Part shown: piece after piece, positions 1 through 64,000 of the stretch | How the letters are laid out: the number at the start of each line of letters is the position of its first letter | Numbering within the stretch: position 1 is the first letter of the stretch | NCBI GenBank assembly: GCA_020725465.1 | Contig: DYEY01000068.1 | Location: 1 to 64,000 of the forward strand | Length of the DNA: 64,000 nucleotides | Source: Dethiobacter sp. | GTDB lineage: Bacteria; Bacillota; Dethiobacteria; Dethiobacterales; Dethiobacteraceae | Direction: 5' to 3' | The notes under the pieces: generated by a model | Databases searched by the model: none | Told to the model about the DNA's origin: nothing | What the model saw: the letters and a program-made list of their open reading frames with translations, nothing else | Program-made: the position numbers and the translations under genes

Positions 1-127
1 ACACACGGTGGGGCAGTTTAGGTTCGTGGCACTGCGGGCAGGACACCAGTCCCGGCACCGACAGCTTCCAGTGTGTTCTGCGTTTATGCTTTCTCGCTTT
101 GGACGTTCTCCGCTTGGGGACCGCCAT
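1..127 (-). CDS. rpmF: 50S ribosomal protein L32, C-terminus cut by window edge
   Basis: The first 42 codons of ribosomal protein L32 read leftward off the window. The visible protein starts [17 protein letters not shown] and continues through a CPQC zinc-ribbon half-site, which is the classic Cys-containing L32 form. L32 sits in the large ribosomal subunit. The ATG lies 8 bases after a GGAGG that overlaps the stop of the upstream yceD gene, so the two are translationally adjacent, as in most bacteria. It is too short for ORF callers because it runs off the end. The second Cys pair and the stop lie outside the window. Confidence 0.95.
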
Positions 128-139
128 GGGTCATTCCTC

Positions 140-610
140 CTAATTCTGGTCTAATAATTTTTTTAGCACCAGCAACCGGTGATCCAGGTGTTCCCGGCGG
201 CAGTCACACTGTTTTTGGTTCAGGTCTTCCCCGCACCGAGGGCACAACCCCAGGCAATCAGGGTGACATAACGGCTTAAGCGGAAATCCGGTGAAGTAGC
301 TTTCTCTGACCAGTTCTGTAACATCCAGGGCCGTCCTGCCTTCAACCTCTATCTCTTCCTCAAACCCGCCGGCAAGCGGGTAGGAAAAGCTGCTTAAACA
401 GCGACCGCACACCAATCCCACCTTCGCGCTGACAAACCCGCGCATAAAGACTTTCCCGTCACTGTAGGCCGCCTCGGTTCTGACCCGGAAGGGCTCATCT
501 ATGGTTACGCCTTCCTCCGCCAGGTCGAGGGATGAAGCATCTATGGCAAAGTTATAAACCCGCTTCTGGCCGGGCGCCTCTTTCAGCTGTTCGACGGGAA
601 TTCTATACAA
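140..610 (-). CDS. yceD: YceD/DUF177 family protein (YlbN)
   Basis: A 156-residue protein of the DUF177 family, nearly always encoded directly before rpmF. In plants and bacteria the family has been linked to 23S rRNA accumulation, but its molecular role is not settled. The C-terminal half carries Cys pairs (CGRC near residue 90, then CHPDC, CPRC and CDC), which look like a metal-binding knuckle. The start is a TTG behind GAGGTG. It is the first gene of the yceD-rpmF unit and is preceded by a perfect sigma-A promoter at 642-670. Confidence 0.9.
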   Translation of the reverse strand: MYRIPVEQLKEAPGQKRVYNFAIDASSLDLAEEGVTIDEPFRVRTEAAYSDGKVFMRGFVSAKVGLVCGRCLSSFSYPLAGGFEEEIEVEGRTALDVTELVRESYFTGFPLKPLCHPDCLGLCPRCGEDLNQKQCDCRREHLDHRLLVLKKLLDQN

Positions 611-641
611 ATTTTATGGCACCTCGCTTGCGCTAAAACTT

Positions 642-670
642 ATTATACAGACCGTTAACTTTTTTGTCAA
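642..670 (-). promoter_or_regulatory. Consensus sigma-A promoter for yceD-rpmF
   Basis: On the minus strand, TTGACA (670-665) and TATAAT (647-642) are separated by exactly 17 bases. Both hexamers are perfect. The site lies 32 bases upstream of the yceD TTG start and is expected to give strong housekeeping transcription of yceD-rpmF. Confidence 0.85.
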
Positions 671-724
671 CTTTTTACGGGGGACGGCAGAGCCGCCCTT
701 TTTCAGTGTTTTTGGGCCTTTAAT

Positions 725-1738
725 TCAGGGGCGCACCTCACCGGCTGCCGCTTTTTGTCCCAGGCCGCCAAGAAAATCCAGCACCTGTGACAAGGTGGAG
801 ACGGGAACAAGGGTGATACGCCCGGCGGCAGGTTTTGCCTCTTCAAAGTTCTCCAGGGGTAAAATAAAATATTCGGCTCCGGCCTTTTTTGCCGCCACCA
901 CTTTCTGGCGTACACCGCCGATGCCGCCCACCTCTTCTTTCAGGCTGATGGTGCCGGTACCGGCTATTTGCCTGCCGGAGGTCAGATCGGCCGGAACCAG
1001 CTGGTTGAGTATTTCCAAAACAAACATCAGCCCGGCCGAAGGTCCGCTGATATCGCCGGTATCAATTTCAATGTCAAGGGGCAACTGGGGGGACCAATTT
1101 AAGGTCTGGACCAAAACCAGGATAGCCGCTTTCTCAGGCATATCGATACTCCGGGTTGTAGAGATTACCACTTCCTGCTCCACCGGGCCTCTCCTGATGG
1201 TCAGGGTAACCGGAGCGCCCACCGGACGCTGCTGAATCTGGTTTACCAGTTCCTCCACCAGGTCAACCTTTTGTCCGTCCACAGCCAGGATAATATCCCG
1301 GGGCTCCAGCAACCCTCTGGCCGGACTGTTGGCGCCCACCTCCACCACTTCCACCCCGTCGCTCTCAATGGCAACGTGGTAACCAAGCCGCCGCAGCGCA
1401 ATAATTTTCGCCAGGTTCTGGCTTTCCCTCATCATGCGCTGCAGTAGTTCTTCGTATTCTTTGGGGTCCATGCCCGGAGGTATCACATTGCGCCGTTCCC
1501 TAAGCTCCACATTGGGGTTTAGCAGCGAATACAAAACCAGCACAGGGGACGCCGGCTGCTGTCGTACCGTTACAAGGTAAAATGTGCCCTCATCTTTACC
1601 GGCCGGTTTTTCCACCCGTACCAGGCGGGACAGGTCTTCGGCGGTACCAGGCATAATGGCATGGAAGCCGGTCCTGGAGAAAAGCAGCAGGATTGCCACC
1701 ATCAGAATCAGGACAACTCTTTTTATGGTCTTACGCAT
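725..1738 (-). CDS. ylbL: YlbL/SepM-type membrane-anchored PDZ-Lon serine protease
   Basis: A 337-residue protein with one N-terminal membrane helix (VVLILMVAILLLF), a PDZ domain in the middle (around VGANSPARGLLEPRDIIL) and a C-terminal Lon-type protease domain. The Ser-Lys dyad is visible as the Ser in SGPSAG and the Lys in VRQKVVAAKK. Relatives include B. subtilis YlbL and streptococcal SepM, which cut extracytoplasmic peptides. The ATG at 1738 is preferred (GGAG 8 bases before) over a GTG nine bases upstream. It overlaps the end of the patatin gene by 8 bases, so the pair is probably one transcript, as ylbK-ylbL is in Bacillus. Confidence 0.88.
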   Translation of the reverse strand: MRKTIKRVVLILMVAILLLFSRTGFHAIMPGTAEDLSRLVRVEKPAGKDEGTFYLVTVRQQPASPVLVLYSLLNPNVELRERRNVIPPGMDPKEYEELLQRMMRESQNLAKIIALRRLGYHVAIESDGVEVVEVGANSPARGLLEPRDIILAVDGQKVDLVEELVNQIQQRPVGAPVTLTIRRGPVEQEVVISTTRSIDMPEKAAILVLVQTLNWSPQLPLDIEIDTGDISGPSAGLMFVLEILNQLVPADLTSGRQIAGTGTISLKEEVGGIGGVRQKVVAAKKAGAEYFILPLENFEEAKPAAGRITLVPVSTLSQVLDFLGGLGQKAAAGEVRP

Positions 1739-2531
1739 TTTGCTCACTCCGGCTTTTCCCGGTCAGTGTTTCAAAAATGGCCGGAAGCATGGCACGCGCC
1801 GCCGCCTCGCCGGCTGCAATGGCTTCTTCTGCCTTGTGAAACTGGCCGGGAGCAATGTTATTCAGCTGGGGCAAAATAACCAGGTCCGCCTGGGCGGTAC
1901 CTATCCGGCAGAGGTCCCTGGCCATGATATCAATGCACTGCAGGATCACATCAAGGACATGGTGGACTTTTACGTTATCAACATATACTCCCACATCCAC
2001 CGCTATAACCACTTCCGCTCCCATCTCACGGGCGGTCTGCACCGGCACCCTCTCCACCACCGCTCCGTCCACCAGCGTCATACCCTCATGTTCAACTGGC
2101 ACAAAAATCGCGGGGATAGCGGCGGACGCCCGCACGGCGCGGGCCACCGGCCCGTTGTCAAACACCACCCTGTTGCCGGAGCAAATATCGGTTGCCACCA
2201 CTGCCAGTGGCGTTTTCAGCTGCTCAAAAGTTGCGCCGCGTATAAATATGTTGATAAACTGCTCCAGTTTGTCGCCGCAAATCAGGCCAAGGCGGGGAAA
2301 GGTAAGGTCCACCCAGTGATTACGCTGGGTGAAGCGGGCCAACCGCTCCATCATGCGCAGTGACATACCGGAGCAATAAAACGCTCCCACCACGGCGCCC
2401 ATGCTGGTGCCCGCCACCATATCCACCTTAATCCCTTCTTCTTCAAGCAGTTTCAGAACCCCGATATGGGCAAAACCCCGGGCCGCGCCGGCACCCAGGG
2501 CCAGGGCAACCTTTTTGCTCTGTTCTGCCAT
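1731..2531 (-). CDS. ylbK: Patatin-like phospholipase / RssA-type serine hydrolase (YlbK)
   Basis: A 266-residue patatin-family hydrolase. The glycine-rich oxyanion motif GAGAARGFAHIGVL is near the N-terminus, the nucleophile motif GTSMG follows, and the catalytic Asp is in VDGAVVERVP, giving the Ser-Asp dyad. No signal peptide is seen, so it should be cytosolic. The natural lipid substrate is unknown. The ATG at 2531 is favoured over a GTG six bases upstream because of its spacing from AGGGGTG. It matches B. subtilis ylbK by position, between ylbJ and ylbL. Confidence 0.87.
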   Translation of the reverse strand: MAEQSKKVALALGAGAARGFAHIGVLKLLEEEGIKVDMVAGTSMGAVVGAFYCSGMSLRMMERLARFTQRNHWVDLTFPRLGLICGDKLEQFINIFIRGATFEQLKTPLAVVATDICSGNRVVFDNGPVARAVRASAAIPAIFVPVEHEGMTLVDGAVVERVPVQTAREMGAEVVIAVDVGVYVDNVKVHHVLDVILQCIDIMARDLCRIGTAQADLVILPQLNNIAPGQFHKAEEAIAAGEAAARAMLPAIFETLTGKSRSEQNA

Positions 2532-2618
2532 ACCCACACCCCTAAAGCGGTATAATCCCGGTTACCGGAAATATATATATTATGTCCTATTCTGATTTTT
2601 AACCGGTCAGGAGGCACT

Positions 2619-3860
2619 ATGACCAGCAAAAACCGGCTGTCTTACCCCGGAGCTTATCTCATTGCCTTAATTGCCGTTTCAGTTACCGTATCCATGGTTT
2701 TTTTCCCCGAAGACGCCTTTTTGGCCGCAGTCAAAGGCCTGGATGTCTGGTGGAACATTGTTTTCCCCGCTCTGCTGCCTTTTTTCATCGGCGCGGAACT
2801 GTTGATGGGCCTGGGGGTGGTTCACTTTATGGGTGTCCTCCTGGAGCCGCTGATGAGGCCGCTCTTCAACGTACCCGGAGCAGGTTCTTTCGTCATGGCC
2901 ATGGGTCTGGCTTCAGGGTTTCCCATCGGGTCTATTCTGACCGCCAGGCTGCGCCGGGAAGAGATGTGCACCAAGGTGGAAGGTGAAAGACTGATGAGCT
3001 TCACCAATACCGCCGACCCACTCTTCATGTTCGGTGCCGTGGCCGTGGGTATGTTCGGCCTGCCCCAGGTGGGTGTGGCCATTGCCGCAGCACACTATCT
3101 GTCCAGCCTTACCACCGGCATCCTGCTTCGTTTTTACGGGCGCAAAGAACCCAACTCACCGGAGGAACAAAACAGCGGACGGTTAATCAGGCGGGCCTTT
3201 GACGCTTTATACATCGCCAGAAAAAAAGACGGCCGTCCCATGGGACAGCTGATGGGCGATGCCGTCCGCAATTCCGTCAATTCATTGCTAATGATCGGCG
3301 GCTTTATTATTCTCTTTTCAGTGATTATCCGCATCTTAACCATCATCGGGGTGGTGGGGGTACTGTCCCGCTTGCTCATGTCTGTGCTCTCGCCGTTGGG
3401 CCTGGATCCCGCCCTTACCCCCGCCATCATCAGCGGCCTGTTCGAGGTAACCCTGGGCAGCCAGCTGGCCGGCCAGGCCACCGCCAGTGCCCCTCTGGTC
3501 CAGACAGTGATGGTGGCCGGCGCTGTTATAGCCTGGAGCGGACTTTCGGTCCACGCCCAGGTGGCCAGTATTATCAGCGGAACAGGCATGAAAATCACGC
3601 CCTTTGTAATCGCCCGCTTCATACATGCCGTTTTAGCCACGGTTTACACTTATGTACTGTGGGGTCCCCTGGCACCGGTGCTCTCCCGCTACAGTGTACC
3701 GGTGTTTTTAAGTCTGGAACAGGCACGCGGGCCTGCTGCACTGTGGTGGAGGACTTATCATCTGGGCTGGCGTTTCCTGCTCGTCTGCCTGTTTCTCATG
3801 GCGTGCGGCTTTGTCGCCGGTACGGCAAAAAGATTGAAAGTATTTGTTTTTCGTCGTTAG
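2619..3860 (+). CDS. ylbJ: Sporulation integral membrane protein YlbJ
   Basis: A 413-residue polytopic membrane protein of the YlbJ family (nucleoside-recognition/Gate-type fold) needed for normal spore cortex formation in B. subtilis, where it is under the mother-cell factor SigE. About eight hydrophobic segments are visible, with the characteristic [17 protein letters not shown] and [15 protein letters not shown] stretches. The start ATG has a strong AGGAGG. Unlike B. subtilis, this gene is inverted relative to its ylb neighbours: it is divergent from ylbK, and its end overlaps the end of coaD by 4 bases. Confidence 0.9.
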
Positions 3861-4354
3861 TTCGCAGAACCGGCCTGTTCTCTGATTTTACGCATTACCA
3901 AATGGTAGACTTCCCTGGGCACCAGCTCACAGATGTCGCCGCCGTAAAGGCCCACTTCCTTGACTATACTGCTGGACAGGTAGGAGTAACGGCTGTTGGT
4001 CATCATAAACATGGTTTCCAGGCGTGAATCCAGCTTGCGGTTAATGAGGGCCATCTGAAACTCAAATTCAAAATCGGAAATGGCCCTGAGCCCCTTGACC
4101 ACGATGTTGGTATTCTTCTGCCTGGCGTAATCGATCAGCAGGCCGCGGAAAGAGTCCACCTCAACATTCTGATAATTGCGGGCTATCAGCCTTAACATTT
4201 CCACCCTCTCTTCAAGGGAAAAGAGAGGTGCTTTGCGCGGGTTTTCCAGTACCGAAACGATAACTTTGTCAAAAACGCGGCTGGCCCGGTCGATAATGTC
4301 CTTATGTCCGTTGGTAACCGGATCGAAACTCCCCGGATAGATAACCGTGGTCAA
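3857..4354 (-). CDS. coaD: Phosphopantetheine adenylyltransferase
   Basis: A 165-residue nucleotidyltransferase catalysing the penultimate step of CoA synthesis (4'-phosphopantetheine + ATP to dephospho-CoA). The N-terminal [12 protein letters not shown] motif has the T/HxGH-type nucleotide site, and [12 protein letters not shown] near the C-terminus is the second signature. The length is typical. The start is TTG behind GAGGAGG. It follows rsmD by 19 bases in the usual rsmD-coaD pair and is convergent with ylbJ. Confidence 0.97.
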
Positions 4355-4373
4355 ATTGTTTTCCTCCTCTTCT

Positions 4374-4934
4374 TCAAACGCTGTTCCCCGACAGTGTAAG
4401 AAAAGTTACCGCCGTATCACCGTATTCTTTTTCGCGTACTACCCTCCAGTCCGAACACACCCAGTCATTGTGCCGCAGGTGATGTTCAACCGCCAGTAAA
4501 CCGCCGGGAGCAAGCAGCGACAGCAGTGCTACCTGCCGCACGGCCTCCGGCAGCTCTTCGCTGTGGTAGGGAGGGTCCATAAATATTATATCAAAAATCT
4601 CCTTCTCCCCTGCCAGCTCACTCAGTGCCGGGCCGAAATCCCGCTGCATAACCCTGGCCTTACCGGAGAGTCCGGTCATGGCCAGGTTTTCTTTAATTAT
4701 TGCAGCACAGTGGCTGTTTTTTTCTATAAATACACACCTGCCGGCGCCCCGGCTCAGAGCCTCGATGCCCACTCCGCCGTTACCGGCAAAAATGTCAAGG
4801 AAACTGCACCCGCCAAGCCGGGGAGACAGTATGTTAAACACCGATTCCTTTACCCGGTCAGCGGTGGGCCTGGTAATTTTGCCTTTCCTGGCCTTCAACC
4901 TCCGGCCCCGTGCACTGCCCGCTATTACCCGCAT
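4374..4934 (-). CDS. rsmD: 16S rRNA (guanine966-N2)-methyltransferase
   Basis: A 186-residue SAM-dependent methyltransferase that modifies G966 of 16S rRNA. It starts [18 protein letters not shown], the standard RsmD N-terminus, followed by the SAM site [20 protein letters not shown] and the catalytic DPPY motif ([11 protein letters not shown]). An in-frame start 14 codons upstream is possible but unlikely, because the ATG at 4934 has a GGGGGGA site and matches the family N-terminus. It is cotranscribed with coaD. Confidence 0.95.
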
Positions 4935-5176
4935 GGTGTCCCCCCTGAATGTAACATAAGAGCAGTTATATACCATAAATTACCTGTATTTTTTATGTAT
5001 GAACATTAATCAGGCGGTACATAATATGGTTGCAACATATTCCCCATAAGCTCTTCCTCCGGTTTCTCCTCTCCCAACCCTTTCGGGACTCCCCGCCCGG
5101 AGGGGCCTTTTTTTTATTCTATGAGTGCTGTGCCTATTCCTTTTTTAATAAAATATTTTCCCGGGTAACCGGGTGT

Positions 5177-5213
5177 AAAAAAAAGCGGAAGCTATGTATG
5201 CCTTCCGCTTTTT
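5177..5213. terminator. Bidirectional hairpin terminator after the SASP gene
   Basis: An 11-base-pair stem, AAAAGCGGAAG / CTTCCGCTTTT, with a 10-base loop is flanked by A and T runs. Read on the minus strand it sits 14 bases past the stop of the SASP gene and ends in eight T residues. Confidence 0.8.
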
Positions 5214-5226
5214 GTATTGAACCCTG

Positions 5227-5454
5227 TTACTGAGTCCCGCCTGCCAGCTGGCTCTCGGCCTGGGCGATCATCTTACGGACCATCAGACCACCCACGTAAC
5301 CGTTTTGACGGGAGGTCAGGTTACCCTTGTCGCCGCTATAGTCAAGACCCAATTCGGTTGCAATTTCCTGCTTGAACCGCTCAAGAGCCTGCTCGGCGCC
5401 AGATACCAGGATACGGTTTCTTCCGGTTTGATTAACCTTTTCGTTTGCCGGCAA
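5227..5454 (-). CDS. Small acid-soluble spore protein, alpha/beta type
   Basis: A 75-residue SASP that coats and protects spore DNA. Family hallmarks are visible: KQEIATELGL, a GPR protease-type cleavage region around KQEIATELGLDYSGD, and the conserved NGYVGGLMVRKMI. The start is TTG behind a perfect AAGGAGGTGA. It is expected to be expressed in the forespore under SigG/SigF, although I could not find a convincing SigG site. It is monocistronic, with a strong terminator behind it. Confidence 0.95.
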   Translation of the reverse strand: MPANEKVNQTGRNRILVSGAEQALERFKQEIATELGLDYSGDKGNLTSRQNGYVGGLMVRKMIAQAESQLAGGTQ

Positions 5455-5559
5455 AGTAACTCACCTCCTTTTCTTTTAGCTGTTTTTATTATTTCTCGCC
5501 GGCAGGCTTATATACTAGTATTGTTTTCCTTGGAAATCTTATATTTTCCGGGAAATAAT

Positions 5560-5586
5560 AAAAAAATACCCGGCATATGCCAGGTA
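5560..5586 (-). terminator. Terminator after degV
   Basis: On the minus strand, TACCtGGCATATGCCgGGTA is followed by seven T residues, 15 bases past the DegV stop. The stem contains one mismatch. Confidence 0.7.
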
Positions 5587-5600
5587 ATTTATTACATTTT

Positions 5601-6446
5601 TTAATCGGGCAGCACAGCAATGGCAAGCACACCAGGGCCGGTATGGGTTCCGATTACAGCGCCGATGGAAGAGATGATGATTTCTGAAAAACCGTACCTT
5701 TCGTCAACTTTCTCCTTCAGCCTGAGCGCTTCATCCAGGGAGTCCCCGTGCAGGATTACCGCTTTCCCTTTAACATCTTCCCCAAACTCCTCCGCTACCA
5801 CATTAACCATTTTTTCCAGCAGCTTAGCGCGCCCGCGCACCTTTTCCTTGGGTGTAATAATGCCGTCTTTGAGTGTAAGCAAAGGCTTTACGTTCAGCAG
5901 CCCGCCCAGGAGCGCGGCGGCCTTGCCGATACGGCCGTTTTTCTGCAGGTATTCCAGCGTGTCCACACCGAAGAAAACCTTAATCTTGTTCATCTGAGTG
6001 TAAATCTGTGCCATAATTTCTTCTTTGTTTTTCCCGTCTCTGACCGCCCGGGCCGCCTCAATTACCAGAAGCCCGAGAGCCATTGATGTAACCTTGGTGT
6101 CAACAATCTCAATGTCCGCCCCTTCCAGCATTGACTTGGCTATGGTGGCGGACTGGCAGGTACCACTCAGTTGAGATGAAATATGCATTGAGATGATGCT
6201 GCCGCCTTCGGCGGTCAGCCGCCTGTATACCGCCTCGAAATCCGCCGGTGAAGGCTGAGAGGTCCTTGGCATTACCGCACTTGATTTCAGCTTGGCATAG
6301 AAAGAATCGGAATCCAGGTTAATCCAGTCAAGGTACTCTTCATCACCAAAATGGACTTTCAGCGGCACAACTGTAATGTCCAGTTTTTCAGCCAGCCCTT
6401 GCGGCAGGTCCGCGGTGCTGTCGGTGACGATAAAAATTTTTTTCAA
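5601..6446 (-). CDS. DegV family fatty acid-binding protein (FakB-like)
   Basis: A 281-residue DegV protein. The N-terminal VTDSTADLP, the SQPSP segment and the central SSQLSGT motif are the usual fatty-acid-binding signatures. In Staphylococcus the homologue FakB presents a fatty acid to the kinase FakA for phosphorylation. Here the gene lies 24 bases downstream of a FakA/YloV homologue on the same strand, which supports the kinase-carrier pairing. The start is TTG. Confidence 0.88.
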   Translation of the reverse strand: MKKIFIVTDSTADLPQGLAEKLDITVVPLKVHFGDEEYLDWINLDSDSFYAKLKSSAVMPRTSQPSPADFEAVYRRLTAEGGSIISMHISSQLSGTCQSATIAKSMLEGADIEIVDTKVTSMALGLLVIEAARAVRDGKNKEEIMAQIYTQMNKIKVFFGVDTLEYLQKNGRIGKAAALLGGLLNVKPLLTLKDGIITPKEKVRGRAKLLEKMVNVVAEEFGEDVKGKAVILHGDSLDEALRLKEKVDERYGFSEIIISSIGAVIGTHTGPGVLAIAVLPD

Positions 6447-6470
6447 TCAAGCCACTTCCTTCCTTTTATT

Positions 6471-8087
6471 TTACTCCACAGAAATTATATAGTAATAAAG
6501 TGGTTGTCCCCCCTCGTACAGCTCCACATCCCTGTCACTGTAAATAGCAGCCAACTCGTCTCGCAGAAGGCCGGCGGTACCGGCATCCACCGGTTCGCCG
6601 TAATATACGGTAATGATTTCATCATTTTCCCCCACCATTTTGAACACCAGGTCCTTAGCCACCTGGTTGACGTCGCTGCCCACCACCACCAGCTCTTCGT
6701 CCAAAATGGCGATGATATCCTTTTCTTTAATATCTTTTCCGTTAATCCGGCTGTCACAGACGGCGTATGTCACCTGGCCGGATTTAATCTTTTTTGCTGC
6801 CTCTGCCATGCAGGCTTCATTTTCTTCCAGGCTGCTCTCCGGATTAAACGCCAGCATAGCGGCAATTCCCTGGGGAATGGACCGGGTTTTAACCACCCGG
6901 ACCTCCCTGTCGCTCAGTTCCTTAGCCTGCTCCGCCGCCAGTATTATGTTTTTGTTGTTGGGCAGAATAATAACCTGTCGCTGCGGCAGCTCTCCTATCG
7001 CCTGCAGAAAGTCTTCGGTACTGGGATTCATGGTCTGTCCGCCGTTGATCACCATGTGTACACCCAGGCTACCCATTATTTCCGCCAGGCCACTGCCTAC
7101 CGAAACCGCAATGACCCCAATACCGTCAACTGGCACTGTCGCCTTTTTTCCTTCAAAAAGAATTTCTTCATGCTGGTCATGCATGTTTTCTATCTTCAGA
7201 TTATGCAGGCTGCCGTGCAGCAGGCATTTCTCCAGGACCTGGCCGGGGTTGTTGGTGTGGATATGAATCTTAACCACTTTCTCATCACCCACAGCCAACA
7301 CCGAGTCCCCCAGACCGGAAATCAGGTCCCTGATAGCATCCGGGTTAAGCCTTTCCCCCCGCACCATAAGCTCAGTGCAGTAAGCAAACTCGATATCTTC
7401 GGTCCGAAAAAACTCCTGGGGCCTGAGTACCGCAGTTTTCTCCGGCAGAACATCCTCTTCTTTAATCTCCACCGTTTCGCCCCGTAGCTGAAACAGGAAA
7501 CCTTCGTAGATGTGGAGCAATCCCTTACCGCCGGAATCCACCACTCCCGCCTCTTTCAGAACCGGCAGCATATCCGGTGTCCTCTGCAGGGTATCCGCCG
7601 CCTGGTCCACCACTTCCTGCATCAGTTCAATGAAACCGAGTCCCCGCCCTAACGCCTGGGAGGCAGCACGGGCGCTTTCTTTGGCGACAGTGAGTATGGT
7701 GCCTTCCACCGGCTTCATAACCGCTTTGTAGGCTGTGTTTACCCCTTCCTGCAGGGCGTGGGCGAATTCCCGGGTGCCGATTACTTTCCTGCCTTCGAGG
7801 GCCCTGGCAAAACCGCGGAATAACTGTGACAAAATCACCCCGGAGTTACCCCTGGCCCCAAGCAGCGACCCCATGGCCAGCGCCCCGGCCACCGATGAGA
7901 CAGAATCTTCCGGCACTTTATCAAGTTCCGCCAGGGCGGAGCGCATGGTCAGGTCCATATTGGTTCCGGTGTCACCGTCAGGTACCGGGAAAGTATTCAG
8001 CACATTGATCGCTTCTCGGTAGTTCTTCAGGACGCGGGCACCGGTTATCAACATTTTCTTTAAGTCGGCCCCTGTCAGCTGCTGCAT
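6471..8087 (-). CDS. fakA: DAK2 domain fatty acid kinase (FakA/YloV)
   Basis: A 538-residue protein with an N-terminal DAK2 kinase domain. The metal/ATP site FPVPDGDTGTNM is near residues 30-40, and GNSGVILSQLFRG follows. The middle and C-terminal regions resemble YloV, including a DegV-like C-terminal half. FakA phosphorylates fatty acids bound to FakB to feed membrane lipid synthesis. The context Asp23-FakA-DegV is conserved in Firmicutes (yloU-yloV). The start ATG lies behind GGAGG. Confidence 0.92.
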   Translation of the reverse strand: MQQLTGADLKKMLITGARVLKNYREAINVLNTFPVPDGDTGTNMDLTMRSALAELDKVPEDSVSSVAGALAMGSLLGARGNSGVILSQLFRGFARALEGRKVIGTREFAHALQEGVNTAYKAVMKPVEGTILTVAKESARAASQALGRGLGFIELMQEVVDQAADTLQRTPDMLPVLKEAGVVDSGGKGLLHIYEGFLFQLRGETVEIKEEDVLPEKTAVLRPQEFFRTEDIEFAYCTELMVRGERLNPDAIRDLISGLGDSVLAVGDEKVVKIHIHTNNPGQVLEKCLLHGSLHNLKIENMHDQHEEILFEGKKATVPVDGIGVIAVSVGSGLAEIMGSLGVHMVINGGQTMNPSTEDFLQAIGELPQRQVIILPNNKNIILAAEQAKELSDREVRVVKTRSIPQGIAAMLAFNPESSLEENEACMAEAAKKIKSGQVTYAVCDSRINGKDIKEKDIIAILDEELVVVGSDVNQVAKDLVFKMVGENDEIITVYYGEPVDAGTAGLLRDELAAIYSDRDVELYEGGQPLYYYIISVE

Positions 8088-8098
8088 CCCAACGCCTC

Positions 8099-8458
8099 CT
8101 ATTTGTCGGTCACCCGTACCCCTTGCACATGAATATTCACGCCGGTTACAACCAGCCCAGTCAGTTTCTCCAGGGTATACTTGACTTTTTCCATAACATT
8201 TACGGCTACTTCCGGAATCTTGGTACCGTAAGAAACAATGATATACAAGTCAACTGTAAGCCGGTCATCTTCCAGCTTAACCTCAACGCCACGGCTTAAA
8301 TTGTCACGGCCCAAAAGTTCGGCTATGCCGTCTTTCAGTTTGCGCGAAGCCATGCCAACCAGCCCGTAGCATTCAATGGCAGCCACGCCTGCCAGGTTAG
8401 CCAGCAGCTCTTCGGAAATAATAATCTTGCCCAGTTCATTTTCCATCCTGTCAGTCAT
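8099..8458 (-). CDS. yloU: Asp23/Gls24 family protein (YloU)
   Basis: A 119-residue Asp23/Gls24 (DUF322) protein. The family signature is seen as IISEELLANLAGVAAIECYGLVGM, split across the N-terminus, and the typical VEVKLEDDRLTVDLYI strand region. Members are cytosolic or membrane-associated and linked to envelope stress. The exact role of YloU is unknown. It lies 11 bases upstream of fakA in a likely operon DUF1858-yloU-fakA-degV. Confidence 0.9.
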   Translation of the reverse strand: MTDRMENELGKIIISEELLANLAGVAAIECYGLVGMASRKLKDGIAELLGRDNLSRGVEVKLEDDRLTVDLYIIVSYGTKIPEVAVNVMEKVKYTLEKLTGLVVTGVNIHVQGVRVTDK

Positions 8459-8473
8459 CTGCCTCCTTCCCGG

Positions 8474-8671
8474 CTAATCCCCAAACAAAGCGTTCAAATC
8501 GGCCAACAGCCGCTCCAGGTCCGCGCCATGACGCCTGGCACCTTTCTCAATGCTTTCTTCAACCACAGCCAGACAACCGCTGCAGCTCATTTCGTATGAC
8601 CTGAAAACTTCCATTGCTTTTGGGTGGGAGCGGATTGTCTCGAAGATTGTCATCTCCTTGGTAATCCTCAC
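8474..8671 (-). CDS. DUF1858 domain protein with CSGC redox motif
   Basis: A 65-residue protein that is essentially one DUF1858 domain, as found at the end of some hybrid-cluster and disulfide-associated proteins. The sequence SYEMSCSGCLA contains the CxxC motif at about residues 30-33. The start is GTG after GGGGGGA. It is first in the run leading to yloU and fakA. The function is unknown; a thiol-redox or metal-binding role is an inference from the CxxC. Confidence 0.8.
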   Translation of the reverse strand: MRITKEMTIFETIRSHPKAMEVFRSYEMSCSGCLAVVEESIEKGARRHGADLERLLADLNALFGD

Positions 8672-8757
8672 TGCATGTCCCCCCTTATCCGGGAATTTCC
8701 TGCGCTTAGTAATTCCATAAATTCAGTCAGAATTCCTGCTTGCTGAAAATTATTTAC

Positions 8758-8786
8758 TTGCAACGCATTTTTTGCTGTGTTAGAAT
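8758..8786 (+). promoter_or_regulatory. Sigma-A promoter for rpmB
   Basis: TTGCAA (8758-8763) and TAGAAT (8781-8786) are spaced by 17 bases and lie about 75 bases upstream of the rpmB start. The hexamers are close to consensus. Confidence 0.7.
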
Positions 8787-8862
8787 TTAAAAAGTGATTT
8801 TTAAACTAGCATACTACCGGTTTCTCCATTTCATACCGTACCCTGTTCAAGGAGGTGTCAAT

Positions 8863-9054
8863 ATGGCCAGAAGATGCTCCGTCTGTGGCAAAGGAACTGA
8901 AACCGGCCACCATGTCAGCCATTCCAACATCAAGACCCTGAGAACATGGAAAGCTAACGTGCAGAAAGTCAAAGCGCTGATCGACGGCACACCAAAACGG
9001 GTCGCTGTCTGCACCCGCTGCCTCAAAGCAGGCAAAGTGAAAAGGGTTGTCTGA
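8863..9054 (+). CDS. rpmB: 50S ribosomal protein L28
   Basis: A 63-residue L28 beginning MARRCSVCGKGTETGHHVSH and containing the second Cys pair in VCTRCLKAGK, so it is the zinc-binding four-Cys form. The ATG at 8863 sits 7 bases after AGGAGGT. An in-frame start further upstream would add 23 unrelated residues and is rejected. It is the only plus-strand gene in this stretch and is convergent with spoVM, sharing its terminator. Confidence 0.96.
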   Translation: MARRCSVCGKGTETGHHVSHSNIKTLRTWKANVQKVKALIDGTPKRVAVCTRCLKAGKVKRVV

Positions 9055-9060
9055 CAATAA

Positions 9061-9086
9061 AAAAAAGCGCGCCGGCGCTTTTTTTT
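9061..9086. terminator. Bidirectional terminator shared by rpmB and spoVM
   Basis: AAAAAAGCGC and GCGCTTTTTT form a hairpin around GCCG. Its T run on the plus strand follows rpmB by 6 bases. The spoVM stop codon (9085-9087) falls at its right edge, so both convergent genes can use it. Confidence 0.85.
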
Positions 9087-9162
9087 ATTTCTGCCAAATG
9101 CCAAGAATCCCCTTCAGAATCCTTCCCAGCAACTTAGGTACACGGACAGTATAAAACCGCAT
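9085..9162 (-). CDS. spoVM: Stage V sporulation protein M (25 residues)
   Basis: A 25-residue peptide starting MRFYTVRVPKLLG and ending LGIWQK. It aligns over its whole length with B. subtilis SpoVM (26 residues, MKFYTIKLPKFLGG start), including the Pro-9 region needed for its shallow insertion. SpoVM is an amphipathic helix that recognises the positively curved forespore membrane and anchors the coat ATPase SpoIVA. The start ATG lies behind GGGGGAG. The position beside rpmB, yloU and yloV matches Bacillus. It is easily missed because of its length. Confidence 0.93.
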   Translation of the reverse strand: MRFYTVRVPKLLGRILKGILGIWQK

Positions 9163-9196
9163 CCTGCTCCCCCTTTCCATATATTGTCATTTAATT

Positions 9197-9370
9197 CTAA
9201 TAAATCTTTTCCAGGCGAAAAATCCACCAACCGGCCCAGACCAGCGCAAACCCAAGCAACAGGACCCATATGTAGCCGGGCAGGTAATCAACCACAACAG
9301 CAATACCTGCCACCGCCAGAGCAAGACCTACGGCCTTTCTGACCAGGACCAAAACCCGATACGGCCGCAA
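9197..9370 (-). CDS. Small two-helix membrane protein upstream of spoVM
   Basis: A 57-codon frame opening with TTG 7 bases after GGGAGG. The protein starts MRPYRVLVLVRKAV, has two hydrophobic segments (about residues 13-29 and 32-50), and ends FRLEKIY. The strong ribosome site, clean membrane topology and 34-base spacing to spoVM argue that it is real. I do not recognise a family. A role in sporulation is only suggested by the neighbour, and cotranscription is likely but unproven. Confidence 0.7.
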   Translation of the reverse strand: MRPYRVLVLVRKAVGLALAVAGIAVVVDYLPGYIWVLLLGFALVWAGWWIFRLEKIY

Positions 9371-9429
9371 ATCATCACCTCCCTATCTGCTATAAGCCAG
9401 TATATGCACCCCCCGCGTTTTTGGTGAAT

Positions 9430-10536
9430 TCAGGCCGACTCGATAATCTGAAGAAGGTATTCCGTAACTTTAACCAGATCGCTGATCCTGATATACTCAT
9501 TTACCGTGTGCACTTCTTCATTGCCCACCGCCAGGTTGACTGCCCTGACGCCCTTGCCGTTAATGATGTTGGCGTCGCTGCCCCCTCCGGTGGGCTGAAT
9601 CTGAACATTAAGACCCATTGCCTCGCCTGCCTTGCACACCAGCGCAATCAGCCCGTCATCCTTTGTTATATGATATGCAGGGTACATCCGGTTTACTTCC
9701 AGCTCCACCCGCGCATTTTCTTCCGCAGCCGCTTTTTTGAATTCCCCGCACATGGCCTGGGTGACAGCCACCAGCTTTTCCTCCGACCGGCTCCTGGCTT
9801 CACACTGTACTTCCACATAGTCAGGAACAATATTGGTGGCCTTGCCTCCCTGGATAATACCCACGTTGCAGGTGGTCTCCCCGTCAATCCTTCCCACCTG
9901 CATCCGCCCGATAGCCCTGGACGCCACCACAATAGCATTAACACCTTTTTCCGGTGCCACCCCCGCATGCGCCGCCTTGCCGTAAATCTTTGCCACAATA
10001 GAATCCTGGGCCGGGGCTTGGTTGATTACCGTGCCAACCTCCCCGGTGGAATCGAGCACCACCGCCCGCCTGGCCTGCAGCCTGTCCACTTCCAGCCCCT
10101 TGGCGCCGTGCAGCCCTCCCTCCTCGCCGATGGTAAAAACAACTTCCAGCCGGCCATGCGCTATGCCCTTTTCTTTTATAACCCGCAGCGCCTCCAGGAT
10201 AGCCGCTATCCCTGCCCCATCATCTGAACCCAATACCGTCTTTCCGTCGCTCTTGACCACATCCCCCTCCACCACAGGCTGCACGCCTTCCCCGGGCCTG
10301 ACCCGGTCCATATGCGCCAGCAGCATCAGCGGCTCCCTGCCGTCGCCCTCCAGCACCCCAATGACGTTACCAGCCTCGCCGCCCACCGCCTCACCCGCCC
10401 TGTCTTCCCACACCGCCAGGCCAAGCTCACCCAGCTTCCCTTTCAGGTAGTCAGCCATGGCCCGCTCTTTCAGCGACAGGCTGTCAATCCTGACGATTTT
10501 CAAAAACTCTTGCACCAGACGTTCCCTGTTTACCAA
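9430..10536 (-). CDS. M20 family metallopeptidase, PepT-like
   Basis: A 368-residue zinc exopeptidase of the M20/PepT type. Metal and catalytic motifs are visible: LLAHMDRV (His and Asp), GSDDGAGIA (bridging Asp), TIGEEGGLHG (Glu-Glu), and a final conserved His in GNEEVHTVNEYI. A dimerisation domain lies in the middle. TTG at 10536 is 8 bases after GGAGG and is preferred to a GTG that overlaps the ribosome site. Probable cytosolic tripeptidase or aminopeptidase; the substrate is not predictable from sequence. Confidence 0.85.
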   Translation of the reverse strand: MVNRERLVQEFLKIVRIDSLSLKERAMADYLKGKLGELGLAVWEDRAGEAVGGEAGNVIGVLEGDGREPLMLLAHMDRVRPGEGVQPVVEGDVVKSDGKTVLGSDDGAGIAAILEALRVIKEKGIAHGRLEVVFTIGEEGGLHGAKGLEVDRLQARRAVVLDSTGEVGTVINQAPAQDSIVAKIYGKAAHAGVAPEKGVNAIVVASRAIGRMQVGRIDGETTCNVGIIQGGKATNIVPDYVEVQCEARSRSEEKLVAVTQAMCGEFKKAAAEENARVELEVNRMYPAYHITKDDGLIALVCKAGEAMGLNVQIQPTGGGSDANIINGKGVRAVNLAVGNEEVHTVNEYIRISDLVKVTEYLLQIIESA

Positions 10537-10686
10537 CCAAAGCACCTCCTGCAGATATTTCTGCCAGGACTATTAAACATCCCGCCCCATTATCCTGCCA
10601 ACTCCGCATTACATATATTCAAACCAGGCAGGAATCACGCTTTCTTTATTGAAGTGTTTACTGCATAAAAAAAAGGGAGTGATATT

Positions 10687-11481
10687 ATGCCGGATAACCT
10701 GGCCGCCTGCATGTGGGAACTGGCTAAGAGCAGTCCCGCCAATACTTTCAGAGGTGAATACATCATCTATGACCCTCCCCTGGTGGCCGTCGCCTCCGCC
10801 TCCGACCCGCTGTTTACCGAAATGAAAAACCCTCAGGCGGTAGGCCCGCTGTTTAAACTCCCTTCCGACTGGCTGCCCGGCGCCACCTCGGTCATCTCCT
10901 GGTTCCTTCCTTTCTCCCTTAAAGTGCGCCGCTCCAACCGCCCTCCCGGCCTCGCCTCCCCGGAATGGCTGCATGCCCGCTTCCCCGGCGAGGAGTTCAA
11001 CAACATCATGCGCCGTTTTGTCATATCAGAGCTGGAAAAAGCCGGCGGGCGTGGCCTCGCCCCGGTCATAGACCCCGGCTTTGTTTCGAATTTCGAAAAT
11101 TACACCAGCAACTGGTCCGAACGTCACATCGCTTATATCGCCGGCCTTGGCACCTTCGGCCTCAACCGCGGCCTCATCACCAAAAAAGGCATGGCCGGCC
11201 GCTTCGGCAGCGTCATAACCGACCTGCCGTTGCCCGTAACCCGCCGCCCCTATGACAGCCCCTTCCAGTACTGCCCCTTCCTCAACGACGGCTCCTGCGG
11301 CGCCTGCATCAACCGCTGCCCCGCCTCCGCCATCTCCCCCTCCGGCAAAGACAAGCGTACCTGCCACCACTACCTTTTTTTCCAAAACCCCATGAAAGTC
11401 TTCAACGAAATTTTCGGTTATCCCTACAGCGCCTGCGGCAAGTGCCAGACCGCCGTACCCTGTGAAGACATGGTTCCATAA
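10687..11481 (+). CDS. QueG-like 4Fe-4S protein, function unknown
   Basis: A 264-residue iron-sulfur protein. The N-terminal two thirds resemble the cobalamin-binding part of epoxyqueuosine reductase-like proteins (GLGTFGLNRGLITKKG). The C-terminus has two cluster motifs: CGACINRCPASAIS with a preceding Cys, and CGKCQTAVPCE with a preceding Cys. True QueG is longer and carries HEAT repeats, which are missing here, so this is better called a QueG-like or short ferredoxin-type reductase than queuosine synthesis. The ATG follows GGGAGTG. It stands alone, divergent from the M20 peptidase gene. Confidence 0.75.
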   Translation: MPDNLAACMWELAKSSPANTFRGEYIIYDPPLVAVASASDPLFTEMKNPQAVGPLFKLPSDWLPGATSVISWFLPFSLKVRRSNRPPGLASPEWLHARFPGEEFNNIMRRFVISELEKAGGRGLAPVIDPGFVSNFENYTSNWSERHIAYIAGLGTFGLNRGLITKKGMAGRFGSVITDLPLPVTRRPYDSPFQYCPFLNDGSCGACINRCPASAISPSGKDKRTCHHYLFFQNPMKVFNEIFGYPYSACGKCQTAVPCEDMVP

Positions 11482-11504
11482 TCAATAACATTTGTTAATA
11501 TATC

Positions 11505-11533
11505 TTGACCTCCGGCTGCCCCCGCTCTATACT
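11505..11533 (+). promoter_or_regulatory. Sigma-A promoter for the lipoprotein gene
   Basis: TTGACC and TATACT are separated by 17 bases, 36 bases upstream of the lipoprotein ATG. Each hexamer has one departure from consensus. Confidence 0.75.
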
Positions 11534-11569
11534 TATACCAAAACATACGGCAGGAAGGGGATACGTTAA

Positions 11570-12280
11570 ATGAAACTCAAATTAATTTTCGTCGCCCTGC
11601 TTATACTGGCAACAACCGTATCCGGCTGCGGCAAAGCCACACCAGCCAATGGCAAAGAAGATCTGAAAGCCCAGCTCAAAGCGAAGGAAGACCTGATCAT
11701 CACCCTTACCGCTGAAAAAGAAAGCCTGTCCGCCCAGGTAACTTCCCTGCAGCAGCAACTGCAGGCCGTGCAGTCAGGCCAATCATCCCTGTTCAGTACC
11801 GCCCTTACCGTAGTGGAACTCCTTAAAGCGAAAGACATGGTAGCCCTGGCCAACCACATCCACCCTGTCAAAGGCGTCCGCTTCACCCCCTATCCCTATG
11901 TAGACCTCCAGGCAGACCTGGTCTTCACCTCCCAGCAGATAACCAACCTCCTCCAAAGCTCCCAGGTTTACACCTGGGGTTCCTTTGACGGCACCGGCGA
12001 TCCCATCGACCTCACCTTCAGTGACTACTACGACCGCTTCGTTTACGACGCCGACTACGCCAACGCACACCTCATCGGCAATAACATAGAAATCGGCACC
12101 GGCAACGCCATCCACAACATCCCCCAGGCCTACCCAAACGCCACCTTCATCGAATTCCACTTCACCGGCTTCGACCCCCAGTACTCAGGCATGGACTGGA
12201 GAAGCCTGCGCCTCGTCTTTGAAAATCAAAACAACACCTGGTACCTGGTCGGCATCGTCCACGGGGAGTGGACCATCTAA
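11570..12280 (+). CDS. Lipoprotein with coiled coil, function unknown
   Basis: A 236-residue secreted lipoprotein. Residues 1-20 are a signal peptide ending in the lipobox VSGC, with lipidation at Cys-20. Residues about 30-70 form a charged coiled coil (AQLKAKEDLIITLTAEKESL), followed by a globular C-terminal domain rich in aromatic residues. The C-terminal layout resembles lipoproteins of spore-formers annotated only as hypothetical; I do not recognise the domain. It has its own promoter and terminator, so it is monocistronic. Confidence 0.85.
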   Translation: MKLKLIFVALLILATTVSGCGKATPANGKEDLKAQLKAKEDLIITLTAEKESLSAQVTSLQQQLQAVQSGQSSLFSTALTVVELLKAKDMVALANHIHPVKGVRFTPYPYVDLQADLVFTSQQITNLLQSSQVYTWGSFDGTGDPIDLTFSDYYDRFVYDADYANAHLIGNNIEIGTGNAIHNIPQAYPNATFIEFHFTGFDPQYSGMDWRSLRLVFENQNNTWYLVGIVHGEWTI

Positions 12281-12292
12281 CCACATGCCTTA

Positions 12293-12322
12293 ATCCAGCC
12301 TGTAACGGCTGGATCTTTTATT
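12293..12322 (+). terminator. Terminator after the lipoprotein gene
   Basis: ATCCAGCC, a 6-base loop, and GGCTGGAT are followed by CTTTTATT, 12 bases past the stop codon. Confidence 0.85.
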
Positions 12323-12444
12323 CAGAAACGAAATTATCCTTACCATCTTATACAGGTAAACACCCGTAAATACTTCCACAGGCGCTTCGGGTGCTCTTGC
12401 AAATACCGATCGGATATGTTACCATATATCTTGCACAATTTAAT

Positions 12445-12530
12445 GCCGATGTGGCGGAATTGGCAGACGCGGCGGTCTCAAAAACCGTTGGATAGCCTCC
12501 ATGCCGGTTCGACTCCGGCCATCGGCACCA
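12445..12530 (+). tRNA. tRNA-Leu (anticodon CAA)
   Basis: An 86-base class II tRNA. The acceptor stem GCCGATG pairs with CATCGGC, followed by an encoded ACCA. The anticodon loop CTCAAAA gives anticodon CAA (reads UUG), and the long variable arm and TTCGACTCC T-loop fit leucine. A Rho-independent terminator follows immediately. Leu-CAA is one of the known substrates of TrmL, whose gene is at 51522-51980. Confidence 0.96.
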
Positions 12531-12540
12531 ATGTAAATTA

Positions 12541-12572
12541 AACTCTCCCGGTTTCGGAGGGTTTTTATTTTT
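12541..12572 (+). terminator. Terminator after tRNA-Leu
   Basis: AACTCTCC and GGAGGGTT pair over 8 bases (one G-U) around a 7-base loop, followed by a T-rich tract. Confidence 0.8.
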
Positions 12573-12618
12573 GCCTTGTTTCCACTTTGTAGTGGCTTGG
12601 AAGGTGCGGCTGTCAGGC

Positions 12619-14787
12619 TCATAGCTTTACGTCCAAAATAATTCGCACGTCAGCGACGGCATAACCTGATTCATAAAATATAACCGGATTCAAATCGATT
12701 TCCTGCACCGGGAAATGGCCCATAAGCCATCCCACTTTTACAATCAGCTCTGTTAAGTTTTCCAGATCGATTCCCTTTTTACCCCGGACGCCTTGCAGGA
12801 TGGAGTACCCTTTGGCAGACCGGATCATCTCCTCTGCCTCTTTCCGGGTTACCGGGGCCAGGCGAAATACTGTATCCCGGAATAACTCAACCCAAATACC
12901 TCCGATACCGAACATGACCACAGGCCCGGCCTGTTCATCGCAAACGCCGCCCACAATTACTTCCGTACCTTCCGGCAGCATGGGCTGTACGGCAATGCCA
13001 CGCAAATCCTCTGGAGAAATCCTGGCCAGCGCCTCTTTTTGAATATCCAGAAAGGCCTTGCCGACTTCCCATTCATTTTGCAGGTTTAACCTGACTCCAC
13101 CGGCATCGCTCTTATGAAGAATTTTTGCCGAAACAACCTTCAGGGCCACCGGAAAGCCTGTTTCCTGTGCCAAAGCAACCGCTTCATCTGCGTTTACAGC
13201 CAGTCGCGTCCTGGCGGCCCGGATGCCGGCTGACGCCAGGAGCTCCGTAGCCTCAGGTTCCTGGATAACCGCCTGCCGTTTAAGTACTGCCTCCCGGATT
13301 ATACGCTCTGCTCCCGGGCCAAATACTATGGGTGCGACCTCGCTCCTGGCTTCCGCCTTTCGGCGCAGTGCCGAGTAATCGGCCAGGTTAACCAAGGCAG
13401 CAGCTGCACGCTCCGGGGTTGGATATACAGGGAATTTTTTTTCATGCCAGCGCAAAAAATCACCCGTACGGGTAACCGGTGCCCCCCAAACCGCTACAAC
13501 CGCCTTGCCTTCCTTATTTCCGGTTTTTTGGGCAAGCTCTGTAAAATCCTCTACCGGAAAAGAGATGGTATCCTCATCCCCCAAAGCGGTAGTATAAATA
13601 CTCATTACCGTGTTAATCTGGTCATCCTCCAGGAGAGGGTTCAGAACCTGCAGGTAGCGCCTGGGTTCCGTCCAGCCCAGGGCAGCCATATCCAGCGGGT
13701 TGGTAACCGGCATAAACCCGGGAAGGGCACCGCTGCTTACCAGTTTTTCCCGGGTTATCCGGCTAAGCGGGGGCAACTCAAATCCGCCCCGGGCCAGGAT
13801 ATCGGTGGCAATTACTGCCGGGCCCGCGGTATGGGTTATTACTGCGGCCCGTTTGCCGGACAGCGGCGGACAAGAGGTGAGGATTTTTATGGCATCCACC
13901 ATTTCCTGCACGCTCCGGACCTGCAGTACGCCAGCCTGCACAAGTACCGCCTGGTAAATTTTTTCCGATCCCGCCATGCTCCCGGTGTGGGACAGGGCTA
14001 CTTTCCTGCCTGCTTCCGTATGCCCGGAACTCATTGCCACAACCGGCTTCTTTGCCGAACACCTGGAAGCTGCCTGGCAGAAACGTCTTACATCATCAAT
14101 CCCTTCAATAAAAAGCAGTACACCGGAGGTAAGCGGGTCATCCTTAAAATAATCCAGCAAATCGGCAAACTCTGTATTGGCCCGGTTGCCCAGACCTATC
14201 AGGGTACCTACCGGCATACCGGAATCAATCAACTCAAATGTAATGAGACCCAGGCACCCTCCGCTCTGGCTGATTACCGCAATGCCCCGACCCTCACTAA
14301 ACCAGTGGGATAACCCGGGCATAAAAGTAGCATTAAGACGGCTGTCAGCCCGCAGATACCCTATGGTATTGGGGCCGATTATTGACACCCGGGCTTCATC
14401 AGCCATCCTGCGCAGCTCTTGCTCCTGTTTCCCTCCCTCTTCCCCTGTCTCCTTAAACCCGCCGCTGAAAATTACTGCAGCCCGGCAGCCTTTATCTATC
14501 GCCGATCTAAAAGCTGAAAGAACCTGCTCCTGCGGAATGGCAAAAAGAAACAGGTCTACCTGTTCCGGCAAGTCTTCAATCCGTTTAAAGGCTTTTTTCC
14601 CCAGTATTTCCGGTGCCCCACCGGCATGAACGGGATAGATTTTTTCCACACCCGAGGAAACGGCAGAGCGCAGGGCAAAATTCCCCAGTTTCTCCGGACG
14701 GGCAGAAGCGCCCACCACCGCAATTGAACGGGGATAAAACAGGGTTTGGAATTTCTCCCCCAGACTGAAAGATTCCACTTTCCTCAT
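12619..14787 (-). CDS. ADP-forming acetyl/acyl-CoA synthetase, fused alpha-beta
   Basis: A 722-residue fused acyl-CoA synthetase (NDP-forming). It has an N-terminal CoA-binding Rossmann domain (SIAVVGASARPEKLGNFALR), succinyl-CoA ligase-like domains with the phosphorylated His-267 in ALSHTGSMAG, and a C-terminal ATP-grasp domain (about residues 500-722, FPVALKVVSAKILHKSDAGG). It converts acyl-CoA + ADP + Pi to acid + CoA + ATP, or the reverse. No GNAT acetyltransferase domain is present, so it is not a Pat-type lysine acetylase. The substrate (acetate, propionate or aryl acids) cannot be told from sequence. It is monocistronic by spacing. Confidence 0.9.
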   Translation of the reverse strand: MRKVESFSLGEKFQTLFYPRSIAVVGASARPEKLGNFALRSAVSSGVEKIYPVHAGGAPEILGKKAFKRIEDLPEQVDLFLFAIPQEQVLSAFRSAIDKGCRAAVIFSGGFKETGEEGGKQEQELRRMADEARVSIIGPNTIGYLRADSRLNATFMPGLSHWFSEGRGIAVISQSGGCLGLITFELIDSGMPVGTLIGLGNRANTEFADLLDYFKDDPLTSGVLLFIEGIDDVRRFCQAASRCSAKKPVVAMSSGHTEAGRKVALSHTGSMAGSEKIYQAVLVQAGVLQVRSVQEMVDAIKILTSCPPLSGKRAAVITHTAGPAVIATDILARGGFELPPLSRITREKLVSSGALPGFMPVTNPLDMAALGWTEPRRYLQVLNPLLEDDQINTVMSIYTTALGDEDTISFPVEDFTELAQKTGNKEGKAVVAVWGAPVTRTGDFLRWHEKKFPVYPTPERAAAALVNLADYSALRRKAEARSEVAPIVFGPGAERIIREAVLKRQAVIQEPEATELLASAGIRAARTRLAVNADEAVALAQETGFPVALKVVSAKILHKSDAGGVRLNLQNEWEVGKAFLDIQKEALARISPEDLRGIAVQPMLPEGTEVIVGGVCDEQAGPVVMFGIGGIWVELFRDTVFRLAPVTRKEAEEMIRSAKGYSILQGVRGKKGIDLENLTELIVKVGWLMGHFPVQEIDLNPVIFYESGYAVADVRIILDVKL

Positions 14788-14927
14788 ACTGTGCCCCCTT
14801 CTGTATTGTCATCGCTCAGTTTTCAGACATTTTTACTTTCAGGCTATATAGAATTTTCTGACGTTTACCGTACCATACTGACCGCTTTTTTTCAACACAG
14901 TTTATTATTTTTTAATCCGAAAAGAGC

Positions 14928-14954
14928 AGGCTTTCAGCGTAACGCTGAAAGCCT
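14928..14954. repeat. 27-base perfect inverted repeat downstream of the amidase gene
   Basis: AGGCTTTCAGCGT and ACGCTGAAAGCCT are perfect inverted copies around a single A. It sits about 46 bases past the amidase stop (minus strand). The flanking T tract is weak on both strands, so it is probably a terminator-like hairpin or a protein-binding palindrome. Confidence 0.6.
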
Positions 14955-14999
14955 TATTGTTTAATACATAGCCGGTGATTTCTTTTGCTCTGCATACCT

Positions 15000-16277
15000 C
15001 TATATTCTGATATACGACCTGATAAACTGCAGTTGGTTACGGTAGTCGTCGGCTTCAGCCAAGAAAGCTGCACGTTCTTTTTGGCACTGCTGCAGAAATG
15101 CTGACAGTTGGGAATTTTGCTCTTTAAGCCTGGCAACCTCGGCACGAAGCCCGGTAAGCTCATCGGCCGGCGGCACTTCCGTAGCCAGTAAATCCGTCAG
15201 GTAGTCACGTACGATGCTGAAGCCGTAATCAGGGTTGGGCGACCACCGGCCACCCAGTTCCTCCACCATTTTTACCGTACCGGCCCAGGGGAGAGACTTC
15301 ACCACAAAATAGCGGTCATGGGGCACCCCGACCGGAGGCAGCCCGACATAAGCGCATATATGGTTAAAATGTCCCCTTACTCCATCAGCAGGTGAGGAAA
15401 ATACCTCGTGGTCTTCAGGCGTGTCGCCTTTGGGGTTTTTCACTTTGATTCCGGCCCAGTTATTATGGGTGGGCGTTACAGCACCGCCGAACCTGCCAAA
15501 CGCTGTCTCCTTTCCGCTCTGGGCATATAGTACTTCCGGCCTGATGCCGGTGAGCAGTCCGTATTCCATATAAACCGGGGCAATGTCGATAAAGCGCTGG
15601 TGGGCGCCCCGTTTCCTGGCCCACTCCTGCAGCTGCAATGCCGTGGCCTGTGGACCGCCAATTATTGGAGTGGCATTGACCAGTTTATCTTTATAGGCCA
15701 CGAACAGTCCCAGGAAGATTCCCTGCGCAATTTTCTGCCTGAACTGTGGTGTTTTAAGCAGCGCTTCTTCCTGCGGGTTGGTGTGAAAACCTGACTCGAC
15801 CAGCAGCGAGGGCATTTTAGCCCGGCGGATTACTGCCAGGTAATCCTTACCGTGCAGCGGGCTGCCGGGACTGTTGATCAGCCAGGTCTTTATTCCCCTG
15901 TCAAAAAGTCCGGTGGCGGCTACCAGCTCACGCTGGACATGCAGAGCAACCCGTTTGGCTTCTTTGTGGAAGATGTCTCCCCACTCGCCGTTTCGCGAAT
16001 AGAAAATTTCCGCGCCACGGGCTTCTGGCGGTCCACCGTTTGTGTGCAGGGAAACGAACAGGTCGGCCTGCAGCTCATTGGCCATGGCAGTCCGGTCATG
16101 CAGCTCCACCGTTATATCCGCCTGGCGCGTCATTCTTACGGCAAAATATGGGGTGAGCAGGTCACGGAGCCGCAGGCCGATGTCAAGCACACCGTCCGCT
16201 TCCACGTACCCTGTGGGACCCACATTGGCACGGCTGGTTCCTCCGTGCCCGGGGTCCAGGACAATAAGCATAATCAC
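15000..16277 (-). CDS. N-acetylmuramoyl-L-alanine amidase with glucosaminidase-like domain
   Basis: A 425-residue cell-wall hydrolase. Residues about 1-180 are an Amidase_3 domain with zinc-site motifs DPGHGG, an early Glu and SLHTNGG. Residues about 215-370 resemble a glucosaminidase/GH73-type domain (ALQLQEWARKRGA, AQSGKETAFGRFGG, NNWAGIKV). The last 45 residues form a coiled coil. There is no signal peptide, which suggests release by mother-cell lysis or another route; spore-former phages and mother cells use such enzymes. The start GTG is 5 bases after GGGAGG; an ATG two codons on is also possible. Confidence 0.85.
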   Translation of the reverse strand: MIMLIVLDPGHGGTSRANVGPTGYVEADGVLDIGLRLRDLLTPYFAVRMTRQADITVELHDRTAMANELQADLFVSLHTNGGPPEARGAEIFYSRNGEWGDIFHKEAKRVALHVQRELVAATGLFDRGIKTWLINSPGSPLHGKDYLAVIRRAKMPSLLVESGFHTNPQEEALLKTPQFRQKIAQGIFLGLFVAYKDKLVNATPIIGGPQATALQLQEWARKRGAHQRFIDIAPVYMEYGLLTGIRPEVLYAQSGKETAFGRFGGAVTPTHNNWAGIKVKNPKGDTPEDHEVFSSPADGVRGHFNHICAYVGLPPVGVPHDRYFVVKSLPWAGTVKMVEELGGRWSPNPDYGFSIVRDYLTDLLATEVPPADELTGLRAEVARLKEQNSQLSAFLQQCQKERAAFLAEADDYRNQLQFIRSYIRI

Positions 16278-16447
16278 TTTTCCCTCCCGGTTATTTTAGT
16301 CCTATCGGATTTTTTATTTATTTTCGCCGACACAGCTGAATGCCTTGCCTGATTATTATATGTAGAGGAAATGCCGGTGCACTTTTTTCTTTTTCTTTCA
16401 TAAATATATATGGGCCCAGGTAAAAGTTAAGTGAGAGGAGATCCGGG

Positions 16448-17368
16448 GTGCAAAAAATCAATATCCTTTATTCCACTATAAACCGGAGCAGGTATATCAT
16501 CCGTTACGGCGAGTTTTTCAAAAGAGAGCTTATGAAACTGCCGGAGATAAATGTGCGCCTGGTTGAAGAAGATGCCCACGTTAAAGATTTGCTTAATGAT
16601 TTTAACGCGGACTTTATTTTTTTTGATGACTTTACCCAGAACAAGACCATGGACGGACTGCGCAATGTGGATATTCCCAAAGGAGTCCTCTACTGGGATG
16701 TGCACACCACGCAAAAAGAGTTTCGCTGGTTTGTCCGGTATAACCGGATTGATCTGGTTTTTTCCTTTTACCGGGACGCTTTTTTAGGTTTTTTCCCGGA
16801 TTTCGCAGGCAGGTTCAGGTGGCTTCCCAATCATGTAAACACTGAAGTATTCAGGGATTATGGGCTGGAGAAAGACATCGACTTTCTGTTGATGGGGGCT
16901 CTCTGCCCGCGCGTCTACCCGCTTAGAACCAAGATTGCCGGGGAAATGGCCGGAGTCAGAGGGTTTGTTCATCACGCGCACCCCGGCTACCGTGATTTTG
17001 GCAGCAAGGAGGAGCGGCAGGCACTGGTCGGTGAACATTTCGCCAGGGAGATCAACAGGGCGAAAATTTTTTTCACCGATGACTCGGTGTTTAAGTACCC
17101 AATCGCCAAGTATTTCGAAGTGCCTGCCTGTAATACCCTCCTTTTGGCTTCCGGTTCACCGGAACTCAGTGACCTTGGCTTTATTGACGGCGAGACATTT
17201 GTTGAGATTAATGAGCGGAATTATCTGAAGAAAGCCCTGTACTACCTGGCAAATAATATGGAACGTAAAGAAATTGCTCAAAGAGGCTATGAAATGGTAA
17301 GGCGGAGGCATTCCACCCAGGTAAGGGCCAGGGAGTTTGTGCAGATTCTGCGGGATTATCTCAGGTGA
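16448..17368 (+). CDS. CgeB-like glycosyltransferase
   Basis: A 306-residue protein resembling the spore maturation protein CgeB and related GT-B glycosyltransferases. The C-terminal part has the expected KYFEVPACNTLLLASG nucleotide-sugar-side motif and a final helical region with HSTQVRAREFV. The start is GTG after GGAG. It is followed 22 bases later by a GT-D glycosyltransferase gene, and sugar-nucleotide enzymes lie just downstream. CgeB helps build the spore crust in Bacillus; here spore or cell-surface glycan is an inference. Confidence 0.78.
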   Translation: MQKINILYSTINRSRYIIRYGEFFKRELMKLPEINVRLVEEDAHVKDLLNDFNADFIFFDDFTQNKTMDGLRNVDIPKGVLYWDVHTTQKEFRWFVRYNRIDLVFSFYRDAFLGFFPDFAGRFRWLPNHVNTEVFRDYGLEKDIDFLLMGALCPRVYPLRTKIAGEMAGVRGFVHHAHPGYRDFGSKEERQALVGEHFAREINRAKIFFTDDSVFKYPIAKYFEVPACNTLLLASGSPELSDLGFIDGETFVEINERNYLKKALYYLANNMERKEIAQRGYEMVRRRHSTQVRAREFVQILRDYLR

Positions 17369-17390
17369 TTTTCCGGAGGAGGAGCGCTTT

Positions 17391-18164
17391 ATGAAACCGG
17401 TTGTACTGAGCAGCGGTGAGCTGATGGATAAAATTCTGGAGGCTCTGGACAAAAAAATTCCCTGCCCGGTGGTTTCACTGGGAGCCAGTGAAACTTTCGT
17501 GCTGGCTCAGGAGTCCGTCTTGTCTTTACCTCAGATTTTGAGGCACGCGGAAGCTCAGGTGGCAAACAAAGGGGTTCAGCGCGGCCAGGAGCACCGGGGC
17601 GTCCGTTTTCCCAATTTAGAAGCCAGGGATGCGCTGGTCGAAGCACTGAGAAAGATAGATACAGTCGGCTATAACCTCACCATAAAAGACCACAATTCGG
17701 GCCTGCTCACCGAACTGGTGCTGGAACATTACGGCCTGTGGCCCAAATATACCTTTGAAGCATATATCCGCCGGGTTATCATGTTCTCGCAGCAGGAAAA
17801 GTTTGAACAGATGTTAAGGGGCAGGGACATTTTGATTGTAGCCGGCTATGCCGACGAAGTGGCGGAGGCTTTGCACAGAAATCTGAAAAACAGGCTTGGG
17901 TTAAAAGTGGCCGGGGCGGTCAGGATACACGAGTTCGAGCAGATTCCCAGGGTAATGCGGGAAATCGGCAGGATTAGGTTCGACCTGGCATTGCTGGCGG
18001 CAGGGCTGAACGCTATTATCCTGGCCGCCCATGTTGCCGAATATCACGGCAAAGTTGCTTTTGACCTGGGTCAGGGGATGGAAACGCTGATATCCGGTCG
18101 CCTTCAGGATCATAACAACTTCCTGGCCAGGACCATCGGTATCCTGAAGCTGATGGATATGTGA
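17391..18164 (+). CDS. GT-D fold glycosyltransferase-like protein
   Basis: A 257-residue protein with features of the GT-D glycosyltransferase fold: the N-terminal VSLGASETFVLAQ loop corresponds to the LGDGE-type nucleotide-sugar site, and Rossmann-like segments follow (DILIVAGYADEVAEAL). The usual acidic pair of the loop is partly replaced (Ala-Ser-Glu). The start ATG lies behind GGAGGAGG; an upstream in-frame start would add 18 residues overlapping cgeB. It probably works with the neighbouring CgeB-like enzyme on the same glycan. Confidence 0.7.
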   Translation: MKPVVLSSGELMDKILEALDKKIPCPVVSLGASETFVLAQESVLSLPQILRHAEAQVANKGVQRGQEHRGVRFPNLEARDALVEALRKIDTVGYNLTIKDHNSGLLTELVLEHYGLWPKYTFEAYIRRVIMFSQQEKFEQMLRGRDILIVAGYADEVAEALHRNLKNRLGLKVAGAVRIHEFEQIPRVMREIGRIRFDLALLAAGLNAIILAAHVAEYHGKVAFDLGQGMETLISGRLQDHNNFLARTIGILKLMDM

Positions 18165-18255
18165 CAGAGCTACAGCACCGACAGGCGCATAACTGACAGG
18201 GCTGATATCAAGGCATAGCCCTGTAAGGTATGGCAGGCATCTGAACGCCCGGGTT

Positions 18256-19578
18256 TTAAAGCCTTTTAATTTTCCCCGCAGGGAAACCGTTAAAGGCGTT
18301 GGCCAGGTCTACGATCAGCGGACTGTTTGTGTATATCCAGGCCAAGTCGAAGGCGCTGTGATGTACGGCCAGAACAACACAGTCCTGGGCGGAAAAAGTG
18401 CTTCTGCTCAGTGCAACGCTGTCAAGGGTTTTCCCATTTAAGTTGACTTGTTCTGTCATCGGGTCATAAAAACTGACAATTGAGCCTTTTTCCTGCAGCA
18501 GTTCAATTATTTTCAGGGCGGAAGACTCCCGTGTATCTTCTATGTCCTTTTTATATGTTACGCCAAGCACCAGGATCCTGCTGCCGGAAAGATGCCGGCC
18601 TTCGGCCGCCAGCGCTTCTCTTATAACATCGACGGCGTACAGCGGCATGGCAGCGTTAACCAAGCGGGCTTTTTCCGCCAGTTCGGCCGGCCGGCCGCTC
18701 CCACGCGCCCAGCTGGTGTAATAGATGCTGTCAACCGGCACGCAGTGCCCTCCTACCCCAGGACCGGGATAAAATGCCTGAAAACCGAAAGGCTTGGTGG
18801 CTGCCGCCTCAACCACTTCCCAAATGTCAATGCCGTTATGGCGGCAAATCCGGGCCATCTCATTAACCAGGGCTATATTTATGTCCCGGAAGGTGTTTTC
18901 CAGAAGTTTTGCCATCTCCGCCGTTTCCATTGTCCGTACGGGAACCGTGGCCAGTCCGATACTTTTATAGAAGGAACGGGCTGCGCGGCGGCAGGTGGGT
19001 GTGAATCCGGCTACCAGTTTTGGGATGTTTTCCAGACCGTATTCCCGGTTGCCTGGATCTATCCTTTCCGGGGAATAGGCCAGAAAGAAATCATAGCCGG
19101 CCAGCATCGCCCTCGCCTCCAGCAACGGCAGGAATAAAGAAGCAGTGGTGCCTGGCGCGACGGTGCTTTCCACTATGACCAGCTGTCCTTTACGCAACCT
19201 GGCGGCAATTTCCTGCGCCGCTGCTTTCAGGCACTGGTAATCCGGCAGCCCTTCAGCATTTAGCGGTGTGGGGACACATACCACGATGACATCGCATGTG
19301 TCCAACTCTTCATAGCTTTCAGTAGCCGCAAGCATTCCTTTCTCCGACAAAACCTGCAGGTCGCGGCCGGTTACTCCGGAGACATATGATTCCCCCCGGT
19401 TAAGGCTGTCAATTTTAGCCCGGTTTTGTTCAATGCCCAAAACCCGGTATCCTCTCCGGGCCGCCAAAACCGAAAGCGGCAGCCCCACGTAGCCAAGGCC
19501 TATCACTCCCACACGGCTGAAAGGCGTTATGTTTTTTTCAGACAATAAAGGCCACCCCCCGTTTTGCTCCCTGCTCAT
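18256..19578 (-). CDS. Nucleotide-sugar dehydrogenase (UDP-ManNAc/UDP-glucose dehydrogenase family)
   Basis: A 440-residue NAD-dependent dehydrogenase of the WecC/TuaD superfamily. It has an N-terminal Rossmann motif GVIGLGYVGLPLS, the CVPTPLN strand, the catalytic Cys in GPGVGGHCVPVDSIYY, and a C-terminal UDP-binding domain (LGVTYKKDIEDTRES). The KD-IxDTRES form and the catalytic region favour the UDP-N-acetylmannosamine/galactosamine branch over UDP-glucose, but this is not certain. Divergent from the epimerase gene. It supplies uronic-acid sugars for surface polymers. Confidence 0.88.
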   Translation of the reverse strand: MSREQNGGWPLLSEKNITPFSRVGVIGLGYVGLPLSVLAARRGYRVLGIEQNRAKIDSLNRGESYVSGVTGRDLQVLSEKGMLAATESYEELDTCDVIVVCVPTPLNAEGLPDYQCLKAAAQEIAARLRKGQLVIVESTVAPGTTASLFLPLLEARAMLAGYDFFLAYSPERIDPGNREYGLENIPKLVAGFTPTCRRAARSFYKSIGLATVPVRTMETAEMAKLLENTFRDINIALVNEMARICRHNGIDIWEVVEAAATKPFGFQAFYPGPGVGGHCVPVDSIYYTSWARGSGRPAELAEKARLVNAAMPLYAVDVIREALAAEGRHLSGSRILVLGVTYKKDIEDTRESSALKIIELLQEKGSIVSFYDPMTEQVNLNGKTLDSVALSRSTFSAQDCVVLAVHHSAFDLAWIYTNSPLIVDLANAFNGFPAGKIKRL

Positions 19579-19687
19579 TACATGATATGCCCGGGGGTGG
19601 CCCTGGTTGACTCGGCGTTAATTTTAACGTATGTGGACTCATACTATTACAGCAGCAAAATATGAATGAAAGAAAGGGGTTGGCAAG

Positions 19688-20704
19688 TTGCATTACTTTA
19701 TAACCGGAGGGGCCGGCTTTATCGGCACACACCTGGCACTGCGCCTGCTCTCGCAAGGACACCGGGTAACCGCCCTTGACAATCTTTCCAGCGGCAGCGC
19801 TGACCGGCTTGACGGCTCCGGCGCACACCTGGTGGTGGGGAGCGTTATGGACAGGGACCTGGTTTTTTCTCTGGCCTCCGATTGCGATTATATCATCCAC
19901 CTGGCCTGCGTGGTGGGGGTACGCCTGGCCATGAGCAGAGGCTGCGAAACGCTGCGACTTAGTTACGCGGGCACAGAAAACGTCCTGAAAGCTGCCACCG
20001 AGTTTGACAAAGGAGTTTTTATCGCTTCCTCTTCCGCTGTTTACGGTAAAATCGCGAATTTCCCGGTTACCGAGGAAGACGACTCGCTGCTTGGCACCAG
20101 CAAAAAAGCCAGCTGGCTCTACTCGGTGGGCAAACTGGTGGAAGAGCACCTGGCACTGGCCTATTTCCGGGAACAGGGTACCAGGGTAAAGCTGGGCCGG
20201 TTTTTCAATGTAATTGGCCCTTACCAGACCGGCAGCTACGGGATGGTGGTGCCCAGGTTCATTGCCCGGGCACTGCAGAACGATCCCCTGCCTGTGTACG
20301 AGAAAGGTTTACAGACCCGTACTTTCAGTTATATAGAAGATGCGCTGGACGGCCTGGAAATCCTGCTGGCCAGGGGTTTGACCGGGGAAATCTACAATAT
20401 CGGCGGCACCGGGGAAATTTCTGTGCTGGACCTGGCAAGGAAGATAATAGCTTTGACCGGCTCATCTTCCGCCATCGAATTCATCCCCTACTCCTCCGCT
20501 TTTGGTCCCGATTTCGAGGAGACGACACGGCGCATCCCGGATATCAGCCGACTTGCCGCGCTTGGTTATAAGCCCAGGTATTGCCTGGACGAAGCGTTGG
20601 CCGAGATTATTGCCTGGCACCGCGGGGAAACCCAGAGAAGGATTTCTGTTCCCGGTGGAAGAATACTGAAGGGGAAAAATGATTCTGCGGGGGAGACAGG
20701 ATGA
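19688..20704 (+). CDS. NAD-dependent epimerase/dehydratase (UDP-sugar epimerase)
   Basis: A 338-residue extended short-chain dehydrogenase. The N-terminus TGGAGFIGTHLALRLL binds NAD, and SSSAVYG plus YSVGK give the Ser and Tyr-x-x-x-Lys catalytic residues. The length and RTFSYIEDALDGLE match UDP-glucose 4-epimerase-type enzymes. The start is TTG. The stop overlaps the start of the HD gene (ATGA), so the two are coupled. With the divergent dehydrogenase it forms a sugar-nucleotide supply pair. Confidence 0.88.
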   Translation: MHYFITGGAGFIGTHLALRLLSQGHRVTALDNLSSGSADRLDGSGAHLVVGSVMDRDLVFSLASDCDYIIHLACVVGVRLAMSRGCETLRLSYAGTENVLKAATEFDKGVFIASSSAVYGKIANFPVTEEDDSLLGTSKKASWLYSVGKLVEEHLALAYFREQGTRVKLGRFFNVIGPYQTGSYGMVVPRFIARALQNDPLPVYEKGLQTRTFSYIEDALDGLEILLARGLTGEIYNIGGTGEISVLDLARKIIALTGSSSAIEFIPYSSAFGPDFEETTRRIPDISRLAALGYKPRYCLDEALAEIIAWHRGETQRRISVPGGRILKGKNDSAGETG

Positions 20705-21366
20705 ACAGGATAACCTACAGGGATATTGAGGAGAACGGGGAAATACGCGCCTATATCCAAAAAGGCGATGAACTGCTGGGCGCTTTGGGCTTTACCGAAC
20801 ACGCCTTTGTCCATGCCGGCAAAGTGGCAAAGACTGCCGCCGGGATACTCACTGAATTCGGTTTCAGCGGGCGTGAAGCCGAACTGGCCGGAATAGCCGG
20901 CTTCATGCACGATATAGGCAACCTGGTAAGCCGGAGCGAACATGCCAGGTCCGGGGCGCTGATTGCCTTTAACATCCTTACCCGCCTGGGTATGGAGCCC
21001 GGAGAAACAGCCACTGTTGCCGCCGCCATAGGCAACCACGACGAGGGCGGGGGTCTGACCACAGGACCCGTCACTGCCGCCCTGGTCCTGGCTGACAAAA
21101 GCGATGTGCGTCGCAGCCGTGTCAGGAACAAGGAACTGGTGACTTTTGATATCCACGACCGGGTTAACTACGCCGTGGAGGAATCCGTTTTGAACGTAAA
21201 CAGCAAAGACAGGATAATCTCTCTCAACCTAAAAATAGACACCGCCATCTCCTCCAAAATGGAGTACTTTGAGATTTTTCTCTCCCGCATGATGATGTGC
21301 CGGAAAGCAGCCGACTTTCTGGGTGGCACCTTTGAACTGGTGATGAATTCCGTTAAAATGGTATAA
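20701..21366 (+). CDS. HD-domain phosphohydrolase
   Basis: A 221-residue HD-superfamily protein. The metal ligands are visible in order: His in FVHAGKVAKTAA, His-Asp in FMHDIGN, His in EHARSGALIA, and a later Asp in LADKSDVRRS. It overlaps the epimerase gene by 4 bases. The substrate is unknown; nucleotide or sugar-phosphate hydrolysis is possible given the coupling. Confidence 0.85.
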   Translation: MNRITYRDIEENGEIRAYIQKGDELLGALGFTEHAFVHAGKVAKTAAGILTEFGFSGREAELAGIAGFMHDIGNLVSRSEHARSGALIAFNILTRLGMEPGETATVAAAIGNHDEGGGLTTGPVTAALVLADKSDVRRSRVRNKELVTFDIHDRVNYAVEESVLNVNSKDRIISLNLKIDTAISSKMEYFEIFLSRMMMCRKAADFLGGTFELVMNSVKMV

Positions 21367-21374
21367 AAAGAAGC

Positions 21375-21398
21375 GCGGCCTGGCAGGCCGCCTTTATT
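21375..21398 (+). terminator. Terminator after epimerase-HD operon
   Basis: GCGGCCT and AGGCCGC pair around GGC, followed by CTTTATTT, 8 bases past the HD gene stop. It abuts the stop of the convergent hydrolase gene. Confidence 0.75.
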
Positions 21399-22324
21399 TA
21401 CAGTCCCTCACTATGCAAAAAATGCAAAATAGCTTCGTTTATCAGTTCCGGCCTTTCTTCGTGGGGCAGATGGCCGGCTTCCACAGTCATTAAGACCGCT
21501 CCCGGCAAAGCCAGGTACTTATTTGCGTCAGCCACGGGAAAAAGGGGATCGTATTTGCCCCAGATGACCAGTGCCGGCACCTTTATGTCAGGCAACCGTT
21601 CAAGCAAAGGCGGCGGCGGTGGCGTCTGTGCCAGGGCGCGGAGCACACAGGTAACACCAGGCAAGCGCAACGGCTTACGGTAACCGTCAACAACCGTCTC
21701 CGTAACCTGGTCCGGGTCATAAAACAGAGAGCGCAGAACAGCCCTTACCACGGGACGGGATGATACAATTTTCAGGAAGGCATGGGCGGCACCGGGGATC
21801 TTAAGCAGAAAACCATCCCTTTGTTCTGTTCTGTGGCCTGCGCTGTTCAACAGGATCAGGGCTGCCACCCTTTCCGGGTAGGCCAGGGCAAAAAGCAGTG
21901 CGTTACGCCCTCCCATAGAGTTCCCAACCAACACCGCCCTCTCAATACTCATATTATCCATGAAGCTTTTCAGCCTCTCTACCTCAGCCGGCGCACTGTA
22001 GTCACCGTCACGGGGTTTGTCTGAGAAGCCAAAGCCCAGCGCATCTGGTGCCAGTACCAGACGCTCGCCTGAAAGGGCAACCAGGTTATGCCGGAAACTG
22101 AAAGTGGAAGCGCCAAACCCATGCAGGAGAATCAAGGGCGTCCTCCCTTCACTTCCGGCCTGCTCGTAATGAACCGCCCCGCCGGGTAGGCTTGCAAACT
22201 TACCCGGCGCCGGCTCCGACCGCGTGCCGTTTACCGGCCAAAGCAGCCAGGCAACCAGGACAACCAGCGATATCGCTGCTGATCGCCGCGCCCAAATGCA
22301 GCCGCTTTTCATGGCCCAGTCCAT
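21398..22324 (-). CDS. Alpha/beta hydrolase, probably membrane-anchored
   Basis: A 308-residue alpha/beta hydrolase. A hydrophobic N-terminal helix (AAISLVVLVAWLLWPV) suggests a membrane anchor or signal. The oxyanion motif is LLHGFGAS, the nucleophile is Ser in GNSMGG, the acid is in WGKYDPLFP, and the last conserved His is in EAGHLPHEE, so the triad is complete. The substrate is unknown. It starts 4 bases after the stop of the Rossmann-MCP gene, so the two are probably cotranscribed. Confidence 0.85.
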   Translation of the reverse strand: MDWAMKSGCIWARRSAAISLVVLVAWLLWPVNGTRSEPAPGKFASLPGGAVHYEQAGSEGRTPLILLHGFGASTFSFRHNLVALSGERLVLAPDALGFGFSDKPRDGDYSAPAEVERLKSFMDNMSIERAVLVGNSMGGRNALLFALAYPERVAALILLNSAGHRTEQRDGFLLKIPGAAHAFLKIVSSRPVVRAVLRSLFYDPDQVTETVVDGYRKPLRLPGVTCVLRALAQTPPPPPLLERLPDIKVPALVIWGKYDPLFPVADANKYLALPGAVLMTVEAGHLPHEERPELINEAILHFLHSEGL

Positions 22325-22328
22325 CCCA

Positions 22329-23183
22329 TCAGGAGAGTTTCACCAGTTTCTCGGAAAGTGCTTTCAGCCTGGCTGACATATCAGCAAGGTGGTCAAGGGT
22401 GGCCAACACTTCCTCCGTAGCGGCGGCCTGGTTTTGGGCTGTCGACCCTGCGGCCCTGATCCCCTCATCAATGGCCTTCATATGTTGCATAATATTTTTT
22501 ACAAGAACAGAGATCTCTTTCGTTGACTTGCCGGTGCTTTCCGCCAGTTTTCTTATTTCGCCGGCCACCACTGTGAAGCCCGCTCCCGCCTGTCCTACCC
22601 TGGCTGCTTCAATAGCGGCGTTCAGGCCGATGATATTGGTTTTTTTGGCTATCTCTTCGATCAGTTTTAAGAAATCGGTTGCCCTGGCCGCCTCACCGGC
22701 GGCCTTTTCTGATGACTCTGCCAATTTTTCCCCGGCCTCCGCCAGTTTATTTGCCTCGCCGGCCAGTTGTTCCGCAGTGGCGCGGATGGTAACTATGGAC
22801 TCGTTTAAAATATCGGTATTACGGGCCAGCGTTTCCGCTTCCGCATGTATCCTGCCAAACAGTTCCTCGCGGCGTTCCACAATGGTAATCAGCAGCCTTG
22901 CCCCAACCGCATCTATAACGGAAAGGCCCGCTGTTACATTTTCCGTCAGCTGCTTTTTTACCGATTCCACTCCCGTCACTTCAATAACCAACTGCAGGCT
23001 ATGGTCATTCAGCAGCGGCACAAAGTCGGCAACAGCCGGAATATGTTTTTCCCGGGCCAGAAGCATCGCTGGCGCATTTACGTTAATGTCCGCCACCCAC
23101 TTCACCCGGACCGAGGGCATGGAGAGTAGCAGGTTGAGTACAGAAAGGCCCCCTTTTCCGCCGCCAATTATCCCCACGTTCAT
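22329..23183 (-). CDS. Soluble chemoreceptor-like protein with N-terminal Rossmann domain
   Basis: About 284 residues with an unusual domain order. Residues 1-110 form a Rossmann-type NAD(P)-binding domain: GIIGGGKGG fits GxGxxG, then an acidic strand end (WVADINV) and EVTG as in oxidoreductases. Residues about 115-284 are an MCP signalling domain with the conserved hairpin tip around [20 protein letters not shown] and long heptad repeats. There is no transmembrane segment, HAMP or PAS domain, so it should be cytosolic. The ATG at 23183 begins the Rossmann motif; a longer start at 23234 adds 17 residues without a ribosome site. No che genes are nearby. A cofactor- or redox-sensing role is an inference. 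Confidence 0.82.
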
Positions 23184-23333
23184 AATTTTACCAATCCTCT
23201 CACAACATAAGTCTCCTGGTTCGATGTTGGCCATAATACCTGTTTTTTCTTTGCCCAGCTTTTTTTTCCTGCTTTTATATAAAAAAATTTTTGTAACAAT
23301 AAATTTATAAAATGTCTAGGGGAGGACAAAGCT

Positions 23334-24302
23334 ATGCTGGTCCGTTTCGGCTTTGTCGCCATGTCAGTGCTGCTGGAAAACGCTTCCCCCTCCAGAGCAG
23401 TGACTTATAAGAATTACCGGCAGCTGGCCGAAAGTGACCCTGCAGCCGCTTTAGACAGGGTGAGACAGGCAGCCCGGGAAAACCTGGCCAACAGCCTGCG
23501 CCTGCTTCGGCACTGCCGTGCTTACAACGTGGCGGTTTACCGTTTTTCTTCCAAAATAGTCCCACTGGCCACCCATCCCGGACTGGCCCACTGGGACTAT
23601 ATCGGTGAACTGCGAGAACCACTGGCCCAACTGGGTGCGGTGGTCCGGGAGTACGGGATGAGGGTGACTTTTCACCCTGACCATTACACGCTCATTAATT
23701 CGCTTAAAGAAGAGGTTTTCATGGCGGCGGTAACAGATCTTGTGCACCATTGCCGCTTGTTTAACACCATGGGCTTGGACCGGGAGGCCAAACTTATAAC
23801 CCACGTGGGTGGTAGTTACAGGGATAAACAGGAATCGCTGGAGAGGTTCGTCACCAACTGGGCCCGCATCCCAAAAGGGATTGCCAAAAGGATGACCCTG
23901 GAAAATGACGATAAAACTTTCTCCGCCGGGGAAACAATTTATCTCTGTGAAAAGCTGCAGATGCCCATGGTATTGGATATTCACCATTTCCGGTGCAATC
24001 CCGGCACAGACAAACTGCAAGATATCTGCCCGCGCTTCCTCGCCACCTGGCAGGGGAGCGGGCTGCCGCCGAAAATACACGTTTCCAGTCCAAAGAGTAA
24101 CTCTGACCCGCGCGGTCACCACGACTTCGTGGATCCGGCGGACCTTTACCCCTTTTTGATGTTGGTCAGGGACCTTACGCCCAACCTGGATGTGATGGTG
24201 GAAGCAAAACAAAAAGACCGGGCCATGCTGAAGCTGGTAAAGGATCTTGGCGGTTATCCCCGTATCCGTACTGTAAATGACGCCGCACTGGAAATTATCT
24301 GA
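23334..24302 (+). CDS. uvsE: UV DNA damage endonuclease
   Basis: A 322-residue TIM-barrel endonuclease of the UvsE/UVDE family, which nicks 5' of UV photoproducts as an alternative to UvrABC. Family motifs include RFGFVAMS at the N-terminus, TFHPDHYTLINS, THVGGSYRDKQES, LENDDKTFS, LDIHHFRCNP and HVSSPKS, supplying the three-metal-ion ligands. The length is typical. The ATG is behind GGGGAGG. It is a monocistronic gene and useful in spores, which must repair UV damage on germination. Confidence 0.93.
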   Translation: MLVRFGFVAMSVLLENASPSRAVTYKNYRQLAESDPAAALDRVRQAARENLANSLRLLRHCRAYNVAVYRFSSKIVPLATHPGLAHWDYIGELREPLAQLGAVVREYGMRVTFHPDHYTLINSLKEEVFMAAVTDLVHHCRLFNTMGLDREAKLITHVGGSYRDKQESLERFVTNWARIPKGIAKRMTLENDDKTFSAGETIYLCEKLQMPMVLDIHHFRCNPGTDKLQDICPRFLATWQGSGLPPKIHVSSPKSNSDPRGHHDFVDPADLYPFLMLVRDLTPNLDVMVEAKQKDRAMLKLVKDLGGYPRIRTVNDAALEII

Positions 24303-24395
24303 GATTGCACCTGACGGAGCGAACAGGTTATAAATAATTCTCTTAATCTTTGGGAACCCATCAACAGTGGGTTGGCAAAACAGCAAAAACTGCAG

Positions 24396-25133
24396 TCAGC
24401 CGTGTTTTTTACTGTTCTCATCCAGGGCTTTTTGCAGCCCTTCATTAAAGATGCGCCCGGAGTTGTGCATGATGGTATCCACGCCACTTTCTGTCTGCTC
24501 AAATTTCATGGAGGCCAGGCAGGGATAGTGCAGGCACATCAGCCCTGCCGTGGGAATGGCGGAGGCGGCGGCCATCCCTTTTATCCTGCCCGCGGTATAC
24601 TGGGTGGAGCCGCAGGGCGCTCCCCGTTTTACCATGGTATGGACTATCTTTCCGTCTCCGTCCAGTTGAACTTCCAGGACGGGACGACCGAAAAAGCGGG
24701 CGAATTCACTGATGACCTCACTGGTGTAGGGCTGCAGCTTTTCACCGAAACCAGCGGTGGAGACATCCAGGGAACAGAGCGGCTCGGGAAACACTATGGT
24801 GACGCCACTGGCGGCCAGCTCCCGGCGCAACTGGTTTTGCAGACCAGCCGGTATCCAGGCACTGTGGTCGATGGAGGCTATCACTCCCCGGGCGCCGGTA
24901 AGCCTGACCAGGGCCGGGAGCAGCTGTGCCACCTGCGGGCGTTCCCCCAGGCATAAAATCAGGTCAGCGGCGGGCAGGGACGCCGGCAGGTAAATTTCCG
25001 GCTCGTCCACTACCGGCTCGTTTATTACCGGCGGGTGCCAGCTGCTGATAACCCAATCTGCCGGGGCATTGCTCCCAATGGTGCTGACAATCCTGTTACC
25101 GTAAACTCCTTCTGTTACAGCAAGTATTCTCAC
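24396..25133 (-). CDS. DUF166-like protein, function unknown
   Basis: A 245-residue protein resembling the DUF166 family known mainly from archaea and anaerobic Firmicutes. The N-terminus VRILAVTEGVYGNRIV and the APADWVISSWHPP segment fit the family. Several Cys are spread through it (LCLGERP, PLCSLDVS, GAPCGST, CLHYPCLAS), compatible with metal or redox chemistry. GTG at 25133 follows GGAGG at good spacing, so the 15 residues before it are not used. The function is unknown. Confidence 0.65.
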   Translation of the reverse strand: MRILAVTEGVYGNRIVSTIGSNAPADWVISSWHPPVINEPVVDEPEIYLPASLPAADLILCLGERPQVAQLLPALVRLTGARGVIASIDHSAWIPAGLQNQLRRELAASGVTIVFPEPLCSLDVSTAGFGEKLQPYTSEVISEFARFFGRPVLEVQLDGDGKIVHTMVKRGAPCGSTQYTAGRIKGMAAASAIPTAGLMCLHYPCLASMKFEQTESGVDTIMHNSGRIFNEGLQKALDENSKKHG

Positions 25134-25231
25134 CTTATTCTTCCTCCGGTTCAAAGATAACGGTAATAAATTTGACAAATTATTGTTATCCCCTCTTTCA
25201 CCCGTAAATTTAATATAACCTGCAATTCCAC

Positions 25232-25269
25232 AAAAAAAAGAAGCCCCGGCAATTTCTCCGTCAGGGCTC
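25232..25269 (-). terminator. Terminator after the 25283-25864 gene
   Basis: On the minus strand GAGCCC pairs with GGGGCTTC, with a second small inner stem, followed by TTTTTTTT, 14 bases beyond the stop. Confidence 0.7.
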
Positions 25270-25282
25270 CTGTCGTTGTTTT

Positions 25283-25864
25283 TTACCCTATTTCTTTAAG
25301 CTGAATTTCCACCCGGAAACTGCCGGATACGGCAGGCAGCATTGCCCTTAGCGCTTCCAGACGCGCGCTCAGTTCGTCCACCGAGTACACCCCGCGCAGA
25401 AATACCTGGAATTCGCCTGCCATATCTTCTCCCTGTGCCTCCTGTGTCACCGCCATTGCCATGTCCGTCTCCATCGGCACCACTTTGGCCGTGGTTTTCT
25501 TTCTCGGCCGGCGGAGTTTCCCCCATTTTTCCGGTTCCCTGATTTCTATCAGTTCGCCATTCCTGTCTTTTACCAGCCCCAGGTCGCTGCGCAGGGCCTT
25601 GATACGGTGCATGGGAACCCCCCAGTGTTCTGCCAGGCGGGCATCGCTGTTGTTAGACACCAGCTGCCTGAGTACGGCCTGTGCCTCCAGTTTGTCTTCA
25701 ATCCTGAGAAACTCATCAAAGGTAATGTTAGCTTCCGTAGGGATCTCTCCTTTCATATAGGTAATTACCAGTCCCGGCTGACGGTATTTCCTGCGAGTGG
25801 CAGCATCGCCAAAGTCCATAGGTGAGAGAATTTTTCGCGGCCGCTTTTTGCCGACTGGTACCAA
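25283..25864 (-). CDS. Unrecognised 193-residue protein with HTH-like segment
   Basis: I do not recognise a family. The protein is basic at the N-terminus (GKKRPRKILS) and has a helix-turn-helix-like stretch around residues 78-100 (RLAEHWGVPMHRIKALRSD), a basic linker (RRPRKKTTAK), then a C-terminal acidic/hydrophobic region with possible coiled-coil. A TTG start lies behind AAAGGAG. Codon use looks ordinary. A DNA-binding regulator is a guess from the HTH-like part only. Confidence 0.7.
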   Translation of the reverse strand: MVPVGKKRPRKILSPMDFGDAATRRKYRQPGLVITYMKGEIPTEANITFDEFLRIEDKLEAQAVLRQLVSNNSDARLAEHWGVPMHRIKALRSDLGLVKDRNGELIEIREPEKWGKLRRPRKKTTAKVVPMETDMAMAVTQEAQGEDMAGEFQVFLRGVYSVDELSARLEALRAMLPAVSGSFRVEIQLKEIG

Positions 25865-25969
25865 ATAAATCGCTCCTTTGGTTGTTGAGTGAAAAATGCT
25901 TAGAAAAAATCCAAGGCTATCTTGTATATATAATTATTACCCGATTTAAGGCTAAATATTCCTTGCCTG

Positions 25970-27961
25970 TTAGTATTTTTCCAGCAGTGCCCTGGCACGG
26001 GCCATTACATTTTCCACGGTAAAACCGTACTTTTTCATCAAAATCTCACCGGGGGCGGAAGCGCCGAAGGTGGAAACTCCAATGACGTCACCGTCACTGC
26101 CGGTAAAGCGCTCCCAACCCATGGGATGTGCCGCCTCCACCGCCAGCCGCTTTTTTACCGCGGCAGGCAGGACTTCCTCCCGGTAATGTTCAGGCTGGGA
26201 TAAAAACAGTTCCATGCTCATCATGCTGACCACACGTACCCTGACGCCTTCCCGGCTTAATTCCGCAGCCGCCTCCACCGCCAGGGCGACCTCGGAACCG
26301 CTCGCCAGGATTATCAGGTCAGGCGGCGCCTCCCCTTCCTCCCTGACCAGAATATAAGCGCCGCGAAGAGCCTGCAGGCCACTGCCGGCAAGCTGTGGCA
26401 GGTTTTGCCGGGACAGTACCAGGGCAGTAGGGCCGTCGGTTCTTTTGACGGCGTGCAGCCAGGCCGCGGCCGTTTCCCGCCCGTCGGCTGGTCTCATAAC
26501 ATGCAGGTTGGGGATGGAACGGCAGTTGGCCAGCTGTTCTACCGGCTGGTGTGTGGGCCCGTCCTCACCCACACCTATACTGTCGTGGGTGAAGACGTAT
26601 ACTGCCGGCAGTCCCATGAGGGCGGCCAGGCGTACGGGCGGTTTCATATAGTCAAAAAAAGAGAAAAAAGTGGAGCAGTAAGGTCGTATGCCACCATGCA
26701 GCGCCAGGCCAGACACTATGGCGCCCATGGCGTGTTCGCGGACGCCGAAATAGATGTTGTTTCCGCCGTAACTGTCAGCCTGGAAATCGCCCAGGCCTTT
26801 TAAATAGGTTTTGGTGGAGGCGTTTAAATCGGCAGAGCCGCCCATCAGATTGGGCAGGTACCTGGCCAGCACCTGCATGACCTGGCCGGAGGTGACACGG
26901 GTTGCCGCCGGCTTGTCAAAAGTCAGAAGGGCCGGATCCTGTTCCAGCGCCTCGGGAATTTCGGGCGAATGCCAGGCGAGGAAACGCTCCGCCTCGGCCG
27001 GGTAATTTTCCCGGTAGGACGCAAACAGCCTGTCCCATTGGGCCTTTTTTGCTTCCGCCTGCTGGCGCAGCCGTGCGAAATGCTCCCTTACTTCAGCCGG
27101 GACATAAAAGTCCGGTTCCAGCGGCCAACCGGCCTTTTCCTTGGCCAGCCGGACCTCACCGGCACCGAGCGGGGCGCCGTGGGCCTCGGCGCTGCCCTGT
27201 TTGCCCGGGCTGCCATAACCGATTTCCGTTCTCACCATAACCAGGGTGGGCCGGTCGTCCTGCCTGGCTGCGGCCAGGGCATCCGCCACCTCTTCCGTGT
27301 TGTTGCCGTCATTCACTTTCAGGACGTGCCAGCCGCAGGCGGCAAACCTGGCCCCCACGTCTTCGGTGAAAGCAATTTTGGTACTGCCGTCTATGGTTAT
27401 ACGGTTATCGTCGTAGAGGCAGATCAGCCTGCCCAGTTTCAGGTGCCCGGCCAGCGACGCCGCCTCGTAGGTTACTCCTTCCATCAGGCAGCCGTCGCCG
27501 CAGTAAACGTAAGTGTAATGGTCAATCAGAGGAAAGCCGGGGCGGTTAAATTCGGCAGCCAACCTTCTTTCCGCTATGGCCATCCCCACCGCGTTGGCAA
27601 ACCCCTGACCCAAAGGACCGGTGGTGGTCTCCACGCCAGGGGTGTGGCCGTATTCGGGATGTCCCGGCGTTTTACTTCCCCACTGGCGAAAGCTCTTAAT
27701 ATCTTCCAGTGACAGGTCGTAGCCGGACAGGTGCAGCAGGGCATAGAGCAGCATGGAACCATGCCCGGCCGACAGGACAAAACGGTCACGGTCGTACCAT
27801 CCCGGATCGCCGGGGCAGTGCTTCAGAAAACGGGTAAACAGTGTATAAGCCATGGCCGCGCCGCCCATGGGGAGACCCGGGTGGCCGGAGTTGGCCGCTT
27901 CCACAGCATCGACCGCCAGAAAGCGGATGGTTTTGACCGAAAGCTCTTCAATCTGTTTCAT
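25970..27961 (-). CDS. tkt: Transketolase
   Basis: A 663-residue thiamine-diphosphate enzyme of the pentose phosphate pathway, moving two-carbon units between sugar phosphates. The order is N-terminal ThDP domain ([14 protein letters not shown], the ThDP motif [12 protein letters not shown], and [10 protein letters not shown]), pyrimidine domain ([19 protein letters not shown]) and C-terminal domain with ASGSEVALA. Length and motifs are standard for the full-length form. ATG behind AGGAGG. The leader upstream (28050-28133) is unusually structured. Confidence 0.97.
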
Positions 27962-28049
27962 GTTAACCCTCCTGTCTCAAAAGAAAAAGATAGCCTGCTC
28001 CTATTTTATTAAATTCCGGGCAAAAAAAACAAGCGCGGTTTGGTTATTA

Positions 28050-28133
28050 TTGCTGCAACAAAGACAGGAGTGTCTTTCACGGCAGCAGCTGCGCAAAATC
28101 AGACCGGGGTATACACGCGCCGTGTCTTTTTTT
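28050..28133. other. Structured inverted-repeat element upstream of transketolase
   Basis: A nested hairpin at 28051-28087 has outer pair TGCTGC/GCAGCA and inner pair AAAGACA/TGTCTTT with loop GGAG. A second hairpin at 28113-28125, ACACG/CGTGT, is followed on the plus strand by CTTTTTTT, i.e. a plus-strand terminator shape. There is no plus-strand gene before it. On the minus strand the same bases lie in the leader of tkt, where AAAGACAC occurs twice, allowing alternative pairing with TGTCTTT. It could be a small plus-strand RNA or a leader element; neither is shown. Confidence 0.5.
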
Positions 28134-28701
28134 ACCCATGTATTTTTAAAATCAGCCTGCCCACGTTTTCGGCAAACCGCTCGATGGTGCGCACCCCTTC
28201 TTCGTCTTCCATGGCTTCACCCGGGTTTTTGCCAAACAACATGTTCCAGTAGTTTGAACCGGGAACAATCATGTCGTTTATAAAGAAAAACATCAGCATC
28301 TCCTGGATGGTGGCGGTGGCGCCCCCTCTCCTGGCCACAGCCAGCGGGCCTCCCACCTTCCAGGAAAGGAACCGGTCGTTGCTGTAGGAGACCTTGCCCA
28401 GGCGCTGCAGCAAGCTCATCATATCCCCCCGGGCGGTACCGAAATATACGGGCGCCCCTACTATCAGCCCCTCAGCGCCGCGTACCTTGTCAGCTATCCC
28501 GTTAAAGCCGTCATCCAGGGCACACACTCCGCTGCCGGTGCACTTGTTGCAGGCGACACAGGACCGGATGGACTTTCCCGCCAGTGAGATTATCTCAGCC
28601 TCCAGGCCGAGCAGTTCCAGCACGCCAGCACACCGGCGCAGTGACTGTACGGTATTCCCTTCTTTTTTCGGACTGCCGGAGATAAGTATTACCTTTGCCA
28701 T
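28132..28701 (-). CDS. Iron-sulfur flavoprotein / NADPH-FMN reductase family
   Basis: A 189-residue flavodoxin-fold protein. LISGSPKKEGNT is the FMN phosphate loop. Cys residues in SCVACNKCTGSGVCALDD follow CxxCxxC(x5)C, the compact 4Fe-4S motif of archaeal iron-sulfur flavoproteins (ISF). GAPVYFGTARGDM is the second flavin loop. Members act in anaerobic electron transfer or oxygen/peroxide defence. ATG behind GAGG. Its stop lies at the edge of the structured element above. Confidence 0.85.
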   Translation of the reverse strand: MAKVILISGSPKKEGNTVQSLRRCAGVLELLGLEAEIISLAGKSIRSCVACNKCTGSGVCALDDGFNGIADKVRGAEGLIVGAPVYFGTARGDMMSLLQRLGKVSYSNDRFLSWKVGGPLAVARRGGATATIQEMLMFFFINDMIVPGSNYWNMLFGKNPGEAMEDEEGVRTIERFAENVGRLILKIHG

Positions 28702-28741
28702 TCCTCTTCCTCCCTGTCTTATATTAAAAAAGTCAACACTT

Positions 28742-28766
28742 AAAGGTCCGTACCGTACGGACCTTT
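28742..28766 (-). terminator. Terminator at the end of the ABC-F gene
   Basis: AAAGGTCCGTAC and GTACGGACCTTT are perfect inverted copies around one base. The ABC-F stop codon lies inside the right arm. The T run after it on the minus strand is short (TTTA). Confidence 0.65.
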
Positions 28767-30681
28767 ATTCTTCAAGCATCTGTCCCAATTTTTCCCACTG
28801 CAGGTAGAGAGCATCCAGCTCCCGGCGCATGGCATCCAGGTAATCCCCCTTTTTCCTGGCCAGGGTAAAGTCGGAAAACACTGCGGGATCGGACAGTTCC
28901 GCTTCAATGCTTTTACATAAACGCTCTTTGCCAGCTATTTCCTCTTCCAGCCGGGAAAATTCCTGCTCCAGGCGGCGCCGCTCCCTCCGCCTGGCCAGTT
29001 CCGCCTCGCGCTCTTCCCTTTCCGTGGCGGCAAGGTGCATCTTCTTTTCCTTTTCCGGGTCAAAGGCCCGCAGCCGCCGCTCTTCCCGGGCTGTCACATA
29101 TTCTTCGTAGGGCATTTTGTAGAGCACAGCGGTACCCCCGGACAGCTCCAAAACCATGCGGGTGGTGCGGGAAAGAAAATAACGGTCGTGGGACACTACC
29201 AGCAGTGTTCCGGGAAAACTGCGGATAGCTTTTTCCAGTTCCTCAACCGCCCTGATGTCCAGGTGGTTGGTGGGTTCGTCCAAAACCAGGAAATTGCCCT
29301 CGTCCAGACTGAGCTTGGCCAGGGACAGGCGGCTTTTTTCGCCGCCGCTCAGGTCCGCGTTTTTTTTAAAGACGTCATCGCCAAAGAACAGAAAACGGCC
29401 AAGGTAAGTCCTGGCCCCGGTCAGCGTCATCGCGGAGGCGTTCATTATCTCTTCAAGCGGTGTACTATCCGGCGAGACGGCAGCCTGGTGCTGGTCAAAG
29501 TAGGTGACGGTAACGCCGGGACCAAGATAAAAACGGCCGCTGTCCGGTCTTAATTGGCCGGCAATAATCTTTAAAAGCGTCGTCTTGCCGGCGCCGTTTG
29601 GCCCCACCAGCGCCAGCCTGTCTCCATAACGCAACTCCAGGTTGAGACCGGCAAAAATACATTTGCCGTCAAAGCACTTGCTCACCTCCTGCAATCGCAG
29701 CACAATTTCGCCGCTTCGGCCGGCAAAGCCAAAACCCAGCGCCATTGTTTTCTCATCACGCGGTTTCTCCACCAGGTCCAGCCTTGCCAACCGCTTTTCC
29801 CGGCTCCTGGCCTGCCTCTTTTCTTTCTCGCTGGTACCGGAAGTCCTGATCAGTTCCAGTTCTTTGTCCAGAAACTGTTGCTGCTTTTTATAGGCTTTTT
29901 CCCGTGTGACCAGTTCCAGCTCCCGCTGGCGCACAAAAGAGGAATAATTTCCCGGGTAATTCCGAATGCAGCCGTCGTCCAGAAACAGGATTCTCCCCAC
30001 CACCCGGTCCAGGAAGTACCGGTCGTGTGAGACCAGTAACACACTGCCCCGCCACTCGCGCAATGTGGCTTCCAGCCATTCCACCGCGGCCAGGTCCAGG
30101 TGGTTAGTCGGCTCGTCCAGAAGAAGCAGGTCCGGTTCTTCCAGCAGCAGCCTGGCCAGGCGCGCCCTGGTCAGTTCCCCGCCTGAAAAGGTGCCCAGGT
30201 CACGGGCCATGTCTTTGGGGCCAAAGCCAAGGCCCGCTGTAACGGAGCGCAGCCTGGCTTCTGCCCGGTAACCCCCTGCCGACTCGAAACGGTGCCGCAG
30301 TTCCCCGTAGCTTTCCATCAGTCCGGCCAACTCAGTGGGATTACCAAGGCCGGCCGCCATTTTCTCCTCAATGGCAGCCATTTCGGCAGACAGCTTATCA
30401 AGTCTGGCGAAGGCCTGGCGTAGCTCGCCCTCCAACGTGCCGCCGGCACGGATATGGGCGCTCTGTTCAAGAAAACCCAGTGAAGCGCCCCGTCTGAAGA
30501 CAAAACTGCCGCCATCGGGCTGTTCGCCCCCGGCAAGTATCCTGAGCAGGGTGGTTTTGCCGGCGCCGTTTGGTCCCACCAAGCCCACCCGCTCGCCCGG
30601 TTCCAGCTGAAATGATATTTCTCTCAGCACCGTCTCAGCCCCGAATGCCTTGCTGAGACGGTTAACCGCCAGAATAGCCAT
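28765..30681 (-). CDS. ABC-F family ATPase
   Basis: A 638-residue protein with two fused ABC ATPase domains and no membrane segments. Walker A GPNGAGKTT appears twice, the signature SGGE twice (FSGGELTRARLARLL and LSGGEKSRLSLAKL), and Walker B LLLDEPTNHLD/LVLDEPTNHLD twice. The inter-domain linker is charged, and there is a C-terminal coiled coil of about 80 residues. ABC-F proteins act on ribosomes, either as housekeeping factors or antibiotic protection. The sequence alone does not separate these; the long C-terminal extension favours the Uup/YdiF-like housekeeping group. Confidence 0.93.
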   Translation of the reverse strand: MAILAVNRLSKAFGAETVLREISFQLEPGERVGLVGPNGAGKTTLLRILAGGEQPDGGSFVFRRGASLGFLEQSAHIRAGGTLEGELRQAFARLDKLSAEMAAIEEKMAAGLGNPTELAGLMESYGELRHRFESAGGYRAEARLRSVTAGLGFGPKDMARDLGTFSGGELTRARLARLLLEEPDLLLLDEPTNHLDLAAVEWLEATLREWRGSVLLVSHDRYFLDRVVGRILFLDDGCIRNYPGNYSSFVRQRELELVTREKAYKKQQQFLDKELELIRTSGTSEKEKRQARSREKRLARLDLVEKPRDEKTMALGFGFAGRSGEIVLRLQEVSKCFDGKCIFAGLNLELRYGDRLALVGPNGAGKTTLLKIIAGQLRPDSGRFYLGPGVTVTYFDQHQAAVSPDSTPLEEIMNASAMTLTGARTYLGRFLFFGDDVFKKNADLSGGEKSRLSLAKLSLDEGNFLVLDEPTNHLDIRAVEELEKAIRSFPGTLLVVSHDRYFLSRTTRMVLELSGGTAVLYKMPYEEYVTAREERRLRAFDPEKEKKMHLAATEREEREAELARRRERRRLEQEFSRLEEEIAGKERLCKSIEAELSDPAVFSDFTLARKKGDYLDAMRRELDALYLQWEKLGQMLEE

Positions 30682-30779
30682 TAAAGCAACTCCTCTGTTC
30701 CAACAAATCTTCCGCTCTGCACCGCCTTACCTGCTTTATTATTAACCGCCGGTCCTGTTCTGTCAAGCCTGCCGGAACC

Positions 30780-30800
30780 AAAAAGGCGGCATATGCCGCC
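30780..30800 (-). terminator. Terminator after the AcuB-like gene
   Basis: GGCGGCATATGCCGCC is a perfect palindrome that begins right at the stop codon and is followed by TTTTT on the minus strand. Confidence 0.85.
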
Positions 30801-31439
30801 TCAGATGTGCAGAACGCGGAAGCCTTTCTCCTCCAGCTTTTGCGTCAGCGCTTTAACATCCCTGCACTTCTCCAGACGCCACACCGATTGCCCGGCGGCA
30901 GCCGCCGGATCACTGGGCAGGACCACCAGGCTTACCACGTTGACACCGAAGCTGTGAAAGACTTGAGCCACTTCGACCAGGGCACCGTGGCGGTCCGGCA
31001 TCTCCAGGGTCAGACGCAGCTCACCCCGGTTTACTCCCAGCATTTCCAAAAAAGCAGAAAAAATGTCTGTCTCGGTAATTACCCCTACCAGCCGCCCATC
31101 TTTCATTACCGGCAGGCCGCCGATACGGTTTTCCCGCATCAGCCGGGCCGCTTCGTCTATTGGTACATCGGGAGACACAGTAAGCGGTTTTTTGGACATG
31201 ACACCTTTGACTGGAAGCTTGGCCAGCAGATAATTAAGCTCCCAGATGCTCAGGCTGGCCCCTGGTGAAGGGGAGGCGTGCACCAGGTCCAGCAGGGTAA
31301 CAATCCCCACCAGGCGGCCCTCTTCCAGGACCGGCAGGCGCCTGATGCCCTTTTTCTCCATCAGCGCCAGAGCGTCCGGCACCGTGGTCTCAGGCGAGAT
31401 AAATACAGGATTACCGGACATTCTGTCTTTAACCAGCAT
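30801..31439 (-). CDS. acuB: CBS-CBS-ACT protein, AcuB-like
   Basis: A 212-residue protein with two CBS domains (about residues 5-60 and 75-130, [17 protein letters not shown] and [17 protein letters not shown]) and a C-terminal ACT domain ([20 protein letters not shown]). This is the architecture of B. subtilis AcuB, which lies in acuABC next to acsA, though its biochemical role is unclear. CBS and ACT domains bind adenine nucleotides and amino acids respectively. The ATG at 31439 has better spacing from GGAGG than a GTG six bases upstream. Confidence 0.82.
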
Positions 31440-31484
31440 AAGCACCCTCCTTTTTTGGTTGCGGTGAAAGCCTGTTCTGCTTTT

Positions 31485-31513
31485 ATTTTACCAGTATTGC
31501 ACCGTCCTGTGAA
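31485..31513 (-). promoter_or_regulatory. Sigma-A-like promoter for the AcuB-like gene
   Basis: On the minus strand, TTCACA and TAAAAT (each one mismatch from consensus) are separated by 17 bases, about 45 bases upstream of the ATG. Confidence 0.6.
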
Positions 31514-31588
31514 GATGCTCCGGTTCTGTACCGGCAGGATTTCCTTCCCGGGCGGCGAATGTCACTTTAATCCGACAGGGGGGATAAT

Positions 31589-33007
31589 ATGTCAGTATAC
31601 AGCCGGCTTACACCGCATTTGCTCGCAGAACTTGTCGCTATAACGGGGCAGGGTTACGTACTGACCGACGAGGAAAAGATGCTTCCCTATTCCCACGATG
31701 AAACACGGGGAGACAGATACAGGGCCATGCCGGCGGCGGTTGTCAGGCCCGCCACCACCGGCGAGGTCTCACAAATCATGCGCCTGGCACAGGAGCACCG
31801 GATCCCGGTTACACCACGGGGAGCCGGTACCGGCCTGTCCGGAGGGGCAGTGCCGGTTCACGGCGGCATCGTGCTGGCACTGGAGCGGATGGACAGGATA
31901 CTGGAAATAGACCGGGAAAACCTGGTGGTAGTAACAGAACCGGGTGTCATCACCAACAGGATAAACGAGTTGTTGATTAAAGACGGACTTTTTTTCCCCG
32001 GTTACCCCATGAGCAGGGAGTCCTGTTCGGTAGGCGGCAACGTGGCCACCAACGCCGGCGGAGGCCGGGCCGTCAAATACGGTGTCACCGGCCGGTATGT
32101 TACGGGGCTGGAGGCGGTGCTGCCCGGAGGTGAAACAATAAAGCTTGGCGGCAAGCGGGCCAAAGACGTAACCGGGTATAACCTCATCCCACTGCTGGTT
32201 GGTTCGGAGGGTACGCTGGCGGTGTTAACGCAGATAACGTTAAAGCTGCTGCCCCTGCCCAAAGCCAGCATGGACCTGCTGTTTTTATTTGATAAAATTG
32301 ACAGCGCAACTTCCCTCGCCTCTTCCATCATGGCGGAGGGCAGGATCATCCCTGCTGCGCTGGAATTCATGGACCGGTCTGCCGTTGCTTTGGCCTGCCG
32401 GTTCCTTGGTGAAGAATTGCCTCACCAGGCGGGAGCACTGCTCCTGGTCCAGCTTGATGGCGCAGGTGAAGAGGAGTTGTACGCCCAGTGCGGTGTCCTG
32501 GGCAAGCTGGGCGAAAAACACGGTGCCCTGGAAATATACACCGCCAATGACGCCACCTCCCGGCGCAAGCTCTGGCGTATCCGGGAGGCGGTTCCTGAGG
32601 CTGCCATGTCCTTTTACCCTGTGCAAAGCGGTGAAGATATTGTTGTGCCGGTGGCAGCCGTTTCCGCTTTTGTCGGTTTTTTGCATCAGCTGGCCGATAA
32701 GTACGGCTGTGACGTGGTCAGCTACGGCCATGCCGGTGACGGCAACGTCCACGCCCGCTTCCTGAAAAGAAGTGAACAGCCGCCTGACCAATGGGAGGCC
32801 AACCTGCCCGGGATGCTGCGTGAGGCCTACCGCCGGGCGGCACTGCTCGGCGGCACCATCAGCGGCGAGCACGGCATCGGCCTGAAAAGAAAAGACTACC
32901 TGAACGAAGTCCTGGGACAGACGGAACTTTCCCTCATGCGCCGCCTGAAAGCCGCTTTCGACCCCTGCAACATCATGAACCCCGGCAAGGGGTCAGGTTT
33001 CAAGTAA
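31589..33007 (+). CDS. glcD: FAD-linked oxidase, glycolate/lactate oxidase GlcD type
   Basis: A 472-residue FAD-binding_4/FAD-oxidase_C enzyme. The FAD site is GAGTGLSGGAVP, and GEHGIGLKRKDYL and CNIMNPGKG form the C-terminal signatures. It oxidises 2-hydroxy acids (glycolate or D-lactate) and passes electrons on. The usual iron-sulfur partner GlcF is not adjacent here, so the electron acceptor is unknown. ATG behind GGGGGG. No second gene follows within the same frame of the operon except DUF1622 250 bases later. Confidence 0.88.
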   Translation: MSVYSRLTPHLLAELVAITGQGYVLTDEEKMLPYSHDETRGDRYRAMPAAVVRPATTGEVSQIMRLAQEHRIPVTPRGAGTGLSGGAVPVHGGIVLALERMDRILEIDRENLVVVTEPGVITNRINELLIKDGLFFPGYPMSRESCSVGGNVATNAGGGRAVKYGVTGRYVTGLEAVLPGGETIKLGGKRAKDVTGYNLIPLLVGSEGTLAVLTQITLKLLPLPKASMDLLFLFDKIDSATSLASSIMAEGRIIPAALEFMDRSAVALACRFLGEELPHQAGALLLVQLDGAGEEELYAQCGVLGKLGEKHGALEIYTANDATSRRKLWRIREAVPEAAMSFYPVQSGEDIVVPVAAVSAFVGFLHQLADKYGCDVVSYGHAGDGNVHARFLKRSEQPPDQWEANLPGMLREAYRRAALLGGTISGEHGIGLKRKDYLNEVLGQTELSLMRRLKAAFDPCNIMNPGKGSGFK

Positions 33008-33255
33008 TTAAACTATTTTGCGTCACCCAGGGGACGGAGTTGTTGGGCATACAGGATGGTGACAAAAAAACCGTCAGGTTTAACCCAGTGAACGAAGCGA
33101 GCGGAGTTATAGCAGAACTCACTGAGCAGGGCACTAAGCACTCTTCCTGTAATAAACAAAGCGGTTGCAGTTTTTGTAGCAATCGCACCGTGTCATCTCC
33201 CCGTGTGAGGTTTTTGGAGTTTTGGGGAAAGATAGGCACGGGGTGATTGTTTTTT
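33008..33255 (+). other. Spacer with several short hairpins between glcD and DUF1622
   Basis: A 248-base interval. Three short inverted pairs are visible: GTCACC/GGTGAC (33022-33063), GAGTT/AACTC (near 33103-33121), and GCGGTTGC/GCAATCGC (one G-U, near 33161-33187). A 68-codon frame also covers it but has no clear family resemblance. I see no promoter or convincing terminator. Its role, if any, is unknown. Confidence 0.35.
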
Positions 33256-33594
33256 TTGGATATTCACGCCGTTGAAGAACTGCTGTCGTCGGCTATGTTG
33301 CTGATGGTGCTGCTGCTTGAGGCGTTTGGCGCCATTATCATTATTTTTGCCGGTACCACGGTGTTCGTGCGTTTTTTGCGCACCAGCAAAGATGGCCGGG
33401 AGATAAGGCTTACTTTTGCCCGGTATCTGGTGTTCGGACTGGAGTTCAAACTGGCGGGTGAAATCCTGCGTACCGTAATTGTTCGCACTTTTAATGAGGT
33501 TTTAATCCTGGCCTCGATTATTTTGCTGCGTGCTGCCCTGAACCTGATAGTACACTGGGAAATCCGCCAGGAAAAGATAGACCGGGACGATTAG
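33256..33594 (+). CDS. DUF1622 membrane protein
   Basis: A 112-residue protein of the DUF1622 family, with three hydrophobic segments (about residues 9-33, 52-70 and 77-98) and the RYLVFGLEFKLAGEIL motif between them. The start TTG at 33256 lies 9 bases after GGGGTGA; an earlier TTG touches the ribosome site. The function is unknown. It is followed by a promoter for the next gene, so it may end its own transcript. Confidence 0.82.
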   Translation: MDIHAVEELLSSAMLLMVLLLEAFGAIIIIFAGTTVFVRFLRTSKDGREIRLTFARYLVFGLEFKLAGEILRTVIVRTFNEVLILASIILLRAALNLIVHWEIRQEKIDRDD

Positions 33595-33607
33595 AGGCGA
33601 AAAGTCG

Positions 33608-33636
33608 TTGCATGCTTGGTGCCTCTGTTATATAAT
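33608..33636 (+). promoter_or_regulatory. Sigma-A promoter for the cNMP/CBS/DUF294 gene
   Basis: TTGCAT and TATAAT are 17 bases apart. The predicted start near 33643 lies downstream of any GTG/TTG start at 33616, which supports the ATG at 33688 as the true start of the next gene. Confidence 0.8.
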
Positions 33637-33687
33637 AGTGTAAGTAGTACTAATTTTCTGAAATATCCTGCCCGGGAGCTGTCGCGG

Positions 33688-35622
33688 ATGATACTGGTTA
33701 ATCCAAACGGGGGAGTGTCAGAGGTTGGCACTGTTTTAAAAAGTGTCAACCCTTTTGACATTCTTGACGATGATATCTTATCGGCAGTAGCCGCTAAGGT
33801 TGAAGTCCGCACATACCGTAAAGGCGAGTACGTTTTCCGGCAGGGCGACCCTTCTTTAAAGTCCCTGTTTATAGTGGTTTCCGGCACAGCGGAAGTAACT
33901 GTCCTGAACGACCAGGACCGGGAGTCGGTTACCGGCCTGCGCCACGAATCAATGTTTTTCGGTGAAACCGGGTTCTTTTTCGAAGAACCTTACCCTGCCT
34001 CGGTAAGGGCGGCCACTGATTTAACCTGTCTCGTTATTCCTTATGAGGTATTTGATTCTGTTTTAAGCCAGATACCGGAATTTTCCCGCCAGCTTAATAT
34101 TATGCTGGCGGAAAGGATGAGAACCGTGTATCTGGCCATGACAAAGGAATCCCCCCTGCTTGCCGATGCGGCCGAGCATCCGATGCGCAAAAGAGTTGGG
34201 GATTTAATGTCCGCCCCACCCGTTACCTGTTCCATTACCGATGAAATTACCACCCTCGCCGCCAAAATGACCAAGCACAACGTGTCGTCACTGGTGGTGG
34301 TCACACCGGAGCAGAAACCCATCGGTATAGTTACGGAAAAAGACCTGGTGGCCAAAATTCTGGCCCGGGGGGAGTTCCTGAAGCGGCTCACCGCCGCTGA
34401 TATCATGAATACCAACCTTATTTCTGTACCGCCGGAAGCTTTTTACTACGAAGCTTTGTTAACCATGGTCAGGGAAAAGGTCAAGCACCTGGTGGTCATC
34501 AGGGATGAAAAACTGGTTGGCATCGTTACCCTGCGCGATTTGATCATCTCCCGCAGCAGCGGCGCTCTCACCATCGTAAACAGCATTGAGGAGAAAACAA
34601 CTATTGAAGGGCTGGTAAAGGCCAGCGCTGAAATTGACCGGATGCTGCAGGCCCTGGTTTCCGAACGGGCCAGCAGCCGGGAGATACTGCAGATTATAAC
34701 CGAGTTTTTTGACCGGCTCACCCGCAAAATCATCCAGGTGTCGGAACGCGAGATGATCGACGAAGGTTACGGTCCGCCTCCGGTCAATTACAGCTGGATT
34801 ACCATGGGCAGCAGCGGCCGCCAGGAACAATTCGTAAAAACCGACCAGGACAACGGCATTATATATGAGGATGTGCCGGAAGAGCGTGAAGCCGAGGTAG
34901 CCGCTTACTTTCATTTGCTGGCGGAAAAAGTGGTGGAAGGGTTGTACCGCTGTGGTTTTGCCAAGTGCAAAGGAAACGTGATGGCCTCCAATCCCAAATG
35001 GTGCCGCTCTTTTAAGCACTGGCGCGAAGCGGTGGAAAACTGGGTTAATAACCTTGACGGTGAGAATATCCGTACGCTTACCATCTTTCTTGATTTCAGG
35101 CATGTCTACGGCAAGAAGAGCCTGTGTAACCTGCTTAGGAATTTTGTGGCGCGGAGATTTCAAAAGGCAGCAACGGCACTGTTGTTTTTGGCCAAAGATG
35201 ACCTGAACCACCGCGTTCCCCTGAACTTTTTCAAGCAGATAATCACGGAAAAAACCAAAGAGCACCGTAACAAGGTCAACCTGAAAGGCGCCGCCTGCGT
35301 ACATATGGTAGACTGCCTGCGAATTTTTTGCCTGCGCGAAGGCATCATTCATACCAATACCTTTGCACGCTTAGAGGCACTCCATAAAAGAGACGTGTTC
35401 TCCGCAGACGATTTTGAGTCATTTGCTGCCGCTTACGAGGCACTGATGATGTTTCGTATCAGGGAAAGCCTGAAACAGCTCAGCAGGGGTGAGATCCCCG
35501 ACAACTACATAGCACCCGACGAGCTCAGCAAGAGGGAAAAAGCCGTCCTGAGAGAAGCTTTCCTGGCCGCTGACCGCCTGCAAAACTTGACCGGCCACGC
35601 GTTCTATGCGTTTATCGGTTAG
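33688..35622 (+). CDS. cNMP-binding/CBS/DUF294 nucleotidyltransferase regulator
   Basis: About 644 residues. The order is a cyclic-nucleotide-binding domain (residues about 20-130, GEYVFRQGDPSLKSLFIVVSG), two CBS domains (about 170-290, SAPPVTCSITDEITTL and VREKVKHLVVIRDEKLVGIV), then DUF294 nucleotidyltransferase (MGSSGRQEQFVKTDQDNG, the GSxxRxEQ and DxD signatures) and a C-terminal DUF294 domain. The fold is shared with GlnD/GlnE-type regulators, so modification of a partner protein is plausible. The exonuclease that follows 19 bases later is its standard genomic partner. Confidence 0.9.
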   Translation: MILVNPNGGVSEVGTVLKSVNPFDILDDDILSAVAAKVEVRTYRKGEYVFRQGDPSLKSLFIVVSGTAEVTVLNDQDRESVTGLRHESMFFGETGFFFEEPYPASVRAATDLTCLVIPYEVFDSVLSQIPEFSRQLNIMLAERMRTVYLAMTKESPLLADAAEHPMRKRVGDLMSAPPVTCSITDEITTLAAKMTKHNVSSLVVVTPEQKPIGIVTEKDLVAKILARGEFLKRLTAADIMNTNLISVPPEAFYYEALLTMVREKVKHLVVIRDEKLVGIVTLRDLIISRSSGALTIVNSIEEKTTIEGLVKASAEIDRMLQALVSERASSREILQIITEFFDRLTRKIIQVSEREMIDEGYGPPPVNYSWITMGSSGRQEQFVKTDQDNGIIYEDVPEEREAEVAAYFHLLAEKVVEGLYRCGFAKCKGNVMASNPKWCRSFKHWREAVENWVNNLDGENIRTLTIFLDFRHVYGKKSLCNLLRNFVARRFQKAATALLFLAKDDLNHRVPLNFFKQIITEKTKEHRNKVNLKGAACVHMVDCLRIFCLREGIIHTNTFARLEALHKRDVFSADDFESFAAAYEALMMFRIRESLKQLSRGEIPDNYIAPDELSKREKAVLREAFLAADRLQNLTGHAFYAFIG

Positions 35623-35641
35623 CACCGAGGGAGGAAGAGGA

Positions 35642-36457
35642 ATGCTGTTTCCGTTTTTTTTGATCAGTAAAAACAGCGATCCTGACAGCAACGGCTCCAG
35701 CTCAAAGCTGCAGATGATTGCCTACCGTTTCCTGTTCAAACTTCATAAATACAGGGCGGAGCGCCGCGGTTTCCAGAACGGCTACAACCCCGAGCCCGCA
35801 CTTACCAGCGCCCTGTCAGAAAAACAGCAGCTTAGCAAACGGGCCACTGACTGGAACAGGCCGCTGCAGACCAGCCGGTACGTTGTCTTTGACACGGAAA
35901 CAACCGGGTTTTACCCTTACAACGGCGACGAAATAATATCCATCGGCGGTGTGGTCATTGAAAACGGCCGGATCTGTGAAGATCAGGTTTTCCACCAGCT
36001 GGTGAATCCTTTTCGCTCCATTCCTCCCGCCGTGAGCGAAATCACCGGCATCACCGGTAAGATGGTCGCCGACAAACCGGGTGTATGTACCGTTATCAAC
36101 AGTTTCCTGGATTTTATCGGCGATGGCATACTGGTAGCCCACAATGCGGATTTTGACATGGCTTTTCTGAACATCAAGCTCAACTGGTATACTCAGAAAG
36201 AAATCTGCAACCCGGTTATTGATACCTACAAACTCTCGCGCACAATGTGGCCGGAGCTCCCTTCCCATGACCTTGACAGCCTGCTGAAAAAACACGGGAT
36301 CCCCATCGAGGGGCGCCATACCGCCCTCGGAGACTCGCTGATGACAGCGCGGTTATTCCTGATTTTTTTAAACGAGCTGGAAGAAAGAAAAATCGAAACA
36401 TTAAAACAACTTTATTACTATCTGCACCTGAAAGAAACCTTCGCTTACACCCCGTAA
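35642..36457 (+). CDS. 3'-5' exonuclease, DNA polymerase III epsilon-like
   Basis: A 271-residue DEDDh exonuclease. ExoI is VFDTETTGFYP (Asp-Glu), ExoII has the NADFDMAF Asp, and ExoIII is HTALGDSLMTARLF (His and Asp), so all catalytic residues are present. An N-terminal extension of about 80 residues precedes the domain. The ATG at 35642 follows GGGAGG. It is a stand-alone exonuclease paired with the DUF294 regulator, not part of DnaE, whose own gene is at 43127-46564. Confidence 0.9.
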   Translation: MLFPFFLISKNSDPDSNGSSSKLQMIAYRFLFKLHKYRAERRGFQNGYNPEPALTSALSEKQQLSKRATDWNRPLQTSRYVVFDTETTGFYPYNGDEIISIGGVVIENGRICEDQVFHQLVNPFRSIPPAVSEITGITGKMVADKPGVCTVINSFLDFIGDGILVAHNADFDMAFLNIKLNWYTQKEICNPVIDTYKLSRTMWPELPSHDLDSLLKKHGIPIEGRHTALGDSLMTARLFLIFLNELEERKIETLKQLYYYLHLKETFAYTP

Positions 36458-36460
36458 AAC

Positions 36461-36495
36461 ACGGCCCCGGCAATGCCGGGGCCGTTGCAATCTTT
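36461..36495 (+). terminator. Terminator-like hairpin after the exonuclease gene
   Basis: ACGGCCCCGGC and GCCGGGGCCGT form an 11-base-pair GC-rich stem around AAT. The following T tract is poor (TGCAATCTTT), so termination may be partial. Confidence 0.6.
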
Positions 36496-36533
36496 AACCG
36501 GATAGGGTAAAATCTAACGGAGGAGGTGTGGGC

Positions 36534-37856
<1,323 letters not shown>

Positions 37857-37978
37857 ATTTAGCGCCCGACTTCACAGTGAAGGTTGGGTGAATATAACCT
37901 GTTTTCACGGACTTGAAGATTTTCAGGTTAAGATTTATCTGTTTATCCCACCATGACACATACTCTATTGGTACACTG

Positions 37979-38006
37979 TTGAAACAATATTTGTGTAGGG
38001 TATTAA
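37979..38006 (+). promoter_or_regulatory. Putative promoter for the TauE/SafE gene
   Basis: TTGAAA and TATTAA are separated by 16 bases, about 25 bases upstream of the ATG. The spacing is short and the -10 is imperfect. Confidence 0.45.
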
Positions 38007-38030
38007 CATTGAAAGCATAGAGATGATTTA

Positions 38031-38741
38031 ATGGATTGGATATTATTACTTTTTAGTGGCTGGTTTGCCGCTACAGTTTCCGGTGCGGCAGGTTTTGGCG
38101 GTGCTTTATTGCTTCTGCCACTTATAACACATTCTATCGGAGCAAAAGCCGCTGTACCTGTTTTAACCATTGCGCAACTGTCAGGAAACCTGTCAAGAGC
38201 TGGCTTCGGATACAAAGATATTCGTTGGCGTCCTGTTTTATTATTTTGTACAGGTGCTGTACCTGCCAGTGCGTTGGGTTCTCGTCTCTTTGTTGAATTG
38301 CCTTCATCAACAATCATGAAAGTCATCGGTATCTTCTTGGTGCTGGCAGTTGTTTTGCGCCATACACCGTTCAAAAATTACCGATCTCCTGATAAAGTGC
38401 TCCCTGCAGCAGGTGCAGTCGTTGGTTTCCTTTCGGCGGTTGCAGGAAGTGCCGGGCCATTAGGAGCGGCTGTTTTCCTAAGCCTTCAATTGCCTGCGGT
38501 TGCTTATGTTGCAAGTGAAGCTGTAACCGCCAGTTTTATACATATAACAAAGAGTGTTGTGTTTGGGAAATATATGCTGTTAAAATTTTCAGACTTATTG
38601 CTTGGTTTGGCTTTGAGTGGGTCAATGATACTTGGCTCTTTTACTGGTCGAAAGCTAATTCAACGGTTATCAGAAAAACACTTTGATATTCTGGTTGAAG
38701 TGTTGCTTGTTTTTTCGGCTATATCACTGTTTATAAGGTAG
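38031..38741 (+). CDS. Sulfite exporter TauE/SafE family membrane protein
   Basis: A 236-residue polytopic membrane protein of the TauE/SafE family (four-helix repeats), with FAATVSGAAGFGGALLLLP near the N-terminus and GAVVGFLSAVAGSAGPLGA in the second half. Family members export sulfite or organosulfonates, or act as anion transporters. Two sampled 60-base lines are 47% and 37% G+C, well below neighbours at 57-62%, and codon use is A/T-ending. No strong ribosome site precedes the ATG. Probably acquired by transfer. Confidence 0.85.
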   Translation: MDWILLLFSGWFAATVSGAAGFGGALLLLPLITHSIGAKAAVPVLTIAQLSGNLSRAGFGYKDIRWRPVLLFCTGAVPASALGSRLFVELPSSTIMKVIGIFLVLAVVLRHTPFKNYRSPDKVLPAAGAVVGFLSAVAGSAGPLGAAVFLSLQLPAVAYVASEAVTASFIHITKSVVFGKYMLLKFSDLLLGLALSGSMILGSFTGRKLIQRLSEKHFDILVEVLLVFSAISLFIR

Positions 38742-38771
38742 AGGCAGGTACCGTTTAATCGTCTGCCCGCT

Positions 38772-39836
38772 TTACACTGTGTCTACTTTCCCGGCCAGCA
38801 GGGCCAGGCTCTGCTCTTTTACTTTGGCAATAACCCCCAGGGCGTCTTTCCGGCCAGTGGCAGGAATGTTTTCATTTTTGACCGGGCGTCCCCAGCCTCC
38901 CAGTTCAGACAGGGTGGTGACCACCGCTTCCGCCTGGCCCTTCAGGTTGTAGCCGCCTTCCATGCAGGCCACGATTTTGCCGCTACAGTGTTTTTCGGCG
39001 ATCTGTTTCAGTTTGCGGGCCATGGCGGCATAACCGGCAAAGGTCAGGCGCATGCCGGCCAGCGGGTCGTCGTGGTAGGCGTCCTGCCCCGCCGAAAGCA
39101 TCACCAGCTGCGGCCGGTATACGTCAGCCAGGGGAGCCACCACTTCATCAAAGAAGGCACTGTATTCTGCATCACCGCAACCGGCCGGCAGCGGGACATT
39201 GACAGTGTAGCCGGTCCCCGCTCCGCTCCCTGTCTCGTCAGTATAGCCTGAACCGGGGTAGGCCGGGCTTTGGTGGACGCAGACAAACAGCACCCTGGGG
39301 TCGTGGTAGAAAGCCGCCTGGGTACCGTTGCCGTGGTGGACGTCCCAGTCCACTATAAGTATGCGCTCCAGGCCGAACTCCTCCATGGCGGCCCGGGCGG
39401 CGATGGCGATGTTGTTGAAAAGGCAAAAACCCATGCCGCGGTTGGGCTCGGCGTGGTGGCCAGGCGGCCTGCCCAGTGAAAAACAGGTTTTTAGCCGGCC
39501 GTTCATCACCGACCTCATGGCCGTCAGGGCGGCCCCGGCAGAAAGAAGGGCCACCTCGTAAGAACGGGGTGTCAGGTAAGTGTCCGGATCGAGGTAGGGG
39601 CGCTGGCGTTCACACATTTCTTTGACGTATTTAATGTAACTCTCAGTGTGAATCAGCCCTATTTCCTCCACCCGGGCAGGAACCGGCGCCAGCTGTTCCA
39701 GCCTGTCAAACAGTTTCTCTTCCTTAAGCAGTGACAGGATGGCCAGCAAGCGTTCTTTTTTTTCCGGGTGATAGTCCTGGGTATGGATCAAAAAGTCCGG
39801 ATGGTAAACAATCCCTATATCCGGTCTGGCTGTCAT
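38772..39836 (-). CDS. acuC: Histone deacetylase superfamily protein, AcuC-like
   Basis: A 354-residue class I/II-type deacetylase fold. Zinc and catalytic signatures are present: GRPPGHHAEP, VDWDVHHGNGTQ (Asp and His), MLSAGQDAYHDDP (second Asp) and MEGGYNL. In Bacillus, AcuC removes acetyl groups from acetyl-CoA synthetase lysine; the target here is not shown. The acsA gene in this window (57230-59203) keeps the RSGK lysine site. ATG behind GGAGG. It is followed on the same strand by fxsA. Confidence 0.85.
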   Translation of the reverse strand: MTARPDIGIVYHPDFLIHTQDYHPEKKERLLAILSLLKEEKLFDRLEQLAPVPARVEEIGLIHTESYIKYVKEMCERQRPYLDPDTYLTPRSYEVALLSAGAALTAMRSVMNGRLKTCFSLGRPPGHHAEPNRGMGFCLFNNIAIAARAAMEEFGLERILIVDWDVHHGNGTQAAFYHDPRVLFVCVHQSPAYPGSGYTDETGSGAGTGYTVNVPLPAGCGDAEYSAFFDEVVAPLADVYRPQLVMLSAGQDAYHDDPLAGMRLTFAGYAAMARKLKQIAEKHCSGKIVACMEGGYNLKGQAEAVVTTLSELGGWGRPVKNENIPATGRKDALGVIAKVKEQSLALLAGKVDTV

Positions 39837-39854
39837 TTCAGTCCCTCCTTCCTA

Positions 39855-40250
39855 TTAAAAGCGCCGGTAGATCCGGAGAGTACCCTCCTCCAGCGCCCTT
39901 TTCAGGCGATTCAGTACCAGGCGGCGTACCGTTGCCCTGCTTCCCGGTAAAAGCAGTAAAAATCCGGCAGTATCGGTGATCAGTCCCGGTGTGAGCAGAA
40001 AAGCGCTGCCAATAAGGACCAGCACGCCGTCCACTATAGCTTCGCCGGGCAGTTCGCCGCGGCGGAGACTGTCCCCGATCTGGCCAAGCACCAGGAAACC
40101 CTGCGCCCGGGCCAAAAAAACGCCAAGCAAACCGGTGGCCAGCACGATCAGAATGGTGGGCAGCGGCCCGATTTGGCGGCCGATGACTATCAGCAGGTAT
40201 AGTTCCAGCAAGGGGCCGAGGGTAAACAGTAAAAGCAGCTTGGTAAACAT
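39855..40250 (-). CDS. fxsA: FxsA family membrane protein
   Basis: A 131-residue FxsA protein with about three hydrophobic segments and the conserved GLLGVFLARAQGF and LLTPGLITDTAGFLLLLP stretches. FxsA is named for phage exclusion suppression in E. coli; in Firmicutes it lies next to pyk, as here (fxsA-pyk-pfkA). The role is unclear. Confidence 0.9.
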   Translation of the reverse strand: MFTKLLLLFTLGPLLELYLLIVIGRQIGPLPTILIVLATGLLGVFLARAQGFLVLGQIGDSLRRGELPGEAIVDGVLVLIGSAFLLTPGLITDTAGFLLLLPGSRATVRRLVLNRLKRALEEGTLRIYRRF

Positions 40251-40335
40251 CTTTGCTCCATTCGCTCTCCAGTGTTTTCCATATAACCTAACAGGCCCGG
40301 ATGGCTGGCGCTCCTTTTCTCATTGCTGTTATCCT

Positions 40336-42084
40336 TTAAAGAATAGTGGCCTTCCCGCTGTAGACCAATCCCCTTATGGTGTCCATGGTAACAATGTCAC
40401 CGGCTTTCAGCAGCCTGGTAGCATCACGTGCGCCCACGATCACCGGGATACCCATGCTGAGACCCACTACCGCAGCGTGGGAGGTGAGCCCACCTTCCTC
40501 TGCAATCAGCCCCGCCGCCTTTTGCAAAAAAGGAATATAACCGCTGTCCGTGGCGGGTGTCACCAGTATCTGGCCCTGCTGCAGGGTGGCAGCTTCCCCG
40601 GCGTTCTGGGCGATTAAGACCCGGCCAGTGGCCGCTTTCTTGCCAAGCCCCGTGCCCCTAAGCAACACTTCACCTACAGTATGGACACGCAGCAGGTTGG
40701 TGGTGCCACTGACACCCACGGGCACCCCCGCAGTGATAATGACCAGATCCCCGTTCCTGATATAACCGCTCTGCAGGGAAGCTTCCACCGCCGATACGAA
40801 CATCTCGTCAGTAGAGCCGGTGGGGCGGCAGAGCACCGGAAACACGCCCCAGGTAAGGGCCAGCAGCCTCGCCACTGTTTCTCTTGGCGTTACGGCTATA
40901 ATCCGGGCTTTGGGCTTGTACTTGGACACCATGCGTGCCGTATACCCGGATTGGGTCGCGGTGATGACAGCAGCGGCGCCCAGTTCCTGGGCGGCGTAAC
41001 AGGTGGCATAGGAAATGGCGTCGGTGACGCTGCGTTCGGCGGGAGGCTCAAAGCTCTCCAGCATCTTAGCGTAGTGCAGGGCGGTTTCCGTCCGCTCCGC
41101 GATGCGGGCCATAGTGCGCACCGCTTCCAGGGGATAGCGCCCCACCGCCGTCTCACCGGAAAGCATGACGGCGTCGGTACCGTCAAAAATAGCGTTGGCC
41201 ACGTCACTGGCTTCGGCCCGGGTGGGACGGGGGTTGCGGATCATGGAATCCAGCATCTGGGTAGCGGTAATAACCGGTTTGCCCAGGGCGTTACACCTGG
41301 AAATAATCGCTTTTTGTACCAGCGGAACATCCTCGGCCGGGATTTCCACGCCCAAGTCTCCCCTGGCCACCATAATTCCGTCAGCAACCTGGAGAATCTG
41401 CTCCAGGTTGTCCACTCCCTCCTGGTTCTCTATCTTGGCGATGATTTGGATATTGGAGTGGTTTTCCTCCAGGATGGCCCGGATGGCAAGGACGTCGGCG
41501 GCCTTGCGTACAAAAGAAGCGGCTATGTAGTCCAGGTCATTCCTGACAGCAAAGAGGATATCTTCCCTGTCCTTGTCCGACAGGGCGGGCAGGTTGAGGC
41601 GGGCGCCTGGTATGTTTACCCCTTTTTTGCTCTTCAGCTCGCCCCCCGCTTCCACACGGCAGAGGACCTCACTGCCTTTTACCGCCAGGACTTCAAGAAT
41701 AATAAGACCATCATCCAGCAGTATCTTCATGCCGGGCAAAACGTCTTCCACCAGCCCGGGGTAGTTGACGCTGACGGCACAGCGGTTACCCGGAACATCG
41801 ACAGTGGTAAGGGTAAACTGCTGCCCCTCTTCCAACAGCACAGAGCCGCCTTCAATATTGCCGATGCGTATTTCCGGTCCCCTGGTATCAAGCATGAGGG
41901 CGGTAAAGCTGTGCTCTTCCTTCACCGCCTGGCGCAGAGCGGCAATGGTTACCGCGTGTTCTTCGTGGGTACCGTGGGAAAAGTTGAGTCGCGCCACGTT
42001 CATGCCGGCGGCTATCAGTTGCCGGAGTATAGCCACACTGCTGGTGGCAGGGCCTAGGGTACAGACGATTTTTGTTCTTCTCAA
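40336..42084 (-). CDS. pyk: Pyruvate kinase with C-terminal PEP-utilising-like domain
   Basis: A 582-residue pyruvate kinase: PEP + ADP to pyruvate + ATP. The catalytic barrel has TLGPATSS, MVARGDLGVEIP, ATQMLDSMIRNPRPTRAE and MLSGETAVGRYP. The extra ~100 residues at the C-terminus are an ECTS/PEP-utilising domain with a conserved His (LTSHAAVVGL), as in Geobacillus and some clostridial enzymes. The start is TTG behind GGGGAGG. It is 28 bases downstream of pfkA. Confidence 0.96.
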   Translation of the reverse strand: MRRTKIVCTLGPATSSVAILRQLIAAGMNVARLNFSHGTHEEHAVTIAALRQAVKEEHSFTALMLDTRGPEIRIGNIEGGSVLLEEGQQFTLTTVDVPGNRCAVSVNYPGLVEDVLPGMKILLDDGLIILEVLAVKGSEVLCRVEAGGELKSKKGVNIPGARLNLPALSDKDREDILFAVRNDLDYIAASFVRKAADVLAIRAILEENHSNIQIIAKIENQEGVDNLEQILQVADGIMVARGDLGVEIPAEDVPLVQKAIISRCNALGKPVITATQMLDSMIRNPRPTRAEASDVANAIFDGTDAVMLSGETAVGRYPLEAVRTMARIAERTETALHYAKMLESFEPPAERSVTDAISYATCYAAQELGAAAVITATQSGYTARMVSKYKPKARIIAVTPRETVARLLALTWGVFPVLCRPTGSTDEMFVSAVEASLQSGYIRNGDLVIITAGVPVGVSGTTNLLRVHTVGEVLLRGTGLGKKAATGRVLIAQNAGEAATLQQGQILVTPATDSGYIPFLQKAAGLIAEEGGLTSHAAVVGLSMGIPVIVGARDATRLLKAGDIVTMDTIRGLVYSGKATIL

Positions 42085-42112
42085 TTTCCAGCCTCCCCGT
42101 TGTAATGTCCTG

Positions 42113-43096
<984 letters not shown>

Positions 43097-43126
43097 TTAT
43101 GCTAATTTGCCCCCTGACATCGCCGT

Positions 43127-46100
43127 CTATCCTGCCGGCAGGAGCCTTACCGCCTCACTGCCAAGCAGGTCTTCTATCTCCTTAAATTTATTGCTGCCTT
43201 CCGTCAGCCAGTAATCGGGAGCCGTCAGCACTTTCCTGTTTTCAGCGGTAAACTCCAGGTAGACCGGCCAGAAGCCTCTGGCGCCGGCCAGTATTTTCTG
43301 AAGCAAAATCAGGTCTCCCAGCCCCGCCCCGGCTGCAAAACTGATAACCACTTCCCTGATTTCACGGGGCAGCGGGACAATTGCTTCAGCGATAACTTTG
43401 ACTTCTTCTTCCTCTTTATGGCTTGTCCGCCCCCGCACAAAGACAACGCTGCCACTGTAAAGGCAGTGCCGGCAGTCTTCAAAAATACCAGGAAAGACCA
43501 CCACTTCCAGTGAGCCGGACAGGTCTTCCAGCTGTACAAAGGCCATCTGTTTGCCCTTCCTGGTGGTTATCTGCCTTACGCCGCTGACCATACCGGCCAC
43601 CTGGACCGGCAGGTTGTCTCCGTTCTCTTTTAAATCAGCACTGCCTGAGAGGTTTTCCAGCCTGGAAAGAACCGCCTCGTACTCGCCAAGGGGGTGCCCG
43701 CTGATATAAAAGCCCAGCACCTCTTTTTCCATGCTCAGACGTTCCCGGGAAGACGGTTCCGGCAGGTCGGGCAACTCTTCCCGGACCGGGGTCCACTCCC
43801 CGTCTTCACCGCACAGTTCAAACATGCACATCTGCCCGTTTTGCCGTTCCCGCTGGTCACAATGGGCCGCCGCCGCCGCTTCATCCATAACGGCCAAAAG
43901 CTGTGACCTGTTGGCGCCCAGGCTGTCAAAAGCACCGCATTTGATTAAGCTTTCCAGCACTTTTTTGTTGCAGGCACGCAGGTCCACCCGCGAGCAGAAA
44001 TCAAAGAGCGAAGTAAACGGGCTTTCCGCCCGTGCGGCCAGGATGGATTCCACCGCTCCCAAACCCACATTTTTGACTGCGGCCAGACCAAAGCGAATGG
44101 TCTTTTCTCCGCTCACGGTAAAGTTGATGCCGCTCTCGTTGATGTCGGGCGGCAGGACCGCAATACCGGAGCGCTTGCAGTCGGCGATATAAGCCGCCAC
44201 TTTGTCACTGGCGGACATGACGCCGGTGAGCAGGGCAGCCATGAACTGGGTGGGATAATTGGCTTTAAGATACGCAGTCTGGTAAGCCACCATAGCGTAG
44301 GCGGCGGCGTGCGACTTGTTAAAGCCGTAGGAAGCGAATTTTACTATCAGGTCATAAAGTTCATCTGCCATCTTCTTCCGGTAACCGTTTTTGACACAGC
44401 CATTTACAAACAGTTCCCGTTGCTCGTTTAGTACCTCCAGTTTCTTCTTGCCGATTGCCCGCCGGAGCAGGTCCGCCTCTCCCAGGGAAAAACCGGCCAT
44501 GGTGGACGCCACTTGCATGATCTGTTCCTGGTAAACCATCACACCGTAAGTCTCTTTCAGGATGGGTTCCAGTTTCGGGTGCAGATAGTTGATGGGTATC
44601 TGCCCGTGTTTGCTCTGGATGAAAGTGGGAATTTGCTCCATTGGGCCGGGCCGGTAAAGTGCCACCACGGCGATGATATCTTCAAAAACGTTGGGCTTCA
44701 GTTCGCGCAGCACACTGCGCATGCCGCCCGATTCCAGCTGGAAGACGCCGGCGGTGTCCCCCTGGGACAACAGCTGGTAGGTTTTCTCGTCATCCAACGG
44801 AATTTTGTTTAGGTCGACTTTTACACCGGTGGAGGCGGCAATCAGGGAAATGGCTTCTTCCATGATGGTGAGTGTGCGCAGGCCGAGGAAATCCATTTTC
44901 AATAAGCCCAGTTCCTCCAGCACGCCCATGGGAAACTGGGTGATCATGCTGTCCTCGTTGGATTTCTGCAACGGCACATAGTTGACCAGTGGCTCGCGCG
45001 AGATAACCACGCCGGCGGCATGGGTGGAGGCATGCCTTGACTGTCCTTCCAGTTTCATGGACAGGTTAATCAGTTCGCGCACCCGTTCATCGTTTTTACA
45101 GGCTTCCTTTAATTCGGGGCTTTTTTCCAGGGCCTCGGCAATGGTTATGTTAAGGGCGGGGGGAATCATTTTGGCAATCCGGTCCACGTCCGCATAAGGG
45201 ATGTTCATGGCCCGGCCCACATCCCGCACCGCGGCCCGGGCGGCCATGGTGCCAAAGGTGATGATCTGCGCCACTTTATCTTCGCCGTATTTTTGCACCA
45301 CGTAATCGATTACCCGGTCGCGTTTCTCATAACAAAAATCTATATCAATATCCGGCATGGTTATCCGTTCCGGATTGAGGAAACGCTCAAAAAGCAGCCC
45401 GTAGCGAAGCGGGTTGATATTGGTTATTTCCAGGCAGTAAGCCACCAGGCTGCCGGCGGCGGAACCGCGCCCCGGGCCCACCAGTATGCCGTTTTCATGG
45501 GCGTAGCGGATAAAATCCCATACCACCAGGAAGTACGAGGCATAACCCATCTGGGCGATGACTTTCAGCTCATAGTCAAGGCGCTGGGAAATCTCCGCCG
45601 TGATATTGTTGCCAAAGCGCCTGGAGGCGCCGGCCAGGCACACCTGCCTTAAGTAACTGTTTTCGTCGTAGCCAGCCGGTATCTCATATACAGGCAGGTA
45701 AGTGTTGCCGAATTCAAAATCAAAGTTGCAGCGTTCCGCGATCTCTATGGTGTTGGCCATTGCCGCCTCCAGAACCCTGGCGTCGACATAGCCGGCCAGG
45801 CACGCACGCATCTCCTCTTCTGTTTTTAAATAGAATTCCCCGCTTTGGAAGCGCATCCTCTTTTCATCGTCCAGTGTTTTGCCGGTCTGGATACAGAGGA
45901 GCACATCATGGGCATGTGCATCAGCGGCGTCGATATAGTGCAGGTCGTTGGTCACCACCAACCCCACATTTCTTTCCGCCGCCAGCTGCAGCAGGCCCTC
46001 GTTTACAGGGCGCTGTTCAGCCAGGCCATGGTCCTGCAGCTCAAGGAAGAAATCCTCACCGAACACTTCAAGATAAAAGTCCAGGAGGCGCAGAGCCTCC

Positions 46101-46564
46101 TCCGGTTTTTTTTCCAGGATGGCCTGGGGTATCTCCCCGGCCAGGCAGGCGGACAGGGCAACCAGGCCGCCGCCATAGCGCCAGAGCAGCTCGTGATCCA
46201 CCCGCGGCTTGTAATAAAACCCCTCACTGTAGCCGCGGGTTACCAGCTGCATCAGGTTGCGGTAACCTTCCCTGTCTTTGGCCAACAGAACCAGGTGGTG
46301 CTGTTTGGCATCCAGGCGGGGGTCTTTATCCGCCCGGCCACGGGGAGATACGTACACTTCACAGCCGATAACAGGTTTTATGCCGGCTTTTTTTGCTTCC
46401 TTGTAGAAATCCACCACGCCGTACATAACACCGTGGTCGGTAATTGCCAGCGCCGGCATACCGAGCGCGGCAGCCTTTTTCACCATGGCCGGGATACGGG
46501 CAGCGCCGTCCAGCAGGGAGTATTCACTGTGATTATGAAGATGCACAAACCTGTTGCCTGCCAT
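43127..46564 (-). CDS. dnaE: DNA polymerase III alpha subunit, DnaE
   Basis: A 1145-residue replicative polymerase. It has an N-terminal PHP domain (HLHNHSEYSLLDG, then GVMYGVVDFYKEAKK), the polymerase palm with catalytic aspartates (PDIDIDF), fingers, tandem HhH and a C-terminal OB fold (VQVAGMVSGVRQITTRKGKQ). The ATG at 46564 follows GAGGTGG; an open reading frame extends 120 codons further but without family resemblance. Divergent from ytrH. Length fits DnaE1. Confidence 0.97.
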   Translation of the reverse strand: MAGNRFVHLHNHSEYSLLDGAARIPAMVKKAAALGMPALAITDHGVMYGVVDFYKEAKKAGIKPVIGCEVYVSPRGRADKDPRLDAKQHHLVLLAKDREGYRNLMQLVTRGYSEGFYYKPRVDHELLWRYGGGLVALSACLAGEIPQAILEKKPEEALRLLDFYLEVFGEDFFLELQDHGLAEQRPVNEGLLQLAAERNVGLVVTNDLHYIDAADAHAHDVLLCIQTGKTLDDEKRMRFQSGEFYLKTEEEMRACLAGYVDARVLEAAMANTIEIAERCNFDFEFGNTYLPVYEIPAGYDENSYLRQVCLAGASRRFGNNITAEISQRLDYELKVIAQMGYASYFLVVWDFIRYAHENGILVGPGRGSAAGSLVAYCLEITNINPLRYGLLFERFLNPERITMPDIDIDFCYEKRDRVIDYVVQKYGEDKVAQIITFGTMAARAAVRDVGRAMNIPYADVDRIAKMIPPALNITIAEALEKSPELKEACKNDERVRELINLSMKLEGQSRHASTHAAGVVISREPLVNYVPLQKSNEDSMITQFPMGVLEELGLLKMDFLGLRTLTIMEEAISLIAASTGVKVDLNKIPLDDEKTYQLLSQGDTAGVFQLESGGMRSVLRELKPNVFEDIIAVVALYRPGPMEQIPTFIQSKHGQIPINYLHPKLEPILKETYGVMVYQEQIMQVASTMAGFSLGEADLLRRAIGKKKLEVLNEQRELFVNGCVKNGYRKKMADELYDLIVKFASYGFNKSHAAAYAMVAYQTAYLKANYPTQFMAALLTGVMSASDKVAAYIADCKRSGIAVLPPDINESGINFTVSGEKTIRFGLAAVKNVGLGAVESILAARAESPFTSLFDFCSRVDLRACNKKVLESLIKCGAFDSLGANRSQLLAVMDEAAAAAHCDQRERQNGQMCMFELCGEDGEWTPVREELPDLPEPSSRERLSMEKEVLGFYISGHPLGEYEAVLSRLENLSGSADLKENGDNLPVQVAGMVSGVRQITTRKGKQMAFVQLEDLSGSLEVVVFPGIFEDCRHCLYSGSVVFVRGRTSHKEEEEVKVIAEAIVPLPREIREVVISFAAGAGLGDLILLQKILAGARGFWPVYLEFTAENRKVLTAPDYWLTEGSNKFKEIEDLLGSEAVRLLPAG

Positions 46565-46682
46565 TGTTCCACCTCTTGGCCAGTCTTTAAAGTTAATTCG
46601 TTTTTTCCTCCGTTTTTCCTTTTTCTTTGCCGTGTCTAAACTCATCTTTTCTCCCATAGATATAGACAGGGAGGTTATGGCC

Positions 46683-47012
46683 ATGCAAAAACTTCTGGAC
46701 ACGCTGGTACTTAATATTTTTATCTCCTGCGGCGTCATATTGGGCGGAACCCTGCTCGGCTCCCTGGGTTCTGTTTTTACCGGCCAGGCCCCCGGCCACA
46801 GCATGCTGGAACTGGCGGGTAAGCTGAAAATCTGGGCACTGGTGACCGCCATGGGAGGAACCTTCGACACGCTGAAAGCAATTGAAACCGGCTTTCTCGG
46901 CGGGCAGCCAGGCATGGTGGCCAAACAGGCATTAATGATCTTTTCCTCTTTTCTTGGCGCCCATGCCGGCTACCTCTTCCTGCTCTGGCTGGCAGGTGAA
47001 AAGCAGTTGTGA
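46683..47012 (+). CDS. ytrH: Sporulation membrane protein YtrH
   Basis: A 109-residue membrane protein with three hydrophobic stretches (residues about 12-30, 50-65 and 82-103). It matches YtrH, a SigE-controlled protein important for spore cortex in B. subtilis, and the position beside dnaE and before ytrI is conserved. The ATG at 46683 is 8 bases after GGGAGG; an ATG six bases upstream is too close. It overlaps ytrI by 4 bases. Confidence 0.88.
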   Translation: MQKLLDTLVLNIFISCGVILGGTLLGSLGSVFTGQAPGHSMLELAGKLKIWALVTAMGGTFDTLKAIETGFLGGQPGMVAKQALMIFSSFLGAHAGYLFLLWLAGEKQL

Positions 47013-47470
47013 AAAAGAATGTGGCGTTTTTTCTGCTTGGAGCTCTCCTTGGCGCTGCCGGCATGAATGTTTTCCTGGCAAGCCGCCTGGACGCCCTTTA
47101 TATCGAGAGGGAAAAACTCAGGACAGACCTTTACCTGACCACTGAACGCCTGAAAAAAACCGAGGCCCAGTGGCAAAGCAGCCGGACCTCCGTTGTGCGC
47201 GAAATCGTTGTTCAGTTCGAGAAAGAATCCATCGATCCTTTCCTGGCCGTGGCGCTGCGCCAGGAAGTAACCAGGCTGGCAGGTGGCCTGGTGGGTGAAA
47301 AGCTGGATACTGTGCCCATCCCTCTGGCCATACACCTTCTGGACAAGAGGATTGTGGAAGCAGACAGGCAGCGCTACCGCCTTTTTGTAAGGACACTTAT
47401 CGTGACTGAGAAGCTTACGTATATTCTCGGCTTTGAACCGGTAACTGTTCCCCACGCCGGCGAACCGTAA
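47009..47470 (+). CDS. ytrI: YtrI-like sporulation protein
   Basis: A 153-residue protein with one N-terminal membrane helix (FFLLGALLGAAGMNVFLA), a coiled-coil region (about residues 28-60) and a C-terminal domain. Its start GTG is in the GTGA overlap with ytrH, so it is translationally coupled. YtrI is thought to act with YtrH in the mother cell. Confidence 0.8.
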   Translation: MKKNVAFFLLGALLGAAGMNVFLASRLDALYIEREKLRTDLYLTTERLKKTEAQWQSSRTSVVREIVVQFEKESIDPFLAVALRQEVTRLAGGLVGEKLDTVPIPLAIHLLDKRIVEADRQRYRLFVRTLIVTEKLTYILGFEPVTVPHAGEP

Positions 47471-47666
47471 ATTCAGTGCTCCCCGCAACCTGCCTTCCGC
47501 CTGTCTTTTTCAAAAAATAGACATAGTGGGCGCTGAAAACCAGAATCCCGAAAAACAGCCAGGCTCTGGCAAACAGGCTGCCAATTCCCCCACCGGTCAG
47601 CGGCGGCAGCAGCAGCAGTCCGATACAGAGAAGCAGGCTGACCAGAGCGAGCAGCAGTACAGGCAA
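47415..47666 (-). CDS. Small two-helix membrane protein, unknown function
   Basis: An 83-residue frame opening with TTG 7 bases after GGGGG. Two hydrophobic segments (residues about 3-23 and 32-49) are followed by a polar tail rich in Arg. The end overlaps the 3' end of ytrI on the other strand by 56 bases. No family recognised. Membrane topology and ribosome site support it, but the convergent overlap makes it less certain. Confidence 0.5.
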   Translation of the reverse strand: MPVLLLALVSLLLCIGLLLLPPLTGGGIGSLFARAWLFFGILVFSAHYVYFLKKTGGRQVAGSTEFTVRRRGEQLPVQSREYT

Positions 47667-47737
47667 GTCTACACCCCCAGTCAATATTCATTATACTCGC
47701 CTTCAGCCCGTTTTAGCACCTCCGGCGAATTTTAACA

Positions 47738-47766
47738 TTGTCAGAGCAATTTACAGCACTTATAAT
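47738..47766 (+). promoter_or_regulatory. Sigma-A promoter for ytvI
   Basis: TTGTCA and a perfect TATAAT are separated by 17 bases, about 30 bases upstream of the ytvI start. Confidence 0.8.
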
Positions 47767-47799
47767 GATAGTGAAAAGCATTTAACGGGAGTGTGGGCA

Positions 47800-48831
47800 T
47801 TGCGGGAAACTTTGTGGGATACGGCAGTCCGGCTGCTGGCTCTTCTTGTCGCCCTGGTGGCGACAATCTGGTTTGTGCAGAAAATTTCCTGGGTAATCGG
47901 GCTGGTTCTGATTTCAATTTTAATCGTTTACAGTATTTCTCCCCTGTCCTCCTTTCTGCATAAAAAAGGCATGCCGCACTTCCTGTCGGTACTGGTGGTT
48001 TATTTCGCCCTGCTGTCCTTCGTCCTTCTGGTTTTTTACCTGATCATACCCACCCTGATTATCGAACTGCGCGCCCTGGCCCGCTACCTGGCCACCGACT
48101 ACAGTTTCATGCTGCCGCGCCTGATTATGCAGCTGGAAGAGCTGTTCGCCAATGAAAACCTCATGCAGTCCATGCAGAGCGTAGCGCAGGAACTGCCGGG
48201 CATCCTGCAGCAGGCCGTCTCCACCGCCACCACTGTAACCGTCAACCTGCTTTCCGGGCTCACCGATGTCATTATAGTCCTTTTCCTCGTTTTTTACCTC
48301 CTGCGCGACCTGACACCTCTCAAGGAGGGCGTCATCCGCCTCTTTCCGGGCAAATGGCGTAAAGAAGCCACCCACGTCATGGAGATTATCGACCTCAAAG
48401 TGGGCTCTTACCTGCGCGGCAACCTGGTACGCTGCAGCTTGGTCGGTATTATAACAGGTATCATCCTGGCCCTGGTGGGAATGCCGTTCGCCCTTATCCT
48501 GGGCATGCTGGCTGGCCTGTTTAATATCATCGTTTACGTGGGGCCATACCTGGCCGGCATACCGGCGGTAATACTGGCCCTGACCCCGGATACCCCCAGT
48601 GTTTTTCTGATTATCTTTATTTATGTGGCTGTGCAGGCTGTCGACGCCTTTCTGCTTGTCCCCCTTTTGCTGGGTAAAGCGGTCGACCTGCGCCCCTTTA
48701 CCATCATTGTCAGCCTGCTTATCGGCGGGCAGCTGCTTGGCATCATCGGCGTCATCCTGGCCATCCCGGTGGCCGCCACCCTGAAAGTTATCGTCTATCA
48801 CTATTATCTTAAAGATGACGCCAAACTTTAA
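47800..48831 (+). CDS. ytvI: AI-2E family transporter YtvI-like
   Basis: About 343 residues in the AI-2E/UPF0118 permease family, with seven to eight membrane segments and the typical VDLRPFTIIVSLLIGGQLLG near the C-terminus. In B. subtilis ytvI neighbours fxsA and pyk. Substrates of the family include autoinducer-2, Na+/H+ and others, and cannot be chosen here. TTG at 47800 is 8 bases after GGGAG; a GTG at 47791 is an alternative. The terminator behind it is shared with perR. Confidence 0.85.
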   Translation: MRETLWDTAVRLLALLVALVATIWFVQKISWVIGLVLISILIVYSISPLSSFLHKKGMPHFLSVLVVYFALLSFVLLVFYLIIPTLIIELRALARYLATDYSFMLPRLIMQLEELFANENLMQSMQSVAQELPGILQQAVSTATTVTVNLLSGLTDVIIVLFLVFYLLRDLTPLKEGVIRLFPGKWRKEATHVMEIIDLKVGSYLRGNLVRCSLVGIITGIILALVGMPFALILGMLAGLFNIIVYVGPYLAGIPAVILALTPDTPSVFLIIFIYVAVQAVDAFLLVPLLLGKAVDLRPFTIIVSLLIGGQLLGIIGVILAIPVAATLKVIVYHYYLKDDAKL

Positions 48832-48857
48832 AGCACGCCAATAGGCGTGCTATTTTT
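48832..48857. terminator. Bidirectional terminator between ytvI and perR
   Basis: AGCACGCC and GGCGTGCT pair around AATA, followed by ATTTTTATTG on the plus strand. The perR stop lies at its right edge. Confidence 0.85.
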
Positions 48858-49257
48858 ATTGTTTTATTGTACAGTCGCCACAGGTTCCGTAAAATTCGAG
48901 GCGGTGGAACTCAACCCGTCCATCTACCGCTCCGGCGGCCTGGCGGGTTATCTGGTCGGACAACGGCAGCATAACGTCACCTATCTTCCCACACGACAAA
49001 CAGACAAAGTGGTAATGGTTGTCGGTGTTACCATCAAAACGGCTGTAGGTACTCCCGTAATTCAATTCCAGGATCTCCCCGGACTCTTTTAAAACTCTCA
49101 GATTGCGGTAGACTGTGCCCAGGCTTATCTTTGGCATCACGCGTCTTACCTGTTCGAAAATCCAGTCCGCTGTGGGGTGAGTGTCCGTGCCGCGCAGTAC
49201 CTCAAGGATTTTACGACGCTGCCTGGTCATCCTGCGTGCTTTTTGCACAGATTCCAT
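48856..49257 (-). CDS. perR: PerR-type Fur family repressor
   Basis: A 133-residue Fur-family regulator. The winged helix is at the N-terminus (ISLGTVYRNLRVL). By alignment with B. subtilis PerR, the metal ligands are His-27 (HPTADW), Asp-75 (FDGN), His-81 and His-83 (HYH), and Asp-94 after CLSCGKIGD; the last Asp is the residue that distinguishes PerR from Fur. Two Cys pairs (CLSC and CGDC) bind structural zinc. So peroxide sensing is likely, in an anaerobe that also has ISF-type flavoprotein. Start ATG behind GAGGCGGGG. Confidence 0.88.
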   Translation of the reverse strand: MESVQKARRMTRQRRKILEVLRGTDTHPTADWIFEQVRRVMPKISLGTVYRNLRVLKESGEILELNYGSTYSRFDGNTDNHYHFVCLSCGKIGDVMLPLSDQITRQAAGAVDGRVEFHRLEFYGTCGDCTIKQ

Positions 49258-49338
49258 TTTCCCCGCCTCCGATTACTTTTATTAATTACAGCATATTCCT
49301 GCTGGCATGATTTGTCAATACCGATGTATAGGCGAAAG

Positions 49339-49677
49339 TTAAGAATTGTTCTTTTCCGGGCTTACAGCTTCAGCCAGGATCTTCTGGATGTCTTCCATCA
49401 TCCTGGCAAAGCGGTACTCTTTTCCCAGGAAGTCGTTGATATACTGATTGATCCTGATAACTTCGAACATCTTTTTCAGCTTCTCTTCCCGATCCCCAAC
49501 GTCCTGCCCGGCCAGTCTCATGCCCTCCAGTTCCAGCTGTTCCCGGCGAAAGTCCAGCAGCATTTCGTGGGAAGGTTTGTCTGCCTCCACCTTACTTAAG
49601 GCTTCGCGGTATTCACGGTATTCAACGCTGTGCCGGATTGCCCTGGCCAAAGAGTGGGCGTAATCATATACGTTCAT
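49339..49677 (-). CDS. YlbF/YmcA family protein
   Basis: A 112-residue protein of the YlbF/YmcA (RicF/RicA) family, all-helical with a charged coil (DVGDREEKLKKMFEVIRI). In Bacillus these proteins form a 4Fe-4S complex with RicT that assists RNase Y. No Cys is present here, so cluster binding would need other partners. ATG at 49677, 7 bases after AGGAGG. It lies 46 bases downstream of the CopZ-like gene. Confidence 0.8.
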   Translation of the reverse strand: MNVYDYAHSLARAIRHSVEYREYREALSKVEADKPSHEMLLDFRREQLELEGMRLAGQDVGDREEKLKKMFEVIRINQYINDFLGKEYRFARMMEDIQKILAEAVSPEKNNS

Positions 49678-49722
49678 AACCATACCTCCTGTTCCTGAAA
49701 CAAAACTCCGGTTACCGGTAAG

Positions 49723-49932
49723 TTATTTAACCTCGTAACCGGCGTCTCTTACCACGGCTTTCAACGCTTCACCGTCAATTGTTGCGCTGTCGTAGATAAC
49801 CGTGGCTTTGCCCCCCTGCAGGTCCACCTGCACCTCTTTTACTCCTGCCAACGCTTTGATGGCCTTCTCCACCGCCATTTTACAGTGATTGCAGCTCATG
49901 CCGGTGATATTGATCACCATTTGCTCAGACAT
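49723..49932 (-). CDS. CopZ-like heavy-metal-associated domain protein
   Basis: A 69-residue HMA domain. The metal site is TGMSCNHCKM, giving the CxxC for Cu(I). No ATPase domain is present. The ATG at 49932 follows GGAGGTGAAAGAA; an upstream start in the same frame would include 21 unrelated residues and overlap the next gene. It probably serves a P-type copper ATPase elsewhere in the genome. Confidence 0.88.
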   Translation of the reverse strand: MSEQMVINITGMSCNHCKMAVEKAIKALAGVKEVQVDLQGGKATVIYDSATIDGEALKAVVRDAGYEVK

Positions 49933-49991
49933 TTCTTTCACCTCCGCATAATTGTCGCGCACCTGGCAGGCTGTTTTAATTTCCCCAAAAC

Positions 49992-51413
49992 TCACTCTTC
50001 AATACCGGCCAGTCTTTTGGCAATGTTCTTCCTGGCCTTGATGTCATACTGGCCCATGATGGCGATTTTCTCCATGATGGGTGAACCGCCACCGTGGACA
50101 CCGGCCACCTGCATCACACCGGCATGAGAGGAACACAACATGTCGCTAAGCGCGCGGAAACACCTGTGCTGGTTTTCCGCTGAAACCGCCGGGTTGCGCA
50201 TAATATATTTTTCCAGAAAAGGCCTGGTTACCGGGTTGAAAAAATCCTCCTCCGGCGGCAGAGTGGCCGGCAGTCCACCGGCCAGGTCGGCCAGGATGTC
50301 GTACTCGCGGTAAACGTTGACTCCGGCGTGGTAGCGGGCCACGTTGCAGTAAACCGGGTCGGGCACGTAGGTCCCTGAGGCATATTGCTTGCTTTTGACG
50401 GCAGCGGCAATGCCGGTGCCGTAGACCAGTTCGGCCACGGCCACCAGGTCCGCCAGCTTATCGCGGACGTGCGGCGCTTTTTCCACGCCGTTGTATTCGG
50501 CCACCAGGGCGGAGAAGCCCATGATAACGTCAGTGGCGGCCGGCTTGCAGCCGGTATAGCTGTGGCGGTGGAAAAGGGCGAACAGCAGCGCCAGGGGGCC
50601 GGCAAAGGAAAACTCGCCACACATAAACACCCTTTCCCTGGGCACAAACACATTGTCAAAGATGGTCATGGAGTCCGCCGAACCGTATTCCTTAACCTTA
50701 AGGTGCCGGCGCGGGCGTGGGTTGGTGGCACGTGTCACCAGATAAACGTTTTCGGTATCGGCGGGGATGGCAAAAGCAACAGCATAGTCACTGTCCTTGT
50801 CAGTCATGAGGCGGGTGGGCACCACAATAATCTCATCGGCGTAAGGCGCGATGGTATTATGCGCCTTGGCTCCCCTGACCACAATCCCGTCTTCCCTTTT
50901 TTCCACCACCCTAAGGTAAAGGTCGGGGTCAGCCTGCTCGTGCGGGCGCCTGGAGCGGTCGCCCTTGACATCGGTCTGGGCACAGTTTCCTACCAGGTCG
51001 TTCTCCTGGAAATATTTCAGGTAGTTCAGGAACCTTTCATAATAGTCGGTACCGATCCTTATATCCATTTCCTTGGTTATTACAGAGAGGGCGTTAAGTG
51101 CATCGGTCCCCATACAGCGCTGGATACAGCCTCCGGTCCGGGTGCACAGGAAGCGGGTCATTTCCTGTTTTTTAAGCAGGTCTTCCGCACTCTGATGAAT
51201 ATGGCAGAACCGGTTGATGGTCTTGCCGGTCAGGTGCGAAACAGCGGTAAGCAGCCCCCGGTATTCTTCCCCGGCGGCGTAATTAAATGTTTCAGCCACC
51301 ACGTTGATACCGGGCATCAGCCTGGGGTCGTCGCGCTTTACCAGCTCACCTCCCAGATAAACGTTGTCCCGTAGTGCACGGAGCCTCTCCAGGTATTCGC
51401 CTGCCGTCCGCAT
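49992..51413 (-). CDS. 4-hydroxybutyryl-CoA dehydratase/HpaB superfamily enzyme
   Basis: A 473-residue flavoprotein of the HpaB/AbfD superfamily. The 4Fe-4S ligands known for Clostridium aminobutyricum AbfD (Cys-99, Cys-103, His-292, Cys-299) match Cys-96 and Cys-100 (CIQRC) and His-282 and Cys-289 (HRHSYTGC) here, with the same spacings. This favours radical dehydratase/isomerase chemistry over a simple flavin monooxygenase, which lacks the cluster. The ATG at 51413 lies behind GGGAGGCAGGCGGA. The substrate (4-hydroxybutyryl-CoA or another) is not fixed by sequence. No other aminobutyrate genes are adjacent. Confidence 0.82.
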   Translation of the reverse strand: MRTAGEYLERLRALRDNVYLGGELVKRDDPRLMPGINVVAETFNYAAGEEYRGLLTAVSHLTGKTINRFCHIHQSAEDLLKKQEMTRFLCTRTGGCIQRCMGTDALNALSVITKEMDIRIGTDYYERFLNYLKYFQENDLVGNCAQTDVKGDRSRRPHEQADPDLYLRVVEKREDGIVVRGAKAHNTIAPYADEIIVVPTRLMTDKDSDYAVAFAIPADTENVYLVTRATNPRPRRHLKVKEYGSADSMTIFDNVFVPRERVFMCGEFSFAGPLALLFALFHRHSYTGCKPAATDVIMGFSALVAEYNGVEKAPHVRDKLADLVAVAELVYGTGIAAAVKSKQYASGTYVPDPVYCNVARYHAGVNVYREYDILADLAGGLPATLPPEEDFFNPVTRPFLEKYIMRNPAVSAENQHRCFRALSDMLCSSHAGVMQVAGVHGGGSPIMEKIAIMGQYDIKARKNIAKRLAGIEE

Positions 51414-51521
51414 TCCGCCTGCCTCCCCCTTTGATTTTATCCTTCCGGTTGTTTCGCCACGCAACCGGATAATCCTGCTTTGGCCTTACTCCGGCGCAGA
51501 AATCTGGCAAAAGCCCGTAAT

Positions 51522-51980
51522 CTAACTCATCGAAGGAAAGCCCTGTTGGCGCAGCGCCTCGTAAAGCGCCACCGCCACCGCGTTGGACAGGTTAAGCGAG
51601 CGGATTTCCGCACCCATTGGGATGCGCACGCTCCGGTGGGAATGCCGTTCAATCAGGTCTTTCGGCAGGCCGGCGGTTTCCCGGCCGAAAATAAGATAGT
51701 CGTCCGGACCATATTTAACCTCGTGATATAAATGCGTTCCCCGCGTGGTAAAGAGCCAGAAGGCATGCCCTGCCACCCGGGCCAGGAAAGAAGACAGGTC
51801 TGGATGGACAGTCAGCTTCAGGCGGTGCCAGTAATCAAGGCCGGCCCTTTTCAGCTGCCGGTCGTCAATGCTGAAACCCAGCGGTTCCACCAGGTGCAGG
51901 TGTGTCCCCGTCACCGCGCAGGTCCTGGACACATTGCCGGTATTGGGCGGAATCTCCGGTTCGACCAGAACAACGTGCAT
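51522..51980 (-). CDS. trmL: tRNA (cytidine/uridine34-2'-O)-methyltransferase TrmL
   Basis: A 152-residue SPOUT methyltransferase. EPEIPPNTGNVSRTC opens it, and the knot motifs IFGRETAGLP, IPMGAEIRSLNLSNAVAVALYE close it. TrmL 2'-O-methylates the wobble base of tRNA-Leu CAA and UAA; the cognate tRNA-Leu(CAA) is encoded at 12445-12530. It lies 7 bases downstream of the SAM methyltransferase gene. ATG behind GGAGGG. Confidence 0.93.
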   Translation of the reverse strand: MHVVLVEPEIPPNTGNVSRTCAVTGTHLHLVEPLGFSIDDRQLKRAGLDYWHRLKLTVHPDLSSFLARVAGHAFWLFTTRGTHLYHEVKYGPDDYLIFGRETAGLPKDLIERHSHRSVRIPMGAEIRSLNLSNAVAVALYEALRQQGFPSMS

Positions 51981-51987
51981 ATGCGAT

Positions 51988-52731
51988 TTAACCCTCCTTC
52001 AGGGCCACGTAAAAGACCCGGCGGGCGGTCCCGTCCGGGGGTGTAAAAGTAAAGGCGGCGTACTTGCCAAGCAGGGTAAGGCCGGCGGCTTTGAGCGCTC
52101 CCCGCACTTCCCCGTCGCTGATAATACGCTCCCGGTGCGTTTCCCGGAAACGACGCCACAACCCCCCTCCCGCCGGCACAAAGCCGGTAACTGTTATCTC
52201 CCAAACTGATCCGCTGACAAAGGAGGTTGAATAAATCAGGGTAAATTCCTCCTGCTCCACGCAGGCTTGCCCACCGGCGGCGGGCAGTTTTTCCACCATG
52301 TTGATGTCAAAGATGAAAAGGCCTCCCGGTAAGAGGACGCGGGCCACGCACTGCATAGTCCTCAGGAATTCCTCAGCCGAAAGCAGGTAATTCAACCCGT
52401 CCTGAAAAGCCACCGCCATACCCACCGGCTCGCGGAGGGTAAATGAACGCATATCCCCCTGGAGGAAATCAACCGGCAGGCCTTCCTTCACTGCTTTTTC
52501 AGCGGCCGCCGTCAGCATTTCCGACGAAAGATCAAGGCCGTACATCCGGAAGCCCCGCCTGGCCAAGGCCAGTGTGGTGTTACCGGTGCCGCAGGCCAGG
52601 TCAAGGGCACGGCGGAAAGGCACGCCTCCGTGCCTTTCCACCAGGGCAAGCACGTAATCTCCCCATTCTTCATAATCCACGCCGGTCATCAGGAGGTCAT
52701 AAATGGCGGAAAGGCCCCGGTACTGTTCCAT
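51988..52731 (-). CDS. Class I SAM-dependent methyltransferase
   Basis: A 247-residue Rossmann methyltransferase. DLACGTGNTTLALARRG is motif I, DLSSEMLTAA motif II, and FLQGDMRSF motif III. The substrate is unknown. The ATG at 52731 follows GGGGAG and starts 1 base from the end of mnmH, so it is tightly coupled. Context with trmL and mnmH makes an RNA substrate tempting but is only suggestive. Confidence 0.85.
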   Translation of the reverse strand: MEQYRGLSAIYDLLMTGVDYEEWGDYVLALVERHGGVPFRRALDLACGTGNTTLALARRGFRMYGLDLSSEMLTAAAEKAVKEGLPVDFLQGDMRSFTLREPVGMAVAFQDGLNYLLSAEEFLRTMQCVARVLLPGGLFIFDINMVEKLPAAGGQACVEQEEFTLIYSTSFVSGSVWEITVTGFVPAGGGLWRRFRETHRERIISDGEVRGALKAAGLTLLGKYAAFTFTPPDGTARRVFYVALKEG

Positions 52732-52732
52732 G

Positions 52733-53788
52733 TCAGCTCTCCCCACGGTTTAAATACTCGTCTATCACCGCCAGGACCCGGCGGGCCCCGGCACTGATGT
52801 CAGCAACATCCACCACCGCAATATAGTCGGACAACGTGCGGCGGGAATCACGGTAATAACGGTCATAATACTCCACACAGAGCACTTTGGCCGCCTTTTC
52901 GCAGTCCCCCTGCCTGATACAGGCGGCCAGCTCCGCGCACCTGGTCCGGCCCAGCCTTTTCTCCAGGGATTGGACCGCTTCCGCCAGGGCCAGGGTGGTT
53001 TGGGTGTCCTTACCGCCGTACTCCGCCACAATCCTGGCCGCCCGGACGTCCAGGGGCGCTTCCAGCAGGATATGGGGGCAGTCCCGCATAGCTTTATACA
53101 GGAAATCCGGTATCACCACAGGGCCGATACGCCTGCCTTCTCCTTCCACAATCAGGAACGGTGCACCGGCATACCGCCGCAGGGCCAAAAAAAGCTGCGC
53201 TTCAAAGTCTTTCTGGCTGCTTGGGTCGCCCAGGCCTACCCCGCCGAAAACTGAGCCGCGGTGATTGGCCATAGCCTCCAGGTCGAGGGCAGGCGCCCCC
53301 ATAGCCTGCAGTTCTCTGATGACCAATGTCTTGCCCACGCCGGTGAGCCCGTTTAATACGAAAACCGGTACGCCCGGTGAGTCTTTGTCCAGGCCTTTTA
53401 CTACCTGGCGCCGGAAGGCCCTGTAACCACCAGCCAGCTGCCTTACCGGGTATCCCAGTATTTCAAACACAGCTGCCAGGCTCCTGCTGCGCATGCCGCC
53501 GCGCCAGCAGTAAAGCACAATTTCCTTCCCATTTGCCCCGTTCAGTATGGACTCCACCATTAGCGGCAGCTTGGGCGCAACCATAGAGAGGCCGACCAGC
53601 TTAGCCCGGTCGGTCCCCTCCTGCCAGTACGTTGTACCGACGATTTCCCTCTCGCGGTCATCAAACAGAGGGGCATTCACCGCCCCCGGGATGGACGCTG
53701 CCTTGTACTCACCCGGTGAGCGGACATCGACAACGTAATAGTTTTCCGGTGCAAGCAGAAAGCTTTCGATATCCAGCGGCAGTTTCAA
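52733..53788 (-). CDS. mnmH: tRNA 2-selenouridine synthase
   Basis: A 351-residue MnmH/SelU. The N-terminal rhodanese domain has the reactive Cys in VLYCWRGGMRSRSLA, and the P-loop GLTGVGKTLVI begins the C-terminal half. It replaces sulfur with selenium at wobble uridine 34 via a geranylated intermediate, using selenophosphate, so it implies a selenium pathway (selD) elsewhere. TTG start behind AGGTGAGCT. All motifs needed for both steps are present. Confidence 0.93.
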   Translation of the reverse strand: MKLPLDIESFLLAPENYYVVDVRSPGEYKAASIPGAVNAPLFDDREREIVGTTYWQEGTDRAKLVGLSMVAPKLPLMVESILNGANGKEIVLYCWRGGMRSRSLAAVFEILGYPVRQLAGGYRAFRRQVVKGLDKDSPGVPVFVLNGLTGVGKTLVIRELQAMGAPALDLEAMANHRGSVFGGVGLGDPSSQKDFEAQLFLALRRYAGAPFLIVEGEGRRIGPVVIPDFLYKAMRDCPHILLEAPLDVRAARIVAEYGGKDTQTTLALAEAVQSLEKRLGRTRCAELAACIRQGDCEKAAKVLCVEYYDRYYRDSRRTLSDYIAVVDVADISAGARRVLAVIDEYLNRGES

Positions 53789-53851
53789 AGCTCACCTGTT
53801 CCCTTTTACAAGTATGCCAATATTGTATACAAAAAGCTGCCTTTTTACAAG

Positions 53852-56290
53852 TCAGTGACAGGTGCCGGGGCAGGCGCCGCTGTCGCCATCCTTAGCCTTT
53901 TCGCCCTCCTCCTCCCGGTGTTCCAGCAGTTTATTGTAAGAAGCCAGCTTTTGCTGCACCAGACCAAACACGCTGCCAGGCGGGTATTCGCCGTCACTGT
54001 CGGGAGTTCCGGCCGGTACGCCGGTCAGAATCTCTATGCCCTCCTCGATGGTGGTCACCGGGTAGATGTGGAATTTACCTTCCCTTACCGCTGCCACCAC
54101 CTCATCGCTAAGGTTGAGGTTAACTATGTTCTGCACCGGGATCATCACGCCCTGCCTGCCGGTGAGCCCCTTAAGGCGGCAGGCTTTAAAAAAGCCTTCC
54201 ACTTTGTAGGTCACGCCGCCCACCGGCTGCACCTCGCCAAACTGGTTGACCGAACCGGTTACGGCAATATCCTGCCGCAGCGGCAGGCCGGAAAGGCTGG
54301 AGAGCAGCGCGTAAAGCTCAGTGCTGGAGGCGCTGTCTCCCTCCACCCCGGTGTACGTCTGCTCAAAGGTGATGCTGGCCGAAATGGTAAGGGGAATTTT
54401 CTGGGCAAATTTTGCGGCCAGGTACCCGCTCAGGGTAAGCAGGCCTTTATCGTGGATTTGCCCGCTCATCTTGGTTTCACGCTCAATATTTACGATACCC
54501 CGCCGTCCCAGGTAGGTTACTGCTGTAATCCGTGAGGGCCGGCCGAAGACATAATCTCCGCTGTTTAGCACCGACAAACCGTTAACCTGACCCACCTTTG
54601 CCCCATCCAGGTCCAGCAGGATGGTCCCATCCGCCAGCATTTCCTGCATCTTCCGCTCGTACTTGTCAGAACGGTAAACCTTTTCTTCAATGGCTTTTTT
54701 CACATGTTCGCCGGTAACCAGTTCCGAACCCATCAGATGCGCCCACGTATCCGCCTCATAAATGATTTCCACGATCTCATTAAACCTGGTGGTAAGTCGG
54801 TCCTGGTGGTCCGCCAGACGGACGCTGTATTCCACCACCCGGGCCACCGCGGAGCGGTCAAAATGCCTCAGCTGCTCCCGCTGGCAGTGGGTTGCGATAA
54901 AGCAGGCCATCTGGGTCATATGCCCACGATTGCGGTCCATTTCGGTGTCAAAATCGGCTTTGACCTTAAACAGCTTGCGGAAGTCCGGGTCATAGTGATA
55001 AAGCAGGCTGTAGAGCAGGGGAGAGCCGATCAGCACCACTTTGACATTGACCGGTATGGGCTGCGGTCGCAGGGTTGACATGGCCAGCAGGCTGAACTGT
55101 TCGCCCAGGTTCTCCATACAGACCTCCCTGGTTTTCAGCACCCGCTTCAGGCCCTCCCAGGCGCCCGGGTTGGTCAGGACGTCCTGTACCTGCAGGATTA
55201 GGTAACCACCGTTGGCCCGCAGCAGAGAACCGGCCTTAATCATGGTATAATCGGTGGTTACCATACCCATCTTGCTTTCGTACTCCACCCGCCCTATCAG
55301 GTTATAATAAGTGGGATTCGTTTCTATTATCACCGGGGCTCCCACCGTTTCCCTGTTATCAACCACCAGGTTTACGCGGTACTTATACCCAGGATCTCCT
55401 TTTCTTTTTAGCCAGGGGAAAGGCATGGCATCTTCTTCCCCACCGCTGCGGAATTCGTCTAGGTTGTCCAGTACATCTTTCTGCACCGCTTCCAGGTATC
55501 CGGCTACATCCGCCAGCTTGCTGTAGCGGCCTTTAATCTCTTCAAACAGGTAACCCAGGGCAAAAAGGCCAACCTGGTTCTCCAGCTCCTTGATCCTGTC
55601 TTTCATTTCCCTCTCTGCGGCCTGGATACGGCGCATGACGTTAATAGCCTTATATTGGATGTCCTCCGATTTTTTCTCCAGTTCCTCCTTTACTTCCGCC
55701 GGCAGAGCTTCAAATTCTTCACCGGAAAGCTCTTTGCCGTCAATCACCGGGATGCTGACAAAGCCGGTGCTGGTCCGCTTCAGGATGAATCCCTGCTCTG
55801 CCGCCGTACCTGTCAGCTCCTCCAGAAGCATTGTCCTGGTCTCGTGAAACCCTTTAAATATCTCTGTTTTCTGCCGCTCGTAGTCTTCGGCGTCAAAGGC
55901 CTTTGGAATTTCCTGCTTCAGCGTTTCCACCAGGTCGGCCATATCTTTGGCAAAGCCGGCCCCCTGGCCCCAAGGCAGCCGGATGGCCACCGGGTGAGCT
56001 GAATTTTCAAAGTTGTAGACATAGCACCAGTCGTCAGGGGTATCCTCCGTCCCCGCTACCTCGTTGATCAGCGATTGGGCGTAGGAAATCTTGCCTGTGC
56101 CGGCAGGGCCGGTCATAAAAATATTATAGCCGTGCCTCTTGATAGAAAGGCCGAACTCCATGGCGCGTACTGCCCGTTCCTGGCCGATTATCCCCTCCAG
56201 CGGCGCCAGTGATTCCGTGGTTTCAAATTCAAACTGCTCCGGGTCACAGTAATAACGTAATTCCTCCGGTTTAAGCGTTCTTGGCGCCAA
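53852..56290 (-). CDS. Lon-like serine protease with degenerate AAA domain
   Basis: A 812-residue LonB/LonC-type protein of the AAA_32 family. Near residues 57-70 the P-loop is TGPAGTGKISY, with Ile-68 where Thr/Ser is usual, and the Walker-B region reads YLILQVQDVL with Gln instead of Asp. A coiled-coil middle region follows, and the protease domain is intact: Ser in EGDSASSTEL and Lys in VTYKVEGFF. So ATP use may be altered while proteolysis is likely kept. TTG start behind GGGGGGA. It overlaps ttcA by 20 bases. Targets unknown. Confidence 0.9.
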   Translation of the reverse strand: MAPRTLKPEELRYYCDPEQFEFETTESLAPLEGIIGQERAVRAMEFGLSIKRHGYNIFMTGPAGTGKISYAQSLINEVAGTEDTPDDWCYVYNFENSAHPVAIRLPWGQGAGFAKDMADLVETLKQEIPKAFDAEDYERQKTEIFKGFHETRTMLLEELTGTAAEQGFILKRTSTGFVSIPVIDGKELSGEEFEALPAEVKEELEKKSEDIQYKAINVMRRIQAAEREMKDRIKELENQVGLFALGYLFEEIKGRYSKLADVAGYLEAVQKDVLDNLDEFRSGGEEDAMPFPWLKRKGDPGYKYRVNLVVDNRETVGAPVIIETNPTYYNLIGRVEYESKMGMVTTDYTMIKAGSLLRANGGYLILQVQDVLTNPGAWEGLKRVLKTREVCMENLGEQFSLLAMSTLRPQPIPVNVKVVLIGSPLLYSLLYHYDPDFRKLFKVKADFDTEMDRNRGHMTQMACFIATHCQREQLRHFDRSAVARVVEYSVRLADHQDRLTTRFNEIVEIIYEADTWAHLMGSELVTGEHVKKAIEEKVYRSDKYERKMQEMLADGTILLDLDGAKVGQVNGLSVLNSGDYVFGRPSRITAVTYLGRRGIVNIERETKMSGQIHDKGLLTLSGYLAAKFAQKIPLTISASITFEQTYTGVEGDSASSTELYALLSSLSGLPLRQDIAVTGSVNQFGEVQPVGGVTYKVEGFFKACRLKGLTGRQGVMIPVQNIVNLNLSDEVVAAVREGKFHIYPVTTIEEGIEILTGVPAGTPDSDGEYPPGSVFGLVQQKLASYNKLLEHREEEGEKAKDGDSGACPGTCH

Positions 56291-57122
56291 GATGTTCCCC
56301 CCTTACCGTTTTATTACATATTCCCCCGTTTACTTCTGATTCCTGCTTTGATCCGCGCCAAAATTCAGCTACCCTCCTGCTCATTTCTTTCCTGCCGGTA
56401 CCGGCCGGCCATCCTTCCACTACGGTGCTCTGCCGCATGGCCACCACCAGGTTGTGGAAAATATTTTGGTTTTCGCGGCTGAGCTCCTTTATAAGGGCTT
56501 TTACCCTGGCACGCACTGACTTCCCCGCTAGCGGGCAGGGCGTATCCATCGGCTCGTACTCCATAAGTTTCCCGGCCTGCTTTACCTGGTTCTCACGAAA
56601 GTAAACCAGGGGGCGGATAACGGTAATGCCGCAGCGGTCCAGGTAGGACCTGGGCCGGAAAGTCTTTAACTGGCCGGAATATAACTGTGCCATCAGGAAA
56701 GTTTCCACCGCATCATCCAGGTGGTGCGCCAGAGCCACTTTGTTATAGCCTTCGCGCACCGCGAAATCGTTCATATAAGCGCGCCTCAGGTAGCTGCACC
56801 GGGCGCAGGGATTTTGCCGCCCGGGGCGGAAAGCAAACTCAGATATTTTTGTCCGCCGGACAAAAAAAGGTACCCCCAGCTTAGCGCACAGATCCGCCAT
56901 GGGCGAAACATTAAAATCGGGTACAAAACCCTGATCAACGTGGAGCGCTGCCAGCTCCCACCGGAAAGGGGCATTTTCCCGCAGTGCCTCCAGAGCATAC
57001 AGCAGAAACGACGAATCCTTTCCTCCTGACAACCCCACCAGCACCCGGTCGCCTGGTGCCAGCAGGTCAAACTCTATCACGGCGCGCCAGAGGCGCCTTG
57101 TTACCCATCTTGGCAGCTGCAC
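56271..57122 (-). CDS. ttcA: TtcA-like tRNA 2-thiocytidine synthetase
   Basis: A 283-residue PP-loop ATPase with LSGGKDSSFLLYAL and CARCSYLRRAYMN. The Cys pair CARC plus a later Cys are the 4Fe-4S ligands of TtcA, which thiolates C32 of tRNA. TtcA-type and TtuA/Ncs6-type relatives are close; the PC-P-L-A-G-K segment after residue 190 also matches. GTG start behind GAGGAG. Overlaps the Lon-like gene by 20 bases. Confidence 0.87.
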   Translation of the reverse strand: MQLPRWVTRRLWRAVIEFDLLAPGDRVLVGLSGGKDSSFLLYALEALRENAPFRWELAALHVDQGFVPDFNVSPMADLCAKLGVPFFVRRTKISEFAFRPGRQNPCARCSYLRRAYMNDFAVREGYNKVALAHHLDDAVETFLMAQLYSGQLKTFRPRSYLDRCGITVIRPLVYFRENQVKQAGKLMEYEPMDTPCPLAGKSVRARVKALIKELSRENQNIFHNLVVAMRQSTVVEGWPAGTGRKEMSRRVAEFWRGSKQESEVNGGICNKTVRGEHLGAKNA

Positions 57123-57195
57123 AGCCTCACTCCTCTCATTTTTCTTCTGAATGCTATTTTACGCAGAAATATTGTTTTCCTTCTGAAATTATAAG

Positions 57196-57222
57196 AAAAA
57201 GCCCGGGTTCCGGGCTTTTTTT
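57196..57222. terminator. Terminator after acsA
   Basis: GCCCGGG and CCGGGC pair around TT with A and T runs on both sides. On the minus strand it lies 8 bases past the acsA stop and ends in T residues. Confidence 0.85.
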
Positions 57223-57229
57223 CTGGCAT

Positions 57230-59203
57230 TTAGGCACTGTCCCTGTCTTTGATAAGGCTGTCCACTATCGCTGGATCGGCCAGGGTGGTGGTATCACCCA
57301 CGTTCTCCAGGTCGCCCTGGGCGATTTTGCGCAGGATACGGCGCATTATCTTCCCGCTCCTGGTTTTGGGCAAGCCCAGGGAAAACTGCAGGCGGTCCGG
57401 AGTGGCGATGGGGCCGATTACCTTGCGTACATGGGCCACCAGTTCCTGGCGCAGTTCCGGGCTGGGCGAGTAGCCATCTCTCAGTATTACATAGGAATAG
57501 ATGCCTTCGCCCTTAATATCATGGGGGAATCCTACCACCGCCGCTTCGGCCACCGCCGGGTGGGAGACCAAGGCGCTTTCCACTTCGGCGGTGCCCAGGC
57601 GGTGACCGGAGATGTTGATAACATCATCCACCCGGCCCATCAGCCAAAAGTAGCCGTCTTCGTCCTTCCGGGCTCCGTCGCCGGTAAAGTACCAGCCGGG
57701 GTACTGGGAGAAATAAGTGTCTTTAAACCGCCTGTGGTCACCGTACACAGTACGCATTATGCCGGGCCAGGGTTTTTTGATTACCAGGTAGCCTCCCTCA
57801 TTGGTATCACACTCGCTGGCATCAGGACGGATCACCATCGGTTCTACCCCGAAGAAGGGAAGGGTAGCCGAACCTGGTTTGGTGGCGATGGCGCCGGGTA
57901 TGGGTGAGATGAGGATGCCGCCGGTCTCTGTTTGCCACCAGGTATCCACGATAGGGCAGTTTTCCCTGCCGATGACGGTGTGGTACCACATCCAGGCTTC
58001 CGGGTTGATGGGCTCCCCAACCGTGCCAAGAAGGCGCAGGGTGGAAAGGTCGCGGCGGTCCGGCCATTCCCTGCCGTCACGCATCATGGCCCGGATGGCC
58101 GTGGGCGCCGTATAGAAGATATTGACAGCATATTTTTCCACCACTTCCCAGAAGCGGTCAGGGTTGGGATAATTAGGCACACCTTCAAACATCAGGGTGG
58201 TGGCACCCAGGGAAAGAGGGCCGTAGACAATGTAGCTGTGCCCGGTCACCCAGCCGATATCAGCGGTGCACCAGTAAGTGTCCTCATCCCTGATATCGAA
58301 GATATAGCGGCTGGTGGCGTTAACGTGGACCAGGTAACCGCCGGTGGTATGCAAAACCCCTTTAGGCTTGCCGGTACTGCCGCTGGTATACAGGATAAAC
58401 AGCGGATCCTCGGCGTCCATCTCTTCTGCAGGGCAGAAGCTCCTGATATCCGGTGCGGCCATCTCGTCATCCCACCAGGAATCCCGGCCCGCTGTCATCT
58501 CCACCGGTATGCCGGCACGCCGCAGGCAGATAACATTTTCAATGCTCGGGCAGCTTTTTACCGCCTCATCAGCGGTCTCCTTCAACCGCACATATTTGCC
58601 CCCGCGCAATCCCGCATCGGCGGTAACCAGCAGCTTGCAGCTGCTGTCCAGAATGCGGTCCCGCAACGAGTCAGCGCTGAAACCGCCGAAGACTATGCTG
58701 TGAATGGCCCCGATGCGGGTGCAGGCCAGCATGGCTATGGCCAGCTCAGGCACCATGGGCATATAAATGGCAACCCGGTCGCCTTTTTGCACCCCCTTCT
58801 TTTTTAGGACGTTGGCAAAACGGCAAACTTCCCGGTGCAGCTGCTGGTAAGTATAAGTCCTGCTTTCGCCAATGGGGTCGCCCTGCCAGATGATGGCCGC
58901 CTTGTTTTTGCGCCAGCTGTCAAGGTGACGGTCCAGGCAGTTATAGGAAACATTCAGCTTGCCGCCCGCGAACCAGGAAATTCTGGCCTCAGTAAAATCG
59001 TATTCCAATACCCGGTCCCATTGCTTAAACCAGTTAAGCTCTCCCGCCATTTCCGCCCAAAATCCCTCCGGATCCTCCACCGACCGCCGGTACATTTCTT
59101 CGTATTCGGCCATGCTTTTAATCCTGGCCTTTGCGCTGAAATCCGGTGGCGGTTGAAATTTCCTGTTCTCGCCCAGTACCGATGTAATTGCTTTGTCTGT
59201 CAC
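57230..59203 (-). CDS. acsA: Acetyl-CoA synthetase (AMP-forming)
   Basis: A 657-residue AMP-forming synthetase: acetate + ATP + CoA to acetyl-CoA. It has the P-loop-like [12 protein letters not shown], the [14 protein letters not shown] and WWQTETGG adenylate motifs, and the C-terminal TRSGKIMRR with the Lys that is acetylated in Acs enzymes. AcuC-like and AcuB-like proteins are in this window, so reversible acetylation is plausible; no Pat-type acetylase was seen. GTG start behind GAGGAGG. A symporter operon lies directly upstream. Confidence 0.97.
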
Positions 59204-59367
59204 GCTACTACCTCCTCGCTCTTATGTCCTTTGTTATAAAAGAATCTTAGTGCCATAATTTGTAAAATATTTTTCAATATTCTATAAATTTGTATTATTT
59301 AATATTAGACACAGGCACCTTCTATTCCTTCAGTGGGCTATAAAAAAGAGGCCCTGTCAAAAGATCG

Positions 59368-59406
59368 GCTGAAAAGGGCCGGGCCATCAGCCCGGCTCTT
59401 TTCAGC
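59368..59406 (-). terminator. Long hairpin after the symporter operon
   Basis: GCTGAAAAGGGCCGGGC and GCCCGGCTCTTTTCAGC pair over 17 bases with one wobble. The downstream T tract is weak (CGATCTTTT), so it is either a terminator or an mRNA-stabilising hairpin. Confidence 0.6.
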
Positions 59407-59439
59407 GTTAATACAAGACACGTCCTTAACCCGCAAGGT

Positions 59440-61173
59440 TTAACCTTCTTCGCCAATCAGCCTGGTGGCCCTGGGGAAGCGCAGCTCGGTCACCAGTTCC
59501 TGGACTTCTTTCGAAGGTTCCGCTGTCAGCATGGAAACAATGTATGTGACGAGGAAGTTGGCGGGAACCCCGAATAATCCGGCGTTGATTGTGAGGATAC
59601 CGAAGAACTGTATTTTATAGAAATGGGAAAGGATGATATAGCCAATGGTGACGACCAGGCCGGTAATCATGCCGGCCACCGCGCCCTGGGCATTGGCGCG
59701 CCGCCACCAGATACCCAGGAATACCGCCGGAAAGAAGGAGGCGGCGGCGATGGAAAAGGCCCACGCCACCATCTGCACAATCAGGGCGGGACGGGTCAGG
59801 GCCGCCAGGGCGCACAACACGGCCACTATCACCAGCACCGCCCGGGACCAGAAGAGGACTACGCCCTCCGAGGCGTTGGGATTTATCATCTTCTTGTAAA
59901 TATCGTGGGCCACCCCGGCCGCCAGCACCATCAGCAACCCCAGTGAGGTGGAGACGGCCGCCGCCATGCCGCCGGCGCCAATCAGGCTGGATACCGTGTA
60001 AGGCATACCGGCGATTTCCGGGGCACCCACCACGATCATATCAGCGTGCAGGGTTAGTTCGTTGAACTGCAAAACGCCGTCACCGTTTATATCGTTCACC
60101 TTAACCAAGCCCTGTTTACCCCAGGTATCCATCCAGGCCGGCAGCTGATTGATGGGAGTTCCCACCAGGTTCTGATAGATGTCGTTGCGCACCAGCGCAG
60201 CTTTAGCCGGGGCCGAGATATAAACCAGGATGATGAAGAGCAGGCACCAGCCCACGCTGATGCGGGAGTCGCGGACCGACTTCACAGTGTAGAAACGGGT
60301 CAGCACGTGCGGCAGGCCGACGGTGCCCACCATCAGGCAGAAAATCAGTCCCAGTGTATTAAGCCGGCTCATATTGGTAAAGGGTTGTACGTACCTGGTC
60401 ATGCCGTGCACAACCTCATAGGCGTCAATCTGCTCCAGCGCCTTACCATAGGCTAACCACGGGATGGGATTCCCGGTCAGGCGCACCGACAGAATCACCA
60501 GCGGCACCAGGTATGCCACCAACAGTATCAGGTACTGCGCCACCGACACCCAGGTAACGCCGCGCATCCCACCGGAGAACGTGGTAAGCAAGATAACCGC
60601 CAGGGCCACGAAAACACCCCAGGCAAAGGGAAGTCCCAAAAACCGGCTGGCAATCATGCCCACGCCCATGAATTGGGGAATCAGGTAAACTATGTTCATC
60701 GCCAGCGCTGCAAAAACCGACACGCTGCGGGCCACGTTTCCCTCATAGCGGGTAGCCATAAAATCCGGCACGGTATAAGCCCTCATTTTACGCACATAAG
60801 GGGCAATCAGGAGCGCCAGCAGCACATAGCCGCCGGTCCACCCCATGATATAGGCGAGGCCGTCATACCCCAGCAGATAAATAGTCCCCGCCATGCCGAT
60901 GACGGAAGCGGCGCTCATCCAGTTGGCGGCACCGGCCATTCCGTTATAGAACGCCGGAATATCGCGGCCGGCCACGTAATAGTCGGAAACTTTACGGGCT
61001 GAAACCATCAGGCCCACCACCGCATACAGGGCAACGGTGCCAAAGAAGAAAATCAGGCCAATGGTCCTGGGCTGAATCAGCCCCTGACCCTCCATTACTG
61101 TAAAAATCCCGATAAGCGCCAGCAAAGTACCCACAACACCCAGGGTAAACACCAACCAGCCTCTGTTTTGCAT
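59440..61173 (-). CDS. Sodium:solute symporter, acetate/ActP type
   Basis: A 577-residue SSS-family symporter with about 13 membrane segments and typical GMAGAANWMSAASVIGMAG and MRGVTWVSVAQY stretches. It is likely an acetate (or short-chain acid) permease, judging from acsA just downstream and the DUF4212 small subunit upstream. A loop at about residues 361-372 reads DINGDGVLQFNE, which fits the EF-hand calcium consensus at every ligand position. ATG at 61173 behind GAGGAGG. It is the second gene of DUF4212-symporter. Confidence 0.9.
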   Translation of the reverse strand: MQNRGWLVFTLGVVGTLLALIGIFTVMEGQGLIQPRTIGLIFFFGTVALYAVVGLMVSARKVSDYYVAGRDIPAFYNGMAGAANWMSAASVIGMAGTIYLLGYDGLAYIMGWTGGYVLLALLIAPYVRKMRAYTVPDFMATRYEGNVARSVSVFAALAMNIVYLIPQFMGVGMIASRFLGLPFAWGVFVALAVILLTTFSGGMRGVTWVSVAQYLILLVAYLVPLVILSVRLTGNPIPWLAYGKALEQIDAYEVVHGMTRYVQPFTNMSRLNTLGLIFCLMVGTVGLPHVLTRFYTVKSVRDSRISVGWCLLFIILVYISAPAKAALVRNDIYQNLVGTPINQLPAWMDTWGKQGLVKVNDINGDGVLQFNELTLHADMIVVGAPEIAGMPYTVSSLIGAGGMAAAVSTSLGLLMVLAAGVAHDIYKKMINPNASEGVVLFWSRAVLVIVAVLCALAALTRPALIVQMVAWAFSIAAASFFPAVFLGIWWRRANAQGAVAGMITGLVVTIGYIILSHFYKIQFFGILTINAGLFGVPANFLVTYIVSMLTAEPSKEVQELVTELRFPRATRLIGEEG

Positions 61174-61216
61174 ATACTTCCTCCTCACGATGTAATATGA
61201 CTGGCCTTAAAACCTT

Positions 61217-61498
61217 TTATTCTTTCATCCCGTGTTTCTCATCAATCTGGTCCATTCTGTACGCGTAGTAAAAAATCATAATTGTATAAATAAACAGCGC
61301 CAGCATGGAACCGGTAACATAACCCAGCGGGAAGCCCAGAATATGAATCCTGTTCAGGCCGTCGGCAAAAACAGAAGCCACCCAGGTCACAATAAACCAT
61401 ACTACCAGCAGCAACCCAACCAGTAACGCGTTATCTTTCCAGTGCGCATCCGCCGCTTCCCGTTCAACAGCGGTATAATTATTCTGATCGCTCAACAT
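61217..61498 (-). CDS. DUF4212 small symporter subunit
   Basis: A 93-residue membrane protein with two hydrophobic segments (residues about 26-43 and 57-80) and ending HGMKE. It matches DUF4212, whose genes precede VC_2705-type sodium/solute symporters and are thought to form a small subunit. ATG at 61498 behind GAGGAGGAG; a longer frame adds 23 residues with no support. Coupled to the symporter by a 43-base gap. Confidence 0.88.
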   Translation of the reverse strand: MLSDQNNYTAVEREAADAHWKDNALLVGLLLVVWFIVTWVASVFADGLNRIHILGFPLGYVTGSMLALFIYTIMIFYYAYRMDQIDEKHGMKE

Positions 61499-61786
61499 GT
61501 CTCCTCCTCTTTGCTTAATTCCAGCTGATATTCCAAAGAAGCTGTAAAAACAGTAGCCAGGCCCCACCCCCCTTTGCAGAAATCTCCATAAAAGAGACTT
61601 TTAAGCATAATTATAGCAGGGGGTACTTTGCCCTGCAATATCTATTGTTTGAATATTTTTATTTTTCTGATAACTAATTTGTATGGTAATATTTTTATTC
61701 TATAGACATTCATGCCTACTGCGGCACCATCGGAAGCATGAAAACCCCTTCCTGTTGAGTATTTTTTCTGCGGCCGGCGACGAGTT
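61499..61786. other. A+T-rich spacer upstream of DUF4212
   Basis: 288 bases without a gene. It probably holds the promoter of the DUF4212-symporter operon, but I could not identify hexamers with confidence. The rest is A+T-rich and leads into the IS110 remnant. Confidence 0.4.
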
Positions 61787-61939
61787 CGAATAATTCATGA
61801 GAGATGCTGCGGCCTTGATGTTCACAAAAAGAGCATTACGGCCTGCATCATTACACCGAAAGGAAAGGTGATTAGAGCTTTTGGCACGATGACCAGCGAT
61901 ATTCTGGAGCTTGTGGATTGGATCAAAGAGCATCAATGT
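61787..61939 (+). pseudogene. IS110 family transposase N-terminal fragment
   Basis: A frame of about 50 codons reads RIIHERCCGLDVHKKS then ITACIITPKGKVIRAFG and LELVDWIKEHQC, the N-terminal DEDD RuvC-like start of IS110 transposases (the GLDVHKK Asp is the first catalytic residue). Frame stays open until a stop near 62006, but family resemblance stops at HQC (61939). Full transposases are about 400 residues, so this is a remnant. No terminal inverted repeats are visible; IS110 elements normally lack them. Confidence 0.85.
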
Positions 61940-62075
61940 GGAAGAAAAAATAGCGTAAGCAGCTGCTGGGTGCTGTTATTTGGGGCTGCGAAATCAGCTT
62001 TCTCGTAGTCTTATTTTGTGTTACCCATTTGCTGGTTGAATGTTTTCAGGGTAGGGGTAGATTATATAACTTTCG
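61940..62075. other. Non-coding tail after the IS110 remnant
   Basis: 136 bases with no gene or clear motif, apart from the run-out of the IS110 frame to about 62006. The CoA-transferase terminator begins just after it. Confidence 0.5.
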
Positions 62076-62102
62076 ATAAAAAAGCAGGCTCTGCGGGCCT
62101 GC
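62076..62102 (-). terminator. Terminator after the CoA-transferase gene
   Basis: On the minus strand, GCAGGC and GCCTGC pair around a 7-base loop and are followed by TTTTTT, 15 bases beyond the stop. Confidence 0.85.
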
Positions 62103-62116
62103 CCAACTATCTATTA

Positions 62117-63244
62117 CTATTTTTCCAGCTCAGCTATTTCCTCTTCCGTATACCCGGCGGCCAGCAACAGTTCTCTGGTATGTTCGCCCAGACCGGGAGC
62201 CGGAGCGTGCCTCATCGGACGTCTTCCCGATATTTTAAGCGGAAAAGCCTGCCTCCCTCCTTCTACCAACCCGCGTGCCCTAACCTGGGGGTGTTCAGTC
62301 ATTTCCTGCAGGGAGAGCACCGGTTCGCAGCAGGCATCAAATTCGGCAAAGACTTTTTCCCAGCTGGCACGCGTTGCAGCGGCAAATATTTCTCTGCATT
62401 CCTTTTTTAAAGATTCCTGGTCGTGCTGGTACTGCCTGTCTATCAGGTCCTTCCTGCCCACAGCCAGGCAAAACTGCGCCCAAAACTTGGGTTCCAGGGC
62501 GCCAAGGGACATATATTCCCCATCGGCGGTGCGGTAGACATTGTAACAAGCCAGCCCACCGTTCAGCATAGCCTGGCCTCTGCCGGTGCGGTTACCCGCA
62601 AACAGGTCCGCCAGCGGCATGGGCAGCCAGGCTACCAGACCGTCCAGCATGGAGGCGTCTATGTAGCAGCCCTCTCCGCTCCGGGCCCGGGCATATAAAG
62701 CTGCCAGGATACCGGTCAGGGCCATGAGCGACCCGCCGCCTACATCACCGATCTGGACGCCGGCAAACACCGGTTCCCGGCCCTCCTGCCCGCTGATACC
62801 CAGGATGCCCGCTGTGGCAATATAATTGATGTCATGTCCCGCCCGCAGCCGGAACGGACCGTCCTGCCCGTAACCCGTTATTGAACAGTAAACAATGCCC
62901 GGGTTGACCTTTTTTACATCTTCATAGCCAAGCCCCAGGGCAGCCATCACTCCCGGCCGAAAGCCTTCCACCACCACGGCGGCACCGGCTGCCAGCCTCA
63001 GGAAAGCCTCCGCGCCTCCCTGTTTTTTAAGATTTAAAACTATACTTTTTTTGCCGCGGTTAAGGTTTTGAAAATACAGGCTGTATTCCCCAAGCCCCGG
63101 CCCCATGGCGCGCATATAATCGCCTTCTCCCGGGCTCTCCACCTTTATAACCTCCGCACCCATATCCGCCAAAAGCAGGGTGCAGAAAGGTCCGGGGTAA
63201 AGGCGGGTAAGGTCCAGTACACGGACTCCCGCAAGCAGATCCAT
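62117..63244 (-). CDS. Class III CoA-transferase/racemase (CaiB/BaiF family)
   Basis: A 375-residue CaiB/BaiF family protein. LDLTRLYPGPFCTLLLADMG is the N-terminal signature. The His in AGHDINY and the Asp in IGDVGGGS match the catalytic pair of alpha-methylacyl-CoA racemases, which argues for racemase over transferase. The ATG at 63244 follows GGAGGGGGACAGGGAA; an upstream frame adds 23 residues. Possible substrate is a branched acyl-CoA. Divergent from the thiamine-binding gene. Confidence 0.85.
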   Translation of the reverse strand: MDLLAGVRVLDLTRLYPGPFCTLLLADMGAEVIKVESPGEGDYMRAMGPGLGEYSLYFQNLNRGKKSIVLNLKKQGGAEAFLRLAAGAAVVVEGFRPGVMAALGLGYEDVKKVNPGIVYCSITGYGQDGPFRLRAGHDINYIATAGILGISGQEGREPVFAGVQIGDVGGGSLMALTGILAALYARARSGEGCYIDASMLDGLVAWLPMPLADLFAGNRTGRGQAMLNGGLACYNVYRTADGEYMSLGALEPKFWAQFCLAVGRKDLIDRQYQHDQESLKKECREIFAAATRASWEKVFAEFDACCEPVLSLQEMTEHPQVRARGLVEGGRQAFPLKISGRRPMRHAPAPGLGEHTRELLLAAGYTEEEIAELEK

Positions 63245-63424
63245 TTCCCTGTCCCCCTCCGCATTTTTGGCAATGTATTCGCCCCTGTCCACAGGTTTAC
63301 CTGCCTGCGACATATGCCAAAATGCCCACGATACATATTTTTTACTTAAAATAATAAGCTCCCGGTTGCAGGAATTTTCCCTGCTTTGGTGAATATGACT
63401 GTACCAGACCCAGGGGGTGGCGGT

Positions 63425-63754
63425 ATGGCTATTATTGATTTGTCCATCGTACCCATCGGCACCGCTTCAACCGGAGTCAGCGCCTACGTGGCCGCAGTCC
63501 ATAAGGTGTTGGCCGGGGAACCCGGTATCAGGTATACCCTGACACCGATGTCCACCATTATCGAGGGGGATCTTGACAGGATCCTGGCTGTGGTAAGAAA
63601 ACTGCATGAGGTGCCTTTCCAGATGGGAGCGCTCCGGGTTTACACCACGCTGAAAATCGATGACCGTCGGGACCGGCCTGCCACCCTAGAATCCAAAACA
63701 GCTTCGGTGGAGGAGAAACTTTCCCGACGGCCGGAGGAAGGTGTAAGAGAATGA
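63425..63754 (+). CDS. Thiamine-binding/MTH1187 family protein (YqgV)
   Basis: A 109-residue protein of the MTH1187/YkoF-like thiamine-binding family, starting MAIIDLSIVPIGTA. Ferredoxin-like fold with the conserved TPMSTIIEGDLDRI. Related proteins bind the pyrimidine of thiamine. ATG at 63425 behind GGGGGTGG; a start 39 bases earlier is weaker. It overlaps the lipoprotein gene by 4 bases (ATGA). Confidence 0.87.
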   Translation: MAIIDLSIVPIGTASTGVSAYVAAVHKVLAGEPGIRYTLTPMSTIIEGDLDRILAVVRKLHEVPFQMGALRVYTTLKIDDRRDRPATLESKTASVEEKLSRRPEEGVRE

Positions 63755-64000
63755 AGCCGTGGACCGTTATGCTGCTGCTGGCTTTCTTTTATCTGGTGGG
63801 CGCTGCCGGTTGTACCACTCCGGTAAAACCCACCGAACCGGTAAAAAAAAATCCCGCGCCCCCGGTAAAGGATGAAACCCTGGTGGAGCTCTATTTCGGT
63901 ACTCCCGGGGCATACCTACGCTCTGAACAGCGTTCTTTGCCCGGTGCTTTTCTGAAAAGCACTGTTCCTTACCAGGCGGAGGCACTGATAAAAGAATTGC
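63751..64000 (+). CDS. GerMN domain lipoprotein, cut by window edge
   Basis: The first 83 codons of a secreted lipoprotein. Residues 1-21 are a signal peptide ending in the lipobox GAAGC. A Pro-rich linker follows, and then the start of a GerMN domain (VELYFGTPGAYLRSEQR), the module first described in the Bacillus sporulation and germination protein GerM. The rest of the gene lies outside the window. Its start overlaps the previous gene. Confidence 0.85.
   Translation, partial: MKPWTVMLLLAFFYLVGAAGCTTPVKPTEPVKKNPAPPVKDETLVELYFGTPGAYLRSEQRSLPGAFLKSTVPYQAEALIKEL

Follow-up and report, generated by a model that had tools for sequence, protein, structure and literature searches.

In this study, a gene of Dethiobacter sp. 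raised the question of what a soluble chemoreceptor with an N-terminal Rossmann domain might sense, and to which pathway it might report. The window, that is, the whole 64,000-nucleotide stretch that was analyzed (contig DYEY01000068.1, positions 1 to 64,000), was examined using profile searches, structure prediction and comparison with relatives. The coordinates, minus strand and length given for the gene in the sequence-only reading were correct. GAGAGG precedes its first Met, and an in-frame upstream ATG at 23234 was rejected as the start because every orthologue begins at that same Met. The gene and its neighbors are as follows.

22329..23183, minus strand: Rossmann-MCP soluble chemoreceptor gene, 284 residues plus stop (open reading frame, Pfam and orthologue starts)
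21398..22324, minus strand: alpha/beta hydrolase, 4 bases downstream (Abhydrolase_1, 4.9e-29)
23334..24302, plus strand: UV endonuclease UvdE, a divergent and unrelated neighbor (UvdE, 6.9e-82)

The reported 4-base spacing was found as TGGG, and the Abhydrolase_1 match confirmed the hydrolase. Inspection of the neighborhoods of relatives revealed that the hydrolase does not lie beside the Rossmann-MCP gene in them and that the neighbors differ from lineage to lineage. The hydrolase and UvdE were therefore dropped as functional partners, and the hydrolase probably lies outside the chemoreceptor system, judging from these gene neighborhoods. In the Dethiobacter-type relatives L034, L035, L036 and L038, the divergent neighbor is a 4Fe-4S ferredoxin-like protein.

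The protein was divided into the following parts, all encoded on the minus strand.

22911..23183, minus strand: Rossmann sensor domain, residues 1-91 (AlphaFold; the fold matches NAD dehydrogenases and Rex)
22845..22910, minus strand: connector helix, residues 92-113, unbroken between strand 5 and the MCP arm (full-length model)
22332..22844, minus strand: MCP signaling hairpin, residues 114-284 (PF00015 and the C-arm length in relatives)
22575..22628, minus strand: hairpin tip, the 18 residues 186-203, predicted CheA/CheW contact region (highly conserved in orthologues)
22398..22427, minus strand: putative methylation site, residues 253-262 (fits the methylation consensus)

The claim that a soluble protein joins a Rossmann domain to a complete MCP hairpin held, given the predicted fold and a Pfam match to MCPsignal (PF00015) at residues 142-275 (4.8e-24; 85.6 bits, cut-off 34.6). 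The claimed lack of a membrane part, HAMP and PAS agreed with our searches: the 284-residue protein has no Pfam match to HAMP or PAS and no transmembrane segment, its maximum 19-residue mean hydropathy being 1.68, a peak that corresponds to strand 5 of the Rossmann core. In nearly all short Rossmann-MCP fusions (281-288 residues), the C-terminal arm after the tip measures approximately 87 residues, or about 12 heptads; class 24H is an estimate only, drawn from this arm length and heptad count. The stretch at residues 253-262 is kept in close orthologues and may serve as a methylation site. The tip in the window's own family (the window protein and orthologues L009-L020) reads GQAGAGF or similar and lacks the E and R normally present in GExGRGF, although relatives in other families retain both; the CheA/CheW contacts may have co-evolved with this altered tip. 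In the full-length AlphaFold model, a helix starts at residue 92, right after strand 5, and runs unbroken into the signaling arm. Because this model is a monomer (pTM 0.45) that draws the hairpin as a single straight helix, with neither turn nor dimer, its interdomain orientation is unreliable.

The sensor (residues 1-115) was modeled with AlphaFold from an alignment of 22 homologous domains. The results revealed a Rossmann fold (pLDDT 94.4, pTM 0.86) with predicted strands at residues 2-6, 26-31, 65-68 and 88-90 and helices between them. Foldseek placed acylating acetaldehyde dehydrogenases at the top together with Gfo/Idh/MocA enzymes, and NAD or NADH is present in several of these structures. 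VIA-align ranked NAD-bound GenD2 first (Z 11.8, rmsd 3.6, 112 aligned) and also matched KanD2-NADH (Z 11.1, rmsd 2.9, 102 aligned) and RSP, a redox repressor of the Rex family (Z 10.5, rmsd 4.8, 104 aligned). Matches with similar Z count as ties, and a common fold does not by itself establish function. CoA ligases and CoA-binding folds were absent among the fold matches listed by either program. Sequence-profile searches led to acylating acetaldehyde dehydrogenases, the best match by E-value (7e-8), and to inositol dehydrogenases, GAPDH and Rex; a phmmer search of the PDB with a single relative's domain gave no match at 1e-3. In Pfam, the window domain was below threshold for NAD_binding_3 (residues 12-90; 21.0 vs 24 bits), and homologues exceeded the cut-off for GFO_IDH_MocA (L044, L045 and L055) or NAD_binding_3 (L023 and L055). 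A Rossmann domain of the SAM-methyltransferase type, which also has GxGxG and an acidic residue, was set aside because the profile matches go to NAD enzymes.

We then considered the residues that would form the pocket.

23148..23165, minus strand: GxGxxG dinucleotide loop, residues 7-12 (G7-G8-G9-K10-G11-G12), conserved in MCP fusions
23088..23090, minus strand: Asp32 after strand 2, a position favoring NAD(H) over NADP(H) (conservation)
22971..22982, minus strand: E-x-T-G motif after strand 4, residues 68-71 (conservation)

Many positions outside this signature vary among the MCP fusions. Within it, 52 of 54 fusions carry G7 and G9 (the remaining two have gaps) and 53 carry G12; E68 is kept in 52/54, and T70 and G71 each in 53/54. 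Asp32 is found in all 54 MCP fusions, in 14/14 members of a mixed group and in 21/24 sigma-54 fusions. Classical Rossmann enzymes bind the adenosine ribose through an Asp that closes strand 2 and gives preference to NAD(H) over NADP(H); PDB 4l8v, an A12K/D35S inositol dehydrogenase with NADP, illustrates this role. The sequence-only reading had proposed a dinucleotide-compatible domain, and as far as this check was run, the confident Rossmann model, the best matches to NAD enzymes and Rex and the nearly invariant signature supported it.

Features of an enzyme are missing. In the full-length model, the MCP helix directly follows strand 5, leaving no dehydrogenase substrate domain, and 52/54 MCP fusions have Ala, Ser or Gly immediately after the acidic position 91. 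Judging from the fold, position 92 would be the equivalent of the catalytic Lys in the EKP motif of Gfo/Idh/MocA enzymes. The missing substrate domain and the Ala or Ser at the expected lysine position suggest that the domain is a sensor and not a Gfo/Idh/MocA enzyme. A pocket kept while substrate domain and lysine are gone is the sequence pattern that one expects if a cofactor domain had turned sensor.

The sequence-only reading had suspected related fusions in other Firmicutes, which was right and understated. Orthologues with 50-62% identity and the same architecture recur across genera, so the architecture is not a chance product. In the class of the window genome, 19/98 genomes carry the fusion, with a length of 281-288 residues, and approximately 69 of the 398 genomes sampled from the phylum carry it, all with CheW; the latter figure counts Rossmann matches with a reading frame as long as expected for an MCP fusion, and for about 44 distinct short fusions the sequence itself was read. 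CheW was present in 19/19 fusion genomes of the class versus 36/79 others (Fisher p 3.6e-6) and in 69/69 fusion genomes of the phylum sample versus 268/329 others (p 4.4e-6), p-values that overstate independence because the genomes are related. Unlike the Rossmann-MCP fusions, Rossmann-sigma-54 fusions also occur in genomes without CheW. The Rossmann proteins L052, L128 and L129, one of them from a Phycisphaerae genome, have a shortened or degenerate MCP hairpin.

As had been stated, no che genes occur among the neighboring reading frames, and the only CheW domains of the window genome are on contig C43, which carries FliM, CheW, CheA (with Hpt, P2, dimer, ATPase and CheW domains), CheY-like, CheC, CheD and CheR; FliG is encoded elsewhere in the genome. 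In L039, L043 and L082, the gene has flagellar late genes on one side and cheY, cheA, cheW, cheR, cheB or cheD on the other (CheA, CheB and FlgK by family search, the other genes by reading). The missing nearby che genes are no obstacle, since che genes exist elsewhere in the genome and orthologues lie inside che/fla clusters. The window genome encodes three further small soluble MCPs (L003, L004 and L007), one with a sugar-diacid recognition domain and two with an N-terminal domain unnamed in Pfam, which looks duplicated in 490-residue Rossmann-X-X-MCP proteins (L110, L117-L119).

Other contexts of the gene were also recorded. It is directly followed by hydG in L045 (669 bits, cut-off 312), a hydG-like gene is next to it in L046, L138 and L140, and hydrogenase-like genes are near it in L144, all but the first by reading; these contexts weakly support NAD(H). 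The order parA-parB-[Rossmann-MCP]-hydG-cysteine desulfurase is kept in the Thermoanaerobacter-like lineages L045, L046, L138 and L140, with hydG tested in L045. By eye, the gene is flanked in L142, L145, L147, L148 and L154 by spmA/spmB-type spore maturation genes and, on its other side, by an rluB-type pseudouridine synthase gene.

The module is not confined to chemoreceptors. The same genomes encode PAS-AAA+-HTH sigma-54 activators that begin with a domain of this family, approximately 30% identical. In two Dethiobacter-type genomes, the activator gene is followed in its operon by genes for succinyl-CoA ligase, methylmalonyl-CoA mutase, epimerase and carboxyltransferase, assigned by family tests in the window genome and by reading in the second. 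In Mesobacillus, the order spo0A, glpQ-like, Rossmann sigma-54 activator, ptb, bcd-like and buk is that of the bkd locus, and this synteny identifies the activator as the BkdR orthologue; a Rossmann-headed reading frame of BkdR size was found in 51/61 genomes of one Bacillaceae-like family. For BkdR of B. thuringiensis, a published domain analysis reports no domains other than two PAS/PAC (PMC4428206). Rossmann-headed PAS-histidine kinases (L053 and L054), a GAF/PAS-HD-GYP protein (L135) and Rossmann-PAS-HTH_8 proteins resembling sigma-54 activators without AAA+ (L125, L130 and L133) were also identified. A tree of 89 domains, in which the short domain leaves many forks unresolved, required about five changes of output type versus about 30 with shuffled labels. 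The module has therefore rarely switched partners and has otherwise been inherited.

On the basis of these findings, we propose that the protein is a cytoplasmic chemoreceptor that senses a dinucleotide inside the cell, most likely NAD(H), and passes the signal to CheA/CheW, a reading to which we assign a probability of roughly 0.57. The Rossmann domain would be a dehydrogenase cofactor domain minus its substrate domain and expected catalytic lysine. Binding of the cofactor, or a change in its redox state, would move the loop that follows strand 5 and adjoins the nicotinamide pocket; the unbroken helix that starts there would carry the movement into the coiled coil and on to the hairpin tip, thereby changing CheA activity. 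Adaptation could proceed through the putative methylation site and the CheR, CheC and CheD of the genome. The analysis establishes the domain order, the conservation, the lack of a membrane anchor and the existence of a che core, together with a predicted fold; from these we infer NAD(H) as the ligand, the path from pocket through helix to tip, its direction and the control of flagella.

The same signaling route could instead begin with CoA, a short-chain or branched acyl-CoA or a related carbon metabolite. The cofactor domain of acylating acetaldehyde dehydrogenases binds CoA as well as NAD, and these enzymes supply the nearest sequence profiles; CoA_binding is matched by L023 and some others, including 4/15 domains of a wider set; and the sigma-54 relatives precede methylmalonyl-CoA/succinyl-CoA genes or a bkd-type ptb-bcd-buk cluster. 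The proximity of the acylating profile and the placement of the sigma-54 relatives at acyl-CoA pathways keep this ligand in consideration, although we regard it as unlikely: Asp32, a feature of NAD-ribose binding, is invariant in the MCP fusions, 14/15 domains of the wider set match GFO_IDH_MocA (E <= 0.01), and a chemoreceptor sensor and its sigma-54 paralogue need not have one ligand. The near invariance of the pocket signature amid many variable positions, as ligand binding would preserve it, also bears on the idea that the domain has lost its ligand and become a dimerization or partner-docking module, signaling through a partner such as a dehydrogenase or hydrogenase. Some sigma-54 relatives have indeed lost GxGxxG or Asp32, and taxis receptors that sense protein activity are known (PMC6978683), but the conservation in the MCP fusions makes a docking role rather improbable.

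A further alternative concerns the output, which might be a non-flagellar chemosensory pathway. One fusion genome of the class (G085) has CheW without a FliG match, and the gene adjoins spore-maturation-like genes in several lineages. We nevertheless give little credence to this output, because FliG is present in the other 18 of the 19 fusion genomes of the class, orthologues lie within flagellar clusters, and the single CheA-like gene of the window genome is in the same cluster as FliM.

The MCP part of the protein is ordinary, and the Rossmann sensor is not among the usual chemoreceptor inputs. The architecture is visible in databases, since Pfam detects an NAD-binding family on some members. 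No account of an MCP with an NAD-binding Rossmann sensor, or of NAD-binding sigma-54 regulators in clostridia, was found in the literature searched, which covers few subscription journals; nor was a BkdR with a Rossmann domain reported within that scope. The domain may represent an undescribed and widespread NAD(H)-sensing input module of about 110 residues, used like PAS or GAF on chemoreceptors, sigma-54 activators including BkdR, histidine kinases and HD-GYP proteins, a generalization that we put forward tentatively. Known receptors for energy taxis sense redox state by way of flavin, haem or respiratory partners. If the NAD(H) reading is true, anaerobic Firmicutes would have direct NADH/NAD+ energy taxis without an electron-transport chain or flavin, and cells that live by fermentation or acetogenesis could use NADH/NAD+ as a direct steering cue, through a receptor made from the cofactor domain of a dehydrogenase. 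The module on BkdR implies that this long-studied activator of branched-chain amino-acid genes probably has an extra sensor beyond its PAS domains. Because at least four kinds of output share this input, it can be defined as one family, and identifying its ligand once would serve all of them.

Compared with known systems, the protein shares an MCP hairpin, the lack of a membrane span and intracellular sensing with the soluble receptors HemAT, TlpD and YfmS. Receptors of that type sense through globin, CZB or other domains, whereas here a Rossmann cofactor domain is joined without a linker. Aer, a membrane-anchored receptor with PAS-FAD and HAMP that tracks electron transport (PMC9668731), has the same proposed role of conveying intracellular redox or energy state to CheA, but its PAS-FAD, HAMP and membrane anchor are all absent from the window protein according to Pfam and hydropathy. 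The NAD domains of Gfo/Idh/MocA, homoserine and acylating acetaldehyde dehydrogenases have the fold in common with it, as well as GxGxxG, an acidic residue following strand 2 and T-G following strand 4; in contrast to the Gfo/Idh/MocA-type enzymes, the window protein has neither a substrate domain nor an EKP-type lysine and is fused to a signaling output. The BkdR-type sigma-54 activators bear the same N-terminal module, as seen in the Mesobacillus orthologue assigned by synteny, but direct it to transcription activation through PAS-AAA+-HTH instead of an MCP hairpin. Rex, the NADH/NAD+-sensing repressor, likewise uses a Rossmann domain as a redox sensor; however, Rex acts on DNA through a winged helix, whereas the window protein has no N-terminal winged helix, begins its Rossmann domain at residue 1 and ends in a chemoreceptor hairpin.
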